Source: Rheinheimera sp.
Lineage (GTDB): Bacteria > Pseudomonadota > Gammaproteobacteria > Enterobacterales > Alteromonadaceae
DNA length: 64,000 bases
Reading direction: 5' to 3'
NCBI RefSeq assembly: GCF_030824435.1
Contig: NZ_JAVBXS010000016.1
Location: 1-64,000, forward strand
Positions 1 through 64,000 of the stretch are shown piece after piece. The stretch's first letter is position 1. Each line of letters starts with the position of its first letter. The position numbers were made by a program, and so were the translations under genes. A model generated the notes under the pieces. The model was not told where the DNA came from, made no database searches, and worked only from the letters and a program-made list of their open reading frames with translations.

Positions 1-334
1 TTTTCTTTACGATCAGTTCTTTTTCCGCCTGAAGTTTTTTTGCCTCTTGCCGTTTTATTTCCGGATCTTCTTTTGGCTGTTCTTTTTCAGGTTCAGGTTC
101 TTTTTTGGGTGGCTCTTTTTTCGGCTCAGGTTTCTTTTTGGTTGCTTTGTCCGCTTCTTTTAACTTCGGATTATCAACCACACTGGCTTGCAAAGGTGCA
201 TTACTTGCCGAATACAGTGGCACTACAATCACTTCATTTTTATTAAAAAAATTAAAATTGATAAACAGCGCCAGAAACATCAGCAGATGCACACCTGCTG
301 ATATCTGCAGCGCCTTCTTAAACGACGGATCCAT
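1..334 (-). CDS. tolA: TolA N-terminal part (cut by window edge)
   Basis: TolA is the inner-membrane-anchored, periplasm-spanning protein of the Tol-Pal envelope complex; it couples the TolQ/TolR proton motor to TolB/Pal at the outer membrane during division. The visible reading begins MDPSFKKALQIS, has one hydrophobic segment at about residues 12-30, then turns into the Lys/Glu/Pro-rich stretch (repeats of KKEPEPEKE type) that begins the long helical domain II. About 111 residues are present; the rest lies beyond position 1. The ATG at 334-332 lies one base after the tolR stop, so it is translated with tolR and tolQ. The order tolQ-tolR-tolA supports the assignment, which would be weaker from the low-complexity sequence alone. 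Confidence 0.9.
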   Translation of the reverse strand, partial: MDPSFKKALQISAGVHLLMFLALFINFNFFNKNEVIVVPLYSASNAPLQASVVDNPKLKEADKATKKKPEPKKEPPKKEPEPEKEQPKEDPEIKRQEAKKLQAEKELIVKK

Positions 335-335
335 G

Positions 336-767
336 TTATTTGGACTCCACGTCTTCTGTCATCAATCCTACCGCCGGCGCTCCGGCTTCTTTTAACAGGT
401 TTAATAAATGAATCACCGAACTATATGTTACCCGGCCATCACCTTTAATGATCACTTGAGTACCAGGTTCAATGCTCAGACTGTCGGTTACTTCGGCCTG
501 CAATTGTTCAGCATTCATCGGCCCTTTATTCACACCATCTTTTTCAAAATAATACAAACCGGCTTCATCAACAGTGGCCACTATCGGTGTTTTGCCATCT
601 TTCATCTGCTCAATAGGTTCAGCTTTTGATTTAGGCAATTCCACTTTGACACCCTGAGTGATGATAGGTGTGGTTACCATAAAGATGATCAGCAGTACCA
701 ACATGACGTCGATATAAGGTACTACGTTGATCTCAGCCACCATGCGGCGTTTTTTGCGCACGTACAT
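336..767 (-). CDS. tolR: TolR, Tol-Pal motor component
   Basis: TolR is a small inner-membrane protein of the ExbD/TolR family that forms the proton channel with TolQ and energises TolA. The 143 residues show the family layout: short cytoplasmic N-terminus ([20 protein letters not shown]), one membrane helix at about residues 18-38 with the conserved Asp (YIDVMLVLLIIF) that serves in proton passage, and a periplasmic domain ending in an amphipathic C-terminal part. The length is normal for the family. The start overlaps the tolQ stop by one base (TAATG), so the two genes are probably translationally coupled. The order tolQ-tolR-tolA is the usual one. Confidence 0.96.
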   Translation of the reverse strand: MYVRKKRRMVAEINVVPYIDVMLVLLIIFMVTTPIITQGVKVELPKSKAEPIEQMKDGKTPIVATVDEAGLYYFEKDGVNKGPMNAEQLQAEVTDSLSIEPGTQVIIKGDGRVTYSSVIHLLNLLKEAGAPAVGLMTEDVESK

Positions 768-1453
768 TATTGACCGTCTCCACCGCTGACAGCCTGACGA
801 TGCAGGATATTGGCAAATTCTTCGACAAAGTTTGCGTAGGAGTTTTCCAGTTGTTCAACACGATGGGAAAATCTGTTGTAGGCAATAACAGCAGGAATAG
901 CCGCAAATAAACCTATGGCAGTAGCAATCAGCGCTTCGGCAATACCAGGTGCTACCATCGCCAGCGTTGCCTGCTGCACTGCACCTAATGCAATAAAGGA
1001 GTTCATAATACCCCAGACAGTACCGAACAGACCGATATAAGGACTGATAGAACCAACAGTTGCTAAGAACGGCAAATGCATTTCCAGTCGTTCAACTTCG
1101 CGTGATAAACCAACACGCATAGCACGCTGGGTTCCTTCCATCACAGCGCTTGGCTGACGGGCATTGGTTTTATGCAAACGGGCAAACTCTTTAAAACCAG
1201 CTTTAAATAAAGATTCCATACCACTGACATTAGCCCTGGCACTTACTTCATTGTAAAGTTTGGATAAATCGATACCAGACCAAAAACGGTCTTCAAATTT
1301 ACGGGTGTCTTCGATGGCGGAATTTAACGCTTTATTACGTTGAATAATCATCGCCCAGGACACAATTGAGGCGGTTAACAGAATAGCCATCACACATTGC
1401 ACTATAAAACTTGCATGAAGGATCAGATCGAGAATTGAAAGTTGACCGGCCAC
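767..1453 (-). CDS. tolQ: TolQ, Tol-Pal motor component
   Basis: TolQ is the polytopic ExbB/MotA-family stator protein of the Tol-Pal system and acts in the inner membrane during constriction and outer-membrane maintenance. The 228 residues contain three membrane segments, at about 10-35, 130-155 and 168-190, the last two carrying the Gly/Ala-rich channel helices ([20 protein letters not shown] and [18 protein letters not shown]). The start codon is GTG (1453-1451), chosen because an AGAGGT ribosome-binding site lies eight bases upstream and the N-terminus matches the family. A sigma-70-like promoter is visible at 1504-1532. The thioesterase gene ybgC, which often precedes tolQ, is not present here. 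Confidence 0.96.
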
Positions 1454-1503
1454 CAGAAATTACCTCTAAAAAACACTAAAACAAAGTCACAAATTTGGGC
1501 GCT

Positions 1504-1532
1504 ATGATAGGTGACACAGCGTGCTAACTCAA
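1504..1532 (-). promoter_or_regulatory. Predicted sigma-70 promoter of tolQRA
   Basis: Read on the minus strand, TTGAGT (1532-1527) and TATCAT (1509-1504) are separated by 17 bases. Transcription would start near 1497, about 45 bases before the tolQ GTG. This gives the tol genes a promoter of their own, separate from ruvB, which lies about 700 bases upstream on the same strand. Prediction from base pattern only. Confidence 0.55.
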
Positions 1533-1850
1533 CAGCGCAGCCCCCGCTATCTCGAAAAATAATTCGCATTCACCACAGACGGTACCACTTTGCCGTTCAG
1601 TTGAGACAAATGTCGGGTAAAAGTTCATTTTTTACGTTGAATTGAGCAATTTCAGCGATAGAACAGCAAAAAGCGATAGCAATGTCGACAATCGATGAAA
1701 AAAGTAATCTTAAGTATTCATTTCGGGTTCAGCTTTAGAATGTCAAATACAGACAATATAAGCCTTCCGCAACAATAGCGACCATTATTCAGTATTTCTG
1801 AATTTCTATTCGCATTATTTTTTCTAATGTAAAATGGCAATTTTTCTCGT
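1533..1850. other. AT-rich intergenic DNA between tolQ promoter and sRNA promoter
   Basis: About 320 bases without a credible reading frame on either strand. The stretch is AT-rich and has no clear hairpin terminator for ruvB. No remnant of ybgC, the gene often found here in relatives, could be recognised by eye. Confidence 0.5.
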
Positions 1851-1879
1851 TTGAAGTAAATATTCTAAATCTTTAAGAT
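1851..1879 (+). promoter_or_regulatory. Predicted sigma-70 promoter of the candidate sRNA
   Basis: TTGAAG (1851-1856), a 17-base spacer and TAAGAT (1874-1879) form a good sigma-70 pattern on the plus strand. The start would fall near 1886. No plus-strand protein gene follows; the next plus-strand signal is the intrinsic terminator at 2030-2055. Confidence 0.55.
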
Positions 1880-1885
1880 ACGCAG

Positions 1886-2055
1886 GTGTTCTGAGCTAGC
1901 GCAACGGTGTAATACGAGGGTGTTTCACTGTAGTTGAGATCACAGAGTGGTTGGATTGATCGCAAGATAAATCGGATCGCTCAGCATGTTCCCTGGATTT
2001 TTGAAGTTCTACTTCAACTTGTTGCATTCGCCCGCTGTTTAGCGGGCTTTTTTTT
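1886..2055 (+). ncRNA. Candidate small RNA between ruvB and tolQ
   Basis: An orphan transcription unit of about 170 bases: a sigma-70-like promoter at 1851-1879 and a strong intrinsic terminator at 2030-2055, with no plausible coding frame (the longest plus-strand frame runs straight through the terminator). The flanking genes are on the other strand, so the terminator cannot belong to them. Possible structure: CTGAGC (1891-1896) pairs with GCTCAG (1979-1984) to close a domain; TTGAAGT (2001-2007) pairs with ACTTCAA (2011-2017) around a three-base loop; then the terminator hairpin. I do not recognise a known family. It has too few GGA motifs for CsrB and does not resemble Spot 42, RyhB, 6S or GcvB. 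Confidence 0.5.
2030..2055 (+). terminator. Intrinsic terminator of the candidate sRNA
   Basis: GCCCGCT (2030-2036), loop GTTT, AGCGGGC (2041-2047), followed by eight T residues (2048-2055). There is no U-run in the minus-strand direction, so it acts on plus-strand transcription only. Confidence 0.8.
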
Positions 2056-2149
2056 GCCTGAAAATCAAAGCATTGCTGATACATCACCTGCCATTTTGCA
2101 TCTGCAACTCATCCATAACCCAAATCCCAATCATTCAGGCTGGCTGGCG

Positions 2150-3166
2150 TTATTCCTGATCTGAGCCTGGCAAATCAAAACCAAAATGTTTATAAGCGTG
2201 CGGTGATGCAATACGGCCACGGGGTGTGCGCTGAATAAAACCCTGCTGAATTAAAAAAGGCTCTATCACATCTTCAATAGTGTCTTTTTCTTCACCTATA
2301 GCTGCCGCCAGATTATCAAGACCTACAGGACCGCCCATAAATTTTTCTATGATGGCCAGCAACAACTTACGATCCATATAATCAAAACCCTGAGCGTCAA
2401 CGTCCACCATCAACAGCGCCTGATTGGCAATATCCATGCTCACTTCACCATTGGATTTTACCTGAGCAAAATCCCGCACCCTTCTGAGCAACCTGTTCGC
2501 GATACGAGGTGTACCGCGCGAACGACGGGCAATTTCTGTGGCGGCTGGCAAATCGAGTTGTAAATTCAGAAAATGGGCCGAACGCAAAATAATCTGCGCC
2601 AGCTCTTCGACTTTATAAAACTCCAAACGCTGCACTATGCCAAAACGGTCACGCAAAGGCGAGGTTAAAGCACCGGCTCTGGTGGTAGCGCCAACCAGGG
2701 TAAAAGGTGGTAAATCGAGTTTAATAGAGCGGGCTGCAGGACCTTCACCAATCATAATGTCGAGCTGATAGTCTTCCATTGCCGGATATAAAATTTCTTC
2801 AACAACCGGGCTTAACCGATGAATTTCATCAATAAAAAGCACATCATTTGGTTCAAGATTGGTTAACAGCGCAGCTAAATCACCGGCTTTTTCCAGTACC
2901 GGGCCTGAGGTTTGTTTAATATTCACGCCCATTTCATTGGCAACTATCATCGCCAACGTCGTTTTACCTAAGCCTGGTGGGCCAAAAATCAATAAGTGAT
3001 CCAGTGGCTCTCCCCTGCCTCGTGCAGCTTCAATAAAAATAGCCATTTGCTGACGTACATGCGTCTGACCAGTGTAATCGGCCAACGTCTTAGGTCTAAT
3101 CGCCCTGTCTATCACTTCATCTTCGCGGGTCGCTGAAGGTGCTATTAAACGATCTGCTTCTATCAT
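2150..3166 (-). CDS. ruvB: RuvB Holliday-junction branch-migration ATPase
   Basis: RuvB is the hexameric AAA+ motor that, loaded by RuvA, drives branch migration of Holliday junctions; RuvC then cuts. The sequence shows Walker [10 protein letters not shown], Walker [10 protein letters not shown], the sensor segment VGATTRAG and a C-terminal winged helix ([20 protein letters not shown]). I place the start at the ATG giving MIEADRLI, which matches the family N-terminus (338 residues). An in-frame TTG at 3199, preceded by AAGG, would add 11 residues and is an alternative. The gene follows ruvA directly on the same strand. Confidence 0.96.
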
Positions 3167-3222
3167 GGCTTTACTCAGTGGCACTCTGTGGTTGCCCAAC
3201 AGAAAACCTTGTTAAATCACTA

Positions 3223-3846
3223 TTAAATCATTGATTTTAACGCAGCCTTGATCAGCTGTTCGCTGCTAAAATCTGCCTTAAATACTTTTTTCACGGCCAA
3301 TGCCGCCTGTGCCTGACTATAACCCAGTGAAATTAACGCACTGATGGCGTCTGCTTCCGGGCTTTCTTTCAGTTCAAAGTTTTGCACTTCGTCATCACCT
3401 AACACCAGATGATCAGTGACAGGGGTTGCGATAGACAAACCCCAATCTTTGAGTTTATCGCGCATTTCCACCAATAATCGTTCGGCGGTTTTTTTACCAA
3501 CGCCGGGCAATTTCACTAAGGTGCTGATGTCGTCATGTTGTACACAACGCACAAACTGACTGGCGGTTAAACCCGATAAAATAGTCAGCGCCATTTTAGG
3601 GCCTATGCCGTTGGCTTTAATTAACTGGCGGAACAAACTGCGTTCTGTGGGATTGGCAAAACCATATAACAGCTGGGCATCTTCGCGCACAACAAAATGG
3701 GTATAAATAACGGCTTCCTGGCCAACAGCAGGCAAAGTGTAAAAACTGGTCAGCGGTAACTGCACTTCATAACCCACACCACCCACCTCAATCAGTAAGT
3801 CCGGCGCTTGTTTTTCGGCAATAATGCCCCTTAATCGGCCAATCAT
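3223..3846 (-). CDS. ruvA: RuvA Holliday-junction binding protein
   Basis: RuvA forms tetramers that hold the four-way junction flat and load RuvB. The 207 residues show the N-terminal OB-like domain ([21 protein letters not shown]), two helix-hairpin-helix motifs ([13 protein letters not shown] and [13 protein letters not shown]), and the C-terminal RuvB-binding three-helix domain ([20 protein letters not shown]). The length is close to the E. coli protein. It sits between ruvC and ruvB, with 70 bases to ruvC. No CTG-N10-CAG LexA box is visible in that gap, unlike E. coli, where ruvAB has its own SOS promoter. Confidence 0.96.
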
Positions 3847-3916
3847 AAAAAATCCTGCTGCATAAAAATGCGAATTATTGTTATCTGTGCACTGACATGC
3901 CGCGGCTGCACGCGTT

Positions 3917-4438
3917 TTATCTTAAGCGGCCACGTACTGTTTTACTGGCTTGCCCTGCCATGCTAATCAGGCTTTGCTGGGTATGTCCATGACAAAGTGC
4001 AACGGCTAAAGCATCAGCGGCATCAGCCTGTGGGCTGGCCGGCAACTTCAGCAAAGTTTTTACCATATGCTGCACCTGGGTTTTATCGGCAGCACCAGTG
4101 CCCACCACAGATTGTTTCACCTGACGGGCCGAATATTCAAACACTTGTAGCCCTGCCACTTTGGCCGCCACTATAGCAGCACCACGGGCTTGCCCCAGTT
4201 TTAACGCAGAATCAGGGTTGCGCGCCATAAACACCTGTTCTATTGCAAAAACAGTCGGCTGGGTTTGTTCGATGATTTGGCTGACGCCATCAAAAATTTG
4301 TTTTAGCCGGTCCGGCATTTCGCCAAGCGTCATCCGGATACAACCGCTGGCAATATATTCAAATTTGGAACCTTGCTGGCGAATGACGCCATAACCCGTT
4401 AACCGGCTGCCTGGGTCAATGCCTAAAATAATATTCAA
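3917..4438 (-). CDS. ruvC: RuvC Holliday-junction resolvase
   Basis: RuvC is the dimeric, metal-dependent endonuclease that resolves Holliday junctions. The catalytic acidic residues are in place: Asp in [12 protein letters not shown], Glu in AIEQVF, and the pair in [12 protein letters not shown]. The 173 residues are normal for the family. The start is a TTG (4438-4436): a stop codon lies in frame two codons upstream and the N-terminus [11 protein letters not shown] matches relatives, so no ATG or GTG start is possible without losing the first catalytic Asp. Only three bases separate it from the yebC stop, so it is probably translated by coupling. Confidence 0.95.
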
Positions 4439-4441
4439 AGG

Positions 4442-5185
4442 TTATTCAACCAAAGCTAAAACATCATCCGCTATGTCTGCATTATGATAAACGTTTTGCA
4501 CGTCATCAAAATCTTCTAACATATCAATGAGTTTAAAGAATTTCACCACAGTATCAGCGTCAATTTCCGCTTTAGTGGCCGGCACTAAACTGATATCAGC
4601 ATGTTCTGCGTGCAAGCCTACGCGCTCTAAAGCTTCTTTTACATCAACAAAAAGCTCAGGGGTCGTGACCACTTCAAAAGAACCGTCATCGTGGGCAACT
4701 ACATCATCAGCACCGGCTTCCAGCGCTTGTTCCATCAGTTGGTCTTCGTTGACACCAGCGGCAAAACTTAATAAACCCTGACGCGAGAACAAATAAGAAA
4801 CAGAACCGTTAGTACCCAGGTTGCCACCGTATTTGGTAAAAGCACTGCGCACATCCTGCACTGTACGTTTATGGTTGTCAGTCAGGGTTTCGACAATAAT
4901 AGCGACGCCGTTCGGGCCATAACCTTCGTACACCAGCTCTTCAAAATTCTCGCCGCCGTTTTCACCTGCGCCGCGTTTTACCGCCCGCTCTATCACGTCA
5001 CGCGACAAATTGTTTAAAAGTGCTTTAGCAATAGCGGTTCTTAACCTTGGGTTACCATCCGGATCCGGTCCTTGTTTAGCGGACACTGTCAGCTCGCGGA
5101 TCAGTTTGGTAAATATTTTTACCTTTTTGGCATCCTGACGCGCCTTGCGGTGCTTCATATTGGCCCATTTACTATGACCTGCCAT
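4442..5185 (-). CDS. yebC: YebC/PmpR-family DNA-binding regulator
   Basis: Member of the YebC/TACO1 family (247 residues; E. coli YebC has 246). It begins with the conserved [21 protein letters not shown] and has the family block [23 protein letters not shown] followed by an acidic C-terminal half. Family members have been described as transcriptional regulators and, more recently, as factors helping ribosomes through difficult sequences; the role here cannot be told from sequence. It precedes ruvC by three bases, the gene order found in most gammaproteobacteria. Confidence 0.93.
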
Positions 5186-5240
5186 TTTTATACTCCATCA
5201 AGATATGCGCTTTGGCTTGATATGCTCAATCAACACAGAT

Positions 5241-5264
5241 AAAAACGGCGACTATCTGTCGCCG
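5241..5264 (-). terminator. Intrinsic terminator after aspS
   Basis: On the minus strand CGGCGAC, loop AGATA, GTCGCCG is followed by TTTTT. It lies between the aspS stop and yebC and so splits aspS from the yebC-ruvCAB unit. Confidence 0.75.
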
Positions 5265-5320
5265 CCTCAATTTATTTTATTGTGCTCTTCACAATAAAGC
5301 TGAACCAATAAAACACGGCC

Positions 5321-7108
5321 TTATTTGGCAACTTCTGCTTTGGCAACTACAGCAATACCTAAATCGGCTAACTGTTGCGGATTGGCAAAACCAGGAGCAT
5401 CTGTCAGCGGACAAGCGGCAGTGGCTGTTTTTGGGAACGCCATTACATCACGGATTGAAGTTGCCCCCGTCATCAGCATCACTAACCGGTCCAGACCAAA
5501 AGCCAAACCTGCATGTGGTGGCGCACCATAACGTAAGGCTTCTAACAGGAAACCAAATTTTTCAGCGGCTTCTTCATCGCTGATACCCAATAACTGGAAC
5601 ACTTTCGCCTGCACTTCAGGTGTGTGGATACGCACAGAACCACCACCTAACTCAGTGCCGTTCAGCACCATGTCGTAGGCGTTGGATAATAAAGTGCCAA
5701 GCTCCAGCTTGTCGGTGTCGGTTGACAGGAAAGCTGCAGTGTCCAAAGGTGAGGTAAAAGGATGGTGTACGGCGGAATAACTGCCGTCATCATTTTCTTC
5801 AAACATTGGGAAATCAACAACCCAGAGTGGTTTCCAGCCAGGTTGGGTAATACCCAAATCTTCACCCAGTTTTAAGCGCAAAGCGCCCATGGCTTCACAG
5901 ACGACTTTGGCACGGTCCGCACCAAAGAAGATCAAGTCGCCGTTTTGTGCAGCTGTGCGTGCTAAAATTTCAGCAACAATATCTGCCGTTAAAAACTTGG
6001 CAACAGGTGACTGAATACCTTCCAGGCTCTGAGTCAAATCGTTAACTTTTAACCAGGCCAAACCTTTGGCACCATAAATACCAACAAAAGCGGTGTAAGT
6101 GTCGATGTCTTTGCGTGATACTTTTTCAGCAGCGCCTGGTACTTTTAATGCAACCACACGGCCTTTCGGGTCATTGGCCGGACCTGAGAACACTTTAAAA
6201 TCAACGTCTTTGAGTAAATCAGCCACGTCAACAAACTGCATCGGATTGCGTAAATCCGGTTTGTCTGAACCATATAAACGCATGGCTTCAAAATAGGTCA
6301 TCTGTGGCAATTTGCCTAAATCCACATCCAGCATCGATTTAAACATCGACACCACCATTTCTTCGGTCACAGCCATCACTTGTTCGGCTGTCATAAAGCT
6401 GGTTTCGATATCAATCTGGGTGAATTCCGGCTGACGGTCAGCACGTAAGTCTTCGTCACGGAAACATTTGACGATCTGATAATACCTGTCCATACCGCCC
6501 ATCATCAGCAGCTGTTTAAACAGCTGTGGTGATTGTGGTAACGCAAAAAACTGGCCTTTATGAGTGCGGCTTGGTACTAAATAATCGCGGGCACCTTCAG
6601 GTGTTGCTTTGGTCAGAATGGGCGTTTCAATATCTAAAAAGCCGTTACTGTCCATAAAGTTACGGACAAAGCTTGTGACCTTGGCGCGAAATTTTAATCT
6701 GTCGCTCATCAAAGGGCGGCGGATATCTAAATAACGGTATTTTAAGCGCTGCTCTTCGCTGTTGTTCTGGTTAAAGTCCAGTGGCAGCGCCGGTGCTTTA
6801 TTCAGAATGGTTAAGGCTGAAGCGTAAACTTCCACTTCACCTGTTGCCATGTCTTTATTCACTTGTGAGTCAGGACGAGCGCGCACTGTGCCGGTAATTT
6901 GCACACAGAATTCGTTACGAAGCTCAGCAGCCTGAGCAAACATTTGTGTTAAATCCGGATCAAAAAACACCTGCACCAGACCTTCACGGTCACGCAGATC
7001 GACAAAAATCAGACCACCGAGGTCACGACGACGGTTGATCCAACCGCACAGAGAAACTTGTTGCCCGACATGTTGTGCGTTCAACAGACCGCAATAATGA
7101 CTACGCAT
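5321..7108 (-). CDS. aspS: Aspartyl-tRNA synthetase
   Basis: Class II aminoacyl-tRNA synthetase charging tRNA-Asp in the cytoplasm. The 595 residues match the bacterial form: N-terminal OB-fold anticodon domain ([21 protein letters not shown]), catalytic core with motif 2 region ([18 protein letters not shown]), the bacterial insertion domain, and motif 3 ([15 protein letters not shown]), ending with [10 protein letters not shown]. Bacteria with GatCAB can have non-discriminating versions; I did not see evidence either way. A promoter is predicted just upstream at 7161-7188, and an intrinsic terminator follows at 5241-5264, so it may be monocistronic. Confidence 0.97.
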
Positions 7109-7160
7109 GCACTGATCCTTTCTACCGGTACTTAAGCTTTACGCTGAAAAATGAGCGCCA

Positions 7161-7188
7161 ATTATATAGAAAAGAAAGCCAAAGTCAC
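7161..7188 (-). promoter_or_regulatory. Predicted promoter of aspS
   Basis: On the minus strand, GTGACT (7188-7183), 16 bases, then a consensus TATAAT (7166-7161). The -35 element overlaps the last codons of the upstream GGDEF gene. The start would fall about 45 bases before the aspS ATG. Confidence 0.45.
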
Positions 7189-9998
7189 TGCCCTTGATGA
7201 CTAAAACGATAACAGCCTTTACCACTCTGTTTAGCACGGTACATCAGGCCATCGGCGGCCTTCAGCATCTGCTGGCTGTCAATGCCGTTATCGGGGTATA
7301 AAGCAATGCCAATACTGGCCCCCACTCTGGCGGCACAGGCCGACAATTGCAGCGGGTTGGATAAATGCAGCAGAATTTTTTCCGCCACTATGGCGGCATC
7401 ATCTTTGTCCAGTAATCCAGTCAGCAGAATGACAAACTCATCACCGCCAAAACGGGCAACAGTGTCACTTTTACGTACACAATGTTGCAGTACTTCCGCC
7501 ACTTTCACCAAGAGTTCATCCCCAACATGGTGGCCATGTTGGTCGTTCACTTCTTTAAAACCATCTAAATCCAGAAACAACAATGCCAGTTTTTCATGAT
7601 GACGGGCATGTTGCATCAAAGCTTGGTTCAGCCGCTCTTCCAGCAGATTGCGGTTGGCCAGTTTGGTTAAGTCGTCATGGGTGGCCATAAAACGCATTTT
7701 TTCTTCCATCTCGCGGCGCAGGCCTATTTCGCGGCGCAGGGAAATATTCCAGAAAAACACCACCACCAAAAGTACAACACCGATACCGACAATTTGCAGC
7801 ACCAGCGTTATCACACGATCTTCGTCAAAACCCTGATGAATTTCGACCGAAAACCAACGATCGAGAATTTCCCTTCTGTCGGTTTCGTTCAACGTTTTTA
7901 AGCCTTTATCCAGAATTTGTAACAACTCAGGCCAGTCTTTGCGCACTGCAAATAATGAAGGGTAAGTGGGCATATCCACCGGCAGGTGCATACGCAGATT
8001 GCTGTTTTCACCCTGACGCAAGGCCCGGCCTGACGAAATGACAGTGTCGACCACAAATTCAACTTCGCCACTTTGCAGCATGGCCAAACCCTGTGCCAAA
8101 TCTTTGGTAAAACTCAACTGAATATCAGGGTAATTGGCCTGAAAAAACTTCACTATCTGGTAGTCCTCTAACACAGCCACTTTTTTATTGTTGAGCTGAC
8201 TAAGTGCCGTCACTTCCATCACGGCGTTATGACTGATTAAAGTCCACTGAAAAGGCCAGAAATTATGGCTAAAAGATGCAAACTTACGCCTATGTGGCAG
8301 ATCTGACATATTGGCCACCACATCCAGTTTGCCGGCGGCAAAATCAGCTTCTAACTCAGACCAATGCTGATAAGGCACTGCGCTAAAACTGGTGCCCAGA
8401 CGCTGATTCAGTTTTTGCAGAATATCCTGTGTCACTCCGCTGAACTGACCATTCTGGTCAACAAACTCCATTGGCGCCCAATCGGCCATCACGCCCACTT
8501 TGAGCACCCTGTGTTCAGCCAGCCAATCCTGTTCATGCTGCCCAAGCGGAACCTGCTGCCGGAAACGGGCAAAATAGGCCAGCTCGGGGGAAGCAATCCA
8601 GCGTTGTTCAATTTGTTCCAGCTGATCCTGAGTCAGGGCTTCAAAACCCAAACGGATTTTGTCGGCCAGCACGCTGTTTCCTTCCCGCACCAGCACCTGC
8701 AGACTGGTCTGGTATTTGGGATAGTCCAGTACCCGGTAAGCATCTGTTTGTTGCAACATCAGACGTTGTTGCATAATAAGATCAGCGCCAAAAAATCCGG
8801 CTATTTCTTTACGTTCCAGCGCTTGTTGCATTTCTTCCAGTTTGTCAAAAGCCACCAGCTGCAGCGTCGGATAATCCTGACGCAACTCTTTTAAATAAGC
8901 AGCAGATAAAAACACCCCAACCGGGCTTTTTAACTCGTTCAGATTGCTGATGTTTTGGTTTTTTGGATAATAAAATGAGGAACTCAGATTATAAATGGGG
9001 TAAGCATTTTGCACACCGCTGCCAAGGCCCGGATGGTAGGGGTAACCCATATGCACATCAACCCGCCCCTGGCTTAAACTTTTTAACCCCGAAGGTGTGG
9101 TATCCGGCACTATCGCCACTGGAATTGCCGTGGTTTCAGACCAGAGCCGCCACAAATCAACCAGCAGCCCTTGTGGCTGACCATTGTTGGCCACACTCAT
9201 CAGCGGCTGATTGCCTACAGACAATGACAACACTATGGTGTCGTCGCTGCTGATACCACTGAGCCAGCGCCGTTGCAGCTTGTCTGGCACAGCAGCAGGC
9301 AACTTAGACGCCAATACCGCTATTTCTTGCGCCAATACAGTCGATGTTTTTGGAAAAGCATAAGTTAACTGCATCTTTTCCAGAGGGATTTTTTTAAACA
9401 ACGGATAAAGTTCACTTAGCAACTGAATTCTGGCATAACGGGGTGTTAACCGGTCCAGACTAATAAAAGCTTTGATCCGTCCTTCAATAGCGGCATCAAA
9501 CATCGCACTGGTGTGATCAAATTGCTGTAAAACCAAATCGGGTTGTTTTTGCTGAATGGTTGCCAGATGGCCTGAATTACGCACAACCCCAACCAGATGA
9601 GGTAACAAAGCCGGCAGGTTATTCACCAGATTTAAGTCCCGGTGGATAAACACATTACTGTGCACTTCTGCCACAGGTTCACCTAACAGGTAGTTGGCGG
9701 CACGTTCAGGCGTCACAGCCAGGCCACCAATCACATCCGCTTTGCCATCATGAAGGGTTTGATAAATATCGGTCCAGTCGACAGCCACAAATTCGATGGC
9801 TCTGCCATCAATGGCCGCAACAGCGCGCCACCAGTCCACCACCAAACCACCAGGTTGATCCTGACTGTCCAGATACATATAAGGAAAACTATCATTGCTG
9901 ATAGCAATACGCAGCGGTTTTGGCGGCTCAACAGCCTGTACATCAGGCGCAGCAAACAGGCCACACCACAGAATCAACAACACAAGGCATAACTTCAT
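7185..9998 (-). CDS. Membrane diguanylate cyclase with three periplasmic solute-binding domains
   Basis: A 937-residue sensor enzyme predicted to make cyclic di-GMP in response to periplasmic ligands. Signal peptide about 1-22 (cut after VQA); then three tandem bacterial SBP_3-type domains at about 29-250, 255-475 and 497-730, each starting with the family pattern (LRIAISNDSFPYMYL, LSLSVGNQPLMSV, LKVGVMADWAPMEFV); one membrane helix at about 738-760; and a GGDEF domain at about 780-930. The active-site loop reads RFGGDEF, and an RxxD inhibitory site (RKSD) stands five residues before it, so feedback inhibition is likely. There is no EAL domain. Ligands are unknown; these domains usually bind amino acids or similar small solutes. 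It diverges from the DUF72 gene. Confidence 0.9.
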   Translation of the reverse strand: MKLCLVLLILWCGLFAAPDVQAVEPPKPLRIAISNDSFPYMYLDSQDQPGGLVVDWWRAVAAIDGRAIEFVAVDWTDIYQTLHDGKADVIGGLAVTPERAANYLLGEPVAEVHSNVFIHRDLNLVNNLPALLPHLVGVVRNSGHLATIQQKQPDLVLQQFDHTSAMFDAAIEGRIKAFISLDRLTPRYARIQLLSELYPLFKKIPLEKMQLTYAFPKTSTVLAQEIAVLASKLPAAVPDKLQRRWLSGISSDDTIVLSLSVGNQPLMSVANNGQPQGLLVDLWRLWSETTAIPVAIVPDTTPSGLKSLSQGRVDVHMGYPYHPGLGSGVQNAYPIYNLSSSFYYPKNQNISNLNELKSPVGVFLSAAYLKELRQDYPTLQLVAFDKLEEMQQALERKEIAGFFGADLIMQQRLMLQQTDAYRVLDYPKYQTSLQVLVREGNSVLADKIRLGFEALTQDQLEQIEQRWIASPELAYFARFRQQVPLGQHEQDWLAEHRVLKVGVMADWAPMEFVDQNGQFSGVTQDILQKLNQRLGTSFSAVPYQHWSELEADFAAGKLDVVANMSDLPHRRKFASFSHNFWPFQWTLISHNAVMEVTALSQLNNKKVAVLEDYQIVKFFQANYPDIQLSFTKDLAQGLAMLQSGEVEFVVDTVISSGRALRQGENSNLRMHLPVDMPTYPSLFAVRKDWPELLQILDKGLKTLNETDRREILDRWFSVEIHQGFDEDRVITLVLQIVGIGVVLLVVVFFWNISLRREIGLRREMEEKMRFMATHDDLTKLANRNLLEERLNQALMQHARHHEKLALLFLDLDGFKEVNDQHGHHVGDELLVKVAEVLQHCVRKSDTVARFGGDEFVILLTGLLDKDDAAIVAEKILLHLSNPLQLSACAARVGASIGIALYPDNGIDSQQMLKAADGLMYRAKQSGKGCYRFSHQGQ

Positions 9999-10069
9999 TA
10001 TGTTACTCTTCTATGATTCACAGTGCCGGCGCATGCCCGACCGGCATCGCGCTTTTACAGGTGAGAGCT

Positions 10070-10936
10070 ATGTATTATTTGGGTTGCCCGGTTTGGGCTC
10101 ACGCACCATGGCAAGGCAGCCTCTATGCCAAAGATAGCCGATCAGCAGATTTTTTAGCGCAATATTGTCGTTTTTTCAATGCTGTAGAAGGCAACACCAC
10201 TTTTTATGCCAACCCTGCTGTTGATACCATAACACGCTGGCTGGAGCAGAGCACAAGCGATTTCCGCTTTAACCTGAAGGTACCCAAAGCCATCAGCCAC
10301 CAGCAAGGTGGTCCGCAATTATTGGCACAATGGCTTTTGCTGATAAGCCCGCTACGTGAACGTATTGGTTTTATTCATCTGCAATTGCCAGAGCGTTTTG
10401 GCCCCTGGCAACTTGCTGAATTGGCACCCTTGCTGGAGCTTATCCGGGCACAACATGCCTGCGCTGTTGAAATCCGTCACCCTGGTTTTTTTGACAAAGC
10501 CGACAACGAAAAGGCTTTGCATCAGCTGTTACGTTTTTATCAGTGTGAACGCCTGAGTTTTGACAGCCGCAGTTTATTTTCAGTACCGGCTGATACGCCG
10601 GCGCTACAAGATGCTCAGCGCAAAAAACCACATTTGCCCGTGCATGCGGTGGCGTTAACAGCTGCACCGGTGTTTCGTTTTGTCGGTCAGGACAACATTG
10701 CCGCTAACAGGCCTTTTTACCAACCCTGGCTGAAAAAAATGTTGTTGTGGCTGAGCGACGGCAAAACGCCTTATGCGTTTTTTCACACCCCAGACAACAC
10801 ACAAGCCCCTGCCCTTGCGCGGCAATTTGCCGCTGACTTACAACAATTGGGTGGCCCGGCCCATGCCATTTTACAACCCTGGCCGGGTGAGCTTGCCAAA
10901 GAAGCAGAAAGCCAGCTGGCACTCTTTAGTGAATAG
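10070..10936 (+). CDS. DUF72 (YecE-like) protein
   Basis: A 288-residue member of the DUF72 family (E. coli YecE), which has a TIM-barrel-like fold and no established reaction. The start MYYLGCPVWAHAPWQG matches the family N-terminus and has an AGGTGA ribosome-binding site; the frame is open further upstream but that part overlaps the divergent gene's start region. Conserved features include FNAVEGNTTFYANP and FRFNLKVPKAISH. In E. coli yecE lies between aspS and cmoAB, and the same order is kept here. It could be co-transcribed with cmoA, 100 bases downstream. Confidence 0.88.
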   Translation: MYYLGCPVWAHAPWQGSLYAKDSRSADFLAQYCRFFNAVEGNTTFYANPAVDTITRWLEQSTSDFRFNLKVPKAISHQQGGPQLLAQWLLLISPLRERIGFIHLQLPERFGPWQLAELAPLLELIRAQHACAVEIRHPGFFDKADNEKALHQLLRFYQCERLSFDSRSLFSVPADTPALQDAQRKKPHLPVHAVALTAAPVFRFVGQDNIAANRPFYQPWLKKMLLWLSDGKTPYAFFHTPDNTQAPALARQFAADLQQLGGPAHAILQPWPGELAKEAESQLALFSE

Positions 10937-11036
10937 CTTCATCACAGAGCCGCGTTTTTCTACCGTCGGCAACTTACGGTGGCAGCGGCAAATCGGGTAA
11001 ACTAATGGCATTTGGCTTTGTCAGCTGTGGATTTGT

Positions 11037-11798
11037 ATGCAAAAAGATTTTATTTACGCCGAGCCGCTGGCTCAGATTCAGGACTTCTGTTTTGACGCAA
11101 CAGTCGCTGAAGTTTTCCCAGATATGATCCAGCGATCTGTGCCTGGTTATCAGACCATTATTCAGACCATTGGCAAATTAACGGCTAAGTATCAACAAGA
11201 TAACAGCAATTATTACGACCTTGGCTGCTCTTTGGGCGCAGCCAGTTTAGCGATGCGCCGTCAGCTTCAAGATAACCAAAGCAAAATTATTGCCATCGAC
11301 AACAGCCCGGCCATGGTAGAACGTTGCCAGCGTCATTTGTTGTCGTTTCGCTCTGATGTACCTGTTGAAGTGTTATTGGCCGATATCCGTGATGTCGCCA
11401 TCGATAATGCCGCCATAGTTGTCAGCAATTTTACTTTGCAGTTTTTACCCAAACAGCACAGAGACGAGCTGGTACAACGTATTTATCAGGGTTTAAAACC
11501 AGGTGGTATTTTTATTCTGTCGGAAAAGTTTGTACAGGATGACCCACACACCCATGAGCTGCTCATTGACCTGCACCACGACTTTAAAAGAGCCAATGGT
11601 TACAGTGAGTTAGAAATCAGCCAAAAACGTACAGCACTTGAGAACGTGATGCGCCCTGACACTATTGCAGAGCACCAACAGCGTTTTGCCAACGCAGGTT
11701 TTAGCAGCAGCACTGTCTGGTTCCAGTGTTTTAATTTCTGCTCTATGGTTGCTATTAAAACTCCGGTTGCTACCAACACTGAGGCTGCTGATGCTTAA
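11037..11798 (+). CDS. cmoA: CmoA, carboxy-S-adenosylmethionine synthase
   Basis: CmoA converts S-adenosylmethionine and prephenate to carboxy-SAM, the donor used by CmoB for wobble uridine (cmo5U34) in several tRNAs. The 253 residues have a class I methyltransferase fold: [15 protein letters not shown] (SAM loop), [20 protein letters not shown] and the family block [19 protein letters not shown]. The N-terminal [15 protein letters not shown] is strongly conserved. It overlaps cmoB by eight bases, the usual arrangement, so both steps are made together. Confidence 0.96.
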
Positions 11799-12756
11799 TT
11801 TTAATGCTTTTTATGCCGCCATAGCGCAAAACAAATTGTCAGCCTGGCTGGAAGTATTACCGGCGCAACTTGCCGCCTGGCAAAAAGAAGCTTTGCATGG
11901 TGACTTTAAACAGTGGCAAAAAGTGTTGGCCAATTTACCGGCCAGCCAAAGCGCCGTTAAAAACATCAGCACTGAAGTGAGTTTTGGCGCGCCGGATGAA
12001 CTGAGTGAAGGCGCTAAACAACGGCTTGAAGTGCTGCTGAAACAACTGATGCCATGGCGCAAAGGGCCTTTTACCTTACATGGTTTGCATATCGACACTG
12101 AATGGCGTTCCGACTGGAAATGGGACAGAGTGCTGCCACATCTGGCGCCGCTTAATCACAGAACAGTGCTGGATGTGGGTTGTGGCAGCGGTTATCACTT
12201 ATGGCGTATGCGTGGCGCCGGTGCAGAATTTGTGGTGGGCATAGACCCAAGCCAGCTATTTTACAGCCAGTTTTCTGCCATTAAACATTTTAACCCGGAC
12301 CCCAATGTGCATCTGCTGCCAATTGGCATTGACGATATGCCAAAACTGCAGGCTTTTGACACTGTGTTTTCAATGGGCGTGTTGTATCACCGCAAATCAC
12401 CAATAGATTTTTTGCAGCAGCTGAAAAACCAGTTGCGCCCTGGTGGTCAGCTGGTGTTGGAAACTTTAGTAGTGGAAGGTGATGCAACCACAGTACTGGT
12501 GCCTGGAGAGCGTTACGCCAAAATGCGTAATGTCTGGTTTATTCCAAGCACAGCGGCGCTGCTTGGCTGGCTGGCGCGGGTGGGTTTTCAGGACGCCAAA
12601 GTGGTGGATTTAAATCTGACGTCGCTGGACGAACAACGCAAAACCGCCTGGATGGAAAACGAAAGTCTGGTTGATTTTCTGGATGCGAATGATCATAGTA
12701 AAACCATTGAAGGATATCCGGCACCACTACGTGCTGTAGTTATTGCAACAGCCTGA
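11791..12756 (+). CDS. cmoB: CmoB, tRNA U34 carboxymethyltransferase
   Basis: CmoB transfers the carboxymethyl group from carboxy-SAM to 5-hydroxyuridine at the wobble position of tRNAs. The 321 residues match E. coli CmoB (323). Features: N-terminal helical part ([20 protein letters not shown]), SAM-binding [26 protein letters not shown], and [15 protein letters not shown]. The ATG at 11791 is chosen because it gives the family N-terminus; it lies inside the end of cmoA, with an eight-base overlap. The frame is open further upstream but only as overlap with cmoA. Confidence 0.95.
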
Positions 12757-12773
12757 TTGGCAATAGGAAAATT

Positions 12774-13685
12774 ATGCCGTACCGCCCCAAGTCAACCCTG
12801 GAACAATGGCGCATTCTGCAAGCCGTGGTTGACGCCGGCGGTTATGCCCAGGCGGCGGATTTACTGAATAAAAGCCAGTCCAGCCTCAATCATGCGGTGG
12901 CCAAATTACAGTCCCAGCTGGGTGTTGAGCTATTACAAGTAATTGGCCGCAAAGCATTTTTAACTGAAGCCGGCGAAGTAATGCTGCGCCGCTCCCGCAT
13001 TCTGACAGCGCAAATTGAAGATTTGGAATTATTGGCCGCCAGCATTGATATGGGCTGGGAGCCGGAAATTCGTATTGCCGTTGAGCTGGTTTACCCCAAA
13101 AAGTATTTGTATCAGGCCTTAGCCCAGTTTCACCCACACAGCCGTGGCACCCGCATTCAGATCATCGACACTGTGATCACCGGCACCACAGAAGTGATCC
13201 TCGAAGGCAAAGCCGATTTAGTGATAGCCGCCAGTGGTGTGATCCCTAAAGGTTATCTTGGCGAACCTATTTGTGTTGCCCATATGATCCCTGTGGTTGG
13301 CAGCGAACATCCGCTGGCCGGGCATCAAAAACTGGATTTGGATGAACTTAGCCAGCATTTGCAAATTGTCATTCGCGACACGGCCAGCAAACCTATGGAC
13401 ACTATTGGCGGCTGGCTTAAAGCTGAACAACGCTGGACCGTCAGTAACTTCTACGAAGCCATTGAAATTCTGAAAAGTGGCATTGGCTTTTGCTGGTTGC
13501 CGGATCATTTAGTGCAACATTTAATAGACTCTGGCGTGCTGAAAAGACTGCCGCTGAGTCAAAGTTCAGAGCGGCTGGCACCTATGTCACTGCTGACTCC
13601 CAAAGAAGAAAAACTCGGGCCAGGCAGCCGACAACTCCGTCAGTTGCTGTTGGCAGTGCATGGCAAAAGCGGAACATCACAATGA
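12774..13685 (+). CDS. LysR-family transcriptional regulator
   Basis: A 303-residue LysR-type regulator: winged helix-turn-helix at about residues 8-66 (LEQWRILQAVVDAGGYAQAADLLNKSQSSLNHAVAKLQSQ region) and a periplasmic-binding-like effector domain from about 95 (EIRIAVELVYPKKYL). Target and effector are unknown. AGGAAAATT before the ATG is a good ribosome-binding site. It lies 17 bases after cmoB and its stop overlaps the next small gene (ATGA). LysR regulators often control adjacent divergent genes, but here nothing diverges, so its targets may be elsewhere. Confidence 0.88.
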   Translation: MPYRPKSTLEQWRILQAVVDAGGYAQAADLLNKSQSSLNHAVAKLQSQLGVELLQVIGRKAFLTEAGEVMLRRSRILTAQIEDLELLAASIDMGWEPEIRIAVELVYPKKYLYQALAQFHPHSRGTRIQIIDTVITGTTEVILEGKADLVIAASGVIPKGYLGEPICVAHMIPVVGSEHPLAGHQKLDLDELSQHLQIVIRDTASKPMDTIGGWLKAEQRWTVSNFYEAIEILKSGIGFCWLPDHLVQHLIDSGVLKRLPLSQSSERLAPMSLLTPKEEKLGPGSRQLRQLLLAVHGKSGTSQ

Positions 13686-14092
13686 TCAACAAAAATGACC
13701 TGCAACAACTGATGACAGAAAGCGCCAGCGAAGCTGTGCAATATGCGGCAGAACATCATCAGCAGAACCTTGATTTCAGCAAAAAGAGTGTTCCTCATCT
13801 GGATACTTTGCTGGTGAAATTGCACCTGCAACACAAACGTCAGGCCATCAGCAAAGAACATTTATTTACGTTAAGCCATTTGTTTGGTGCTTATCTGGGT
13901 CAGATCTTCCAACAAACAGTGGGCGGCGAATGGACTCAGCTCCAGCTGGGTGACGACAATCCGGTAATTTGTTTGTGCCACAATGGCAAGGAATTTCCTT
14001 TTGCTTCGGTGTGTTACAACAAAATTGTCAATGATGTTGCGATCAGCGTCGACGCCTATCTGACTCAGGCGTTAAACAACGCCACACAATAA
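13682..14092 (+). CDS. Small conserved-looking protein coupled to the LysR gene
   Basis: A 136-residue soluble protein that I cannot assign to a characterised family; it has a weak resemblance to DUF3806-type proteins, which I could not test. It has no signal peptide or membrane segment. The C-terminal half (GEWTQLQLGDDNPVICLCHNGKEFPFASVCYN) looks like a small alpha/beta domain with three Cys residues, and the N-terminal half is helical and charged. Its ATG overlaps the TGA of the LysR gene (ATGA), so the two are almost certainly co-translated and possibly work together. Codon use looks like its neighbours. Confidence 0.75.
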   Translation: MINKNDLQQLMTESASEAVQYAAEHHQQNLDFSKKSVPHLDTLLVKLHLQHKRQAISKEHLFTLSHLFGAYLGQIFQQTVGGEWTQLQLGDDNPVICLCHNGKEFPFASVCYNKIVNDVAISVDAYLTQALNNATQ

Positions 14093-14132
14093 CAACACAA
14101 AGGAAAAGTCGGCTGTCATTGCCATAATCCTT

Positions 14133-14179
14133 TTGTCTGAACGCAGAACAGGGTAAAATGCGCCGGATTTTTTACCCTG
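14133..14179 (+). promoter_or_regulatory. purM promoter region with a palindromic operator-like dyad
   Basis: TTGTCT (14133-14138) and TAAAAT (14154-14159) lie 15 bases apart, a slightly short spacer. The -10 element sits in the left arm of a perfect 10-base dyad: CAGGGTAAAA (14149-14158), 11 bases, TTTTACCCTG (14170-14179). The dyad could be an operator. It is not an E. coli PurR box. Confidence 0.4.
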
Positions 14180-14206
14180 ACTTTATTTCAGCCATCGAGG
14201 ATTACC

Positions 14207-15259
14207 GTGAGCGAGCAAAAAACTTCATTAAGTTACAAAGACGCAGGCGTAGACATTGATGCCGGTGAGGCTTTGGTCGATAGGATCAAAGGCGCCGTCA
14301 AACGCACGACCCGCAAAGAAGTGATTGGTGGTCTCGGTGGTTTTGGTGCCATGTGCCAAATCCCGGCTGGTTATAAAGAGCCGGTGTTGGTATCGGGCAC
14401 TGATGGTGTAGGCACTAAATTGCGCCTGGCGATAGATTTAAACCGCCACGACAGCGTGGGTATTGATTTAGTGGCCATGTGTGTGAACGACATCGTGGTA
14501 CAAGGTGCTGAGCCGCTGTTTTTCCTCGATTATTATGCTACCGGCAAACTGGACGTTGATGTAGCTGCAAGCGTGGTGAACGGTATTGCCAACGGTTGTG
14601 AGCTGTCAGGTTGTGCGCTGGTGGGTGGTGAAACCGCTGAAATGCCAGGCATGTACCACGCCGGCGACTATGACATCGCAGGTTTTTGTGTAGGTGTAGT
14701 GGAAAAAGCCGACATTATTGACGGTTCTAAAGTAAAAGCCGGTGATCAAATTATCGCCCTCGCCTCTTCTGGCCCACACTCCAATGGTTTTTCGTTGATC
14801 CGCAAAATTATTGAAGTCAGCGGTCAAACGCCGGATACGCTGCTGGAAGGCAAAACATTGGCCGACCATTTAATGGCACCAACCCGTATTTATGTGAAAA
14901 ACCTGCTGAGCCTGATTAAAACTGTGCCGGTACATGCTTTGTGCCATATCACCGGCGGTGGTTTTTGGGAAAATATTCCGCGGGTGCTGCCAGCCAACAC
15001 TAAAGCTATCTGTAACGAACAAAGTTACCAGTGGCCAGCGGTATTTGACTGGTTACAACAACAAGGCAATGTCACCCGTCACGAAATGTACCGCACCTTT
15101 AACTGTGGTGTCGGCATGATAGTAGTGGTCAGCCCGGACAACCTGAATGCTGCACTGAAATTCCTGCAAGACGCCGGCGAAACAGCCTGGCACTTAGGTG
15201 AAATTCAAACGGCAGCCGAAGGTGAAGCTCAGGTGATTATCCCTGGTGTGAACGCTTAA
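14207..15259 (+). CDS. purM: PurM, phosphoribosylformylglycinamidine cyclo-ligase
   Basis: AIR synthetase, the fifth step of purine synthesis: ATP-dependent ring closure of FGAM to aminoimidazole ribotide. The 350 residues contain the PurM/SelD-fold signatures [32 protein letters not shown] and [12 protein letters not shown]. The start codon is GTG at 14207 with GAGG six bases upstream; the N-terminus then matches E. coli PurM. purN follows five bases after the stop, the usual purMN operon. Confidence 0.96.
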
Positions 15260-15264
15260 GCCTT

Positions 15265-15918
15265 ATGAAATCAATTGTTGTCTTGATTTCCGGCAGCGGC
15301 TCTAACCTGCAAGCCATTTTAGATGCCTGCGAGACCGGCTTTATTGCCGGTCGTGTCAGCGCCGTTATTTCCAATAAAGCCGGGGTCTATGGTCTGGAAC
15401 GTGCCGCTTTGGCCGGTGTAAAAGCTTTAGTGCTTGACCATAAAGCTTATGCCGACAGAGCCAGTTATGACCAGGCACTGATGGCAACCATTGACGCCCA
15501 CAAAGCGGATTTGGTGGTGCTGGCCGGTTTTATGCGGATTTTAACGCCTGAATTTGTCAGTCATTATCAGGGGCGTCTGCTGAATATTCACCCTTCGTTA
15601 TTGCCCAAATATCAGGGCCTGAATACCCATCAGCGTGCTATTGAAGCTGGCGATACCGAACATGGCTGCAGTGTGCATTTTGTCACAGCTGAACTGGACG
15701 GCGGCCCTGTGGTTTTACAGGCCAAGGTACCGGTATTTGCAGATGATGACGCTGCTGTTGTTGCTGCGCGTGTACATGAACAGGAACACCGGATTTATCC
15801 GTTGGTGGTGCGTTGGTTCTGTCAGGAGCGTTTACAACACCTTGCAGATAAGGCATTGTTAGACGGCCAGATTTTATCAGCTCACGGATATGCCGACGAT
15901 GATGATGACAATGAATAA
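15265..15918 (+). CDS. purN: PurN, phosphoribosylglycinamide formyltransferase
   Basis: PurN transfers a formyl group from 10-formyl-tetrahydrofolate to GAR in the third step of purine synthesis. The 217 residues show VLISGSGSNLQAIL at the phosphate-binding N-terminus, the catalytic Asn-His in LNIHPSLLPKYQG, and the catalytic Asp in ELDGGPVVLQAKVPV. The formyl donor is made by folD, present at 21.6 kb. The C-terminus carries an acidic tail (ADDDDDNE) that overlaps the start region of the next gene. Confidence 0.96.
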   Translation: MKSIVVLISGSGSNLQAILDACETGFIAGRVSAVISNKAGVYGLERAALAGVKALVLDHKAYADRASYDQALMATIDAHKADLVVLAGFMRILTPEFVSHYQGRLLNIHPSLLPKYQGLNTHQRAIEAGDTEHGCSVHFVTAELDGGPVVLQAKVPVFADDDAAVVAARVHEQEHRIYPLVVRWFCQERLQHLADKALLDGQILSAHGYADDDDDNE

Positions 15919-16672
15919 AAAATGGCGCCTGTGGGCGTCTTTTTTTTGCCTGACCACTGTTAGCCTGAGTACTTTTTGCAGTTCAGGCTTAGCTGCGGCT
16001 ATGGAAGAACAAGTGGCGCCGGCCGCTCAGGCTGCGGTACTGCAGCCTTTTGAGGCCAAATATTTAATTTATCGTTCCGGCAAAAAACACGGGGAAGCCA
16101 GTCGCTACCTGAAAAGCGAGGGTAGCAGTTATGAGCTGGGTTATCACAGTAAAATCAGTTGGCTGATTTTCAGCGATGAACGCAATGAACGGTCCCGTTT
16201 TTATCTGCAGGACGGCCGTATTAAACCCACCCAATACCTGATGCAACGTTCAGGCACAGGGCCAAGCCGCCATTACGAACTGAACCTCGATTGGGCAGAT
16301 AAAAGCCTGAAAGTGGATAAAAGCAAAAAACTGAAAAAAGTAGCCTGGAACGACAACTGGCTGGACTTACTTAGTTTTCATAGTCAGATTGTGCTGGATT
16401 TACAGGCTGGCAAAACAGATTTTGTTTATGACGTATTAAACCGTCATGGTGAAAGCCGCAACTACAAATATAAAGTAGCAACCGAAGAGTGGTTGTCGTT
16501 GCCTTTTGGCAAAATTAAAGCCATCCGCATCGAACGTTATGGCCAAAGCCCGGATAAACAGGTGTATGCCTGGGTGGCACCAGAACTGGGTTATTTGCTG
16601 GTGCGGCTGTGGCAATCTGAAGACAATGTTGAGCAGTTTGATGTACAGCTGGAAAGTTACCAGCCGCAATAA
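15911..16672 (+). CDS. DUF3108-type exported protein
   Basis: A protein of about 253 residues with a clear N-terminal signal peptide (hydrophobic stretch ASFFCLTTVSLSTF, Ala-rich cleavage region near residues 27-30), so periplasmic or exported. The mature part resembles DUF3108 proteins (FEAKYLIYRSGKKHGEA near the start, later KIKAIRIERYGQSPDKQVYAWVAPELGYLLVRL), all beta-rich and of unknown function. Relatives commonly follow purN. Starts at 15890 or 15899 are also in frame; 15911 is chosen because it gives the most standard signal peptide. It overlaps the end of purN by eight bases. Confidence 0.8.
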   Translation: MNKKWRLWASFFCLTTVSLSTFCSSGLAAAMEEQVAPAAQAAVLQPFEAKYLIYRSGKKHGEASRYLKSEGSSYELGYHSKISWLIFSDERNERSRFYLQDGRIKPTQYLMQRSGTGPSRHYELNLDWADKSLKVDKSKKLKKVAWNDNWLDLLSFHSQIVLDLQAGKTDFVYDVLNRHGESRNYKYKVATEEWLSLPFGKIKAIRIERYGQSPDKQVYAWVAPELGYLLVRLWQSEDNVEQFDVQLESYQPQ

Positions 16673-16784
16673 TCAGCCAGAATCTTTAGGCTATTCACCA
16701 GAGATTTCAACCAGAATAATCATCGGCCATTTGCGTCAATCTCTGATGCAAATGGCAAATTTTGCGCTGTCCTGTCATCAGAGC

Positions 16785-17555
16785 TTAAAACACAACCTGC
16801 TCTCCCGCTTTAAATAAACAAGCCTGCCCTGCTGCCATCGCCTGCCAGCTTTCATTGGATGTTAGCGGCAAAGTCGCCACTATGGTCACCACATCATTAG
16901 GGGTGGTTTCACGGCTGAAATCAATATCCACATCAACATCAGATAAACAGGCTTTACCAAAAGGTGCACGCCGGGTGATCCAGTGCAATTTAGTGCTGCA
17001 ATAACAAAACAGATAATCGCCGTCAGACAACAACAGGTTAAAGACTCCCAGCTTACGCAGGCCATGACTTAATTTCAGCAGATAACGAAACAGCTGCTTT
17101 TTGCTGGCAGGACCATTAGGGTATTTGTCGGCAAGGGCGGAAAGCAGATAACAAAAAGCCTGTTCACTGTCGGTGGTGCCTACAGGTTTAAAGCGGCCAA
17201 GTGGCAGTGTTTTATAGTCTTTGAGCTGGCCATTGTGGGCATAAGTCCAATACCGTCCCCATAATTCGCGGCTAAAAGGATGGGTGTTTTCCAGTGCCAC
17301 CCGGCCACGGTTGGCCTGACGCACATGACCCACCACTACATTACTTTTTATCGGGTAATCGCTGACCAGCCTCGCCACTTCGGATTGATGACTTGCCTGC
17401 GCGTCTTTAAAAGTCGACACGCCTTTGCCCTGATAAAAAGCAATGCCCCAACCGTCTTTATGCGGTCCGGTATTACCACCTCGTTCTTTTAAGCCTTTAA
17501 AACTAAAACAAATATCTGTTGGCACATTGGCCGACATTCCAAGCAGTTCACACAT
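16785..17555 (-). CDS. Class II glutamine amidotransferase (YafJ-like)
   Basis: A 256-residue N-terminal-nucleophile amidotransferase domain protein like E. coli YafJ. After removal of Met, Cys2 (MCELLGMSAN) would be the nucleophile that releases ammonia from glutamine. Other family marks are GWGIAFYQGKG, GHVRQANRG, ENTHPFSRELWG and THNG-like AHNGQL. There is no partner synthetase domain and no obvious partner gene, so the acceptor is unknown. It diverges from fadE and shares a 229-base intergenic region with it. Confidence 0.88.
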   Translation of the reverse strand: MCELLGMSANVPTDICFSFKGLKERGGNTGPHKDGWGIAFYQGKGVSTFKDAQASHQSEVARLVSDYPIKSNVVVGHVRQANRGRVALENTHPFSRELWGRYWTYAHNGQLKDYKTLPLGRFKPVGTTDSEQAFCYLLSALADKYPNGPASKKQLFRYLLKLSHGLRKLGVFNLLLSDGDYLFCYCSTKLHWITRRAPFGKACLSDVDVDIDFSRETTPNDVVTIVATLPLTSNESWQAMAAGQACLFKAGEQVVF

Positions 17556-17753
17556 ATATTCAATTGATTGGTATAGAAGCTTTGTTATAGCCCGAGGTTA
17601 GCAGCAGTAAGGCCGAATAAACAGCGCAAAATGGCACAAAACAACGCTGTCGCAGCTATGCATGGTGCTATCCGCATAAGTTGACAGCAGATCGACTAGA
17701 CTGACAAAGGAATCACTTGCATCTTAAGCCGAACCACTTTACCCTAAGCCAGT

Positions 17754-17770
17754 TAGTGGTCAGACCTCTT
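17754..17770 (+). promoter_or_regulatory. Predicted FadR operator of fadE
   Basis: The 17-mer TAGTGGTCAGACCTCTT contains the TGGTCNGACC core of the FadR consensus and matches about 13 of 16 specified positions. It ends 14 bases before the fadE ATG, downstream of any likely promoter, a repressing position. FadR releases its site when long-chain acyl-CoA binds. Prediction from pattern; no fadR gene is in the window. Confidence 0.65.
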
Positions 17771-17784
17771 ATCTGGAGACAAAT

Positions 17785-20247
17785 ATGGATTTATTACTCT
17801 TTATCATCGGCTTGCTGTTAGCAATCGGTGTACTGGCTTATCACAGAGCCAGCTTAACTCTGTTTACGGCAGCTATTGCGGTTATTCTGGCTATAGGCAC
17901 TGTCAGCAATACTGTGGGCTTGATCAGCTGGGTTATTTTTGTAGCCATAGCGCTGCCACTGAATATCGCAGGCATTCGTCAGCAACATATCACCAAACCT
18001 TTGCTGAAACTGTATCGCAAAATTATGCCTGAAATGTCGACAACGGAAAAAGAAGCCATTGATGCCGGTACTACCTGGTGGGAAGGCGATTTATTCCGTG
18101 GCAACCCGGATTGGCACAAACTGCATAACTTCCCAAAACCACGGTTAAGTGCGGAAGAGCAGGCGTTTTTAGATGGTCCTGTTGAAACCGTATTACGGAT
18201 GGTTGACGACTGGCACACCACCCACGAGCGTGCAGATTTATCACCGGAAGTGTACCAATATTTAAAAGATCACGGCTTTTTTGCCATGATCATCAAAAAA
18301 CAATATGGTGGTTTAGAGTTTTCTGCTTTTGCCCAGTCTTGTGTACTGCAAAAATTAACCAGTAAAAGCATGGTGTTATCCAGCATCGTGGGTGTACCTA
18401 ACTCGTTAGGCCCTGGCGAATTGTTGCAGCACTATGGCACCAAAGAGCAGCAGGATCATTATCTGCCGCGCCTGGCCAAAGGTCTGGAAGTGCCTTGTTT
18501 TGCGTTAACTTCACCGGAAGCTGGCTCAGACGCCGGCGCTATTCCGGATTTTGGTATTGTCTGTAAAGGCGAGTGGGAAGGCAAAGAAGTACTGGGTATG
18601 CGTTTAACCTGGGACAAACGTTATATCACGCTGGCCCCTATCGCCACTGTACTTGGCCTTGCCTTTAAGTTGCAGGATCCGGACAAACTGCTGGGTGACA
18701 AAGAAGATTTAGGCATTACCTGTGCTTTGATCCCAACAGACACCCCAGGGGTAAAAATTGGCCGTCGCCACTTCCCGCTGAACGTACCATTCCAGAATGG
18801 TCCAACGCAGGGCAAAGACATTTTTGTGCCGCTTGATTTTATTATCGGTGGTCCAAAAATGGCAGGTCAGGGCTGGCGTATGCTGGTTGAATGTCTGTCG
18901 GTAGGCCGTGCTATTACCCTGCCTTCAAACAGCACCGGTGGTATTAAAGCTGTTGCCATGGCAACAGGTGCTTATGCCCGTATTCGCCGTCAGTTCAAAC
19001 TGCCTATCGGTAAAATGGAAGGTGTGGAAGAAGCAATGGCGCGTATTGGCGGTTATGCCTATATGGCCGATGCATCGACCACTATGTCGGTAGGTTCTAT
19101 CGACCTCGGTGAAAAACCTTCGGTTATTTCTGCTATTACCAAATACCATATGACTGAACGTATGCGTCAGGCCATTATCGATGCCATGGATATTCATGGT
19201 GGTAAAGGCATCTGTATGGGCCCGAACAACTATTTAGCCCGTGGTTATCAGGGTGCTCCTGTTGCTATTACCGTAGAAGGCGCCAATATTCTGACCCGCA
19301 ATATGATTATTTACGGTCAGGGTGCTATTCGTTGTCATCCTTATGTGCTGGCTGAATTACAGGCGGCGCAACTGGACGACGAACGTGCAGCAGTGACTGC
19401 TTTTGATCGTGCCCTCTTTGGCCATATTGGTTTTAGTATCAGTAACTTCTTCCGTACTTTCTGGTTGTCTTTAACCAACGCTGCGTTCTCACATGCACCG
19501 GTAAAAGATGAAACAGCCCGTTATTACCGTCAGATGAACCGCTTCAGCGCTTCACTGGCACTGATGTCTGATATTGCGATGGCAACCCTGGGTGGTGATT
19601 TAAAACGTCGTGAACGTATTTCTGCCCGTTTAGGCGACATTCTGTCGATGCTTTATATCACTTCCACAATTTTGAAAAAATACAATGACGAAGGTCGTCA
19701 GGTGCAGGATTTACCGCTGGTGCAATGGGGTTGTGAAGACAACCTGGCCAAAGCCCAACTGGCACTGGATGAGTTATTTGATAACTTCCCAAGCCGCGCA
19801 GTTGCGGTGGTGTTAAAGCGAGTGGTATTCCCATGGGGCCGTACTTTACGCCGCCCAAGTGATACGCTGGATCACAAAGTTGCCCGCATTATGCAAACAC
19901 CTTGTGAAGCCCGCTCACGCCTTGGCAGCCACTTGTATCTGACACAAGAGCCAAACAATCAGTTAGGTCTGATTGAAAAAGCACTGACCGATATTCTGGC
20001 TGCTGAGCCGCTGTTTGATAAAGTAGTGCATGCCGCCAACAAACGTCTGCCATTCTACCGTTTAGGTGAAGTGGCTGATTTAGGTCTGGAGCTGGGTGTG
20101 TTAAGTCAGGCCGAAGCAGAAAAACTGCGGGTTGCTGAAGCCGGTCGTTTGCATGTAATTAATGTGGATGACTTTGATCCACTGGATCTGGCTGCTGATA
20201 AGTCGCTGTTTAATACCAAAACGGCGAAACCAGAGCAGGCTGCTTAA
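17785..20247 (+). CDS. fadE: FadE, acyl-CoA dehydrogenase
   Basis: FadE carries out the first oxidation of fatty-acid beta-oxidation, acyl-CoA to trans-2-enoyl-CoA, with FAD. The 820 residues are close to E. coli FadE (814) and share its unusual layout: one or two N-terminal membrane segments (about 3-60), then the dehydrogenase core with [18 protein letters not shown], the FAD region and the catalytic-glutamate segment [11 protein letters not shown], then a C-terminal extension ending [18 protein letters not shown] ribosome-binding site precedes the ATG and a FadR-like operator lies just before it. An intrinsic terminator follows. Confidence 0.96.
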
Positions 20248-20312
20248 ACGAAAAGTCAAAGGTGAAAGTTCTTAGAATTTTGGACTGAACCAAACGCGTG
20301 AAAAACAAAATA

Positions 20313-20347
20313 AACAACGCCGGCCACTGTGCCGGCGTTGTTGTTTT
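20313..20347 (+). terminator. Intrinsic terminator after fadE
   Basis: AACAACGCCGGC and GCCGGCGTTGTT form a long perfect stem around a six-base loop (CACTGT), followed by a T-rich run. On the opposite strand the flank is also T-rich, so it may work both ways. Confidence 0.8.
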
Positions 20348-20500
20348 TAGTGCCGGCAAACAAGCTGTTTTGCTCTGCTGCCAAATCAATCTCCACCACC
20401 AGCCTGAAACCTTGCGAGCGGCTTGCCCTGCCCTGTAATCGCCATCTATGCTGTAACTTCTATGCGGTTAAAGCAAAGTCACGACAAGGAGCGTCCTGTT

Positions 20501-20839
20501 ATGTGGTTTTCATGGCTGAAAAAAACACCTGTGTACCAAATGCACCTTAACGGCATTAACATTCCGGTAAGCGAAGGGCAAAGCCTGTTGCAGGCTGCCC
20601 TTGAGCACAATGTCGACATCCAGTCCGGCTGCAAGGTCGGCAACTGTGGTTTGTGCAAATGCCGGCTGATTGCAGGCAATGTGCAGCCTCTACCAAACGC
20701 AGACAATGCCGCACTGGATGCAACAGAGCTGCACTCAAGCATGATTCTGGCCTGCCAGAACACGGCACAAAGTAACTTATGGTTAGAAGTTGCGGAAACA
20801 AAAAGACAAAAACGAAACAGAGACCAGCAGCTGGCTTAG
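20501..20839 (+). CDS. Small plant-type [2Fe-2S] ferredoxin
   Basis: A 112-residue electron carrier. The cluster ligands are seen as C-x4-C-x2-C in SGCKVGNCGLCKC (with one more Cys two residues on) and a distal Cys in MILACQN, the standard 2Fe-2S spacing. The start ATG at 20501 has AAGGAG ten bases upstream. The N-terminus begins MWFSWLKKTPVYQ, short and basic; no signal peptide. The redox partner is not apparent: it lies downstream of fadE but beyond its terminator, so it may have its own promoter. Similar single-domain ferredoxins are often near fadE-like or reductase genes, so a link to lipid metabolism is only a guess. Confidence 0.88.
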   Translation: MWFSWLKKTPVYQMHLNGINIPVSEGQSLLQAALEHNVDIQSGCKVGNCGLCKCRLIAGNVQPLPNADNAALDATELHSSMILACQNTAQSNLWLEVAETKRQKRNRDQQLA

Positions 20840-20952
20840 TGAAAAAACAGATAAAGTTGAGTTAACAGCTAAATAATTTGTTGAACTGGTGTTTTTGACA
20901 AAATTCAGAAAAAAACTGAGGTATAACAGAAGAAAAACAGGGAGTTGGGAAA

Positions 20953-21029
20953 TGGTCGGTGATGCAAGATTCGAACTTGCGACCCCTTGGACCCAAACCA
21001 AGTGCGCTACCAAGCTGCGCTAATCACCG
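20953..21029 (-). tRNA. tRNA-Pro (anticodon TGG), copy 2
   Basis: A 77-base cloverleaf on the minus strand with acceptor CGGTGAT/ATCACCG, discriminator A and encoded CCA. The anticodon loop TTTGGGT gives TGG, reading CCA and, if modified by the CmoAB pathway in this window, other Pro codons. It is identical to the copy at 21296-21372 and is the last gene of the operon. Confidence 0.95.
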
Positions 21030-21070
21030 ACGACAGTTCCGATATTTACACAACTTGCTTCTGAACTGAT

Positions 21071-21146
21071 TGGGGTGGCTGATGGGGCTCGAACCCACGA
21101 CAACCGGAATCACAATCCGGGGCTCTACCAACTGAGCTACAGCCAC
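21071..21146 (-). tRNA. tRNA-His (anticodon GTG)
   Basis: Cloverleaf on the minus strand with acceptor GTGGCTG/CAGCCAC, anticodon loop TTGTGAT (GTG), discriminator C and encoded CCA. The base before the acceptor is G (21147), consistent with the extra G-1 typical of tRNA-His. Confidence 0.95.
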
Positions 21147-21182
21147 CACGGTATCAATTCACAACACAAGTCTTTAAGCGAG

Positions 21183-21259
<77 letters not shown>

Positions 21260-21295
21260 ATCAAGTGCAGTCACAGAGCGCATACCGCTTAAAGA

Positions 21296-21372
21296 TGGTC
21301 GGTGATGCAAGATTCGAACTTGCGACCCCTTGGACCCAAACCAAGTGCGCTACCAAGCTGCGCTAATCACCG
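21296..21372 (-). tRNA. tRNA-Pro (anticodon TGG), copy 1
   Basis: First gene of the tRNA operon and identical over 77 bases to the copy at 20953-21029. The promoter at 21402-21430 lies about 30 bases upstream. Encoded CCA is present. Confidence 0.95.
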
Positions 21373-21401
21373 ACAACGTTACACTAGTGCAACGGGGCGC
21401 A

Positions 21402-21430
21402 ATATTACAACCCGACCCCGTATGCGTCAA
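21402..21430 (-). promoter_or_regulatory. Strong promoter of the tRNA operon
   Basis: On the minus strand TTGACG (21430-21425), exactly 17 bases, TAATAT (21407-21402), followed by a GC-rich discriminator (TGCGCCCC). Near-consensus elements with a GC-rich discriminator are typical of stable-RNA promoters under stringent (ppGpp) control. Confidence 0.75.
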
Positions 21431-21614
21431 ACGTTTTTTTTGCCAATAAATTCGTTTGCTTATATTTTGAACCTTTCGTGACTTTTTTGCTGATAAAGCC
21501 AGCAATTTCACTGATTTCACGCAAATAACCGACAAAAAAATCTTTGCGCTTGGCGCATCTGACGCTGCTGTGAGAAAATACGGCAACTTTTAAAATCTGG
21601 ATCAGAGGCGCGTA

Positions 21615-22475
21615 ATGGCAGCACAAATTATTGATGGCAAAGCCGTCGCTCAGGCGACACGGGGACAAGTAGCAATCCGGGTACAACAACGGTTGGCGGC
21701 AGGTAAACGTGCACCAGGTTTGGCCGTGGTATTAGTGGGTGCTGATCCGGCTTCTCAGGTGTATGTGGGCAGTAAACGTAAAGCCTGTGAAGAAGTAGGT
21801 TTTGTGTCTTTTTCTTATGACTTGCCTGCCGACACTAAACAACAACAATTAATGGACCTGATTGACCAGCTGAATGCCGACACCGCAGTAGACGGTATTC
21901 TGGTGCAGCTGCCTCTGCCTGCCGGTTTAGATTCTTCCGCCATTCTGGAACGCATTAATCCACTGAAAGACGTCGATGGCTTTCATCCTTACAATATCGG
22001 CCGTTTAGCGCAGCGTATGCCTGCCCTTCGCCCTTGCACCCCTAAAGGCATTATTAAGCTGCTGCAAAGCACTGGCGTGCAAATTCGGGGCATGGACGCT
22101 GTAGTGGTTGGCGCTTCCAATATTGTTGGCCGCCCAATGGCGCTGGAACTGCTGCTGGCTGGCTGCACCACCACAGTTTGTCATAAGTTCACCAAAAACC
22201 TGGAGCAACAGGTGCGCCGTGCTGATTTATTGGTAGTTGCTGTTGGTAAACCTGAGTTTATTCCGGGCGACTGGGTAAAACCTGGTGCGCTGGTAATAGA
22301 CGTGGGCATTAACCGTCTGGATTCAGGCAAGCTGGTGGGCGACGTTGAATTTGCCAAAGCGGCAGAACATGCCCGTTTTATTACCCCAGTGCCTGGTGGT
22401 GTTGGCCCTATGACAGTGGCCTGTTTAATTGAAAACACCCTGGAAGCTTGTGAGCAGTTCCACGATTTAGTTTAA
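21615..22475 (+). CDS. folD: FolD, methylenetetrahydrofolate dehydrogenase/cyclohydrolase
   Basis: Bifunctional enzyme that interconverts 5,10-methylene-THF and 10-formyl-THF with NADP, supplying formyl groups for purines (PurN) and initiator tRNA. The 286 residues show [13 protein letters not shown] with the catalytic Lys, [18 protein letters not shown], the NADP segment [17 protein letters not shown] and the C-terminal [14 protein letters not shown]. The length is normal. The region after the stop carries a heptamer repeat and a terminator shared with cysS. Confidence 0.97.
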
Positions 22476-22530
22476 GGGTTGACACTGAAGGTTCGGACAA
22501 CAGCTGAGCAGCGGATTTGCTGCTGTCCGA

Positions 22531-22572
22531 GTTTCTGGTTTCTGGTTTCTGGTTTCTGGTTTCTGGTTTCTG
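22531..22572. repeat. Six perfect copies of GTTTCTG
   Basis: The heptanucleotide GTTTCTG is repeated six times without a mismatch between folD and its terminator. Nothing similar occurs elsewhere in the window. Perfect short tandem repeats of this kind tend to change copy number by slipped-strand replication. It lies in the likely 3' untranslated part of the folD message, not in a gene. Confidence 0.95.
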
Positions 22573-22615
22573 GAAAACAATAATTAAATCAAAGATCAAG
22601 ATTCTCCCAGCACAT

Positions 22616-22645
22616 AAAAAACGCGACCTTAGTCGCGTTTTTTAT
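22616..22645. terminator. Bidirectional terminator between folD and cysS
   Basis: ACGCGAC (22621-22627), loop CTTA, GTCGCGT (22632-22638), with A-run before and T-run after, so it can end both the folD (plus) and cysS (minus) transcripts. Confidence 0.8.
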
Positions 22646-22676
22646 TATTCAGAACCTTCGGTTTTAGCGGCGCTGT

Positions 22677-24056
22677 TTAACCACGGCGCCAGCTGGTCAC
22701 ACCGTTTTTATCTTCAACAATAATACCTTTGGCCGTTAAAGCTGCCCGCGCTTCATCAGCGGCGGCCCAGTCTTTATTGGCACGGGCTTCATTACGTTTG
22801 GCAATCAGCGCTTCAATTTCAGCCACATCATCATCAGAGCCGCCGGCCTGCAGGAAAGCTTCAGCATCCCCTTGCAAAATGCCGAGCACTTCACCCAATT
22901 TCACCAGCACAGCAGCAAGCTCTGCGGCACGCTGTGGGTTCTGCTCTTTTTCTTTGTTAATGTCACGCGCCAGTTCAAATAACACCGGCAGCGCCAGCGC
23001 TGTATTAAAGTCGTCATCCATCGCCTGATTAAACTGCAACACATAACTGTTATCCAGTGACACTGCTGTCGCTGGCGTGACACCCCGCAGCGCCGTATAT
23101 AAACGACCCAAAGCAGCATGCGCCTGTTGCAGGTTTTCTGCTGAATAGTTCAGCTGACTGCGGTAATGGCTGGAGATCAGGAAATAACGCACTGACTCAC
23201 GGTTGTATTCGTTTAACACGTCTTTTACCGTGAAAAAGTTGCCAAGAGATTTGGACATTTTTTCTTTATCAACCTGCACCATACCGGTGTGGATCCAGGT
23301 ATTAACGTATTGAGTGCCGTGCGCGCAGCACGACTGGGCAATTTCGTTTTCATGGTGTGGGAACTGTAAATCTGAACCACCACCATGAATATCAAAATGA
23401 TTGCCCAGATGCTTAGCGCTCATCGCTGAACATTCAATATGCCAGCCCGGACGACCTTCGCCCCATGGTGACTGCCAGCTTGGCTCACCTGGTTTGGCCA
23501 TTTTCCAGAGTACAAAATCCAGTGGATCGTCTTTGGCCTGGTCAATTTCTACCCTTGCACCGGCTTGCAGCATGTCAAGATTCTGTTGGCTGAGCTGGCC
23601 ATATTGTGGGTAAGTGCTGACATCAAACAACACATCGCCGTCAGCCGCTATATAAGCGTGTTTTTTCGCCAGCAAAGTCTGAATTAATTCAATAATTTCC
23701 GCCATGTGTGTTGTCACACGGGGCTCAATATCAGCTGGCAACAGGTTTAAGGCTTTAAAATCTGCATGCATAGCTTCAGTGTAACGAGCCGTAAGCGCGT
23801 CACAACTTTCGCCATTTTCATTGGCACGTCTGATAATTTTGTCGTCAACATCGGTGATATTGCGGACATAAGTGACGTCATAACCGGAAAAACGTAAATA
23901 ACGGTTCATCACGTCAAAGGCAACATAAGTACGGGCATGACCCACGTGACAGAAATCATAAATGGTAATACCGCAGACATAGAGGCCGACTTTGCCTGGT
24001 TGCATTGGCACAAAAGTCTCTTTTTGACGGCTCAGGGTATTATAAATCTGTAACAT
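22677..24056 (-). CDS. cysS: Cysteinyl-tRNA synthetase
   Basis: Class I synthetase charging tRNA-Cys; zinc-dependent. The 459 residues match E. coli CysS (461). The HIGH motif reads HVGHA (in [15 protein letters not shown]), the KMSKS motif is intact ([12 protein letters not shown]), and the zinc Cys/His ligands are in [18 protein letters not shown] and HHENE segments. The start [13 protein letters not shown] has an AGAGGA ribosome-binding site; a longer in-frame ATG at 24146 is rejected because it lies in the divergent promoter region. It diverges from ppiB as in E. coli. Confidence 0.96.
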
Positions 24057-24223
24057 GGTGTCCTCTGATAAAAACGCTTGCGGCGAAAAGGCGATAGTGT
24101 AACACCGGTTCCACAGCTCGGCTATGGCATGCAAGGCCGATAACACCGCCTTTGGCTTTGTGTTCAGCCACTTCTGCGCTAAACTAGCGCCACTTTTTAC
24201 TCTCTTGATTCAGAGGACATCCC

Positions 24224-24718
24224 ATGGTCAGCTTACACACCAATTACGGCGTGATTAAATTACAGTTATTTGCCGACAAAGCACCTGCTACCGTTGAAAA
24301 CTTTAAAAGTTATGTCAGCGAAGGTTTTTACGATGGCACTATTTTTCACCGTGTGATCAATGACTTTATGATCCAGGGTGGTGGTTTTACTGCCGATATG
24401 GAACAAAAAGAAACCAAAGACCAGATCAAAAACGAAGCAAACAACAAAGTGCCAAACAAAAAAGGCACTATTGCCATGGCCCGTACCAACGATCCACATT
24501 CAGCAACTTGCCAGTTTTTTATTAACGTGGCCGACAACAGCTTCCTGAATTTCAGCTCAGAAACTTCTTCTGGCTGGGGTTATTGTGTATTTGGTGAAGT
24601 GGTTGAAGGTATGGACGTCATCGACAAAATTAAAGCTGTGGCAACAGGCCGCAAATTTGGTCATGCCGACGTGCCGGTAGAGTCAGTCATTATCGAAAAA
24701 GCAGAGCTGCATGGCTAA
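24224..24718 (+). CDS. ppiB: PpiB, cytoplasmic peptidyl-prolyl isomerase
   Basis: Cyclophilin-type cis-trans prolyl isomerase without signal peptide, so cytoplasmic. The 164 residues contain the active-site blocks [33 protein letters not shown] and the [17 protein letters not shown] segment. Length and sequence are those of E. coli PpiB. AGAGGA precedes the ATG. The stop overlaps the start of lpxH by eight bases, so the two are translated together, an arrangement also common in relatives. Confidence 0.96.
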
Positions 24719-25484
24719 GGGTTTAACCCTCGTTATTGCAGATTTGCATTTAAGCCAGGAACGCCCGGATATTACCGCGGCGTTTTTGCTTTTTTTACAG
24801 CAAAAAGCCGTTCATGCCGATGCACTTTATATTCTTGGTGACTTGTTTGAAGTCTGGATTGGCGACGATAACCCCTCGCCTTTGCTCACTCAGGTGGCGA
24901 ATGCACTTCAACTGTTAGCTGCTCAAGGTGTGCAGTTATATTTTTGCCACGGCAACCGCGACTTTTTACTTGGCAAGCGTTTTGCCAAAAGAGCTGGTTT
25001 TCAGTTGTTACCCCCTGCCACTGTGGTGGATTTATACGGCACCAAAACCCTGCTGATGCACGGTGACAGCCTCTGTACCCTTGATTTGCAATATCAAAAG
25101 TTTCGCAGTTGGTGGGACCAACCCTGGTGGCAATGGCTGATTTTGTCGACGCCACTTTGGTATCGCCAGCATCTGGCGCGAAAAGCACGGCGCATCAGCA
25201 AAGCCGATAAATCTGTCAAAACCGCCATGATTATGGATGTCACACCGGATGAAGTGCCCAGGGTGATGGCTTTGCATCAGGTGCAGCATTTAATTCACGG
25301 CCACACCCACAGGCCTGCGGTGCATAAGCTGGATTTGCCAGACGGCAGCACGGCTTATCGTTATGTGGTTGGTGACTGGTATCAGCAAAGTTCTTATCTG
25401 GAAATTACCAAAACGCACTGGCAGCTGCATTTTGCTGCTTTGCCTGAGGTCATTGCTAAGCCTGAAGCTGAAGTCAGGGTGTGA
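24711..25484 (+). CDS. lpxH: LpxH, UDP-2,3-diacylglucosamine pyrophosphohydrolase
   Basis: LpxH makes lipid X from UDP-2,3-diacylglucosamine, the fourth step of lipid A synthesis, at the inner membrane's inner face. It is a calcineurin-like metallophosphoesterase; the metal ligands are all visible: [31 protein letters not shown] and HGHTHRPA. The 257 residues are slightly longer than E. coli LpxH (240) because of a C-terminal extension. The first codons overlap ppiB. A terminator follows at 25526-25555. Confidence 0.95.
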
Positions 25485-25525
25485 TGGGGTTGGAACAACA
25501 AAGCTGACAGCACTTTTAAAAATTT

Positions 25526-25555
25526 AAAGGAGCTATACTCAGCTCCTTTTTTATT
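25526..25555 (+). terminator. Intrinsic terminator after lpxH
   Basis: AAAGGAGCT (25526-25534), loop ATACTC, AGCTCCTTT (25541-25549), then T-run. The A-run on the far side is short, so it mainly serves ppiB-lpxH, though miaE (minus strand) also converges here. Confidence 0.8.
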
Positions 25556-25614
25556 ATTGACCTGCCTTGAATAAAGTTACTAAGCCATTTACAACAAAGA
25601 AAAATTTATTGTTG

Positions 25615-26391
25615 TCAGACTGGCACACCACTATGGAAACGAAACTCGGTGTCTGGCGAGAGAATTAAATCCCGCTCCACTTGCGCAAAAAAAGCCACCC
25701 GCTCTTCGATAGGTTTTTTGCTGTAACTTTGCGCCAGCTCCAGATAATCGCTGTAGTGCCGCGCTTCAGAGCGTAACAACGAAATATAAAATTTCGCCAG
25801 TTCATCATCAAGCAAAGGTGCCAGTGCAGCAAAACGCTCGCAGGAACGCGCTTCAATAAAAGCACCAATAATCAGCTTGTCTATTAAAGCTTCAGGTTCG
25901 TAAGTACGCACATGAGTCAGCATAGCTTTGGCATAACGCCCCGCTGGCATTGGTGTATAAGGAATGTCGCGGCTTTTCATCAGTTCAATCACCTGTTCAA
26001 AATGGTGAATTTCTTCCCTTGCCAGCCGTGCCATTTTCGCCAGAATATCGTCGTTCTGTGTGATATCGCTGATAGAGTTCAAAGCTGCTGTTAAAGCGCG
26101 TTTTTCCAGAAAATCCTGTTCGTGTAAACCGCCCTCTTCCACATCAATACACTGATAAAAATCCAGATTCGGGATCAGTTGTTTTTTGCCTTTGGGCAAA
26201 CAATAACGGCGGATCATGCTGTGTGCCGTCATGGCAGCCTTTACTTCGCAGTTAGCGTGGTCAATTAACAAAGCACTGAGCTGTTCTGGTTCAGCCGCTT
26301 TTTGCAGCCAGGCATCCGGCGTACGGCAAGCCAAAAAACCGGTAACAGGCGCCACCAATAATGCAATTTCTTCAGAAAGGACCACTGCCAC
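25615..26391 (-). CDS. miaE: MiaE, tRNA ms2io6A37 hydroxylase
   Basis: Di-iron, oxygen-dependent enzyme that hydroxylates the isopentenyl group of ms2i6A37 in tRNAs reading UNN codons. The 258 residues show the ferritin-like ligand pairs: Glu in NCEVKAAMTA, ExxH in REEIHHFEQV, Glu in IEARSCERF and ExxH in RSEARHYSDY. E. coli K-12 lacks this gene; Salmonella and Pseudomonas have it. The likely start is GTG at 26391 with GGGG upstream; there is an in-frame stop two codons further up. It requires oxygen, so the organism respires oxygen at least at times. Confidence 0.92.
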   Translation of the reverse strand: MAVVLSEEIALLVAPVTGFLACRTPDAWLQKAAEPEQLSALLIDHANCEVKAAMTAHSMIRRYCLPKGKKQLIPNLDFYQCIDVEEGGLHEQDFLEKRALTAALNSISDITQNDDILAKMARLAREEIHHFEQVIELMKSRDIPYTPMPAGRYAKAMLTHVRTYEPEALIDKLIIGAFIEARSCERFAALAPLLDDELAKFYISLLRSEARHYSDYLELAQSYSKKPIEERVAFFAQVERDLILSPDTEFRFHSGVPV

Positions 26392-26604
26392 TACTTATAC
26401 CCCACAAAAAAGAGCCATCATTATAACGACAGCCCAAGGTGTCACCAAGTTGGATTTGCGGCAAAAATTGGCTTTTAACTGCTAAATGTTCAGCTTAATC
26501 CGGGCAAACTTGACGGGATCCAGTCTGTTAGCCATAACTTAACTATGAGTGTTGGCTAGTCACTCAGATACCATTAGTTCAGCAGTCGACAAGGATAACA
26601 AAAA

Positions 26605-27204
26605 ATGATTCTAAACCACTTATGGGGGCTGTATGCCCACCCGAAAGAAGAATGGCATACTATAGACGCTCGTCACGAGAGTCTGCGTTACAGTTTGATC
26701 CATATTTTACTCGTTGCGTTGATCCCATCGGTTTGTGCTTATTTTTCAGCAGTGCATATTGGCTGGAGTATCGGCGTTGGTGAGCCCATTAGCTTAACGT
26801 CAGAAAGTGCGTTGATGCTGGCTGTTGCTATGTATATCGCTCTTATTCTCGGTGTGTTTGCGCTGGCGTATCTGGCCCATTGGATGGCGCATACCTTTGG
26901 CTCAGAGCCAACCTATACCCAAACGCTTGAGCTTGCCTCTTACACTTCCACCCCACTTTTTATGGTAGGTATTGCTGCACTTTATCCTGAACTCTGGTTT
27001 GTGATGCTGGTGGGGCTGGCAGGTTTATCTTATTCGGTTTATCTGCTTTATGTTGGTGTGCCTATTCTGATGCACATCCCGGAAGAACGTGGGTTTATTT
27101 ATGCAAGTTCGGTTGTGACCTGCGGCCTGGTATTGCTGGTTTGTGTATTAACGGCAACGGCCATTTTATGGAGTTCGGGTTTCCAGCCGGTGTTTACCCA
27201 TTAG
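26605..27204 (+). CDS. Yip1-family integral membrane protein
   Basis: A 199-residue inner-membrane protein of the Yip1/DUF1282 type (E. coli YohC-like). About five membrane helices: roughly 30-50, 70-95, 110-130, 133-155 and 170-190. The N-terminus MILNHLWGLYAHPKEEWHTI is the cytoplasmic part that marks the family. No function is established. It stands alone between divergent miaE and the converging purF operon and has its own terminator. Confidence 0.85.
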   Translation: MILNHLWGLYAHPKEEWHTIDARHESLRYSLIHILLVALIPSVCAYFSAVHIGWSIGVGEPISLTSESALMLAVAMYIALILGVFALAYLAHWMAHTFGSEPTYTQTLELASYTSTPLFMVGIAALYPELWFVMLVGLAGLSYSVYLLYVGVPILMHIPEERGFIYASSVVTCGLVLLVCVLTATAILWSSGFQPVFTH

Positions 27205-27227
27205 CGAGGTTAAATTCAGCATAAAAC

Positions 27228-27256
27228 ACAAAGGGAGCTTAAGCTCCCTTTGTTAT
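27228..27256 (+). terminator. Terminator after the Yip1-family gene
   Basis: ACAAAGGGAGC, loop TTAA, GCTCCCTTTGT (27243-27253), then TATTT. The stem is a perfect 11 base pairs. Confidence 0.75.
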
Positions 27257-27334
27257 TTCTCAAACTCTTGCTGAAAAGGCATCAGCGAAACAGTAACAAC
27301 AAGTCATCTGCCAGGCTATGGTCAACAAGTGCGA

Positions 27335-28849
27335 TCAGTTGCCTTCGTTATAAGTTTCCAGATTGCCGGCCATTAACGCTGCTTTACCACCTTTTTGGGC
27401 ATCACTACGGGCAGCATCTAATTTATTCAGATATTCCTGTGTAATGTCATTGGTGACGTACACACCATCAAAAACCGAAGTTTCAAACTTTTTGATATCC
27501 GGGTTCTGGCTGCGAACTGCTTCTACCAAATCAGGCAAAGACTGGAAAATAAGGCCGTCGGCACCAATGATTTTACAGACACTTTCAGCGTCATGACCAT
27601 GGGCAATCAGCTCGTTGGCCGAAGGCATATCAATACCATACACATTCGGAAAACGGATTTCCGGCGCAGCTGAGGCAAAATACACTTTGTTGGCACCGGC
27701 TTCACGTGCCATATCAATGATTTGCTCTGAAGTGGTGCCACGCACAATAGAGTCATCCACCAGCAAGACGTTTTTGCCTTTAAACTCCTGCCAGATGGCA
27801 TTCAGTTTACGTTTCACTGACTTTTTACGCTGGCCCTGGCCTGGCATAATAAAAGTACGGCCGATATAACGGTTTTTCACAAAACCCTGACGGTAAGGTA
27901 AACCAAGTTCGGTGGCAATTTGCAAAGCCGCATCGTTACTCGTTTCCGGAATGGGAATAACCACATCAATATCCAGATGCGCCCACTCTTTTTTGATTTT
28001 TTCGCCGAGCTTTTTACCCATAGCAACACGGGACGCATACACAGAAACATTGTCGATGGTAGAGTCCGGACGGGCGAAATACACATATTCAAAAATACAG
28101 GGGGTATAGGTTGGGTTTTCAGCACATTGCTGGCTGTAAAGTTGACCATCTTCAGTGATATATACAGCTTCACCCGGCGACACGTCACGCAATACGGTAA
28201 AACCATCGGCATCCAGCGCTACACTCTCAGAAGCCACCATATATTCGGTGCCCTTGTCGGTTTCACGTTTGCCCATGACCAGCGGACGAATGCCGTGCGG
28301 GTCGCGAAACGCCACTAAACCATGACCGATAATCAAAGCCACCACAGCATAACCACCGCGCACTTTACGGTGCAGATTAGCAACAGCACGGAAAATAGCT
28401 TCCGGCATCAGTTGCATGGCACCATCGCCCTGCAGCTCATGAGCCAGAGCATTCAGCAGTACCTCAGAATCCGAGCTGGTGTTGACGTGACGACGTGCCA
28501 CTTTAAACAGCTCGTTTTTTACTTCTTCAGCGTTGGTCAGATTGCCATTGTGTGCCAAGGCTAATCCAAAAGGACTGTTGACATAAAAAGGTTGGGCTTC
28601 TGCTGTGCTGGAAGACCCGGCGGTAGGGTAACGCACATGACCAATACCGATATTACCGGCAAGACGTTCCATATGACGCTCTTCAAAAACGTCTTTGACC
28701 AGACCATTGGCTTTGCGTAAACGCAGTCTGCTTTGATCAACAGTGACAATACCGGCAGCATCCTGACCACGATGTTGTAACACAGTTAAGCCGTCGTATA
28801 AGGCCTGATTGACCGGATATTTACCTACGATACCAACAATACCACACAT
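27335..28849 (-). CDS. purF: PurF, amidophosphoribosyltransferase
   Basis: First committed step of purine synthesis: PRPP and glutamine to 5-phosphoribosylamine. The N-terminal nucleophile Cys is in MCGIVGIVG (residue 2), the glutaminase domain has [11 protein letters not shown] and LAHNGNL, and the C-terminal phosphoribosyltransferase half carries the PRPP loop [14 protein letters not shown]. The 504 residues equal the E. coli length. It follows cvpA by six bases, the cvpA-purF operon seen in E. coli. Confidence 0.97.
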
Positions 28850-28855
28850 GGAACC

Positions 28856-29359
28856 TTACCTCGTCAGCGCTGATGTCTGTTGCATAAAACTGGAATTGTC
28901 TTTCAGATAACTGAAAAACCATTCAATAATAAAATCAAATTCTGGGATCAGGACTGAGGCTTTCCACCAGTCGGATCCGGCTGAAGGCGTAAAAGCATCC
29001 AGAAAAAACAACAGCGCACTGACCACCAGCACACCACGCAGAGCACCGAATAACAGGCCAAGCAAACGATCGGTACCACTCAGCCCGGTCGAATGTACCA
29101 ATTTACCAACAAGGTAGTTCAATAGGCCGCCCAGCAACAGACAACAGATAAACAACACGGCAATAGCCACTGCGTTGCGGATCAACAAATTGTCGATGTT
29201 GGAGAAAAAAGGCGATAGATAAGGATAATAATGACTGGCGACAAAAAATGCCGCGATCCAGACGATCAGAGAAATGGCTTCTTTTACAAAACCGCGGATC
29301 AGACTGATAACAGTCGATAATCCGATAATTGCCAGAATGGCATAATCAACCCAGACCAT
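28856..29359 (-). CDS. cvpA: CvpA-family membrane protein
   Basis: A 167-residue inner-membrane protein with four helices (about 5-22, 28-48, 63-85, 102-122); in E. coli needed for colicin V production, though the core role is unclear. The start [20 protein letters not shown] matches the family; GGAAG precedes the ATG. A longer in-frame start at 29401 is rejected. Key block [19 protein letters not shown] is well conserved. It sits between dedD and purF as in E. coli. Confidence 0.93.
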
Positions 29360-29418
29360 GTGCTTCCAAAGGCTGCTCGATGACGGCGCGCATTCTACCA
29401 AAAGGCGCGCCGCTTAGG

Positions 29419-30177
29419 CTAATTATTTTCAACGGGCTGGAAGGGAACCACCTTCAGTTTTGGTACATCGGCCAGACTTTGCAGTTGTGTCAGACTGTTT
29501 TCCAGTTTTTCTTTTTTTAAATCAGGACCAACCAACACACTGACCATGGTTTGACCCTGCGCATTCACCACTTTACGGCTAAAAGTGGCAAAACCAGCGG
29601 CACGCAGTTTAGTGATCAAGGCATTGGCATTGGCTTCTTTACCAAAAGACCCTACCCGTACTACCCAGGCCGCTTTACTAAGTGTTTGAGAAGTTTCGGT
29701 ATTTTGAGTAACAACTTTTTCGGTTTTGTTGTTATCGGACACTGCTGGTACTGCATCTGCCGTCATGGGCGCTGGTTCAGTTTTGACGCTTTCCACAGTT
29801 GCTGCTTTTGGGGTATTAGTTTCAGCTGGTTTGAGCTCTGTTGGCGTGGCAGCTGTACTGTCGGTGCTCACTGAGGCATAAGTTTGATCAGGCAGGGTTT
29901 CGCCCTTTTGCTCTGCACCGGCATCACCAGGTTGTGGATCAGTGCCATCCGCCTGCTCTGTTGGCAATGCCATGGCTTCTGCCCTGCTGGCATCATGCTG
30001 ATCCTGTGCAAACACTTGTTGCTGCGCAACTGAAGCAAATTCCGGACGCTCCGGAATAGCTTTAAAGTCGTCTTTATTCACTTGCTTCTGACCGTCGAGT
30101 AAATCAGGCAAAAATACAATGGCAGCAACAATTAAAATGGCACTGCCAATCAGACGGTTTCTAAATACAGCTGTCAT
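29419..30177 (-). CDS. dedD: DedD, SPOR-domain cell-division protein
   Basis: An inner-membrane protein that goes to the division septum through its SPOR domain, which binds glycan strands lacking side peptides. The 252 residues have one membrane helix at about 9-27 (IGSAILIVAAIVFLPDLL), a long flexible Thr/Ala/Glu/Pro-rich linker, and a C-terminal SPOR domain from about 172 (AWVVRVGSFGKEANANALI, then VSVLVGPDLKKEKLE). Its first four bases overlap the end of folC (ATGA), so they are coupled. Confidence 0.92.
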   Translation of the reverse strand: MTAVFRNRLIGSAILIVAAIVFLPDLLDGQKQVNKDDFKAIPERPEFASVAQQQVFAQDQHDASRAEAMALPTEQADGTDPQPGDAGAEQKGETLPDQTYASVSTDSTAATPTELKPAETNTPKAATVESVKTEPAPMTADAVPAVSDNNKTEKVVTQNTETSQTLSKAAWVVRVGSFGKEANANALITKLRAAGFATFSRKVVNAQGQTMVSVLVGPDLKKEKLENSLTQLQSLADVPKLKVVPFQPVENN

Positions 30178-31460
30178 ACATTTCCCTGCGGCCAGAGTGT
30201 CAGAAACTGTGACACTGTGATAAATGAACCAAAAATCAAGACTAAATCGTCAGCAGCCAAAGTTGGCGCAAGTGCTGACCACGCATTTTGCATATTTTCA
30301 TAACATTGTGAAACTGCAATTGCAGGCAATTGCTGCGAAAGCTGCTCTGCACTGGCGCCACGGGGGCCTGGCAAAGTCACCAGATGCCAATGTTGCACTA
30401 AAGGCACAAAATCACCAAGGCTCTGGCGCATATCTTTGTCCTTAAGCATGCCAACCAGCGCATGCACACAACGATAACGCGGCGCAAGCTTTGAGAGCTG
30501 CGCTGCCAGATAAGCCGCCGATTGTGGATTATGTGCTACATCAAGAATAACCGCCGGGCTTTTACTGAGCCACTGCATACGCCCTGCCAAAGTTAAAGCT
30601 TCCAGCACAGCAACAATCTTGTTTAAAGGTGGCAATAAAGAAAGGGCTTCAAGGCACGCCAGACAGGTTGCCATATTCTGTACCGGCAATGCCGGCACCG
30701 GCAAAGCGTTAAACTCCTGGCTTTTGCCCTGAAATGACCAGCTGTTGCCATCCGGGGCCAGCTGATAACGGTAATCTTGATTCACCAGATGCAGTTGAAC
30801 ATCAAGCTCGCTGGCCTTGTCCAGTACCGATTGCGGCACCGCTAAATCACCAACCACAGCAATTTTACCGGCGCGGAAAATACCGGCTTTTTCCCGGCCT
30901 ATCGTTTCTCTGTCGTTACCCAGCCAATCCTGATGGTCCAAATCTATAGTGGTCAGAATACTGGCATCGGGTGCAATAATATTGGTGGCATCCAGCCGGC
31001 CGCCTAAACCTACTTCAATAATACAAACATCAACATTGGCCTCTTTTAACAAGGCAAAAGCAGCCAGAGTAGTAAATTCAAAATAAGTTAACGCGGTTTC
31101 GCCCCTGAGTTCATTGACTTTTGCCAGGGCTTCTGCCCAGCTCTGATCGCTGGCATCGATATTATTGATACGTAAACGTTCATTAAATTTCAGCAAATGT
31201 GGCGAAGTATAAACACCCACCGAATAACCCTGCGCCAGCAGCAGTTGTTCCAGGCAACGGGCACTGCTGCCTTTACCATTGGTGCCGCCAAGCAAAATTT
31301 TAATACCGGGAAGTTGTTGCAGCTGACCACGTTCTGCCACCTGCAGCACACGCTCCAGGCCCAGCTCAATACGATCAATAGGATGGCTTTGTTCAATAAA
31401 TGAAAGCCAATCGGCCAGAGTCTGGCACGATTGGCTGGAAGATACCGCTTGAGAGTTCAT
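30174..31460 (-). CDS. folC: FolC, dihydrofolate/folylpolyglutamate synthase
   Basis: Mur-ligase-like enzyme that adds glutamate to dihydropteroate (making dihydrofolate) and to folates. The 428 residues show the P-loop ILLGGTNGKGSS, the YTSPHLLKFNERLRIN block, IIEVGLGGRLDATN and ILTTIDLDHQDWLG. The length is normal. It follows accD by six bases and overlaps dedD by four, the same order as E. coli. Confidence 0.95.
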   Translation of the reverse strand: MNSQAVSSSQSCQTLADWLSFIEQSHPIDRIELGLERVLQVAERGQLQQLPGIKILLGGTNGKGSSARCLEQLLLAQGYSVGVYTSPHLLKFNERLRINNIDASDQSWAEALAKVNELRGETALTYFEFTTLAAFALLKEANVDVCIIEVGLGGRLDATNIIAPDASILTTIDLDHQDWLGNDRETIGREKAGIFRAGKIAVVGDLAVPQSVLDKASELDVQLHLVNQDYRYQLAPDGNSWSFQGKSQEFNALPVPALPVQNMATCLACLEALSLLPPLNKIVAVLEALTLAGRMQWLSKSPAVILDVAHNPQSAAYLAAQLSKLAPRYRCVHALVGMLKDKDMRQSLGDFVPLVQHWHLVTLPGPRGASAEQLSQQLPAIAVSQCYENMQNAWSALAPTLAADDLVLIFGSFITVSQFLTLWPQGNV

Positions 31461-31466
31461 AACGCC

Positions 31467-32339
31467 TTAGGCGACGCGATTCTCCGATACCGGAGCTGGC
31501 AGCCGCATGAATTTTGCTACTAATCGCGCAATTGTATCGCGCATTTGGCGGCGGTCAACAATCATATCGATAGCACCATGATCCAGCAGGAACTCACTGC
31601 GCTGGAAACCTTCAGGTAATTTTTCCCGCACTGTCTGTTCAATAACCCTTGGGCCGGCAAAACCAATCAGCGCTTTTGGCTCACCAATATTCACATCACC
31701 GAGCATGGCTAAACTGGCAGACACACCACCCATAGTCGGGTCTGTTAATACTGAAATATAAGGCAAACCTGCTTCACTAAGCTTGGCAAGAGCGGCCGAG
31801 GTTTTGGCCATTTGCATCAGCGAGAACAAAGCTTCTTGCATCCGCGCACCACCTGAAGCGGAAAAACAAACAAATGGCACTTTATGCTCAAGGGCAAATT
31901 CAACACCTTTCACAAACTTGGCACCGACCACAGAGGCCATAGAACCGCCCATAAAGCTAAATTCAAAGCTGGCAACCACTACAGGCATGCCCTTGAGCGA
32001 ACCACGCATCACCACCATGGCATCTTTTTCGCCGGTTTCTTTTTGCGCTGCAACTATACGGTCTTTGTATCTTTTGGAATCTTTAAACTTCAGCACATCT
32101 TGTGGCTCTAACTCGGCCGCCATTTCCACACCAGTGTTGGTGTCTAAAAAACTGGCCAGGCGCTCGCGGGCGCCAATACGCATGTGGTTGTCACATTTAG
32201 GGCAAACGCCCAGCTGGCGATCCAGATCGGCCTTATACAACACTGCGTCACAAGCGGTACATTTGGTCCACACCCCTTCCGGAATGTTGCGACGTGCCGA
32301 CGACGAGGTTCTGGGCAGGATTTTTTCTAACCAACTCAT
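31467..32339 (-). CDS. accD: AccD, acetyl-CoA carboxylase carboxyltransferase beta subunit
   Basis: Beta subunit of the carboxyltransferase that moves CO2 from biotin to acetyl-CoA to make malonyl-CoA. The 290 residues carry the N-terminal zinc ribbon ([20 protein letters not shown], plus PKCDNH) and the crotonase-like core ([35 protein letters not shown]). Length is close to E. coli AccD. A 7-base-pair hairpin stands about 20 bases before the ATG. Confidence 0.96.
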
Positions 32340-32358
32340 AAATATTCCTTTGTTCTCA

Positions 32359-32379
32359 CTGTGCGATTTTCGCGCACAG
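32359..32379 (-). promoter_or_regulatory. Hairpin in the accD leader
   Basis: On the minus strand CTGTGCG and CGCACAG (arms 32379-32373 and 32365-32359) form a perfect 7-base-pair stem with a seven-base loop, 20 bases before the accD ATG and close to the AAAGGAA ribosome-binding site. It has no U-run, so it is not a terminator. A role in control of accD translation is possible but untested. Confidence 0.35.
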
Positions 32380-32573
32380 ATTTAGTGAATTTATGCAAAA
32401 TTCAGCGAAAATACGGCAAACGGCGGTTATTAAAACACAAAGGTTGAAGAAGCAACATAAAAAACTGGTCGTAGCTGTCAGGCGCCAACAGGTCTGTCCA
32501 GATTGGCTGCAGTGCCTGTTAGCTCTGTGTTTTTGTGTTTTGCTACCAAAAAGGTTTGCTGTTTCTCTGACGC

Positions 32574-33359
32574 TTAATCCGGTAAAAACAGCGGACCCAA
32601 TGCGCCTTGTGGAATGTCAAACTCTGCCGGGTAATCCACAGCCACCAGATACAAACCTTCGGCCTTGGCCGTTGCTGCTGCCAAAGTGCGGTCTTTCGCC
32701 GCCAGCAACTCTGCAATCCACTCTGGTGGTCGTTTTTTCATGCCCACTTCCAGTAAACTGCCGGTGATATTACGCACCATATGATGTAAAAAGGCATTTG
32801 CTTTGATATCAATGACAATAAAGTCCTGATAGCGTTCAATATTCAGATGCATGATGTTACGAAATGGCGTATTGGACTGGCATTGAATAGCGCGGAATGA
32901 CGAAAAATCCTGCTCACCAAGTAAAGCCGGCGCCGCCTGTTGCATCAGACTCACGTCTAAATCCTGATGATAATGACTCAGCCCCTGCCCTAAAATAGCC
33001 GGACGGTATTTGCGGTTGTAAATGACATAACGATAACGCCGGGCTGTTGCCGAAAAACGTGCGTGAAAATCGTCAGAAACTGGTTTTGCCCAGCGCACTG
33101 CAATACCCACAGGTAAATTGGAATTCACGCCCATGATCCAGCCACGCATATCTCTATTGGCGGAACTGTCAAAATGAATCACCTGACCTGTGCCATGCAC
33201 ACCAGCGTCGGTGCGGCCGGCGCAGAAAATCTCAATGGGTTCATTGGCAACCTGACTGAGCGCGCGCTCCAGCTCACCCTGAATACTTTTTACTTCGCGT
33301 TGACGTTGCCAGCCAAAATAACCGGTGCCGTCATATTCAATACCCATTGCAATGCGCAT
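32574..33359 (-). CDS. truA: TruA, tRNA pseudouridine(38-40) synthase
   Basis: Converts U38-40 in the anticodon arm of many tRNAs to pseudouridine. The 261 residues have the catalytic Asp in [19 protein letters not shown] and the family N-terminus [21 protein letters not shown] strong AAGGAG site stands seven bases before this ATG; a longer in-frame start at 33449 is rejected. It lies between fimV and accD, as in E. coli and Pseudomonas. Confidence 0.96.
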
Positions 33360-33437
33360 GCACACTCCTTTTTTATCCGGCGCGAGTATAACAAAGCACA
33401 ACACAATTCCCAATGCGGCTTCAACCGCATTAAAAAC

Positions 33438-33472
33438 AAAACCCGGCATAGTCTGACACCAGGCCGGGTTTT
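33438..33472 (-). terminator. Terminator after fimV
   Basis: AAAACCCGGC (33438-33447) pairs with GCCGGGTTTT (33463-33472) around a 15-base loop; read on the minus strand it is followed by a T-rich stretch (TTTTGTTTTTAA). It lies between fimV and truA, so truA needs its own promoter or read-through. Confidence 0.7.
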
Positions 33473-33542
33473 ATTGATTGGTTAGCTGCCGGCTAAATCC
33501 GGCCGTCAGCGCTTTGCAACTTCAGGGCTAAGTTTCAGCCCT

Positions 33543-36497
33543 TCAGCTATTTTGCAGGTGAATTGCCTCTTGTTTGACATGCGCAGGCGCATCAGACGCC
33601 AGAATTTCTTTGATCAGCTGTTGTGCGCTGTCACTGTCGCCAATTTCATTATAAGCCCGGATCAAATCCAGCTGACCGGCAAAACCAGCGTCAGCCTGAT
33701 CCACATCACCCATTTCATCGGCCGCTATTAAATCTTCAAAATCGGCCAGACCAACGTCAATATTCAAACCTGGCGCCATTTCAGCCTCGATATCTTCTTC
33801 AGTGGCCGCCAACAATTTATCAATATGAACATAATCAGGCAGATCATGTTCCGCCATAGCGACAACCTGAGTCTCAGGCGCCACATCAGACCGAACGGGA
33901 GCTATTTCTGATGCTATAGCTTCAGCAGCAAAAACATCAGGCTCAAGCGCATCCAGCGCTGATAACATTTCGTCAAAGTTGGTGTCTTCGAGCTCAGACA
34001 ACTCTGTCACTATTGGATCTTCGGCAACCAGCTCATCTGGTAACAGCGGATTTGTGGTGTTTGCCAACAATGTGTCATCCGGGAAAATCAGATCATCAGC
34101 TGCAAATTCTTCCGTCAGTTCCAGCTCAGGATATTCGTCCAGCACTTTACTGGGTCTTTCAACCGACGAGATAGACTCGTACAACCTGCTGACGGAATCA
34201 TCATCCAGTTCTTCCAGATCCGGCATAGTTGCAGCAGCCTCTGAAGCTTCACTTTGATTCAAATCAGTGAACGTTGTATCCGTCAGGTTCAGCGCAGAAA
34301 ATTCATCATCATCGAGCAAAATATCATCGGCATCAAAAGCGCTTTCTGCCGCTATCTGGGCTTCGTCGTTTGCATCAACTGTATTCAGATGATGCAAATC
34401 CGGCTCCTGCAACATCTGACTCACATCAGCAGGCGATAATTCGGCTTCGGCAAAATCCTGTTCTGCTTCTGTCACTGCAGACTGCGGTAAGTCAAGCGCT
34501 GTTAAACTGGCCGCCTGTTGGCTTTGCGCCCTGATTTCCGCCACTTCCGACAAAATATCGTCAAGTTCGCTATAAAGTTCACTTTCATCAGCTTCAAGCA
34601 GCTCGGTAATAGGTTCCTCGTCGACTCTTACCAACTCAGAATTCAGATTCTCTTGGGCGCTTTGTGGTGTCATGGCAGGCAAACGCTCTTCTGCCAGCGA
34701 TTCAGCAAAGGCATCCAGCTCAGAACTGTCAAAATGCGGCACTTCAGCTTCGGCTGCTGTGGTCACAGCAGCCACAGTGCTGTTGGCGCTAAGCAGCGAG
34801 TCGATATCAAAATCATCTGTGTCTGAGACATCCGCAGTAACAGCTTTAGCGGGCTCTGGCATAGAAGGCGCCACTTGTTGTTGTGATTGTTGTGACGAAG
34901 CGACCAGCGCGTCGATATCAAAATCATCACCCAAATCAAAACTGTCATCATTGCTTTCTTTGTCAGCTGGAATATCAAGCTCAATTTCTTCCAGCAGTTC
35001 ATCAAACTCGTCCGCCTGAGCTGCAGCGCTTTGCAAGGCCCCGGCCGACAGCGGTGTATCAGGTAACAAATCGTCATCAGTGAAGTTATCAGATGCCGTA
35101 ACCTGCTGTGCTGCCATCGCATTGGCAAAAATAGCGTCTGGATCTTCGTCGGCACTTTCTGCGGCAGTGCTATCAAACAACGAACTTAACTCGTTATTGG
35201 ATAAGATGTTATTTGGATCAAATTCGGTTTTGCCGGCAAAAGCCGGTTCGTCTTCGGCACTGGCAAATAACGACGATAAGTCGTCGCCTGACAAAATATT
35301 ATTTGGATCAAATTCTGTTTTTGCCGGTGTTTTGCCTGGTGTATCAAAAGGCTCATCAAGCAAGTCATCCAAATCAAAGTCTGAACTGCGGCCAGCCGTT
35401 GGCGTTGGGGCAAAATCATCCAATAAATCGTCGTCGGTAAAGCTTTGTGCTGCTTTATTGTTTGATCTGCCAAAATTGTCTTCATCCAGTCGGATGCCCG
35501 ATTGCACACGCTGATTCAACAAAGAATCATCGAGGTTGATCAGACTGTTTTCATCAAAATCCAGACTGTCATCTAACGGAGGTAAAGGTGAGCGGTAATT
35601 TGGATCCACAGCAGGCGCAGCAGTAGCAGCACTCACTACAGCAGCAGCCTTTTGACCACGACGGCGGATCACCGACACTATCACCAGCAGCAAAATCACC
35701 GCAGGTAAAGATCCCATAATGGCCCAGCCGACCGGACTACCGGCAAATTTTTGCCAGAACACGGCAAAATTAAACCCTTCTTCAGCCTTGCGGATTTGTT
35801 CACGTTGTTGTTCTAACAGTTCAGTTTGCTGTTGTAGCAATTGTTGTAACTGGGTCTGAATTTCACTGTCTTTATCCAGCTGGCTTTTGACCACTGTCAG
35901 CTCTTTCACCACAGTATTCAGCTGATTTTTCAGCTGGGTATTTTCCTGCACTATGGTTTCAACATTGGTCATCGAAGCACCAAGCCGTTCACGTAAATCT
36001 GACAACCTTTCGGTTTGCTCGGCTTCAACTCTGCTCAGTTCATCAGTAATCTCGCGGGTCGCTTTGGCCAAATCATCGGCCTTGGCGGTTTTATCTTCAG
36101 GTTTTGCCTGAGCTGCCAGCCGGATTTTTTCCGCCCAGAGTCTGTCGTCATTTTCAGATTTGCGTTGTGCTTCAGTGGCATTGACCGCCAGAATTTCACG
36201 TAAAGTGGGAATTTCCAGATAAGCGCCTGGTTTTAAATGATTAAAGTTGTCATCTAAAAAGGCGTCGGGGTTTTTCTGATAAATGGCATACATCACCTGA
36301 TACATGTTCAGACGTTGATCAGGTCTGGCTTGCTCCGCCAGCCGCCATAACGTATCACGGGATGATAAAGGACCAAGCCGCGTCACTGCCGGCGCGTCAA
36401 ATTCTTTGGGCCCACGCAGTTTTGCTGTGGTGTCCGCCCAGGCGACCGTCATAAAATTGACAATCAGCAACAGGATCAATAATCGCAGATGATGCAT
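33543..36497 (-). CDS. fimV: FimV/HubP-like polar membrane protein
   Basis: A 984-residue protein of the FimV/HubP family, which organises the cell pole (type IV pili, flagella, chemotaxis and chromosome origin in relatives). Layout: signal peptide about 1-21, LysM-like peptidoglycan-binding region about 40-105, coiled-coil about 130-235, one membrane helix about 255-280 (WAIMGSLPAVILLLVIVSVI), a very acidic Asp/Glu-rich cytoplasmic domain with repeated blocks (TDDDLL, KTEFDPNNILS twice), and a conserved C-terminal FimV motif (LDLIRAYNEIGDSDSAQQLIKEIL). The ATG at 36497 has AAGGA upstream and gives the signal peptide; an earlier in-frame ATG (36599) is less likely. Confidence 0.93.
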   Translation of the reverse strand: MHHLRLLILLLIVNFMTVAWADTTAKLRGPKEFDAPAVTRLGPLSSRDTLWRLAEQARPDQRLNMYQVMYAIYQKNPDAFLDDNFNHLKPGAYLEIPTLREILAVNATEAQRKSENDDRLWAEKIRLAAQAKPEDKTAKADDLAKATREITDELSRVEAEQTERLSDLRERLGASMTNVETIVQENTQLKNQLNTVVKELTVVKSQLDKDSEIQTQLQQLLQQQTELLEQQREQIRKAEEGFNFAVFWQKFAGSPVGWAIMGSLPAVILLLVIVSVIRRRGQKAAAVVSAATAAPAVDPNYRSPLPPLDDSLDFDENSLINLDDSLLNQRVQSGIRLDEDNFGRSNNKAAQSFTDDDLLDDFAPTPTAGRSSDFDLDDLLDEPFDTPGKTPAKTEFDPNNILSGDDLSSLFASAEDEPAFAGKTEFDPNNILSNNELSSLFDSTAAESADEDPDAIFANAMAAQQVTASDNFTDDDLLPDTPLSAGALQSAAAQADEFDELLEEIELDIPADKESNDDSFDLGDDFDIDALVASSQQSQQQVAPSMPEPAKAVTADVSDTDDFDIDSLLSANSTVAAVTTAAEAEVPHFDSSELDAFAESLAEERLPAMTPQSAQENLNSELVRVDEEPITELLEADESELYSELDDILSEVAEIRAQSQQAASLTALDLPQSAVTEAEQDFAEAELSPADVSQMLQEPDLHHLNTVDANDEAQIAAESAFDADDILLDDDEFSALNLTDTTFTDLNQSEASEAAATMPDLEELDDDSVSRLYESISSVERPSKVLDEYPELELTEEFAADDLIFPDDTLLANTTNPLLPDELVAEDPIVTELSELEDTNFDEMLSALDALEPDVFAAEAIASEIAPVRSDVAPETQVVAMAEHDLPDYVHIDKLLAATEEDIEAEMAPGLNIDVGLADFEDLIAADEMGDVDQADAGFAGQLDLIRAYNEIGDSDSAQQLIKEILASDAPAHVKQEAIHLQNS

Positions 36498-36785
36498 TCC
36501 AATATCCTTTACCGCTGAAGTGGCAGTTGAGCCCACTGAAAGATGCGGTGTCATCGCCTCAGCTTTTGATAATAAACTTTCCTGCAAGCATTGTTCCACA
36601 TTCGCTGGCAGGCAAAAACAGCCGATCCTAAACCAGTTTGGCGCACAATGCGATCTGCGCTTTGCTGCAGTGATGCAATTTTATCTGCCGATCCGACTGA
36701 AACTTAACTTCAAGCGGGAATTAATTTAAAAGCAACTGCATCGCTGCGTGCGTTGTTGTTGCAATAACGCCTTATCCTACATCCA

Positions 36786-36812
36786 TAAAAAAAGCTCCCG
36801 GTTGGGAGCTTT
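36786..36812 (-). terminator. Terminator after asd
   Basis: AAAGCTCCC, loop GGTT, GGGAGCTTT (36804-36812); read on the minus strand it is followed by seven or more T residues. Confidence 0.8.
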
Positions 36813-36831
36813 AACTGGCAAAGATGCTGCT

Positions 36832-37851
36832 TTACAGATAATCGCGAATAAGATGTTCGGCAATCTGAATACTGTTGGTGGCGGCGCCTTTGCGGATATT
36901 GTCAGCAACTATCCACAAATTCAGCCCGTTTTCGTAAGAAATGTCTTTGCGGATACGACCAACAAAAACATCATCCTGACCCTGAGCATTGCCCACCTGC
37001 GTCGGGAAATCGGCATTGTCTTCCAGCAGCGTGACACCTGGTGCATTAGCAAGCAAAGCTTTTACCTGTTCCACACTGATTGGATGACGGGTTTCCAGAT
37101 GCACAGCTTCGGCATGGCCATAAAACACCGGCACCCGCACAGCTGTTGCATTCACTGCAATATGGTCATCACCCATGATTTTTTGGGTTTCCCAATGCAT
37201 TTTCATTTCTTCTTTGGTGTAACCGTTATCCAGGAACACATCAATTTGCGGAATGACGTTAAACGCAATCTGACGGCTGAATTTACCTGTACTTTCAATA
37301 GGACGGCCGTTTAACAGCTGCGCTGTCTCCTGCGCCAGCGCTTCCACACCTTGTTGCCCAGCACCACTGACCGACTGATAAGTAGCCACATTAATACGGC
37401 TGATACCAACAGCGTCATGAATAGGTTTTAATGCAACCAGCATCTGAATAGTGGAGCAGTTTGGGTTGGCGATGATATTGCGGTTGCGATAATCGGCAAT
37501 GGCATGGGCATTCACTTCAGGCACCACCAGCGGAATATCGGCTTCGTAACGGTAATGTGAGGTGTTATCGATCACCACACAACCGGCATCAGCAGCACGT
37601 GGTGCATAAACGGCAGACACGCTGCCACCTGCTGAAAACAAACCAATTTGTGCTTCTGACCAGTCAAAAGTTTCAGCGTCCAGCACTTCAATTTGTTTAC
37701 CCTTAAAGGTGACGAAACCGCCAGCAGAACGACTACTCGCTAAAGGGATCAACCGTTTCACCGGAAAATCGCGTTGTTCAAGAATTTCAATCAGATGCTG
37801 ACCGACTAAACCGGTTGCGCCTAATACTGCGACGTCGAATTGCTGCGCCAT
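36832..37851 (-). CDS. asd: Aspartate-semialdehyde dehydrogenase
   Basis: Makes aspartate-semialdehyde from aspartyl phosphate with NADPH, the branch point to lysine, diaminopimelate, threonine and methionine. The 339 residues show the nucleotide motif AVLGATGLVGQHL, the catalytic Cys in NPNCSTIQM, the VSGAGQQG block and a basic-His region (KMHWETQKI). The catalytic Cys argues for a true Asd and against the inactive Usg paralogue found next to fimV in E. coli. It follows pdxB by 15 bases. Confidence 0.95.
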   Translation of the reverse strand: MAQQFDVAVLGATGLVGQHLIEILEQRDFPVKRLIPLASSRSAGGFVTFKGKQIEVLDAETFDWSEAQIGLFSAGGSVSAVYAPRAADAGCVVIDNTSHYRYEADIPLVVPEVNAHAIADYRNRNIIANPNCSTIQMLVALKPIHDAVGISRINVATYQSVSGAGQQGVEALAQETAQLLNGRPIESTGKFSRQIAFNVIPQIDVFLDNGYTKEEMKMHWETQKIMGDDHIAVNATAVRVPVFYGHAEAVHLETRHPISVEQVKALLANAPGVTLLEDNADFPTQVGNAQGQDDVFVGRIRKDISYENGLNLWIVADNIRKGAATNSIQIAEHLIRDYL

Positions 37852-37866
37852 ATCGTCTTTCCTCTT

Positions 37867-39015
37867 TTACTGGCTGCTAAAACCTAACTGCGTTAAATAT
37901 TCTGGAATTGCGCCTTTTGGCGCTGTTAACCGCAACGAACTGAATTCACGTCGCGGTGGATAATGTTTTCTGAGCCAGTCAAACCCATTGCCATTCAGAT
38001 GATATCTGAATAAAGCATCATCACGGCGCACATCATATAACATACGGCACAAACTTTGGACATCTGAAAGTCTAAAATTTGCAGAAATTTGCAGCATTTC
38101 CATCACAGGCTTAGGGCAAAAATCATAGAGCTGATGTTGTGGTTGAATTTTTAATAACTGACAAAGCGCCTGATACAACATTTCGGTACCGCGGGCTTTG
38201 CCTTCAATACTATGACCGGCGATGTGAGCCGTCGCGATACGGCAATAAGGCACCAACGCTTTGAGCACTGAAGGTTCGTTGTCCCAGACATCCAGCACCA
38301 GTGGCCTTTGCGTGCCAGCTGTTTCAGAGCTCTGAGCACGGCCTTGTGCTTCCAACAGCAATGCCTGATTGCAGGTTACTTCACCACGGGATGCATTAAT
38401 AATGGCGACATCAGGGGGTAATTCTGACAAATTGTTGCTGTTTAACAGCTGAAAGGTTGGGTGTTCACCGGTTTTCACTAAAGGCACATGAAAACTCAAG
38501 CCATCCACTTGTTGCATTAAATCCGCAAAAGGCACATGGGGAAAATCCGGCTCTTTTGCTTTGCGCAGCGGGTCGCACTGTAACACTTTCACTTGCAGCG
38601 CTTGTAACGCTTTCACCAGTCTTGCACCAATCTGCCCTACGCCAACCACACCAATGGTCCATTGCTGCAGTGGTTTTTGTTGTTGTTCGCTCAATAAAAA
38701 TAAACTGCTGAGCACATACTCCACCACCGACTGGGCATTGCAACCTGGCGCGCTGGTAAAAGTGACACCGCGGTTTTGCAGATAAGTTTTATCAATATGA
38801 TCAACACCAATAGTGGCGGTACCAACAAACTTTAACCTATTGTTTTGTGATAATAATTCAGCATTCACTTTGGTCACGGAACGCACCAGCAATACATCGG
38901 CGTCAGCCACCTGCGCTGGCGTCAGATTGCGGCCATCTACCAACTGTACCTGCCCAAAGCCTGCAAAAAACTGCTGCACATAAGGCATATTTTCATCAGC
39001 GTAAATTTTTAACAT
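37867..39015 (-). CDS. pdxB: PdxB, erythronate-4-phosphate dehydrogenase
   Basis: D-2-hydroxyacid dehydrogenase acting in pyridoxal-phosphate synthesis (4-phosphoerythronate to 2-oxo-3-hydroxy-4-phosphobutanoate). The 382 residues have the Rossmann motif IGVVGVGQIGARL, the catalytic Arg, Glu and His in NASRGEV, DVWDNEP and ATAHIAGHSIEGKARGTEM, and the PdxB-specific C-terminal domain (about 290-380). Start MLKIYADENMPYVQQFFA is typical. The order fabB-pdxB-asd-fimV is conserved. Confidence 0.96.
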   Translation of the reverse strand: MLKIYADENMPYVQQFFAGFGQVQLVDGRNLTPAQVADADVLLVRSVTKVNAELLSQNNRLKFVGTATIGVDHIDKTYLQNRGVTFTSAPGCNAQSVVEYVLSSLFLLSEQQQKPLQQWTIGVVGVGQIGARLVKALQALQVKVLQCDPLRKAKEPDFPHVPFADLMQQVDGLSFHVPLVKTGEHPTFQLLNSNNLSELPPDVAIINASRGEVTCNQALLLEAQGRAQSSETAGTQRPLVLDVWDNEPSVLKALVPYCRIATAHIAGHSIEGKARGTEMLYQALCQLLKIQPQHQLYDFCPKPVMEMLQISANFRLSDVQSLCRMLYDVRRDDALFRYHLNGNGFDWLRKHYPPRREFSSLRLTAPKGAIPEYLTQLGFSSQ

Positions 39016-39097
39016 CAGCGATCCTGCAAGAGATTTTATGGGCGAGCTGTGGTCACAAGGAATACAAGGTCAGGCCGGCATTCTAAAACGCAGCCAA

Positions 39098-39124
39098 AAA
39101 CAAAGCCACCTATTGGTGGCTTTG
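39098..39124 (-). terminator. Terminator after fabB
   Basis: CAAAGCCACC (39101-39110), loop TATT, GGTGGCTTTG (39115-39124); on the minus strand the stem runs into TTTGTTTTT. It separates fabB from pdxB-asd. Confidence 0.75.
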
Positions 39125-39162
39125 TGGTTGCGCTTTGCAGCCTGAGCTGCAGAAACACGCCA

Positions 39163-40377
39163 TTAACCGCGATATTTTTGCATCACTAAAGTGGCATTGG
39201 TGCCGCCAAAACCGAAGCTGTTTGACATCACAGTGTTCAGCTGTGCCGGACGGGCTTCTGTGACAATATTTAAGCCTTTGGCTGCTTCATCCAGCTCACC
39301 GATATTGATAGATGGGGCAATAAAACCGTGCTCCATCATTAATAACGAATAAATGGCTTCATGCACACCGGCAGCGCCTAAAGCGTGGCCTGTCATAGCT
39401 TTGGTAGCGCTGATAGCAGGTGATTTACCGGCAAATACTTCCTGAATAGCACCCAGCTCTTTCACATCACCAACAGGTGTACTGGTACCGTGGGTGTTGA
39501 CGTAGTCAATAGGTGCATCCACAGCCTGCATCGCCATTTGCATACAACGCACAGCACCTTCACCACTTGGCGCTACCATGTCGTAACCATCTGAAGTAGC
39601 GCCATAACCCACGACTTCACCATAAATTTTTGCGCCGCGGGCCAGTGCATGTTCCAACTCTTCAATCACCAGAATACCGCCACCGCCACTGATCACAAAA
39701 CCATCGCGGTTAGCATCATAAGTGCGTGAAGCAATTTCCGGCGTTTCATTATATTTGCTGGACAAAGCGCCCATAGCGTCAAATTCCATCGCCAAAGTCC
39801 AATGCACTTCTTCACCACCACCGGCAAAAATAATGTCTTGTTTACCCAGCTGGATCAGCTCTACCGCATGGCCAATACAATGGGCACTGGTAGCACAGGC
39901 CGAACTGATGGAATAGTTCACGCCTTTAATTTTAAATGGCGTGGCTAAACAGGCAGAACAGGTGCTGGACATGGTTTTTGGCACCACATAAGGCCCAACT
40001 CTTTTTACGCCTTTTTCACGCAGAATGTCGGCAGCTTCCACCTGAGTTTTTGACGAAGCACCACCAGAGCCAACCACTAAACCTGTGCGCGGGTGTGACA
40101 CCTGCTCTTCGGTTAAACCTGCGTCTTCAATGGCTTGCTGCATGGAGATATAAGCAAAAGCGGCAGCATCGGCCATAAAACGTAAGGCTTTGCGGTCAAT
40201 CAGCTCGCTGGTGTCGAGTTTGATATTTCCCCAGACTTGCGAACGCAGGCCCAAATCGGCAAATTCCTGTGAATAGGTGATCCCTGAGCGGCCGGCTTTT
40301 AATGACGCCAATACTTCCGCCTGATTGTTACCGATACTGGAAACTATGCCCAAACCGGTGATCACTGCTCTTTTCAT
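39163..40377 (-). CDS. fabB: FabB, beta-ketoacyl-ACP synthase I
   Basis: Condensing enzyme of fatty-acid elongation, needed in E. coli for unsaturated fatty acids. The 404 residues carry the catalytic triad: Cys in [12 protein letters not shown], His in [11 protein letters not shown] and His in [12 protein letters not shown]. The C-terminal [12 protein letters not shown] is standard. Length equals the E. coli protein plus or minus a few residues. A consensus-like -10 (40442-40437) and a FadR-like site at 40459-40475 lie upstream. Monocistronic, ended by the terminator at 39098-39124. Confidence 0.97.
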
Positions 40378-40436
40378 TCTGACTCCTGAAGCTGGTCTCT
40401 GACCGAAAAACTGTGGATAAAAAATTAACGAAAAAC

Positions 40437-40475
40437 ATTGTACGGACTTTTATTGCTGAACTGGTCCAATTTCAG
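40437..40475 (-). promoter_or_regulatory. fabB promoter with a FadR-like site at the -35 region
   Basis: On the minus strand a TACAAT -10 (40442-40437) has no good -35 element; in its place lies a partial FadR consensus, plus-strand AACTGGTCCAATTTCAG (40459-40475), whose left eight bases match the consensus exactly and whose centre is about 37 bases upstream of the expected start. In E. coli FadR activates fabA and fabB from about -40. Prediction only; the right half is weak. Confidence 0.4.
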
Positions 40476-40549
40476 CGCACAGTTGTACACTATTATCCAA
40501 ACAAATGACAATCAGGTTAAACTGTGGCGTTTTTTTTCGAGAGTCCGTG

Positions 40550-42568
40550 ATGCAGCCTATTCAAAGCGCCAGTATTTATTACAACGAGCAAGGCACACCG
40601 ATGTCAACGCTGTTTGACGATGTGTATTTTTCCAACGAAAGTGGCCTGGAAGAAACCCAATATGTGTTTTTGCACAAAAACGGCTTACCCCAACGTTTTT
40701 TAAATCACGAACGTAGTTATTTTCATATTATCGAAACTGGCTTTGGCACCGGATTAAATTTTTTGCTGGCCTGGCAAAATTTTCGTCTGGCACAAAAACA
40801 AGCACCTGCCGCTTGTTGTGAACGACTGTATTTCAGCACTTTTGAAAAATATCCGATTTGCCATGCCGATTTGCAAAAAGCCCTGTTGCACTGGCCTATG
40901 CTGGCAGAACTTGCCGCTTTATTGCTGGCGCAATACCCCAAGCCTCTGCCGGGTTGCCACAGATTAAAATTTGACGATGGCCGCGTGATTTTGGATTTAT
41001 GGCTGGGTGATGTGCACGACTCTATGCCGCAGCTCAGCAACCAAAACAGCGCGGACGCCTGGTTTCTCGATGGTTTTGCGCCCAGTAAAAACCCACAAAT
41101 GTGGCAACCTGAGTTGTTTGCCCAAATGGCGCGGTTAAGCCGGGTTGGCAGCACAGTGGCCACTTTTACCTGCGCCGGTCTGGTGCGTCGTGGTTTGGCT
41201 GAGGTTGGTTTTAGCGTGAAAAAAACCAAAGGTTATGGCCGCAAAAGAGAAATGTGTATTGGTATTTTTCAAAGCCCGTTCCCACAGCCGGAAGAATCAG
41301 GCGCCAATACCAGCACTTTAGCTTCAGACACAACCAAGTTAGCCACAGCTGGCGCTGATTTGTGCAGCCTGCCTCTTGCTGTAAATACGGCAGATTTAAC
41401 CCCATCAACAGCGCATCACCACACAGACCACAAGCCTGTGACTATTGTCGGTGGTGGTCTGGCCGCTATTTGTCTTGCATTAAATCTGATCAAGCGTGGC
41501 CGGAAGGTCCTGTTGCTCTGTGCCGATAAGGATGTGGCGCAACAAGCCTCGCATAACAGACAAGGCGCTTTATACCCACAACTTCAAGCCAGCTGGACGC
41601 CGGTTTCTATGTTGCATGCTTTGGCTTTTGGTTTTGCCGGGCGTTTCTACCGTGAACTTCAACAACAGTTTGAATTTCCGGTCGATTTTTGTGGTGTGTT
41701 AACTTTGGCCTGCAACAACACACTTAGCACCCGCCAGCAAAAAATGGCGGCAGAGCCTGCTTATGGCGCTGCTTTATTTACCGCTTTGAACGCCGTTGAA
41801 GCCTCAGAAGTTGCAGGTGTGGCTTTGCCTTTTGGCGGTTTGTATTACCCCGCCGGTGGCTGGATAGCACCGCAGCAGTTTTGTCAGGCAGCTTTGGCTT
41901 ATCTGCAACAACACAGCACTTTTGAAGTGTGTTTTAACAGCAAAGTGAACAACTTAGCATGGCAGGCTGAAACCGGGCAATGGCAACTTAATGGCGAAAA
42001 TAGCCTCAGCCAACAACCTCAACAATGGTTAACAGACACGCTGGTGCTGGCTTGTGGCAGCCACATTCACCGTTTTGCGCAAAGCAATTTTTTACCGCTG
42101 AATCTGGTGCGTGGTCAGGTTAGTCACTTTCGGTCAGAAAAAATGGCGGCTGTTAAAACAGTCATTTGCCATCAGGGTTACATCACACCAGCGCTCGACA
42201 ATGTGCATTGTGTTGGCGCTACCTTTGACCGCAGTCTTGCAGAGCCGCTGGAGCTTGAAACTGACAATATTGCCAATCAGGCGCTGGTGAATCAGGTATT
42301 ACAGCAGCCGTTGTGGTTTGATGATGTGAAGCTAGATTCTGCCAAAGCCGGTGTTCGCACTACAGTGCCGGATCATCTGCCGGTGGCTGGTGCTATAGCG
42401 CCTGAACTTTATCTATTGGGCGGCCTGGGTGCGCGGGGTTTGTTATTTGCCCCTTTATTGGCCGAACAACTGGCGGCGCAATTATGTCAGGAGCCTGAGC
42501 CTTTAAGCGACGCGCTGGCGCATCTGGTGACTCCGATGCGGTTTGCCAATATGAGGTTTACCAAATAA
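40550..42568 (+). CDS. mnmC: MnmC, bifunctional tRNA mnm5(s2)U biosynthesis enzyme
   Basis: Completes the mnm5(s2)U34 wobble modification: the FAD-dependent C-terminal oxidase removes the carboxymethyl group and the N-terminal SAM-dependent domain methylates. The 672 residues (E. coli 668) include ESGFGTGL-like ETGFGTGLNFLLAW and DAWFLDGFAPSKNPQMW in the methyltransferase half, and TIVGGGLAAICLALNL, the FAD-binding motif at about residue 300, then LGGLGARGLLFAPLLAE near the end. The ATG at 40550 matches the family N-terminus. An intrinsic terminator follows. Both domains appear intact, a full-length fusion. Confidence 0.95.
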   Translation: MQPIQSASIYYNEQGTPMSTLFDDVYFSNESGLEETQYVFLHKNGLPQRFLNHERSYFHIIETGFGTGLNFLLAWQNFRLAQKQAPAACCERLYFSTFEKYPICHADLQKALLHWPMLAELAALLLAQYPKPLPGCHRLKFDDGRVILDLWLGDVHDSMPQLSNQNSADAWFLDGFAPSKNPQMWQPELFAQMARLSRVGSTVATFTCAGLVRRGLAEVGFSVKKTKGYGRKREMCIGIFQSPFPQPEESGANTSTLASDTTKLATAGADLCSLPLAVNTADLTPSTAHHHTDHKPVTIVGGGLAAICLALNLIKRGRKVLLLCADKDVAQQASHNRQGALYPQLQASWTPVSMLHALAFGFAGRFYRELQQQFEFPVDFCGVLTLACNNTLSTRQQKMAAEPAYGAALFTALNAVEASEVAGVALPFGGLYYPAGGWIAPQQFCQAALAYLQQHSTFEVCFNSKVNNLAWQAETGQWQLNGENSLSQQPQQWLTDTLVLACGSHIHRFAQSNFLPLNLVRGQVSHFRSEKMAAVKTVICHQGYITPALDNVHCVGATFDRSLAEPLELETDNIANQALVNQVLQQPLWFDDVKLDSAKAGVRTTVPDHLPVAGAIAPELYLLGGLGARGLLFAPLLAEQLAAQLCQEPEPLSDALAHLVTPMRFANMRFTK

Positions 42569-42597
42569 ACAAAGGCGCCCCAGAGCGCCTTTGTTTT
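42569..42597 (+). terminator. Intrinsic terminator after mnmC
   Basis: ACAAAGGCGC, loop CCCAGA, GCGCCTTTGT (42585-42594), then TTTGAT. motY on the minus strand converges here. Confidence 0.75.
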
Positions 42598-42628
42598 GAT
42601 GATTCAGCTGTGGTCACACCGCCTGAAA

Positions 42629-43528
42629 TTACAAATGAGCCAGCTGAATAACGGCCCTGCGGTTAACACCACGGCCACGCGGCGTGTCGTTAGGCGCAAC
42701 ATGGCGTTTTTCACCCAAACCTTCAGTATCTATCAGACTTTCATCAACACCGGCTTCAACAAAAAAGGTTTTTAAAGTTTGTGCTCTTTTGCGTGACAAC
42801 TCTTCGTTGATCCAACGACCACCATAACTGTCGGTATAAGTGTCAATGCGCACTGATGCGATGTTTTTATCATGTTTCAGATACTCAGCAATTTGTTTCA
42901 GCCGTGCCGCTGATTCACGTGTCAGCTCATCGCTGTTGGATTGATAATTCAACACTGTCATCGCTATATCTTCAAAACTATAACGTAACAGGCTCGCCAT
43001 ACACTGGTTAAATTTCTGATAAGGCCCGTCAAAATGCACCGGACTAACAGCTGCTGCAATTTGATCAAAAGGGCTGTGCCAGTCGGCAAAATAAAAAGTT
43101 GGGCTAAAACCTTGCTCAAGTTCAGTCAATAAAGTCCAGGCTTCTTTTTTGGCTAAATCACCATCAAATTGTTTTAACAGTGCAAAATCAGCAATAGCTT
43201 TGGCTTGTTCACCGGCACGCCAGGCCGGCGGCACCGACAATACTTTAGCTAAACCATAATCATCCGGCAGCCGGGTCATTTTCAGCGCAAATAACAAATT
43301 TAATTCTTTGCCAGACTGACTGACAAAACTCACTTCACCAAAGTTTGGAATACTGTGACTCAGCTCACACTGCAAAGCGTTGGAAGTTTTTAACGCCCAG
43401 TTGGCCTGTTCAATAGAGGCAACATATTGCCGCACGTTCTGCCGCTCTGCCTGCAACTGTGATTGTTCACTGTTTGCGAAGACCATTGCTGAAAACAGGC
43501 CCAGACACAGATAAACACAGAATTTCAT
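42629..43528 (-). CDS. motY: MotY-like flagellar motor T-ring protein
   Basis: A 299-residue exported protein with a signal peptide (about 1-18, cut after VFA). Residues about 25-160 match the N-terminal domain of MotY (LKTSNALQCELSHSIPNFGEVSF, LKMTRLPDDYGLAKVLSVPP), and 175-295 form an OmpA-like peptidoglycan-binding domain (VRIDTYTDSYGGRWINEELSRKRA). In Vibrio and Shewanella MotY, with MotX, forms the T-ring anchoring sodium-driven stators, and motY lies beside rnt as here. This implies a polar, Na+-driven flagellum; no other flagellar genes are in the window. A TATAAT -10 (minus strand) lies about 70 bases upstream. Confidence 0.9.
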   Translation of the reverse strand: MKFCVYLCLGLFSAMVFANSEQSQLQAERQNVRQYVASIEQANWALKTSNALQCELSHSIPNFGEVSFVSQSGKELNLLFALKMTRLPDDYGLAKVLSVPPAWRAGEQAKAIADFALLKQFDGDLAKKEAWTLLTELEQGFSPTFYFADWHSPFDQIAAAVSPVHFDGPYQKFNQCMASLLRYSFEDIAMTVLNYQSNSDELTRESAARLKQIAEYLKHDKNIASVRIDTYTDSYGGRWINEELSRKRAQTLKTFFVEAGVDESLIDTEGLGEKRHVAPNDTPRGRGVNRRAVIQLAHL

Positions 43529-43679
43529 TGGACCTCCGGCATCAAAATGCTACACACCACCATGGGTATCCTCAGCTTAGGTTCGATTATAAGATTTTTC
43601 CTGCAAAGCCTGTGCCGCAACAAGACGACTTGCATTTTTTTTGGCATACTGCGCGTCCGATAGTCAGGCTGGTTTGGAT

Positions 43680-44372
43680 ATGACACAAGCGACAACATTA
43701 CTCTCTCAACGATTTCGTGGATATTACCCTGTAGTTATCGACGTCGAAACCGCAGGCTTTAATGCGCAAACCGACGCTTTATTGGAAATAGCCGCAACTT
43801 TGCTGACGATGAACGACAATGGTGAACTTTGTATCGCCCAAACTTTGCATTTTCATGTGGAACCTTTTGAAGGTGCAGTGCTGAACCCAAGTTCATTGGC
43901 ATTTAATGGCATCGACCCCTTCAACCCGCTACGTGGTGCGGTTTCTGAACGTGAAGCCCTGACCGAAATTTTTAAAGCAGTGCGCAAAGCACAAAAAGAT
44001 GCCGGTTGTCAGCGTGCTGTGATGGTGGCGCATAACTCGGCTTTTGATCAGGGCTTTTTAAATGCTGCAGTTGAGCGTAACAACATTAAACGCTCGCCTT
44101 TTCATGCTTTTGTGTCTTTTGATACCACAACTTTGGCGGCTTTGGCTTTAGGGCAGACCGTATTGGCAAAAGCCTGCAAAGCTGCCGGCATTGCTTTTGA
44201 TAATAAAGAAGCTCACAGCGCTTTGTACGACACTGAGCGAACTGCTGAGCTATTTTGTTACATCATTAACCGTTGGCATTCGCTTGGCGGCTGGCCGCCA
44301 CCTGTATTTGTTGATGACAGTGTTGATGACGAAACAACAGACCAAAGCTCGGATTCAAACGACGCAGCCTGA
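43680..44372 (+). CDS. rnt: RNase T
   Basis: DEDDh-family 3'-to-5' exoribonuclease that trims tRNA and other stable RNA ends. The 230 residues show the acidic residues: DxE in [11 protein letters not shown], Asp in [11 protein letters not shown], and His and Asp in [15 protein letters not shown]. The C-terminal tail is about 15 residues longer than E. coli RNase T and acidic. The start [21 protein letters not shown] matches the family. It is divergent from motY and followed by a terminator shared with grxD. Confidence 0.95.
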
Positions 44373-44383
44373 GCATTTCGCAA

Positions 44384-44411
44384 TAAAAAAGCAGCCACAG
44401 CTGCTTTTTTA
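44384..44411. terminator. Bidirectional terminator between rnt and grxD
   Basis: AAAAAAGCAGC, loop CACA, GCTGCTTTTTT. A-run and T-run on both sides suit both converging genes. Confidence 0.8.
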
Positions 44412-44456
44412 TTGCTGCTGACGCCTATTCACACAACAGGCGCACAGCGGATATGG

Positions 44457-44795
44457 TTATTCTGCGTCTGGCGTTTTGTATTTAGCCGCAGTTTCTTTAA
44501 TCAGCGGCTGTAATTCACCACGCTGAAACATTTCCAGCATAATGTCACAACCACCAACTAACTCACCTTCTACCCACAATTGTGGGAAAGTCGGCCAATT
44601 GGCAAATTTTGGTAATTCAGCGCGGATATCCGGGTTTTGCAGAATGTCGACATAGGCAAATTGTTCACCACAAGCAATCAGCGCCTGAGAGGCCTGAGCG
44701 GAAAAACCGCAGCTTGGGAATTTTGGCGAACCTTTCATAAACAGAATAATTGGGTTGTCGGCCAGTTGTTGTTTGATTTTGTCGATAGTTTCCAT
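44457..44795 (-). CDS. grxD: GrxD, monothiol glutaredoxin
   Basis: A CGFS-type monothiol glutaredoxin that carries [2Fe-2S] clusters with glutathione and BolA-type partners. The 112 residues have the motif KFPSCGFSAQASQALIACG, the TFPQLWVEGELVGGCDIM block and normal length. The start METIDKIKQQ has an AGAGG site upstream; an in-frame GTG/ATG further up (44819) is rejected. It diverges from sodB, the order grxD/sodB being common in E. coli-like genomes. Confidence 0.94.
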   Translation of the reverse strand: METIDKIKQQLADNPIILFMKGSPKFPSCGFSAQASQALIACGEQFAYVDILQNPDIRAELPKFANWPTFPQLWVEGELVGGCDIMLEMFQRGELQPLIKETAAKYKTPDAE

Positions 44796-44948
44796 GAAAG
44801 CCTCTGCTTTACAGCACAAAAAAGTTAAACGATTTTACCAGAGGAATTGTGGTCGGCCACTTGAGTTTTCAAGTTTCGCCCCAAAAATTAATGCCAGCAG
44901 AAAGACAGCATCAACAGGCAATCAAGCCGCCAAAAGCTCAGGTTAAAC

Positions 44949-44977
44949 TTGAGTATTTTAGTCAGGTTTTGTAGTCT
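44949..44977 (+). promoter_or_regulatory. Predicted sodB promoter
   Basis: TTGAGT (44949-44954), 17 bases, TAGTCT (44972-44977), about 40 bases upstream of the sodB ATG. I saw no Fur box around it, although sodB is iron-controlled (via RyhB) in relatives. Confidence 0.55.
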
Positions 44978-45019
44978 ACGCGATGCAGAAACCATAAACA
45001 ACGTCAGTGGAGAATTAGA

Positions 45020-45604
45020 ATGGCCTTTGAATTACCAGCATTACCTTACGCAAAAGATGCGTTATTACCGCACATCTCCCCGGAAACTCTGGACTACCAC
45101 CATGGTAAACACCACAACGCTTATGTGGTTAAACTGAACTCTCTGATTGAAGGCACTGCATTTGCCGGTAAATCTTTGGAAGACATTATTAAAACGTCAG
45201 AAGGCCCGGTATTTAACAACGCCGCGCAGATCTGGAACCACACTTTTTACTGGCACTGCCTGGCTCCAAATGCCGGTGGCGAACCAACAGGCGCTTTAGC
45301 TGCTGCTATTAATGCCAAATGGGGTTCTTTTGCCGCTTTCCAAACTGCGTTTAACGACAAAGCAGTGAACAACTTCGGTTCAAGCTGGACCTGGTTGGTG
45401 AAAAAGGCGGACGGCACTCTGGACATCGTCAATACCAGCAACGCCGGTACACCACTGACTGACGCCAGCCTGACGCCAGTATTAACCGTTGACCTGTGGG
45501 AACACGCTTATTACATCGATTTTCGTAATGCTCGCCCAACTTACCTGAATGCATTCTGGGCTCTGGTTAACTGGAAATTTGCCGCAGAAAACTTCGCTAA
45601 GTAA
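45020..45604 (+). CDS. sodB: SodB, iron superoxide dismutase
   Basis: Cytoplasmic Fe-SOD that converts superoxide to hydrogen peroxide and oxygen. The 194 residues show metal ligands in DYHHGKHHNAYV, NHTFYWHCLAP and VDLWEHAYYIDFRNARPTY, and the Fe-type signature residues (AAQIWNHTFYW, NNFGSSWTWLV). Length and sequence match the E. coli enzyme. GTGGAGAA precedes the ATG. A strong terminator ends the transcript. Confidence 0.97.
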   Translation: MAFELPALPYAKDALLPHISPETLDYHHGKHHNAYVVKLNSLIEGTAFAGKSLEDIIKTSEGPVFNNAAQIWNHTFYWHCLAPNAGGEPTGALAAAINAKWGSFAAFQTAFNDKAVNNFGSSWTWLVKKADGTLDIVNTSNAGTPLTDASLTPVLTVDLWEHAYYIDFRNARPTYLNAFWALVNWKFAAENFAK

Positions 45605-45641
45605 GTTCTTACTCTGGCGTAACATCTGGTTGCCAATCATT

Positions 45642-45669
45642 AAAAACCCGGTTTTTGCCGGGTTTTTTT
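45642..45669 (+). terminator. Intrinsic terminator after sodB
   Basis: AAAAACCCGG (45642-45651), loop TTTTTG, CCGGGTTTTTTT (45658-45669). Confidence 0.85.
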
Positions 45670-45855
45670 ATTCTGCTCAACACCTTCCCACTTCAACTAC
45701 GCTTGTTGCCAATCGGGCTGAACTTGCAAAACGCTTTGTCGAAAATTGCATAAAATTCTGTGAATTAGCCAAGCAAAGCGCAGTTTTAATGTCTAACCTT
45801 GAATAACAGCATCAGTTCAGTCTCAAGTTTCTTTGACAAGGTTGCGGAGGTGCAT

Positions 45856-47778
45856 ATGGGCATTTTTGAGCACTATAAGTCTCGTTACGAAGCGGCAAAA
45901 GAAGAGGAATACAGCATTTCTGAATTCCTGACTTTGTGCAAAAACGATAAAAGCTGTTATGCCAGCGCCGCTGAGCGCTTATTAATGGCCATAGGTCAGC
46001 CTGAGTTTATTGATACTGCTCAGGATCCCAAATTAAGCCGGCTTTTTTCCAACAGGGTGATTGCCCGTTATCCGGCTTTCTCCGAGTTTTATGGTATGGA
46101 AGATGCGATAGAGCAAATAGTTTCATATCTGAAACATTCGGCTCAGGGACTGGAAGAGCGCAAACAAATTTTATATCTGCTGGGGCCTGTTGGAGGTGGT
46201 AAATCTTCATTGGCAGAAAAACTAAAATCTCTGATGCAACAGGTTCCGGTGTATTACCTGCAAGGTTCACCGGTTTATGATCATCCGCTTTGCCTGTTTG
46301 ATGGCCTGGAAGATGGCAATATTCTGGAACAGGAATACGGCATTCCAAAACGTTATTTAAAAACCATTATGTCGCCATGGGCCAGTAAAAGGTTGCATGA
46401 GTTTAACGGCGATATCAGTCAGTTCCGCGTGGTGAAAAAATATCCGTCCATTCTGGATCAAATCGCTATCGCCAAAACCGAGCCCGGTGATGAAAATAAT
46501 CAGGATATTGCGTCTTTAGTGGGTAAAGTAGATATCCGCCAGCTGGAACATTTTGCCCAGAATGACCCTGATGCTTATAGCTATTCCGGTGCTTTATGCC
46601 GCGCCAATCAGGGTATTATGGAATTTGTTGAGATGTTTAAAGCACCGATTAAAGTGCTGCATCCGCTGCTCACCGCTACTCAGGAAGGCAATTACAACGG
46701 TACTGAAGGTTTAGCTGCCCTTCCCTTTGAAGGCATTATTCTGGCGCACAGCAACGAATCTGAATGGCAAACCTTTCGCAATAACAAAAACAACGAGGCT
46801 TTTTTAGACCGGGTTTATATCGTTAAAGTGCCTTATTGCCTGAGAGTATCGGAAGAAGTCAAAATTTACGAAAAATTACTGGAACATAGTGAGCTCAAAG
46901 TAGCGCCTTGTGCACCAGGCACCCTGACATCTCTGGCACAGTTTGCAGTGTTATCGCGGTTAAAAATGCCTGAGAACTCAAGTCTTTATTCAAAAATGCG
47001 TGTCTATGACGGTGAAAGTTTAAAAGACACTGATCCGAAGGCAAAGTCTTATCAGGAATACCGTGATTATGCTGGTGTTGATGAAGGTATGACCGGGCTT
47101 TCTACCCGCTTTGCTTTTAAAATTTTATCCAGAGTATTTAACTTTGACAGTACTGAAGTGGCTGCAAACCCGGTGCATTTATTTTATGTGCTGGAGCAAC
47201 AGATTGAACGGGAGCAATTCCCTGCGGATGTTGCAGAACGCTACCTTGAGCATCTGAAAGGTTATCTGATCCCCAAATATGTTGAATTTATTGGTAAAGA
47301 AATTCAGACCGCTTACCTGGAATCTTATTCAGAATATGGACAGAATATTTTCGACAGATATGTGATTTATGCTGATTTTTGGATCCAGGATCAGGAATAC
47401 CGCGATCCGGAAACAGGTCAGTTGTTTGACCGCTCTGCACTTAATGCTGAGTTGGAAAAAATTGAAAAACCAGCAGGCATCAGCAATCCAAAAGATTTCC
47501 GCAATGAAATTGTTAATTTTGTGCTGAGGGCTAAAGCGAAAAATAACGGCAAAAATCCAACCTGGACCAGCTATGAAAAACTGCGCACAGTGATTGAGAA
47601 AAAAATGTTCTCCAGCACCGAAGAACTACTGCCTGTTATTTCGTTTAATGCCAAAACCTCGACTGATGATCAGAAAAAACATGATGATTTTGTCGATCGA
47701 ATGATGGAAAAAGGCTACACCCGCAAACAGGTGCGACTGCTGTCAGAATGGTATCTGCGCGTTCGCAAGTCTCAATGA
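45856..47778 (+). CDS. prkA: PrkA/YeaG-family stress kinase
   Basis: A 640-residue protein of the PrkA family (E. coli YeaG, 644), an AAA-type ATPase with a proposed Ser/Thr kinase activity, made in starvation and acid stress. The Walker A motif is LGPVGGGKSSLAEKL at about residue 110; other markers are RVIARYPAFSEFYGMEDAIEQI, GYSGAL-like YSYSGALCRANQG and the C-terminal KHDDFVDRMMEKGYTRKQVRLLSEWYLRVRKS. The ATG at 45856 is chosen for the family N-terminus and a GGAGG five bases before it. First gene of a three-gene stress operon with yeaH and ycgB/spoVR. Confidence 0.95.
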   Translation: MGIFEHYKSRYEAAKEEEYSISEFLTLCKNDKSCYASAAERLLMAIGQPEFIDTAQDPKLSRLFSNRVIARYPAFSEFYGMEDAIEQIVSYLKHSAQGLEERKQILYLLGPVGGGKSSLAEKLKSLMQQVPVYYLQGSPVYDHPLCLFDGLEDGNILEQEYGIPKRYLKTIMSPWASKRLHEFNGDISQFRVVKKYPSILDQIAIAKTEPGDENNQDIASLVGKVDIRQLEHFAQNDPDAYSYSGALCRANQGIMEFVEMFKAPIKVLHPLLTATQEGNYNGTEGLAALPFEGIILAHSNESEWQTFRNNKNNEAFLDRVYIVKVPYCLRVSEEVKIYEKLLEHSELKVAPCAPGTLTSLAQFAVLSRLKMPENSSLYSKMRVYDGESLKDTDPKAKSYQEYRDYAGVDEGMTGLSTRFAFKILSRVFNFDSTEVAANPVHLFYVLEQQIEREQFPADVAERYLEHLKGYLIPKYVEFIGKEIQTAYLESYSEYGQNIFDRYVIYADFWIQDQEYRDPETGQLFDRSALNAELEKIEKPAGISNPKDFRNEIVNFVLRAKAKNNGKNPTWTSYEKLRTVIEKKMFSSTEELLPVISFNAKTSTDDQKKHDDFVDRMMEKGYTRKQVRLLSEWYLRVRKSQ

Positions 47779-47802
47779 TGCAAGGGTTTAGCCGGAGGTT
47801 TT

Positions 47803-49083
47803 ATGGCGCATTTTATCGATCGACGCCTGAACGGCAAAAACAAGAGTGCGGTGAACCGGCAACGGTTCATCCGCCGCTATAAACAACAAATTAAACAAGC
47901 AGTTTCTGATGCTATCAGTAAACGCAGCGTCACTGACATCGACAGTGGCGAGTCTGTGTCTATTCCGGGTCGCGATATTACGGAACCTTTTTTTCATCAG
48001 GGCAAAGGCGGCCACAGGGAAATGATCCATCCGGGCAATGATCAGTTCAGCCCGGGAGATCGCATCAAAAGACCCTTGGGTGGCCAGGGGGGCGGCTCAG
48101 GCCAGGGCGAAGCCAGCCAGGATGGAGAAGGTGAAGACGAATTTGTGTTTTCTATTTCCAAAGACGAATATCTGGATCTGCTGTTTGAAGACCTGGAACT
48201 ACCAAACCTAAAGAAAAATCAATTAGATAAGCTCGTTCAATATAAAAGCGTGCGTGCCGGTTACCGTTCAGAAGGCGTGCCAAGCAATATTGATATTGTA
48301 CGTTCGTTGCAGGGTTCACTTGCCAGACGTATTGCCATGAGCGCTGGCAAGAAAAAAGAATTAAAAGAGTTGGAACTGCAAATTGCCAAAATTGAACAGG
48401 ATCCAGTGCCGGATCAACGTCAACTGCAGCTGCTCAGAGCCGAAGTTGAAGAACTGAAAAAGCGCATTGCTGCCGTCCCTTTTATCGACAGCTTCGATTT
48501 GCGTTTTCGCAATTTTGCCAAAAGGCCGGAGCCAACCAGCAGAGCTGTGATGTTTTGCCTGATGGATGTATCGGGTTCTATGGATCAGGCCACCAAAGAT
48601 ATGGCGAAGCGGTTTTACATCTTGCTGTATATGTTCTTAAGCCGCAGCTACAAGAATGTTGATGTGGTCTATATCCGTCACCACACTCAGGCAAAAGAAG
48701 TTGATGAGCAGGAGTTTTTTTATTCGCAGGAGACAGGCGGCACCATAGTGTCCAGTGCGTTAAAGCTGATGGCGGAGATTGTCAAAGAACGATACGACCC
48801 AACCCAATGGAATATTTATGCGGCTCAGGCTTCTGATGGCGACAACTGGGCCGACGATAGCCCGCAATGTGCGACTTTGTTGGCCGAAGAGCTGCTGCCC
48901 TGGGTACGGTATTATGCTTATATCGAAATTACACAGAGACCCCATCAAAGCCTGTGGCAGGAATACGAAAGGCTTATGCATAGTTTTGATAATTTTGCCA
49001 TTCAGCCGATCCGTCAGGTCAGCGATATTTACCCGGTATTTCGCGAATTGTTTCGCAAAAGTGTCAACAGGCAATCGGCCTGA
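47803..49083 (+). CDS. YeaH-family (UPF0229) von Willebrand A protein
   Basis: A 426-residue protein of the UPF0229/YeaH family. The N-terminus [24 protein letters not shown] is conserved, a glycine/glutamine-rich stretch ([15 protein letters not shown]) follows at about 90-105, and a vWA-like domain with a MIDAS-type DVSGSMDQ lies at about 247-254. It is strongly coupled in the genome to PrkA and is thought to act with it; mechanism unknown. GGAGG precedes its ATG, 24 bases after prkA. Confidence 0.93.
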
Positions 49084-49137
49084 GATGGTGCAAGCTTTTG
49101 AGAATGCAGGCGGCCGCTGGCTGCTAAGGAGTGCGCT

Positions 49138-50655
49138 ATGACTGCCAAACGAAAAACAACAACAGCTGCTATGCAGCCGTTGTCAGATGGCCCGGACTGG
49201 ACTTTTGAATTGTTAACCCAATACCAGGCCGAAATTGAGCGTGTTGCCAAATTTTATCAGCTTGATTATTACCCAAACCAAATTGAAATTATCACTGCCG
49301 AACAAATGATGGATGCATATTCCAGCGTCGGGATGCCAATTGGTTATAACCACTGGTCCTACGGCAAAAAATTTATTCAAACCGAACAAAACTATAAACG
49401 TGGTCATATGGGGCTGGCTTACGAAATTGTCATCAACTCCAACCCCTGCATCGCTTATCTGATGGAAGAAAATACCATCACTATGCAGGCGCTGGTCATG
49501 GCACACGCTTGTTATGGCCACAACTCTTTTTTTAAAAACAATTATTTATTCAAAACCTGGACAGACGCTTCTTCTATTATCGACTACCTGGTATTTGCCA
49601 AAAAATATATCAGCAATTGTGAAGAAAAATATGGTTTGAGTGAAGTTGAAGATATTCTCGATTCTTGTCATGCCCTGATGAATTATGGTGTCGACCGTTA
49701 CAAAAGGCCGCAAAAAATTTCGATGGATGAAGAACAACGCCGGCAAAAAGATCGTGAAAGTTATTTGCAATCTCAGGTGAATCAACTGTGGAAAACCATT
49801 CCAAATAAAGAACAACAGGCTGTAATGCAGGAGCGCCATTTCCCCGCCGAGCCACAGGAAAACATTCTGTATTTTATCGAAAAAAATGCACCATTACTGA
49901 AACCATGGCAACGGGAAATAGTGCGCATAGTCCGTAAAATATCGCAGTATTTTTACCCACAAAAACAAACTCAGGTGATGAATGAAGGTTGGGCGACTTT
50001 CTGGCACTACACCATATTGCAACATTTGTATGGTGAAGGCCTGGTCACCGACAAATTTATGCTGGAAGTACTGCACAACCACACCAATGTGGTGTTTCAG
50101 CCCTCCTATAATTCAAAATATTATTCGGGTATTAATCCGTATGCGCTGGGTTTTGCCATGTTCACAGATATCAGACGGATCTGCGAACAGCCAACCGCAG
50201 AAGACAAACAATGGTTTCCGGATATTGCAGGTTCTGACTGGGTACAAACTTTACATTTTGCAATGCAAAACTTTAAGGATGAAAGTTTTATCAGCCAATA
50301 TTTATCACCAAAAATAATCCGTGATTTTCACCTGTTTGCCATTGTTGACGATGACAAAGAAAACTCGCTGGAAGTTGCTGCTATTCACAACAACGAGGGT
50401 TATCAGAAAATCCGCCAGATGTTATCGGCCCAATACAACCTGAGCAATATAGAACCCAATATTCAGGTGTGGAATGTTGATGTCAGCGGCGACCGTTCTT
50501 TGACATTACGTTTTATTCCAAATAACAGGGTGCCTTTAGCTGATAGTTATCAGCCTGTGTTAAAACATCTGCACCGGCTTTGGGGTTTCACTGTGCGGCT
50601 GGAACAACTGAATGAAGACAATTCAATTACCCAACTGATGATGGTGCCTGTCTGA
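49138..50655 (+). CDS. SpoVR/YcgB-family protein
   Basis: A 505-residue member of the SpoVR family (E. coli YcgB; Bacillus SpoVR, needed for spore cortex in that species). Function in non-sporulating bacteria is unknown, but it is co-expressed with PrkA and YeaH. Conserved blocks: YYPNQIEIITAEQMMDAYSS, MAHACYGHNSFFKNNYLF (with Cys and His), MNEGWATFWHYTILQHLY, a metal-site-like His/Glu pattern. TAAGGAG before the ATG. It ends the operon, with a terminator about 60 bases on. Confidence 0.94.
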   Translation: MTAKRKTTTAAMQPLSDGPDWTFELLTQYQAEIERVAKFYQLDYYPNQIEIITAEQMMDAYSSVGMPIGYNHWSYGKKFIQTEQNYKRGHMGLAYEIVINSNPCIAYLMEENTITMQALVMAHACYGHNSFFKNNYLFKTWTDASSIIDYLVFAKKYISNCEEKYGLSEVEDILDSCHALMNYGVDRYKRPQKISMDEEQRRQKDRESYLQSQVNQLWKTIPNKEQQAVMQERHFPAEPQENILYFIEKNAPLLKPWQREIVRIVRKISQYFYPQKQTQVMNEGWATFWHYTILQHLYGEGLVTDKFMLEVLHNHTNVVFQPSYNSKYYSGINPYALGFAMFTDIRRICEQPTAEDKQWFPDIAGSDWVQTLHFAMQNFKDESFISQYLSPKIIRDFHLFAIVDDDKENSLEVAAIHNNEGYQKIRQMLSAQYNLSNIEPNIQVWNVDVSGDRSLTLRFIPNNRVPLADSYQPVLKHLHRLWGFTVRLEQLNEDNSITQLMMVPV

Positions 50656-50706
50656 GGGCAGATTCAGTGCTGTTGTTCAGCGCTGTCACTGCATCTTTGA
50701 CCTGAT

Positions 50707-50737
50707 AAAAAAACACCGCTGAAGCGGTGTTTTTTTA
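50707..50737. terminator. Bidirectional terminator after spoVR and the GGDEF gene
   Basis: AACACCGC, loop TGAA, GCGGTGTT with A-run before and T-run after. Confidence 0.85.
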
Positions 50738-50758
50738 TCCATTTATCATTGCTACCTG

Positions 50759-51736
50759 TTACGGCAATGTGGCGAGTTGACCACTACAAAGAGTCACCTG
50801 ATTACGTCCATTAGCTTTTGAGGTATACAGCGCTTTGTCGGCGGCCTCCAGCCATTGCCGGTGCTCCAGCATAGGCGCACTGTATTCAGCAATACCAACA
50901 CTGACTGTCACTTTCAGCAGCTGCTGATTGTATTCAATCGCCAGATTCTCTACCGTTTTTCTGAGTCGTTCGGCAAAAAACATGGCCTGATCTTCAGTGG
51001 TGTCTACCAACAACACCGAAAACTCCTCGCCACCATAACGACCAGCGACATCGGTTTCACGCAGATTCTTTTTCACGGCCTGAGCCACGGCTTTAATCAC
51101 GGCATCTCCTGCCGCATGACCAAAGGTATCATTAACTCTTTTAAAGTGATCAATGTCACACATTAATAAACTGCTGCGATGACCACTGCGTTTCAAACGT
51201 TTAAACTCGTGCATCAAAGCATCTTCCCAGTGCCCTCTGTTGTTCAACTCTGTTAAAAAGTCAGTTTTTGACAACTGTTTGAGCTGACCATTCATCGACT
51301 CCAGTTCAAGTCTGCTGATAGCGACGTCAGTCACGTCGTAAATAATCATACAAAGGTGAGTAACAACACCACGCACGTCGGTAATAGGGAAAATAGTGCT
51401 GTTTTGATACATATAATCCGCAGCCCCGGTAATAGGACGGTAATTGCGGAACTTAAAAATATAAGGCCTTTGCTCCCAAATGGTAAAAGCACGGTTTTTG
51501 AGCAGGATCACCGGATCACACTTGCGTTTTAACCAACCTTCATCAATTTCAGAGAATAAATCAAAGAGATAACGATCCCTGACCTGACGCGGTGTCAAAC
51601 CGCTATGGTTTTCCATAAAACCATTCCAGACCTGAATTTTATAGTCGACAGTCAAAACCACCAGACCGACATCAACGGTCTGGAACATATCTAATAACCA
51701 GTGAACTTCAGCAACATCAGAGTTTATTTGTGACAT
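50759..51736 (-). CDS. PAS-GGDEF diguanylate cyclase
   Basis: A soluble 325-residue protein: an N-terminal PAS-like domain (about 12-135, TVDVGLVVLTVDYKIQVWNGF) and a GGDEF domain (about 155-315). The active site is RYGGEEFSVLL, with the substrate-binding DIDHFKRVNDTFGHAAGD; RETD five residues earlier is a complete I-site, so product feedback is likely. No signal peptide or membrane helix. Its start lies two bases after the stop of the receiver-CheC gene, so the two form an operon that may join chemotaxis-type signalling to cyclic di-GMP. Confidence 0.93.
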   Translation of the reverse strand: MSQINSDVAEVHWLLDMFQTVDVGLVVLTVDYKIQVWNGFMENHSGLTPRQVRDRYLFDLFSEIDEGWLKRKCDPVILLKNRAFTIWEQRPYIFKFRNYRPITGAADYMYQNSTIFPITDVRGVVTHLCMIIYDVTDVAISRLELESMNGQLKQLSKTDFLTELNNRGHWEDALMHEFKRLKRSGHRSSLLMCDIDHFKRVNDTFGHAAGDAVIKAVAQAVKKNLRETDVAGRYGGEEFSVLLVDTTEDQAMFFAERLRKTVENLAIEYNQQLLKVTVSVGIAEYSAPMLEHRQWLEAADKALYTSKANGRNQVTLCSGQLATLP

Positions 51737-51738
51737 AA

Positions 51739-52770
51739 CTACTCTTCTAACAAAAATTCGACTTTATAATTCAGCGTTTTAATGCTGTCTTCCGTGAAAA
51801 GCAGCAGCAGATCACAATTAATATTGTAGTTTTCAATGCCATAGCTGATCTCAATGGCAAGTGTTCTTTTCCAGCGTTTGGCATTGGCTTTAATCATCTC
51901 GCTGACAGGTGCATGTTGCCCCAGCACCACGGGGTGCCCCTGACTAAACGACATATCAATTTGCTCCGCCAGCCCTTTTAACACTGCGCCAATCAGAATG
52001 TTGCCAATATCCATTAACAATTCAAGTTCTGCTTTGGTATTGAGTTTGCCTTCGTAATTCATCAATTTGGCAATATCAACAAAACTCGAATCATTGAGGA
52101 TCAACAGTGCTTCTCCGGACACACCGCCGCCAATAAAACCCTGACACACAGCAGATGTGGTTTCTTTTTGCTCAACGGATGCAATGGCCATATGCAGCTC
52201 GCTGACTTCAATCACATTGACATTAGGAATGGGTAATTTGACAAACACTTTTAACAGACGCGCCAGCAGATCGCCAGCCTGCCCCATGGCCACATTTGTC
52301 AGTTCCTGAAATACGTCACGCAACACAGGATCAAGTACAAAGGTATTTGAGGTCTGATTGAGCTGGATGGCTCTATCCTGCACCTTTTTGCTATCGGCCA
52401 CTGAGTGTTGGGTTTCAAACTGCACCAATACTTCAGTTAATTTATCTGCTGCAACAGGTTTACGGATAAAATCCAGAGCACCAAAGGCCATAACCCTTTC
52501 CCGGGCTTCAGGCTGAATATCCCCCGACACCACCACCACTTTTACCGGGATTTTCTGTTCACGAATCGCTTGCAGCACTTCATAACCATCAAGGATAGGC
52601 ATATTTAAATCAAGAAATAATAAATCTATGGGTTGACGCTTCAGCACCTCCAACGCTTCCTGACCATGACCGGCAAAATAAATTTTATCCTGCCACTGGG
52701 CAGGCAGACTCCGGGCCATTTGTTTGCGCGCCAGATTGGAATCATCACAGATCAATACCGCTGCTACCAT
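51739..52770 (-). CDS. Receiver domain fused to a CheC/CheX-type domain
   Basis: A 343-residue two-domain protein. Residues 1-125 are a response-regulator receiver (VLICDDSNLARKQM, phospho-accepting Asp in LLFLDLNMPILDGYE, Thr/Ser and Lys in VVVSGD and FIRKP). Residues about 145-340 resemble CheC/CheX/FliY phosphatase domains, with one clear ExxN motif (FQELTNVAMGQAGDLL) and a second copy where Asp replaces Glu (LLMDIGNILIGAVL). CheC proteins remove phosphate from CheY. Here the phosphatase may act on the attached receiver or on other regulators; substrate unknown. Co-transcribed with the GGDEF gene. Confidence 0.85.
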   Translation of the reverse strand: MVAAVLICDDSNLARKQMARSLPAQWQDKIYFAGHGQEALEVLKRQPIDLLFLDLNMPILDGYEVLQAIREQKIPVKVVVVSGDIQPEARERVMAFGALDFIRKPVAADKLTEVLVQFETQHSVADSKKVQDRAIQLNQTSNTFVLDPVLRDVFQELTNVAMGQAGDLLARLLKVFVKLPIPNVNVIEVSELHMAIASVEQKETTSAVCQGFIGGGVSGEALLILNDSSFVDIAKLMNYEGKLNTKAELELLMDIGNILIGAVLKGLAEQIDMSFSQGHPVVLGQHAPVSEMIKANAKRWKRTLAIEISYGIENYNINCDLLLLFTEDSIKTLNYKVEFLLEE

Positions 52771-52912
52771 TAGACACCTGATTCACGTATTGTTAAAACC
52801 AGTGTAGCGCTGAACCTTTGAATGTGCGAATTAAAACAACGGCTTTCTGGTCCAGAATCATTGATATAAGCGATTGTATTTAAATTATTTTCAGCAACAA
52901 CAGGAACAATAA

Positions 52913-53521
52913 ATGATAAAACTGAGTTGTTTATTCAATTACAGCCTGCTACTGGCAGCAGTGATCAATACTGCAACAGCAGCAGATTTAACCGCCAAGT
53001 TGCCGGTTCGTTTATCTGAAGTAAAGGCAGGCGAACGTCCGCTGGAATTACAAGGCACTCCGGCGCAGTTACAGCAACAGGCGCCAGAATTTAAAGTCGC
53101 TGATCAAAGCTTTAAAGCGGTGAAACTCAGTGATTTTGCCGGTAAAACTGTGTTGCTCAGTGTAGTCCCCAGCATCGACACTGGTGTTTGTTCTATTCAG
53201 ACTAAAAAGTTTAATCAGCAAGTGGCAACTTTGCCAAAAGATGTGGTGATCCTGACAATTTCTACTGATTTACCTTTTGCACAAAAACGTTTTTGTCAAA
53301 AAGAACAGGTCGATAAACTGCAGGTATTATCTGATGCAGTCTGGGGGGATTTTGGCAGCAACTATGGCCTAAGAATTAAAGACATGGGCATTCTGACCCG
53401 GGCCATTTTAATCATCGACAACAAAGGCACCCTGGTTTATCAACAGCTTGTGCCTTTATTGTCACAAGAGCCGGATTACACTGCGGCAATGAACAAACTG
53501 AAAGAACTCAGCAAAATTTGA
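52913..53521 (+). CDS. Tpx-type thiol peroxidase with signal peptide
   Basis: A 202-residue peroxiredoxin of the Tpx family that reduces hydroperoxides. The peroxidatic Cys is in PSIDTGVCSIQTKKF and the resolving Cys in FAQKRFCQKEQ, as in E. coli Tpx. Unlike that protein it has an apparent N-terminal signal peptide (about 1-23, hydrophobic SLLLAAVINTATAAD), so it is probably exported to the periplasm. Mature part about 180 residues. No thioredoxin or DsbD partner is nearby. A stem with T-run follows. Confidence 0.9.
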   Translation: MIKLSCLFNYSLLLAAVINTATAADLTAKLPVRLSEVKAGERPLELQGTPAQLQQQAPEFKVADQSFKAVKLSDFAGKTVLLSVVPSIDTGVCSIQTKKFNQQVATLPKDVVILTISTDLPFAQKRFCQKEQVDKLQVLSDAVWGDFGSNYGLRIKDMGILTRAILIIDNKGTLVYQQLVPLLSQEPDYTAAMNKLKELSKI

Positions 53522-53529
53522 CAAAAAAC

Positions 53530-53567
53530 GCAGGCAGAAGTCAGTTTTTGCCTGCTGCAAAAATTTT
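53530..53567 (+). terminator. Possible terminator after tpx
   Basis: GCAGGCA (53530-53536) pairs with TGCCTGC (53549-53555) around a 12-base loop; the T-run begins some bases later, so it is a weaker candidate. Confidence 0.45.
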
Positions 53568-53580
53568 TAATCTTCCCCCT

Positions 53581-53606
53581 CTTGAAAGCAAATTTAACGA
53601 CCTTAT
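53581..53606 (+). promoter_or_regulatory. Sigma-32-type heat-shock promoter of the small Hsp gene
   Basis: CTTGAAA (53581-53587) is a perfect sigma-32 -35 element; CCTTAT (53601-53606) after 13 bases is a partial CCCCAT -10. It gives a leader of about 100 bases before the Hsp20 ATG. Confidence 0.6.
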
Positions 53607-53612
53607 TTTATT

Positions 53613-53711
53613 TAGCAGGACGCCTGATAAGGGTCCGCTCCGGCAGGTTTCATGCGAAAACTTCCATGTAAACAGTTACTTAACTAATTTGCTTCAAAAG
53701 AGGAATTGGAC
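53613..53711 (+). promoter_or_regulatory. Candidate ROSE-like RNA thermometer
   Basis: The leader of the small heat-shock gene can fold so that TTGCTT (53689-53694) pairs with the ribosome-binding GAGGAA (53700-53705) around a five-base loop, leaving one G-G mismatch, the hallmark of ROSE-type thermometers in ibpA leaders. An upstream hairpin is possible around GCCTG/CAGGT (53630-53650). Melting at heat-shock temperature would free the site. Prediction by eye. Confidence 0.45.
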
Positions 53712-54209
53712 ATGACTACTTTAGATTTTTCTCCTTTTTACCGTTCTTTTATCGGTTTTGATCACCTGGCATCATTGATGGATGCTGCCGCCCGTAATGA
53801 AAAACAACCGGCCTACCCACCCTACAATATTGAAGTCACAGGTGAAGACCAATATCGTATTACCATGGCGGTGGCAGGTTTTGAACAACATGAATTATCG
53901 CTGGAAACTGAACACAATACCCTGCTGGTGAAAGGGCAAAAAGCCGACAAAACTGAAGGTCGCCGTTTTGTGCATCAGGGCATTGCCGAGCGCAACTTTG
54001 AACGTAAATTCCAGCTGTCGGATTATATCCGCGTGACAGGCGCCAATGTGCACAATGGTTTGTTGCATATTGAACTGGTGCGGGAAATTCCGGAAGCACT
54101 GAAGCCCCGCAAAATAGCGATTGGTCAGGCGCAACCCACCAGCTTGCTGAACCAACAACAAGCCGCCAACTCTGAACCAGCTGTGCTTACCGTCGCAAGC
54201 AATAGCTGA
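53712..54209 (+). CDS. Small heat-shock protein (Hsp20/IbpA-like)
   Basis: A 165-residue alpha-crystallin-type chaperone like IbpA/IbpB, which binds denatured proteins during heat stress. The N-terminus (TTLDFSPFYRSFIGFDHLASL) and crystallin domain (about 35-125, NIEVTGEDQYRITMAVAGF, GLLHIELVREIPE) match the family. ATG 53712 is chosen over the in-frame TTG two codons upstream because the AGAGGA site is correctly spaced to it. The heat-shock promoter and thermometer-like leader support a heat-induced role. Confidence 0.93.
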   Translation: MTTLDFSPFYRSFIGFDHLASLMDAAARNEKQPAYPPYNIEVTGEDQYRITMAVAGFEQHELSLETEHNTLLVKGQKADKTEGRRFVHQGIAERNFERKFQLSDYIRVTGANVHNGLLHIELVREIPEALKPRKIAIGQAQPTSLLNQQQAANSEPAVLTVASNS

Positions 54210-54215
54210 CCGCAG

Positions 54216-55067
54216 TTAAAAGCCGGGTTCAGCCTGGTGCGGCAGCCCGGCTAAAAACGCCACAATATGCTGATTGACTAAATCTACGGCTGTCACCGGA
54301 CCCATATGTCCTGTTGGCAGCCTTGTTATTTGGGCACGAGGCCAGCTGTTGGCTAAAAGTTCTGACACCCTTAATGCCGATTGACGACTTTCGCTGCCAC
54401 ACAACAACAACACCGGCATTTTTAGCGCGGCGTAATCTGTGGTTGTGGCGGGTTCGTTTATCAAAGCAGAAAAATCCTGTGGTACTTTCCATACCTGCGC
54501 CGCCATTTGTTGTTGCATTCGTGCTGGCAAGTGCCGGAAATAATCCGCCTGCTGCCAATAATCAACAAATAACTGCGCAGCCTCTGTGGCATTCAAAGCC
54601 GGCATTTGTTCAGACAAATCCCGCACTTCTGCGGTTAAAGCCACAGCCTGCACATCAGACTCTGCTGCAAGTAAATGAAAAGCAACAGGTTCAAATAACA
54701 GCAGCGCTTTGACCTTTAATTTGCCAGTGCGCGCCAGATGTAACGCCAAGGCAGCACCAAAAGAATGCGCAATGATAATAAGCGGGGTATTTTTTTGCTC
54801 TGGTGTCAAAGTAGCAAGCAGCGCTTCGGCTTCATCGGCCAATGACCAGACGGGGTTTTGTGAAAAAACAACCGCGCTGTTGCGACCATACCCCTGTAAA
54901 TCAGCTAACCACAAGCTGTAACGCTCAGACAATAAAGCCGCCAGCGGCAGCCATTGTTTATGGCTACTGAGTGAACTGTGCAGCAGCAATATAGCTTCGC
55001 CCTGCCCCGTGACTTTGAGCCGCTGTTCAGGCTCTTTTGCCAAAGCGGACTTATCTGTTCTCATCAT
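54216..55067 (-). CDS. Alpha/beta hydrolase
   Basis: A 283-residue alpha/beta-hydrolase-fold protein of unknown substrate. The nucleophile elbow reads IIIAHSFGAALAL (Ser), the oxyanion region is ILLLHSSLSSHKQW, and the His near the end is in LPTGHMGPV; an acid residue in VLLLCGSESRQS region is less clear. No signal peptide. The start ATG at 55067 overlaps the MAPEG stop by one base, so it is coupled with that gene; an in-frame extension into the MAPEG gene is rejected. Confidence 0.85.
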   Translation of the reverse strand: MMRTDKSALAKEPEQRLKVTGQGEAILLLHSSLSSHKQWLPLAALLSERYSLWLADLQGYGRNSAVVFSQNPVWSLADEAEALLATLTPEQKNTPLIIIAHSFGAALALHLARTGKLKVKALLLFEPVAFHLLAAESDVQAVALTAEVRDLSEQMPALNATEAAQLFVDYWQQADYFRHLPARMQQQMAAQVWKVPQDFSALINEPATTTDYAALKMPVLLLCGSESRQSALRVSELLANSWPRAQITRLPTGHMGPVTAVDLVNQHIVAFLAGLPHQAEPGF

Positions 55068-55444
55068 CAAGCCACTAAAAATACAGCAGATGCCAATAAA
55101 GCAACAAAGGTGGATACCATGCCAATAAACCTGGGTGCTGAAGTGCCCTGGGTTTTGTTCAGGCCAATGGCATGCAAAATACGACCAACCAATGTCAGGC
55201 CACCAATTAAATGGAGCTGCCACAAAGGCGCCTGCTGAATTTCCAGCAATAACAGCAGCACCAGCAACAAAGGTACATATTCAGCAAAGTTGCCGTGCAC
55301 CCTGATAGCAGTCACCAGGCCTGGTTTTTGCCCATCACCTAAACCCACCCGGTTTTTAAAACGTTGCCGGATCACCAGCACCGCCAGCAATACATAAAAA
55401 ACCGCCAAGGCAGCGGCATAATAAGGCGTAATAATAAGTGTCAT
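55067..55444 (-). CDS. MAPEG-family membrane protein
   Basis: A 125-residue protein of the MAPEG superfamily (membrane-associated eicosanoid and glutathione metabolism), like E. coli YecN. Four membrane segments at about 6-26, 55-72, 77-97 and 103-123. The signature GQKPGLVTAIRVHGNFAEYVPL contains the Arg/His/Asn/Glu pattern associated with glutathione-dependent enzymes. Role unknown. It lies one base after hemH. Confidence 0.88.
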   Translation of the reverse strand: MTLIITPYYAAALAVFYVLLAVLVIRQRFKNRVGLGDGQKPGLVTAIRVHGNFAEYVPLLLVLLLLLEIQQAPLWQLHLIGGLTLVGRILHAIGLNKTQGTSAPRFIGMVSTFVALLASAVFLVA

Positions 55445-55445
55445 G

Positions 55446-56450
55446 TTACCAACCCTGTAATTGTTGTAATACCAGCTGCTTAAACAGCTGAATATGGCAA
55501 GGCGAATCGTTTAACGCCTTGATGTATTGATAATCTTCACCACCAGCATGCAGAAAAACCTCGCAGTTTTCTACCGCTATTTCTTCCAAAGTTTCCAGAC
55601 AATCGGCCGAAAATGCCGGGCATAACACCTGGAGTTTTTTAATACCTTTACCCGGCAACTGCTCCAGCAGCTGGTCGGTATAAGGTTGCAACCATTTTTC
55701 TTTGCCAACTCTGGATTGAAAACTGACCAGCACCTGATCTGTTGCTAAACCTAAATCGGCCGCCAGATTGCTGGCAGTTTCGCGGCAATGACGCTCATAA
55801 GGGTCACCTAAACGCACAAAACGCTCCGGAATACCGTGAAAGGACAACAATAACGCATCGGCCTGGCCATGTTGCTGCCAGTGGGCCCGCACTGAACCTG
55901 CTAAAGCCTGACGGTAGCTCAGTTCATGGTGATAATGTTTTATTAAACGGATTTCTGGGATCTCGCGTTGTTTCATCAAATACAGCGCCAACTGATCTGA
56001 AATCGCAGCAGTGGTGGTGGCAGAATATTGTGGATACAGCGGCAATATCACAAAACGTTCCACCCCTTGCGCGCGCAGTTCATCCAGCACAGAGCTGATG
56101 GACGGGTTGCCGTACGTCATGGCATAACACACTTTGACCGGCATACCCGCCATCATCAAACGGGAAGCAAGGGCAGCAGTCTGACGCTCAGTGATCACCC
56201 GAAGCGGAGAACCGTCCTGCCACCAGATGGATTGGTACAGTTTGGCCACCCGCCTGCCGCGAAAAGGCAAAATAATACCCCGCAAAATAAACTGCCACAG
56301 CACGGCAGGATAATCGACCACTCTTTTGTCCGACAAAAACTGTTTTAAATAACGCTGAATAGCAGGCACTGTAGGTTCATCCGGCGTGCCCAGATTCACC
56401 AGTACCACTGCGTATTGCTGCAACGGCAAACTCAGTTGTGTCGACGTCAT
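55446..56450 (-). CDS. hemH: Ferrochelatase
   Basis: Inserts Fe2+ into protoporphyrin IX in the last step of heme synthesis. The 334 residues contain the catalytic His in LLSFHGIPERFVRLGDPY, the Glu in HAGGEDYQYIKALN, and the conserved SRVGKEKWLQPYT and CPAFSADCLETLEEI blocks. Length as in E. coli. It sits after adk (minus strand) as in E. coli, with an adk terminator between them. Confidence 0.95.
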   Translation of the reverse strand: MTSTQLSLPLQQYAVVLVNLGTPDEPTVPAIQRYLKQFLSDKRVVDYPAVLWQFILRGIILPFRGRRVAKLYQSIWWQDGSPLRVITERQTAALASRLMMAGMPVKVCYAMTYGNPSISSVLDELRAQGVERFVILPLYPQYSATTTAAISDQLALYLMKQREIPEIRLIKHYHHELSYRQALAGSVRAHWQQHGQADALLLSFHGIPERFVRLGDPYERHCRETASNLAADLGLATDQVLVSFQSRVGKEKWLQPYTDQLLEQLPGKGIKKLQVLCPAFSADCLETLEEIAVENCEVFLHAGGEDYQYIKALNDSPCHIQLFKQLVLQQLQGW

Positions 56451-56551
56451 AAAATGGCAATTCCCTAGAAATCAAATTGTTGCGAAGTTTAGCACTATGT
56501 GAAGTGCAAGCGTTGGCAAAAAACAAACTGGATGACGCTGTTTTCAGCGAT

Positions 56552-56578
56552 AAAAAAACCCACCTGAAGGTGGGTTTT
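56552..56578 (-). terminator. Intrinsic terminator after adk
   Basis: AAAACCCACC, loop TGAA, GGTGGGTTTT (56569-56578); on the minus strand the stem runs into seven T residues. Confidence 0.85.
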
Positions 56579-56594
56579 GCCGTGCAAAGCTGAA

Positions 56595-57662
<1,068 letters not shown>

Positions 57663-57697
57663 AAAAAAAAGGATGAGTGCTATGACTCATCCTTTTT
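57663..57697 (-). terminator. Intrinsic terminator after htpG
   Basis: AAAAAGGATGAGT and ACTCATCCTTTTT (arms at 57666-57678 and 57685-57697) with a six-base loop; on the minus strand followed by more T residues. Confidence 0.85.
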
Positions 57698-57716
57698 GCT
57701 CGAACAACAACAGGCG

Positions 57717-59642
57717 TTATTTTGCCAGGCTTAACAACAAACTGTTTAAGCGGCTGACAAAACCAGCCGGGTTTTTCAGGCTGCCACGTTCTGCCAATAA
57801 GGCTTGATCAAGCAACACTTCGGCCCACTGTTTAAAGCGGCTTTCGTCTTGTTCATCGGCAATATGTTTCACCAGCTGATGTTCAGGGTTCAGTTCAAAA
57901 ATAGGTTTCACTTCAGGCACTTTCTGGCCAACAGACTCCATCAGTTTGATCATCTGAGTGCTCATATCAAACTCGTCTGTCACCACACAAGCCGGGCTGT
58001 CAGTTAAACGGTGGCTGACTTTGACATCTTTCACCTGCTCCGCCAAAGCGGCTTTAAACCGAACAGCTACCGAGGCAAACTGCTGTTCAGCTTCAGCCTG
58101 GGCTTTTTTGGTTTCTTCATCATCCAATTTGGATAAATCCAGACCACCTTTGGCAACAGAACGCAGTTTTTTACCATCAAATTCAGTCAGATGCTGCATC
58201 AGCCATTCGTCAATACGCTCTGACAATAACAGCACTTCAATGCCTTTTTTACGCAACACTTCCAGGTGCGGACTGTGTTTAGCCGCTTCATAACTATCGG
58301 CCACCAGGAAATAAATCTCGTCCTGACCTTCTTTCATCCGGCTGATATAAGCTTCGAGCCCGACTTTTTGTTCACTGCTGTCTTCATGGGTTGACGCAAA
58401 ACGCAGCAGTTTGGCAATGGTTTCTTTATTGGCAGCGTCTTCCGCCGGGCCTTCTTTGATCACCTGACCAAACTCATTCCAGAAGCTCTGGTATTCGCTT
58501 TGATCTTCGGCTTTGGCCATTTTTTCCAGCATTTTCAGCACACGCGAAGTGCAGCCTTTACGCAGGCTTTGCGTCACTTTGGTGTCTTGTAAAATTTCAC
58601 GCGATACGTTCAATGGCAGGTCGCTTGAATCCAGTACACCTTTGATAAAACGCAGGTAACTTGGCATAAACTGTTCAGCGTCGTCCATGATAAACACACG
58701 CTGCACATAGAGTTTCAGGCCATGACGGGCTTCACGGTTCCATAAATCAAAAGGCGCTTTTTTCGGCACATATAACAAACTGGTGTAGTTGCTGTTGCCT
58801 TCCACTTTGTTGTGGCTCCAGCTCAGCGGCTCTGTCCAGTCGTGCGAAATATGTTTATAAAATTCCTGATATTCGTTGTCTGACACTTCAGATTTGTCGC
58901 GCATCCAAAGGGCAGTGGCTTTGTTCACTGCTTTCCAATAGCCTTCGGTTGCCGGAATTTTTTCGCCGTCTTCGCCATCACGCTCTGGCGTGCCCTCTTC
59001 CCACATTTGCACCGGAATAGAAATATGGTCGGAGTATTTAGTAACAATACTTTCCACTTTCCAGCTGGTTAAAAATTCGGTTTCGCCTTCGCGTAAATGC
59101 AGAATAATGTCGGTACCACGGCTGTCTTTGACAATAGGGCTGATACTGTATTCGCCTTCACCTGCCGATTCCCATTCCACCGCGCTGTCTGCTGCTGCAC
59201 CTGCTTTGCGGGTACGGACTGTGACTTTGTCGGCGACAATAAAAGCCGAATAAAAACCAACACCAAACTGACCAATCAGCTGGGAATCTTTGCTGGCTTC
59301 GCCGGATAACTGCGAGAAAAATTCTTTAGTGCCAGATTTGGCAATAGTGCCTAAGTGACTGATCACTTCATCCCGCGTCATACCAATGCCGTTGTCGCTG
59401 ATGGTGATGGTTTTGGCGCTTTCATCCAGGCTGATACGAACCCGCAGTTCGCCGTCATTGTTATATAAGCTGCTGTCAGATAAAGCTAAAAAGCGTAATT
59501 TATCGGCGGCATCAGAGGCGTTGGACACCAGTTCACGCAGGAAAATTTCTTTATTTGAATACAACGAATGGATCATTAACTGCAGCAGTTGTTTTACTTC
59601 AGCCTGAAAGCCATGCGTTTGTTTTTGTGTTGTTTCAGTCAT
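57717..59642 (-). CDS. htpG: HtpG, Hsp90-family chaperone
   Basis: Cytoplasmic ATP-dependent chaperone of the Hsp90 family. The 641 residues show the GHKL ATP-binding pocket ([49 protein letters not shown]), the middle domain with [21 protein letters not shown] and NVSREILQ, and a C-terminal dimerisation domain. Length is close to E. coli (624). A near-perfect sigma-32 promoter is seen at 59779-59805, so it should be heat-induced. Confidence 0.97.
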
Positions 59643-59778
59643 GTACCGCTCCTGTTTAACATTGTTGTGCCAAAGTGCACGACAAAATCCGGATCATCAG
59701 AATTAAAAAGCAAAGATATAAAACCGCTGTTGCTGATTGTTGTCATTCAACAGCTAAAGGTTTTGGGCTGACTGCTAT

Positions 59779-59805
59779 ATGGGGGAGCGATAAAAAAGTT
59801 TCAAG
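59779..59805 (-). promoter_or_regulatory. Sigma-32 promoter of htpG
   Basis: On the minus strand CTTGAAA (59805-59799), 14 bases, CCCCAT (59784-59779), followed by ATA: an essentially perfect sigma-32 consensus. Transcription would start near 59771, about 130 bases before the htpG ATG. Confidence 0.8.
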
Positions 59806-59899
59806 GGGAAACCCTGTTTTTAGCAGGGATAAAGCCATGGCCAGAAGCTATGGCTTAATATTATAAAATTAAAGATTCAACAACTGCTTAAACGTGTTT

Positions 59900-60502
59900 T
59901 CAGAAAGGTTTACGGCCACTAAAAGCGTAAGACAAAGTGCTGCCGTCAACATACTCTAACTCACCACCAACCGGCATACCCTGCGCCAGGCGCGACACCT
60001 GAATTTGATGTTTTTTACAAAGGTCCGCAATGTAAAAAGCAGTGGCATCGCCTTCAATAGTCGGGTTAGTCGCCAGAATGACTTCCTGCACCGAACCTGC
60101 TGCAAGCTGTTGTGCCAATAAATCCAGGCCAAGCTCCATCGGACCTATACCATCAAGCGGTGACAACTGGCCACGCAACACAAAATAACGGCCGGAAAAA
60201 AGGCCTGTCTGTTCAATGGCATATAAATCGGCGGCGCTGGCAACCACACAAAGTAGCGGACTTTGGCCGCGCACCGGGTGACGGCACAAATCACAAATGT
60301 CGCTTTCAGAAAAAGTACGGCACTGTGTGCAATGCCCTACTTTTTCCATGGCCTGACCCAGCACTTTGGCCAGCATCACCCCACCTTCGCGGTTACGTTC
60401 CAGCAGCTGATAAGCCATCCGCTGGGCCGATTTAGGCCCAACAGAAGGTAAAACCCGCAGCGCATCAATAAGTTGCTGCACCAAGGGTGTATGTTTTGCC
60501 AT
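59900..60502 (-). CDS. recR: RecR, recombination mediator
   Basis: RecR works with RecO (and RecF) to load RecA at gaps. The 200 residues have an N-terminal helix-hairpin-helix region ([19 protein letters not shown]), a Cys4 zinc motif ([16 protein letters not shown]), a Toprim domain ([17 protein letters not shown]) and a C-terminal Walker B-like part. Length is that of E. coli RecR. It follows ybaB, the conserved dnaX-ybaB-recR order. Confidence 0.96.
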
Positions 60503-60534
60503 ACCGGAACGTCCTTCTGAAACAATAAACTGAA

Positions 60535-60861
60535 TTAAAACGGCATCTTAAAGCCTGGTGGTAATTGCATACCGCCGGCAACGCCAGCCATTTTTTCTTT
60601 GCTGGTTTCTTCGACACGGCGCACAGCGTCGTTAATAGCTGCCGCAATTAAGTCTTCCAGCATGTCTTTGTCATCCTGCATCAGGCTGTCGTCAATGCTG
60701 ACACGACGTACATTGTGATTGCCAAGCATAGTGACTTTGACCATACCGGCGCCGGCTTCACCCGTGACTTCCAGCTTGGCGATTTCGTCTTGTGCACGCT
60801 GCATTTTTTCCTGCATAGCCTGCGCCTGTTTCATGATGTTACCCATGCCACCTTTAAACAT
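60535..60861 (-). CDS. ybaB: YbaB/EbfC nucleoid-associated protein
   Basis: A 108-residue DNA-binding protein of the YbaB/EbfC family that coats DNA non-specifically and bends it. It has the family pattern [21 protein letters not shown] at the start, the long N-terminal helix, and [19 protein letters not shown] in the core. It lies between dnaX and recR, as nearly everywhere, 32 bases before recR. Confidence 0.95.
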
Positions 60862-61114
60862 AATTGTGCTCTCTTTTGTTGGTTCAGCCTGCTTGCTGCT
60901 GTTTTGTCTGTTTGCAGCTACCGCTAAGGCAGTGCAGTGGACTGCGGGGCAACCAGTGCCCAGCCGTTGTCATAGTGGCGACACGATAATCAGAATGCAC
61001 TGAAAATACAAGAGAGGCTGGGTTAAGCGTTGTGTTTTACGGCAATCTGCCGGCTTAGCCAAACAGAGCGCACTATGCAGCTGCAACCTCAAGCTACAGT
61101 CCCGGCCACAGCGC

Positions 61115-63715
61115 TTAACCAACTGTCAGCGTGTCAGGCAATAATTCAGCGCCAAACTGCTGCTGCATCGCCTGCACCAATGGATCTTGTGACAATACTG
61201 CGCTGACGTAGCGCCTGCGCGCTTCATCAATCCGCTGCTGAATAGCCAGCGGGCAATCTGGTACCACATCAACAAATTCAACAGTTAAGCTAAGTTCCAC
61301 ACCAAAAGACGCCGACAACACCTGCGCCAGCGTCTGGCGGTTTTTGTCGTTATCCAGATGGCGCTGACTGCTGCTGACTTTCAGCAACAGCTGGTGATCC
61401 TGTAGCTGCGGGCTGGCGTGCAGCAGGAATAACCGCATCAAACCACCGATAGCAAGCTGATCGATACGGGCCGCCCAGCTATCGACCTGACTGGCAAAAC
61501 GCACGGCAAAATTATGGGCGCCAATCACACCATCAAACTCCATCACCTGCCCAAGGGCTTCGGCCGATAATTCAGGTTGTTCAATGGCCTCAGCAGAAAA
61601 ATCAGTATTTTCTTCAATTACTTGCAAGCTATCTAACAAAGCATGACGGATAGGAGCAGCAGTGCCACCTGTCGCTGCGTCTGACGTTGGTTCTGTCGAT
61701 GCTGGCTCTTCTGCCGCCTGATATTGTTGCCAGGCCCAGTCACCACCAGCACTGTCTGCGACTGGATCAGGTTCGTCGTCTGAATCATCCTGATGAACCA
61801 CCGGAGCCAAAGCAGAATGTGACCTGATCTGAGCTTCTTCATCAGCACCTTCTTCTTCTAACGCAGCTTGGGTATGCCATTCATCCAGCGGCACATTTTG
61901 GCACTCTGCAGACGCTGTGCTAAGGCTTGCCATCAATAGCGGTGTTTCTATAACCTGTTGCGGCTCTTGTGAAAGTGCGGGCTGGCTCTGCACGGACGGC
62001 GCAGTTATTGTACCTTTTACCTCTGTGACACTTTGCCCTTCGCTGGCTGTCGCTGCTGCATGACTATGTTGCTGCTGAGCTAACGGCGCTGCTGTTCTGT
62101 GGTTTTGAACAGCTTGTGCTGGCGCCAGCTGGCGCTCAGACTTTTTTCCACCATCAGCTCCAGAGTCGGCTGCGGTAATTGTCGCGGCGCCAGTGGGCGG
62201 CAGCGCTGAAGACATACCACGGCGCGCCAGAATACTTGCTGTAACAGGGTCCACCGCCGGGCTGTTGCTGCTTGTATTTGTCGTTATTGTGCTTGTTGTG
62301 GCAGCCTGTGACGTTGCTGTATTGACCACAACATTGTGTGCAGCGGCATCAATCACCGCAGTGGCATGATGTTCTGATGCAGGTGCCAAAGTCTGAGCTG
62401 TTGCAGCTGAAAGTTGTGCAACTGCACCATGTATAGAGCCATCTTCGACCGCCTGCGCTGTGACATGGCCGGCAGAATCCGCCGTTAAAGGTGTTGCCGC
62501 TGGCGCAGCAACAACAGCATGTTGTGGTTTTAATTCGACAGCCACTGTTGTTGTCATGGCCGGAATACCTGCGGCACTGAGCGCTGCGGCTCTGCCACTT
62601 TGCTGTTGTTCCTGCGGTAATTCATGACCAGTCGCTGGCACAAAAGCAATAGCGCGTAATAACGCCATCTCAAGGCCAATACGTTGATCCGGCGCATAAG
62701 CTAAATCTTTTTTGCCACTGAGTAACAGCTGGTAATACAGCTGAATGCTTTCAGCTGAATGGGTTTTGGCAACTGCCCTGACAAAAGCAGATTCGGTCAG
62801 AGCCAGTTCGGCAGCATTCAGCTGGAACTGGCACAAAGCCGCCAGATGTAACAGCGCCAGCATATCGTCCAATACCGACTGATATTGGCTATGCTGCGCT
62901 ATCAGTTGCATCAGATGTTGTTGCATCATAGCCAGGTCGCGGTTCAGCACGTCCTGCAACAGCAGTTCTGCCCAGGATTGCTCCAGCAAACCCAGCATTT
63001 CCCGCACCGGCCCAAGTGCAATCTGACCATTGGTTTGGGCTATCGCCTGATCGGTTAAACTCAGCGAATCGCGCAAACTGCCTTTGGCAGCACGTGCCAG
63101 CAAAGCCAAAGCTTCATCTTCAGCCTGAATATGTTCTTGCCCCAGGATATAGGCCAAATGTTGTTTGATCTGGCTTTGGCTTAAGGCTTTTAAACTAAAT
63201 TGCAAACAACGCGATAACACCGTAATAGGCAATTTTTGTGGATCTGTGGTCGCCAGTAAAAACTTCACATGTGGTGGCGGTTCTTCCAGCGTTTTCAGCA
63301 GTGCATTAAAACTGTGTTTCGACAGCATATGCACTTCATCTATCAGATAAACCTTATAACGACCGCGGCTTGGCGCGTATTGCACATTGTCGAGTAAATC
63401 ACGGGTGTCTTCTACTTTGGTGCGGGACGCTGCGTCAATTTCCAGTAAATCAACAAAATAACCTTTGTCGATTTCAGTACATGCACTACAGACACCACAA
63501 GGCGTGGCAGTGACACCTTTTTCGCAGTTTAAACTTTTAGCAAAAATGCGGGCTATGGTGGTTTTACCAACACCGCGGGTACCGGTAAAAAGATAAGCAT
63601 GATGCAGGCGGTTTTGGTTTAGCGCGTTAATTAAGGCAGCTTTGACATGATCCTGCCCCACCAGCTGGGCAAAATTCTGCGGCCGCCATTTACGCGCTAA
63701 CACCTGATAACTCAT
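61115..63715 (-). CDS. dnaX: DnaX, DNA polymerase III tau (and gamma) subunit
   Basis: Clamp-loader ATPase subunit. The 866 residues carry Walker A GTRGVGKTTIARIFA, a zinc module (CEKGVTATPCGVCSAC), Walker B LIDEVHMLSK and sensor 1/SRC (VLSRCLQFSLKAL), then domain III, and a very long Ala/Thr/Gln-rich linker (about 370-700) before the C-terminal domains IV-V that bind DnaB and alpha. Length exceeds E. coli tau (643) mainly by the linker. A slippery AAAAAAG at 62141-62147 with internal SD-like GGAG upstream, a hairpin downstream and an immediate -1 stop predicts a gamma form of about 526 residues. Confidence 0.95.
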   Translation of the reverse strand: MSYQVLARKWRPQNFAQLVGQDHVKAALINALNQNRLHHAYLFTGTRGVGKTTIARIFAKSLNCEKGVTATPCGVCSACTEIDKGYFVDLLEIDAASRTKVEDTRDLLDNVQYAPSRGRYKVYLIDEVHMLSKHSFNALLKTLEEPPPHVKFLLATTDPQKLPITVLSRCLQFSLKALSQSQIKQHLAYILGQEHIQAEDEALALLARAAKGSLRDSLSLTDQAIAQTNGQIALGPVREMLGLLEQSWAELLLQDVLNRDLAMMQQHLMQLIAQHSQYQSVLDDMLALLHLAALCQFQLNAAELALTESAFVRAVAKTHSAESIQLYYQLLLSGKKDLAYAPDQRIGLEMALLRAIAFVPATGHELPQEQQQSGRAAALSAAGIPAMTTTVAVELKPQHAVVAAPAATPLTADSAGHVTAQAVEDGSIHGAVAQLSAATAQTLAPASEHHATAVIDAAAHNVVVNTATSQAATTSTITTNTSSNSPAVDPVTASILARRGMSSALPPTGAATITAADSGADGGKKSERQLAPAQAVQNHRTAAPLAQQQHSHAAATASEGQSVTEVKGTITAPSVQSQPALSQEPQQVIETPLLMASLSTASAECQNVPLDEWHTQAALEEEGADEEAQIRSHSALAPVVHQDDSDDEPDPVADSAGGDWAWQQYQAAEEPASTEPTSDAATGGTAAPIRHALLDSLQVIEENTDFSAEAIEQPELSAEALGQVMEFDGVIGAHNFAVRFASQVDSWAARIDQLAIGGLMRLFLLHASPQLQDHQLLLKVSSSQRHLDNDKNRQTLAQVLSASFGVELSLTVEFVDVVPDCPLAIQQRIDEARRRYVSAVLSQDPLVQAMQQQFGAELLPDTLTVG
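62122..62162 (-). promoter_or_regulatory. dnaX: Programmed -1 frameshift signal in dnaX
   Basis: On the minus strand, GGAG (62161-62158), ten bases, slippery A-AAA-AAG (62147-62141) in the correct phase, five bases, then a GCGCC-AGCT-GGCGC hairpin (62135-62122). After a -1 shift the next codons are GTC and TGA (62138-62136). Same parts and spacing as the E. coli dnaX signal. Confidence 0.75.
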
Positions 63716-63774
63716 CTGCCTTCCTTTATTGCCTGAATGACATTAAGGCGCATAAAGCGCCACGTCAAAACCGC

Positions 63775-64000
63775 TTAATGACCGGCAAAATCAATCAGGG
63801 CGTAAACCTTTAAATGTAATGCCGCCAGACGTTTGTCACCGCCAAGGTCGGGCAAATTCACGACAAAAGCCGCATCCGCCACTTCACCACCTAAACGGCG
63901 CACCAACTGTGTTGTGGCATCAATAGTACCACCAGTTGCCAATAAATCGTCAACTAACAATACTTTATCACCGGGAACTATAGCGTCGGTATGAATTTCC
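63775..64000 (-). CDS. apt: Adenine phosphoribosyltransferase, C-terminal part (cut by window edge)
   Basis: The C-terminal 75 or so residues of Apt, which salvages adenine to AMP using PRPP. The PRPP-binding loop is seen as [20 protein letters not shown], followed by [21 protein letters not shown], and the end LIDFAGH matches the family. The N-terminal part lies beyond 64000. It precedes dnaX on the minus strand, 59 bases apart, as in E. coli. Confidence 0.94.

Follow-up and report, generated by a model that had tools for sequence, protein, structure and literature searches.

In the window (the 64,000-nt stretch of Rheinheimera sp. DNA analysed here), the gap between ruvB and tolQ contains a plus-strand unit whose neighbours, tolQ (767–1453), a tolR-like gene and ruvB (from 2150), all lie on the minus strand, as a preliminary description of the locus had stated. 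The unit opens with a -35-like hexamer TTGAAG (1851–1856) and, after a 17-bp spacer, a -10-like hexamer TAAGAT (1874–1879). It closes with an intrinsic terminator (2030–2055) consisting of a perfect 7-bp stem and 4-nt loop, GCCCGCT-GTTT-AGCGGGC (2030–2047), followed by eight T residues (2048–2055). Both the hexamers and the terminator are present in the sequence exactly as that description gave them. By our own count the hexamers share eight of 12 letters with the consensus, which places them under the threshold of the promoter scan. As the scan found promoter-like sites at chance level (10 against 9.5 expected), the hexamers alone carry no meaning. The terminator ranked second of 15 terminator-like sites in 6 kb, where 7.5 were expected. 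Upstream of the -35-like hexamer lies an inverted repeat, ATTATTTTTTCTAAT (1814–1828), which was left out of the span first described and is the feature most telling of function. Transcription starting at the position deduced from the -10-like hexamer would yield a plus-strand small RNA (sRNA) of approximately 170 nt (1886–2055). Mechanical open reading frames (ORFs) cross the unit on the minus strand (1896–2087) and the plus strand (1934–2164), but no small ORF is conserved across the 22 full-length RNAs of the genus. Elsewhere in the gap between tolQ and the putative sRNA, a 20-bp block (1489–1508) has an identity of 0.88 in the genus and probably represents the minus-strand promoter of tolQ.

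A DNA search recovered the unit from 22 of 22 Rheinheimera genomes, with RuvB and TolQ flanking it in all 22. Within the genus alignment, the identity of 20-bp tiles was 0.60–0.98 over 1809–2048 and peaked at 0.91–0.98 in the tiles at 1849–1868, 1889–1908 and 1989–2048. Outside the unit it was 0.51–0.72 over 1569–1808 and 0.36–0.61 over 2049–2188, the latter values being lowered by unequal spacers to ruvB. The -35-like hexamer is kept across this alignment, a similar A/T-rich hexamer could be seen by eye at the place of the -10-like hexamer in relatives, and relatives keep the terminator with altered stem letters. An alignment of the ruvB–tolQ gap had been proposed as a check on the RNA, and it revealed conservation from promoter to terminator. 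The RNA, which had not been matched to a family by eye, also returned none when scanned. Rfam release 15 at the gathering score gave nothing in the window except four tRNAs, and no family in eight further loci, of which seven are carriers of the RNA. These tRNAs form a cluster on the minus strand of the window (20956–21372). Likeness to OmrA/B, rseX, anti-hemB, RyhB and other Rfam sRNAs is below threshold and, in the printed alignments, resides mainly in the terminator and the U-rich 3' end; membership of OmrA/B, rseX, anti-hemB or RyhB was rejected at 13–21 bits (bacterial sRNAs, this strand) against gathering scores of 40–55. The literature searched contained no title or abstract opening describing a ruvB–tolQ RNA. 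Judged from its sequence, this is a widely conserved RNA that is unnamed in the sources searched.

The predicted fold of 1885–2055 (171 nt) has an energy of -58.6 kcal/mol compared with -45.1 kcal/mol for shuffled sequences (z = -3.6, 0 of 200 shuffles as good), and the stretches of four relatives likewise fold better than their shuffles (z = -7.2, -5.4, -4.1 and -2.1). Covariation was assessed in an alignment, A1, of 22 distinct rows that remained from 24 after two duplicates were dropped. The 5' helix, formed by 1904–1909 with 1926–1931 (columns 19–24 with 43–48 of A1), contains changes on both sides in four of its six pairs, and a three-pair helix above it does so in three of three, with 79% of cells paired. 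Across the whole structure, covariation was 0.211 against 0.096 for shuffles that ignore kinship, with 0 of 500 as high. Slid versions of the structure reached at most 0.059, and on a measure that takes in further pair types 40 of 500 shuffles scored as high. Helices 1 and 4 are invariant in A1 and so uninformative on covariation. The preliminary description had proposed covariation as a check, and it was found for the 5' helix in a test blind to kinship. Two pairings had also been suggested there. CTGAGC with GCTCAG is neither maintained across the genus alignment nor part of the predicted fold. The TTGAAGT hairpin can be formed without any sequence change by each of the 22 full-length RNAs of the genus, and more distant relatives lack it.

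Towards the 3' end, the core TTCCCTGGATT (1989–1999) is the probable seed region; it is largely unpaired in the centroid fold, and TTCCCTGGA varies little or not at all among 27 distinct sequences from many genera. The core is followed by a hairpin, TTGAAGTTCTACTTCAA (2001–2017), in place of which other genera have a C/U-rich, CTTCCTTCAA-like stretch. A conserved G/U-rich stretch, CTTGTTGCATT (2018–2028), in which TTGTT is invariant across the 27 sequences, may serve as a second pairing region.

The 27 distinct sequences were used to build R1, a covariance model for the 3' core. Of 80 named ruvB loci, the model matched 33 at E ≤ 1.5e-4, with every match opposite ruvB. As 17 of these 33 loci had contributed sequences to R1, the scores of those 17 do not count as independent. 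The matched loci came from Rheinheimera, Alishewanella, Paraglaciecola, Bowmanella, Aestuariibacter, Idiomarina, Pseudidiomarina, Alteromonas, Marisediminitalea, Aliiglaciecola, Glaciecola, Pseudoalteromonas, Psychrosphaera, Thalassotalea, Thalassomonas, Neiella and a few others. No match at this threshold was found at the Vibrio, Photobacterium, Aeromonas, enterobacterial, Colwellia or Shewanella loci of the 80-locus set, and at the Colwellia and Shewanella loci the printed DNA downstream of ruvB resembles other genes. Four Aeromonas ruvB loci (L035, L038, L043 and L046) gave partial matches of 21–22 bits (E 0.05–0.06) at the same place and opposite ruvB, covering the 3' half only (model positions 36–70); being mostly terminator, these were not counted.

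Among 99 genomes of the order, 15 were positive for the R1 model, made up of 6 of 6 genomes in family f1, 5 of 5 in f15 and 4 of 5 in f20. An assignment of f20 to Shewanella was rejected, as the RuvB of two f20 genomes is 100% identical to that of named Neiella loci; the RuvB comparison places Neiella within f20. In f15, the fetched 3-kb loci of all five genomes contain the unit without a RuvB or TolQ match, and they retain the promoter repeat with at most one mismatch (L146, L150, L152, L153 and L154), an arrangement that is read as a relocation of the whole transcription unit. A search of 369 genomes of the class produced five matches, three in f1 and two (L254 and L255) resembling terminators of coding genes. 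These two matches, from outside the order, were rejected: each lies just after the end of a coding frame, and no repeat at up to one mismatch occurs in its 300 bp of upstream DNA.

An independent sRNA gene is thus predicted at 1886–2055 and is strongly supported. The reading, already offered in the preliminary description, is backed by synteny across genera, conservation from promoter to terminator, the covarying 5' helix, the lack of a conserved ORF and the lack of an Rfam family. The features of the sRNA class that are present include a promoter, recognised by its conservation, and an intrinsic terminator with a long U tract. The 'Hfq-type' label would fit, given the U8 terminator and the hfq gene present in the genome. 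An 18-codon ATG frame does begin at 1986, with 18-codon frames at the same place in seven more of the 22; however, the frame is shortened to MFPGF and a stop in other members of the genus, the ATG is lost in Pseudoalteromonas and Alteromonas, and beyond the terminator comes the 3' end of an opposite-strand gene, so that a small-protein gene or a protein-gene leader is exceedingly improbable. The location in a gap between two minus-strand genes would also suit a cis element, in which DNA promoter and terminator features serve tolQ or ruvB and no functional RNA is made. This is very improbable in view of the covariation at the RNA level and of the five f15 genomes, all of which keep the unit and its promoter repeat (up to one mismatch) without RuvB or TolQ in their 3-kb loci.

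The inverted repeat upstream of the sRNA has the pattern ATTA-N7-TAAT and is centred at 1821, 65 bp before the start at 1886 implied by the -10-like hexamer. In an analysis of 150 gammaproteobacteria, the GcvA site is given as ATTAG-n5-CTAAT, which contains ATTA-n7-TAAT; relative to the gcvB start, the repeat IR1 has its centre at -65, as in E. coli, and IR2 at -43 (PMC5002191). The promoter of the new RNA resembles the GcvB type in both sequence and position, with a GcvA-type repeat (IR1) near -65. At up to one mismatch, the repeat was found upstream of the RNA at 62 of 62 loci, 49 of them exact, in a set that includes some near-identical pairs. These loci comprise 56 that were parsed over the 300 bp preceding the core (44 exact and all 56 with no more than one mismatch) and six taken from model matches (five exact and six within one mismatch). 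As background, the ruvB loci of the genus and of the named set, these promoters included, were cut into 2037 tiles of 300 bp, of which 56 held an exact repeat and 413 one within one mismatch. The Rheinheimera sp. genome itself holds 75 exact repeats in 3.92 Mb (approximately one per 52 kb), against 58 for a reversed control pattern. A second block, CAATTTTTCTCGTTTGA (1838–1854), overlaps the -35-like hexamer and is a candidate weak IR2 or activation site; its best match (up to six substitutions) begins 23–25 bp past the start of IR1 in 49 of 56 loci. Binding of GcvA at the RNA promoter is predicted and well supported by these sequences.

A GcvA orthologue was found in nine of nine genus genomes examined, with 67–69% identity to the enterobacterial protein, and the same repeat recurs at gcvT and, in part, at gcvA. 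Of 19 genus genomes searched for gcvT, one had no match, and the remaining 18 loci all carry an exact repeat 175–355 bp upstream of the gene; outside the genus this was the case in three of seven loci. The two gcvT sites printed share the flank TTCGC with the sRNA promoter repeat. Upstream of gcvA, the repeat begins 40–45 bp before the gene in five of nine genus genomes. The other four, which include that of Rheinheimera sp. (L127–L130), have gcvA close behind another gene and without an upstream repeat, which suggests loss of autoregulation. A second exact ATTAG-N5-CTAAT repeat lies 505–692 bp before gcvT in 16 of 18 genus loci, with one further locus at one mismatch and one with none. In the sequences printed it falls inside the upstream coding frame (contig C60, 5884–5898, in the Rheinheimera sp. 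genome; L205), and it is possibly a coding coincidence or else an intragenic GcvA site.

GcvB is among the best-studied global sRNAs. The GcvB model (RF00022) has no match in the window at the gathering score, nor within 1700–2200 up to an E value of 10, and none of the 37 genomes of Rheinheimera's family passes the GcvB cut-off. Sub-threshold matches in the family, of 26.9–31.3 bits, occur at 12 places in 10 of the 37 genomes, one of them in the Rheinheimera sp. genome on another contig; five of the 12 were inspected, this one included, and were rejected as GcvB because they resemble coding ends with terminators. Among the 99 genomes of the order, the GcvB cut-off was passed by 21 and the new RNA was present in 15, with no genome in both groups, a pattern of exclusion that tracks families and so represents few independent evolutionary events. 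GcvB matches below threshold occur in three genomes that carry the RNA, at 38.2 (G036), 28.8 (G065) and 28.0 bits (G080). All 12 GcvB loci examined in other families have the repeat upstream with at most one mismatch (three exact), 11 of the 12 being over the cut-off, and a gcvA-like ORF adjoins four of four over-cut-off GcvB loci examined, and also L105. In Rheinheimera sp. the RNA is on contig C79 and gcvA on contig C100, so that the two do not adjoin. The G/U-rich R1 element of GcvB, with its ATGTTGTGTTTGCA-like core, is present in most of the over-cut-off GcvB matches printed and is absent from the new RNA on reading its sequence and alignments.

Both systems share a GcvA-type repeat at about -65, an intrinsic terminator and an sRNA of 150–200 nt, with a GcvA orthologue and a gcvT site in the same genomes. 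They differ in that the new RNA lies away from gcvA, gives no covariance-model match, lacks ATGTTGTGTTTGCA and occurs in other bacterial families; its conserved core is instead UUCCCUGGAUU and CUUGUUG, unlike that of GcvB. Because the covariance model, the R1 element and the linkage to gcvA all fail for it, the RNA was not classed as GcvB. Our best guess, by analogy, is that it would work like GcvB, yet by sequence, model and locus it falls outside the GcvB family. The new RNA presumably resembles ArcZ (SraH) in its CCCUGG-type seed, but is distinguished from it by having no Rfam match, by its place at ruvB/tolQ and by its GcvA-type promoter. As a separate observation, a locus of family f16 (L116) has a sub-threshold GcvB-like match of 30.6 bits, upstream DNA that by eye looks like a GcvA promoter, and an adjoining LysR-type gene unlike gcvA, and is possibly a third kind of RNA.

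Taken with the promoter, these comparisons make it quite probable that the locus encodes a GcvA-controlled and probably Hfq-dependent, trans-acting sRNA, approximately 170 nt long, that takes over the place of GcvB in a family with no canonical GcvB detected. The same promoter architecture, the GC terminator that ends both RNAs and their mutually exclusive distributions in the 99 genomes would also suit a reading in which the RNA is no separate one but a strongly diverged GcvB orthologue that has left its position beside gcvA. Set against this are the lack of any Rfam GcvB match up to an E value of 10, a degree of divergence at which such descent is indistinguishable from replacement, together with the absent ATGTTGTGTTTGCA-like core and the different locus, and we regard a diverged orthologue as unlikely, if still worth serious consideration. 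LysR-type proteins share T-N11-A operators. A conserved Hfq-type sRNA could accordingly answer to another LysR-type protein that reads ATTA-N7-TAAT and be unrelated to glycine, which would agree with the 19 matches to the GcvA query in the Rheinheimera sp. genome and with its gcvA lacking the repeat. Occurrence of the same repeat before gcvT (18 of 18), before gcvA (five of nine) and before GcvB of other families (12 of 12, up to one mismatch) argues for GcvA itself, as does the -65 position, which equals that reported for gcvB (PMC5002191), and control by another LysR-type protein appears distinctly improbable.

For the preferred GcvA-controlled sRNA, the steps that we infer are transcription, GcvA binding and the direction of its control, Hfq binding and the targets. 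In one published account, gcvB is activated by GcvA at high glycine (PMC3658693). By analogy to gcvB, the LysR-type GcvA would, when glycine is plentiful, bind at 1814–1828 and activate the promoter. The RNA would then be transcribed to its U8 terminator, Hfq would probably bind its 3' end, and UUCCCUGGAUU and CUUGUUG would pair with mRNAs and lower their translation, the targets presumably being mRNAs of amino-acid, peptide or one-carbon metabolism. On a broader proposal we are close to undecided and lean slightly towards doubt, namely that GcvA keeps an ancient sRNA circuit in the GTDB family to which Rheinheimera and Alteromonas belong, as well as in two neighbouring families, but that the RNA body, the locus and probably the seeds have been replaced by those of a different RNA. 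If true, a global sRNA would have undergone non-orthologous replacement while its transcriptional control was conserved, and the same regulator acting through another RNA body would show evolutionary rewiring of sRNA networks. The RNA would be a candidate regulator of amino-acid metabolism in marine and freshwater relatives of Alteromonas, and it would bring a new RNA family for which there is a clear first hypothesis.

Complements of two core stretches were searched for in the Rheinheimera sp. genome. One gave seven matches (control 1) and the other, AATGCAACAAGT at up to one mismatch, gave 51 in the whole genome against 28 for a reversed control pattern. Among 37 of these loci (all seven and 30 of the 51), two of which are the RNA itself, no convincing target at a start region was found. 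One of them (L165), in a metH-like operon, contains a perfect 12-nt complement of the CUUGUUG region over an internal start codon, and other pairings were weak. At 17 start regions of the AGCS glycine/alanine symporter, duplex energies were unselective and no pairing was kept among relatives; one AGCS pairing (L228) looked good alone and was rejected, as by eye it is not maintained in relatives.
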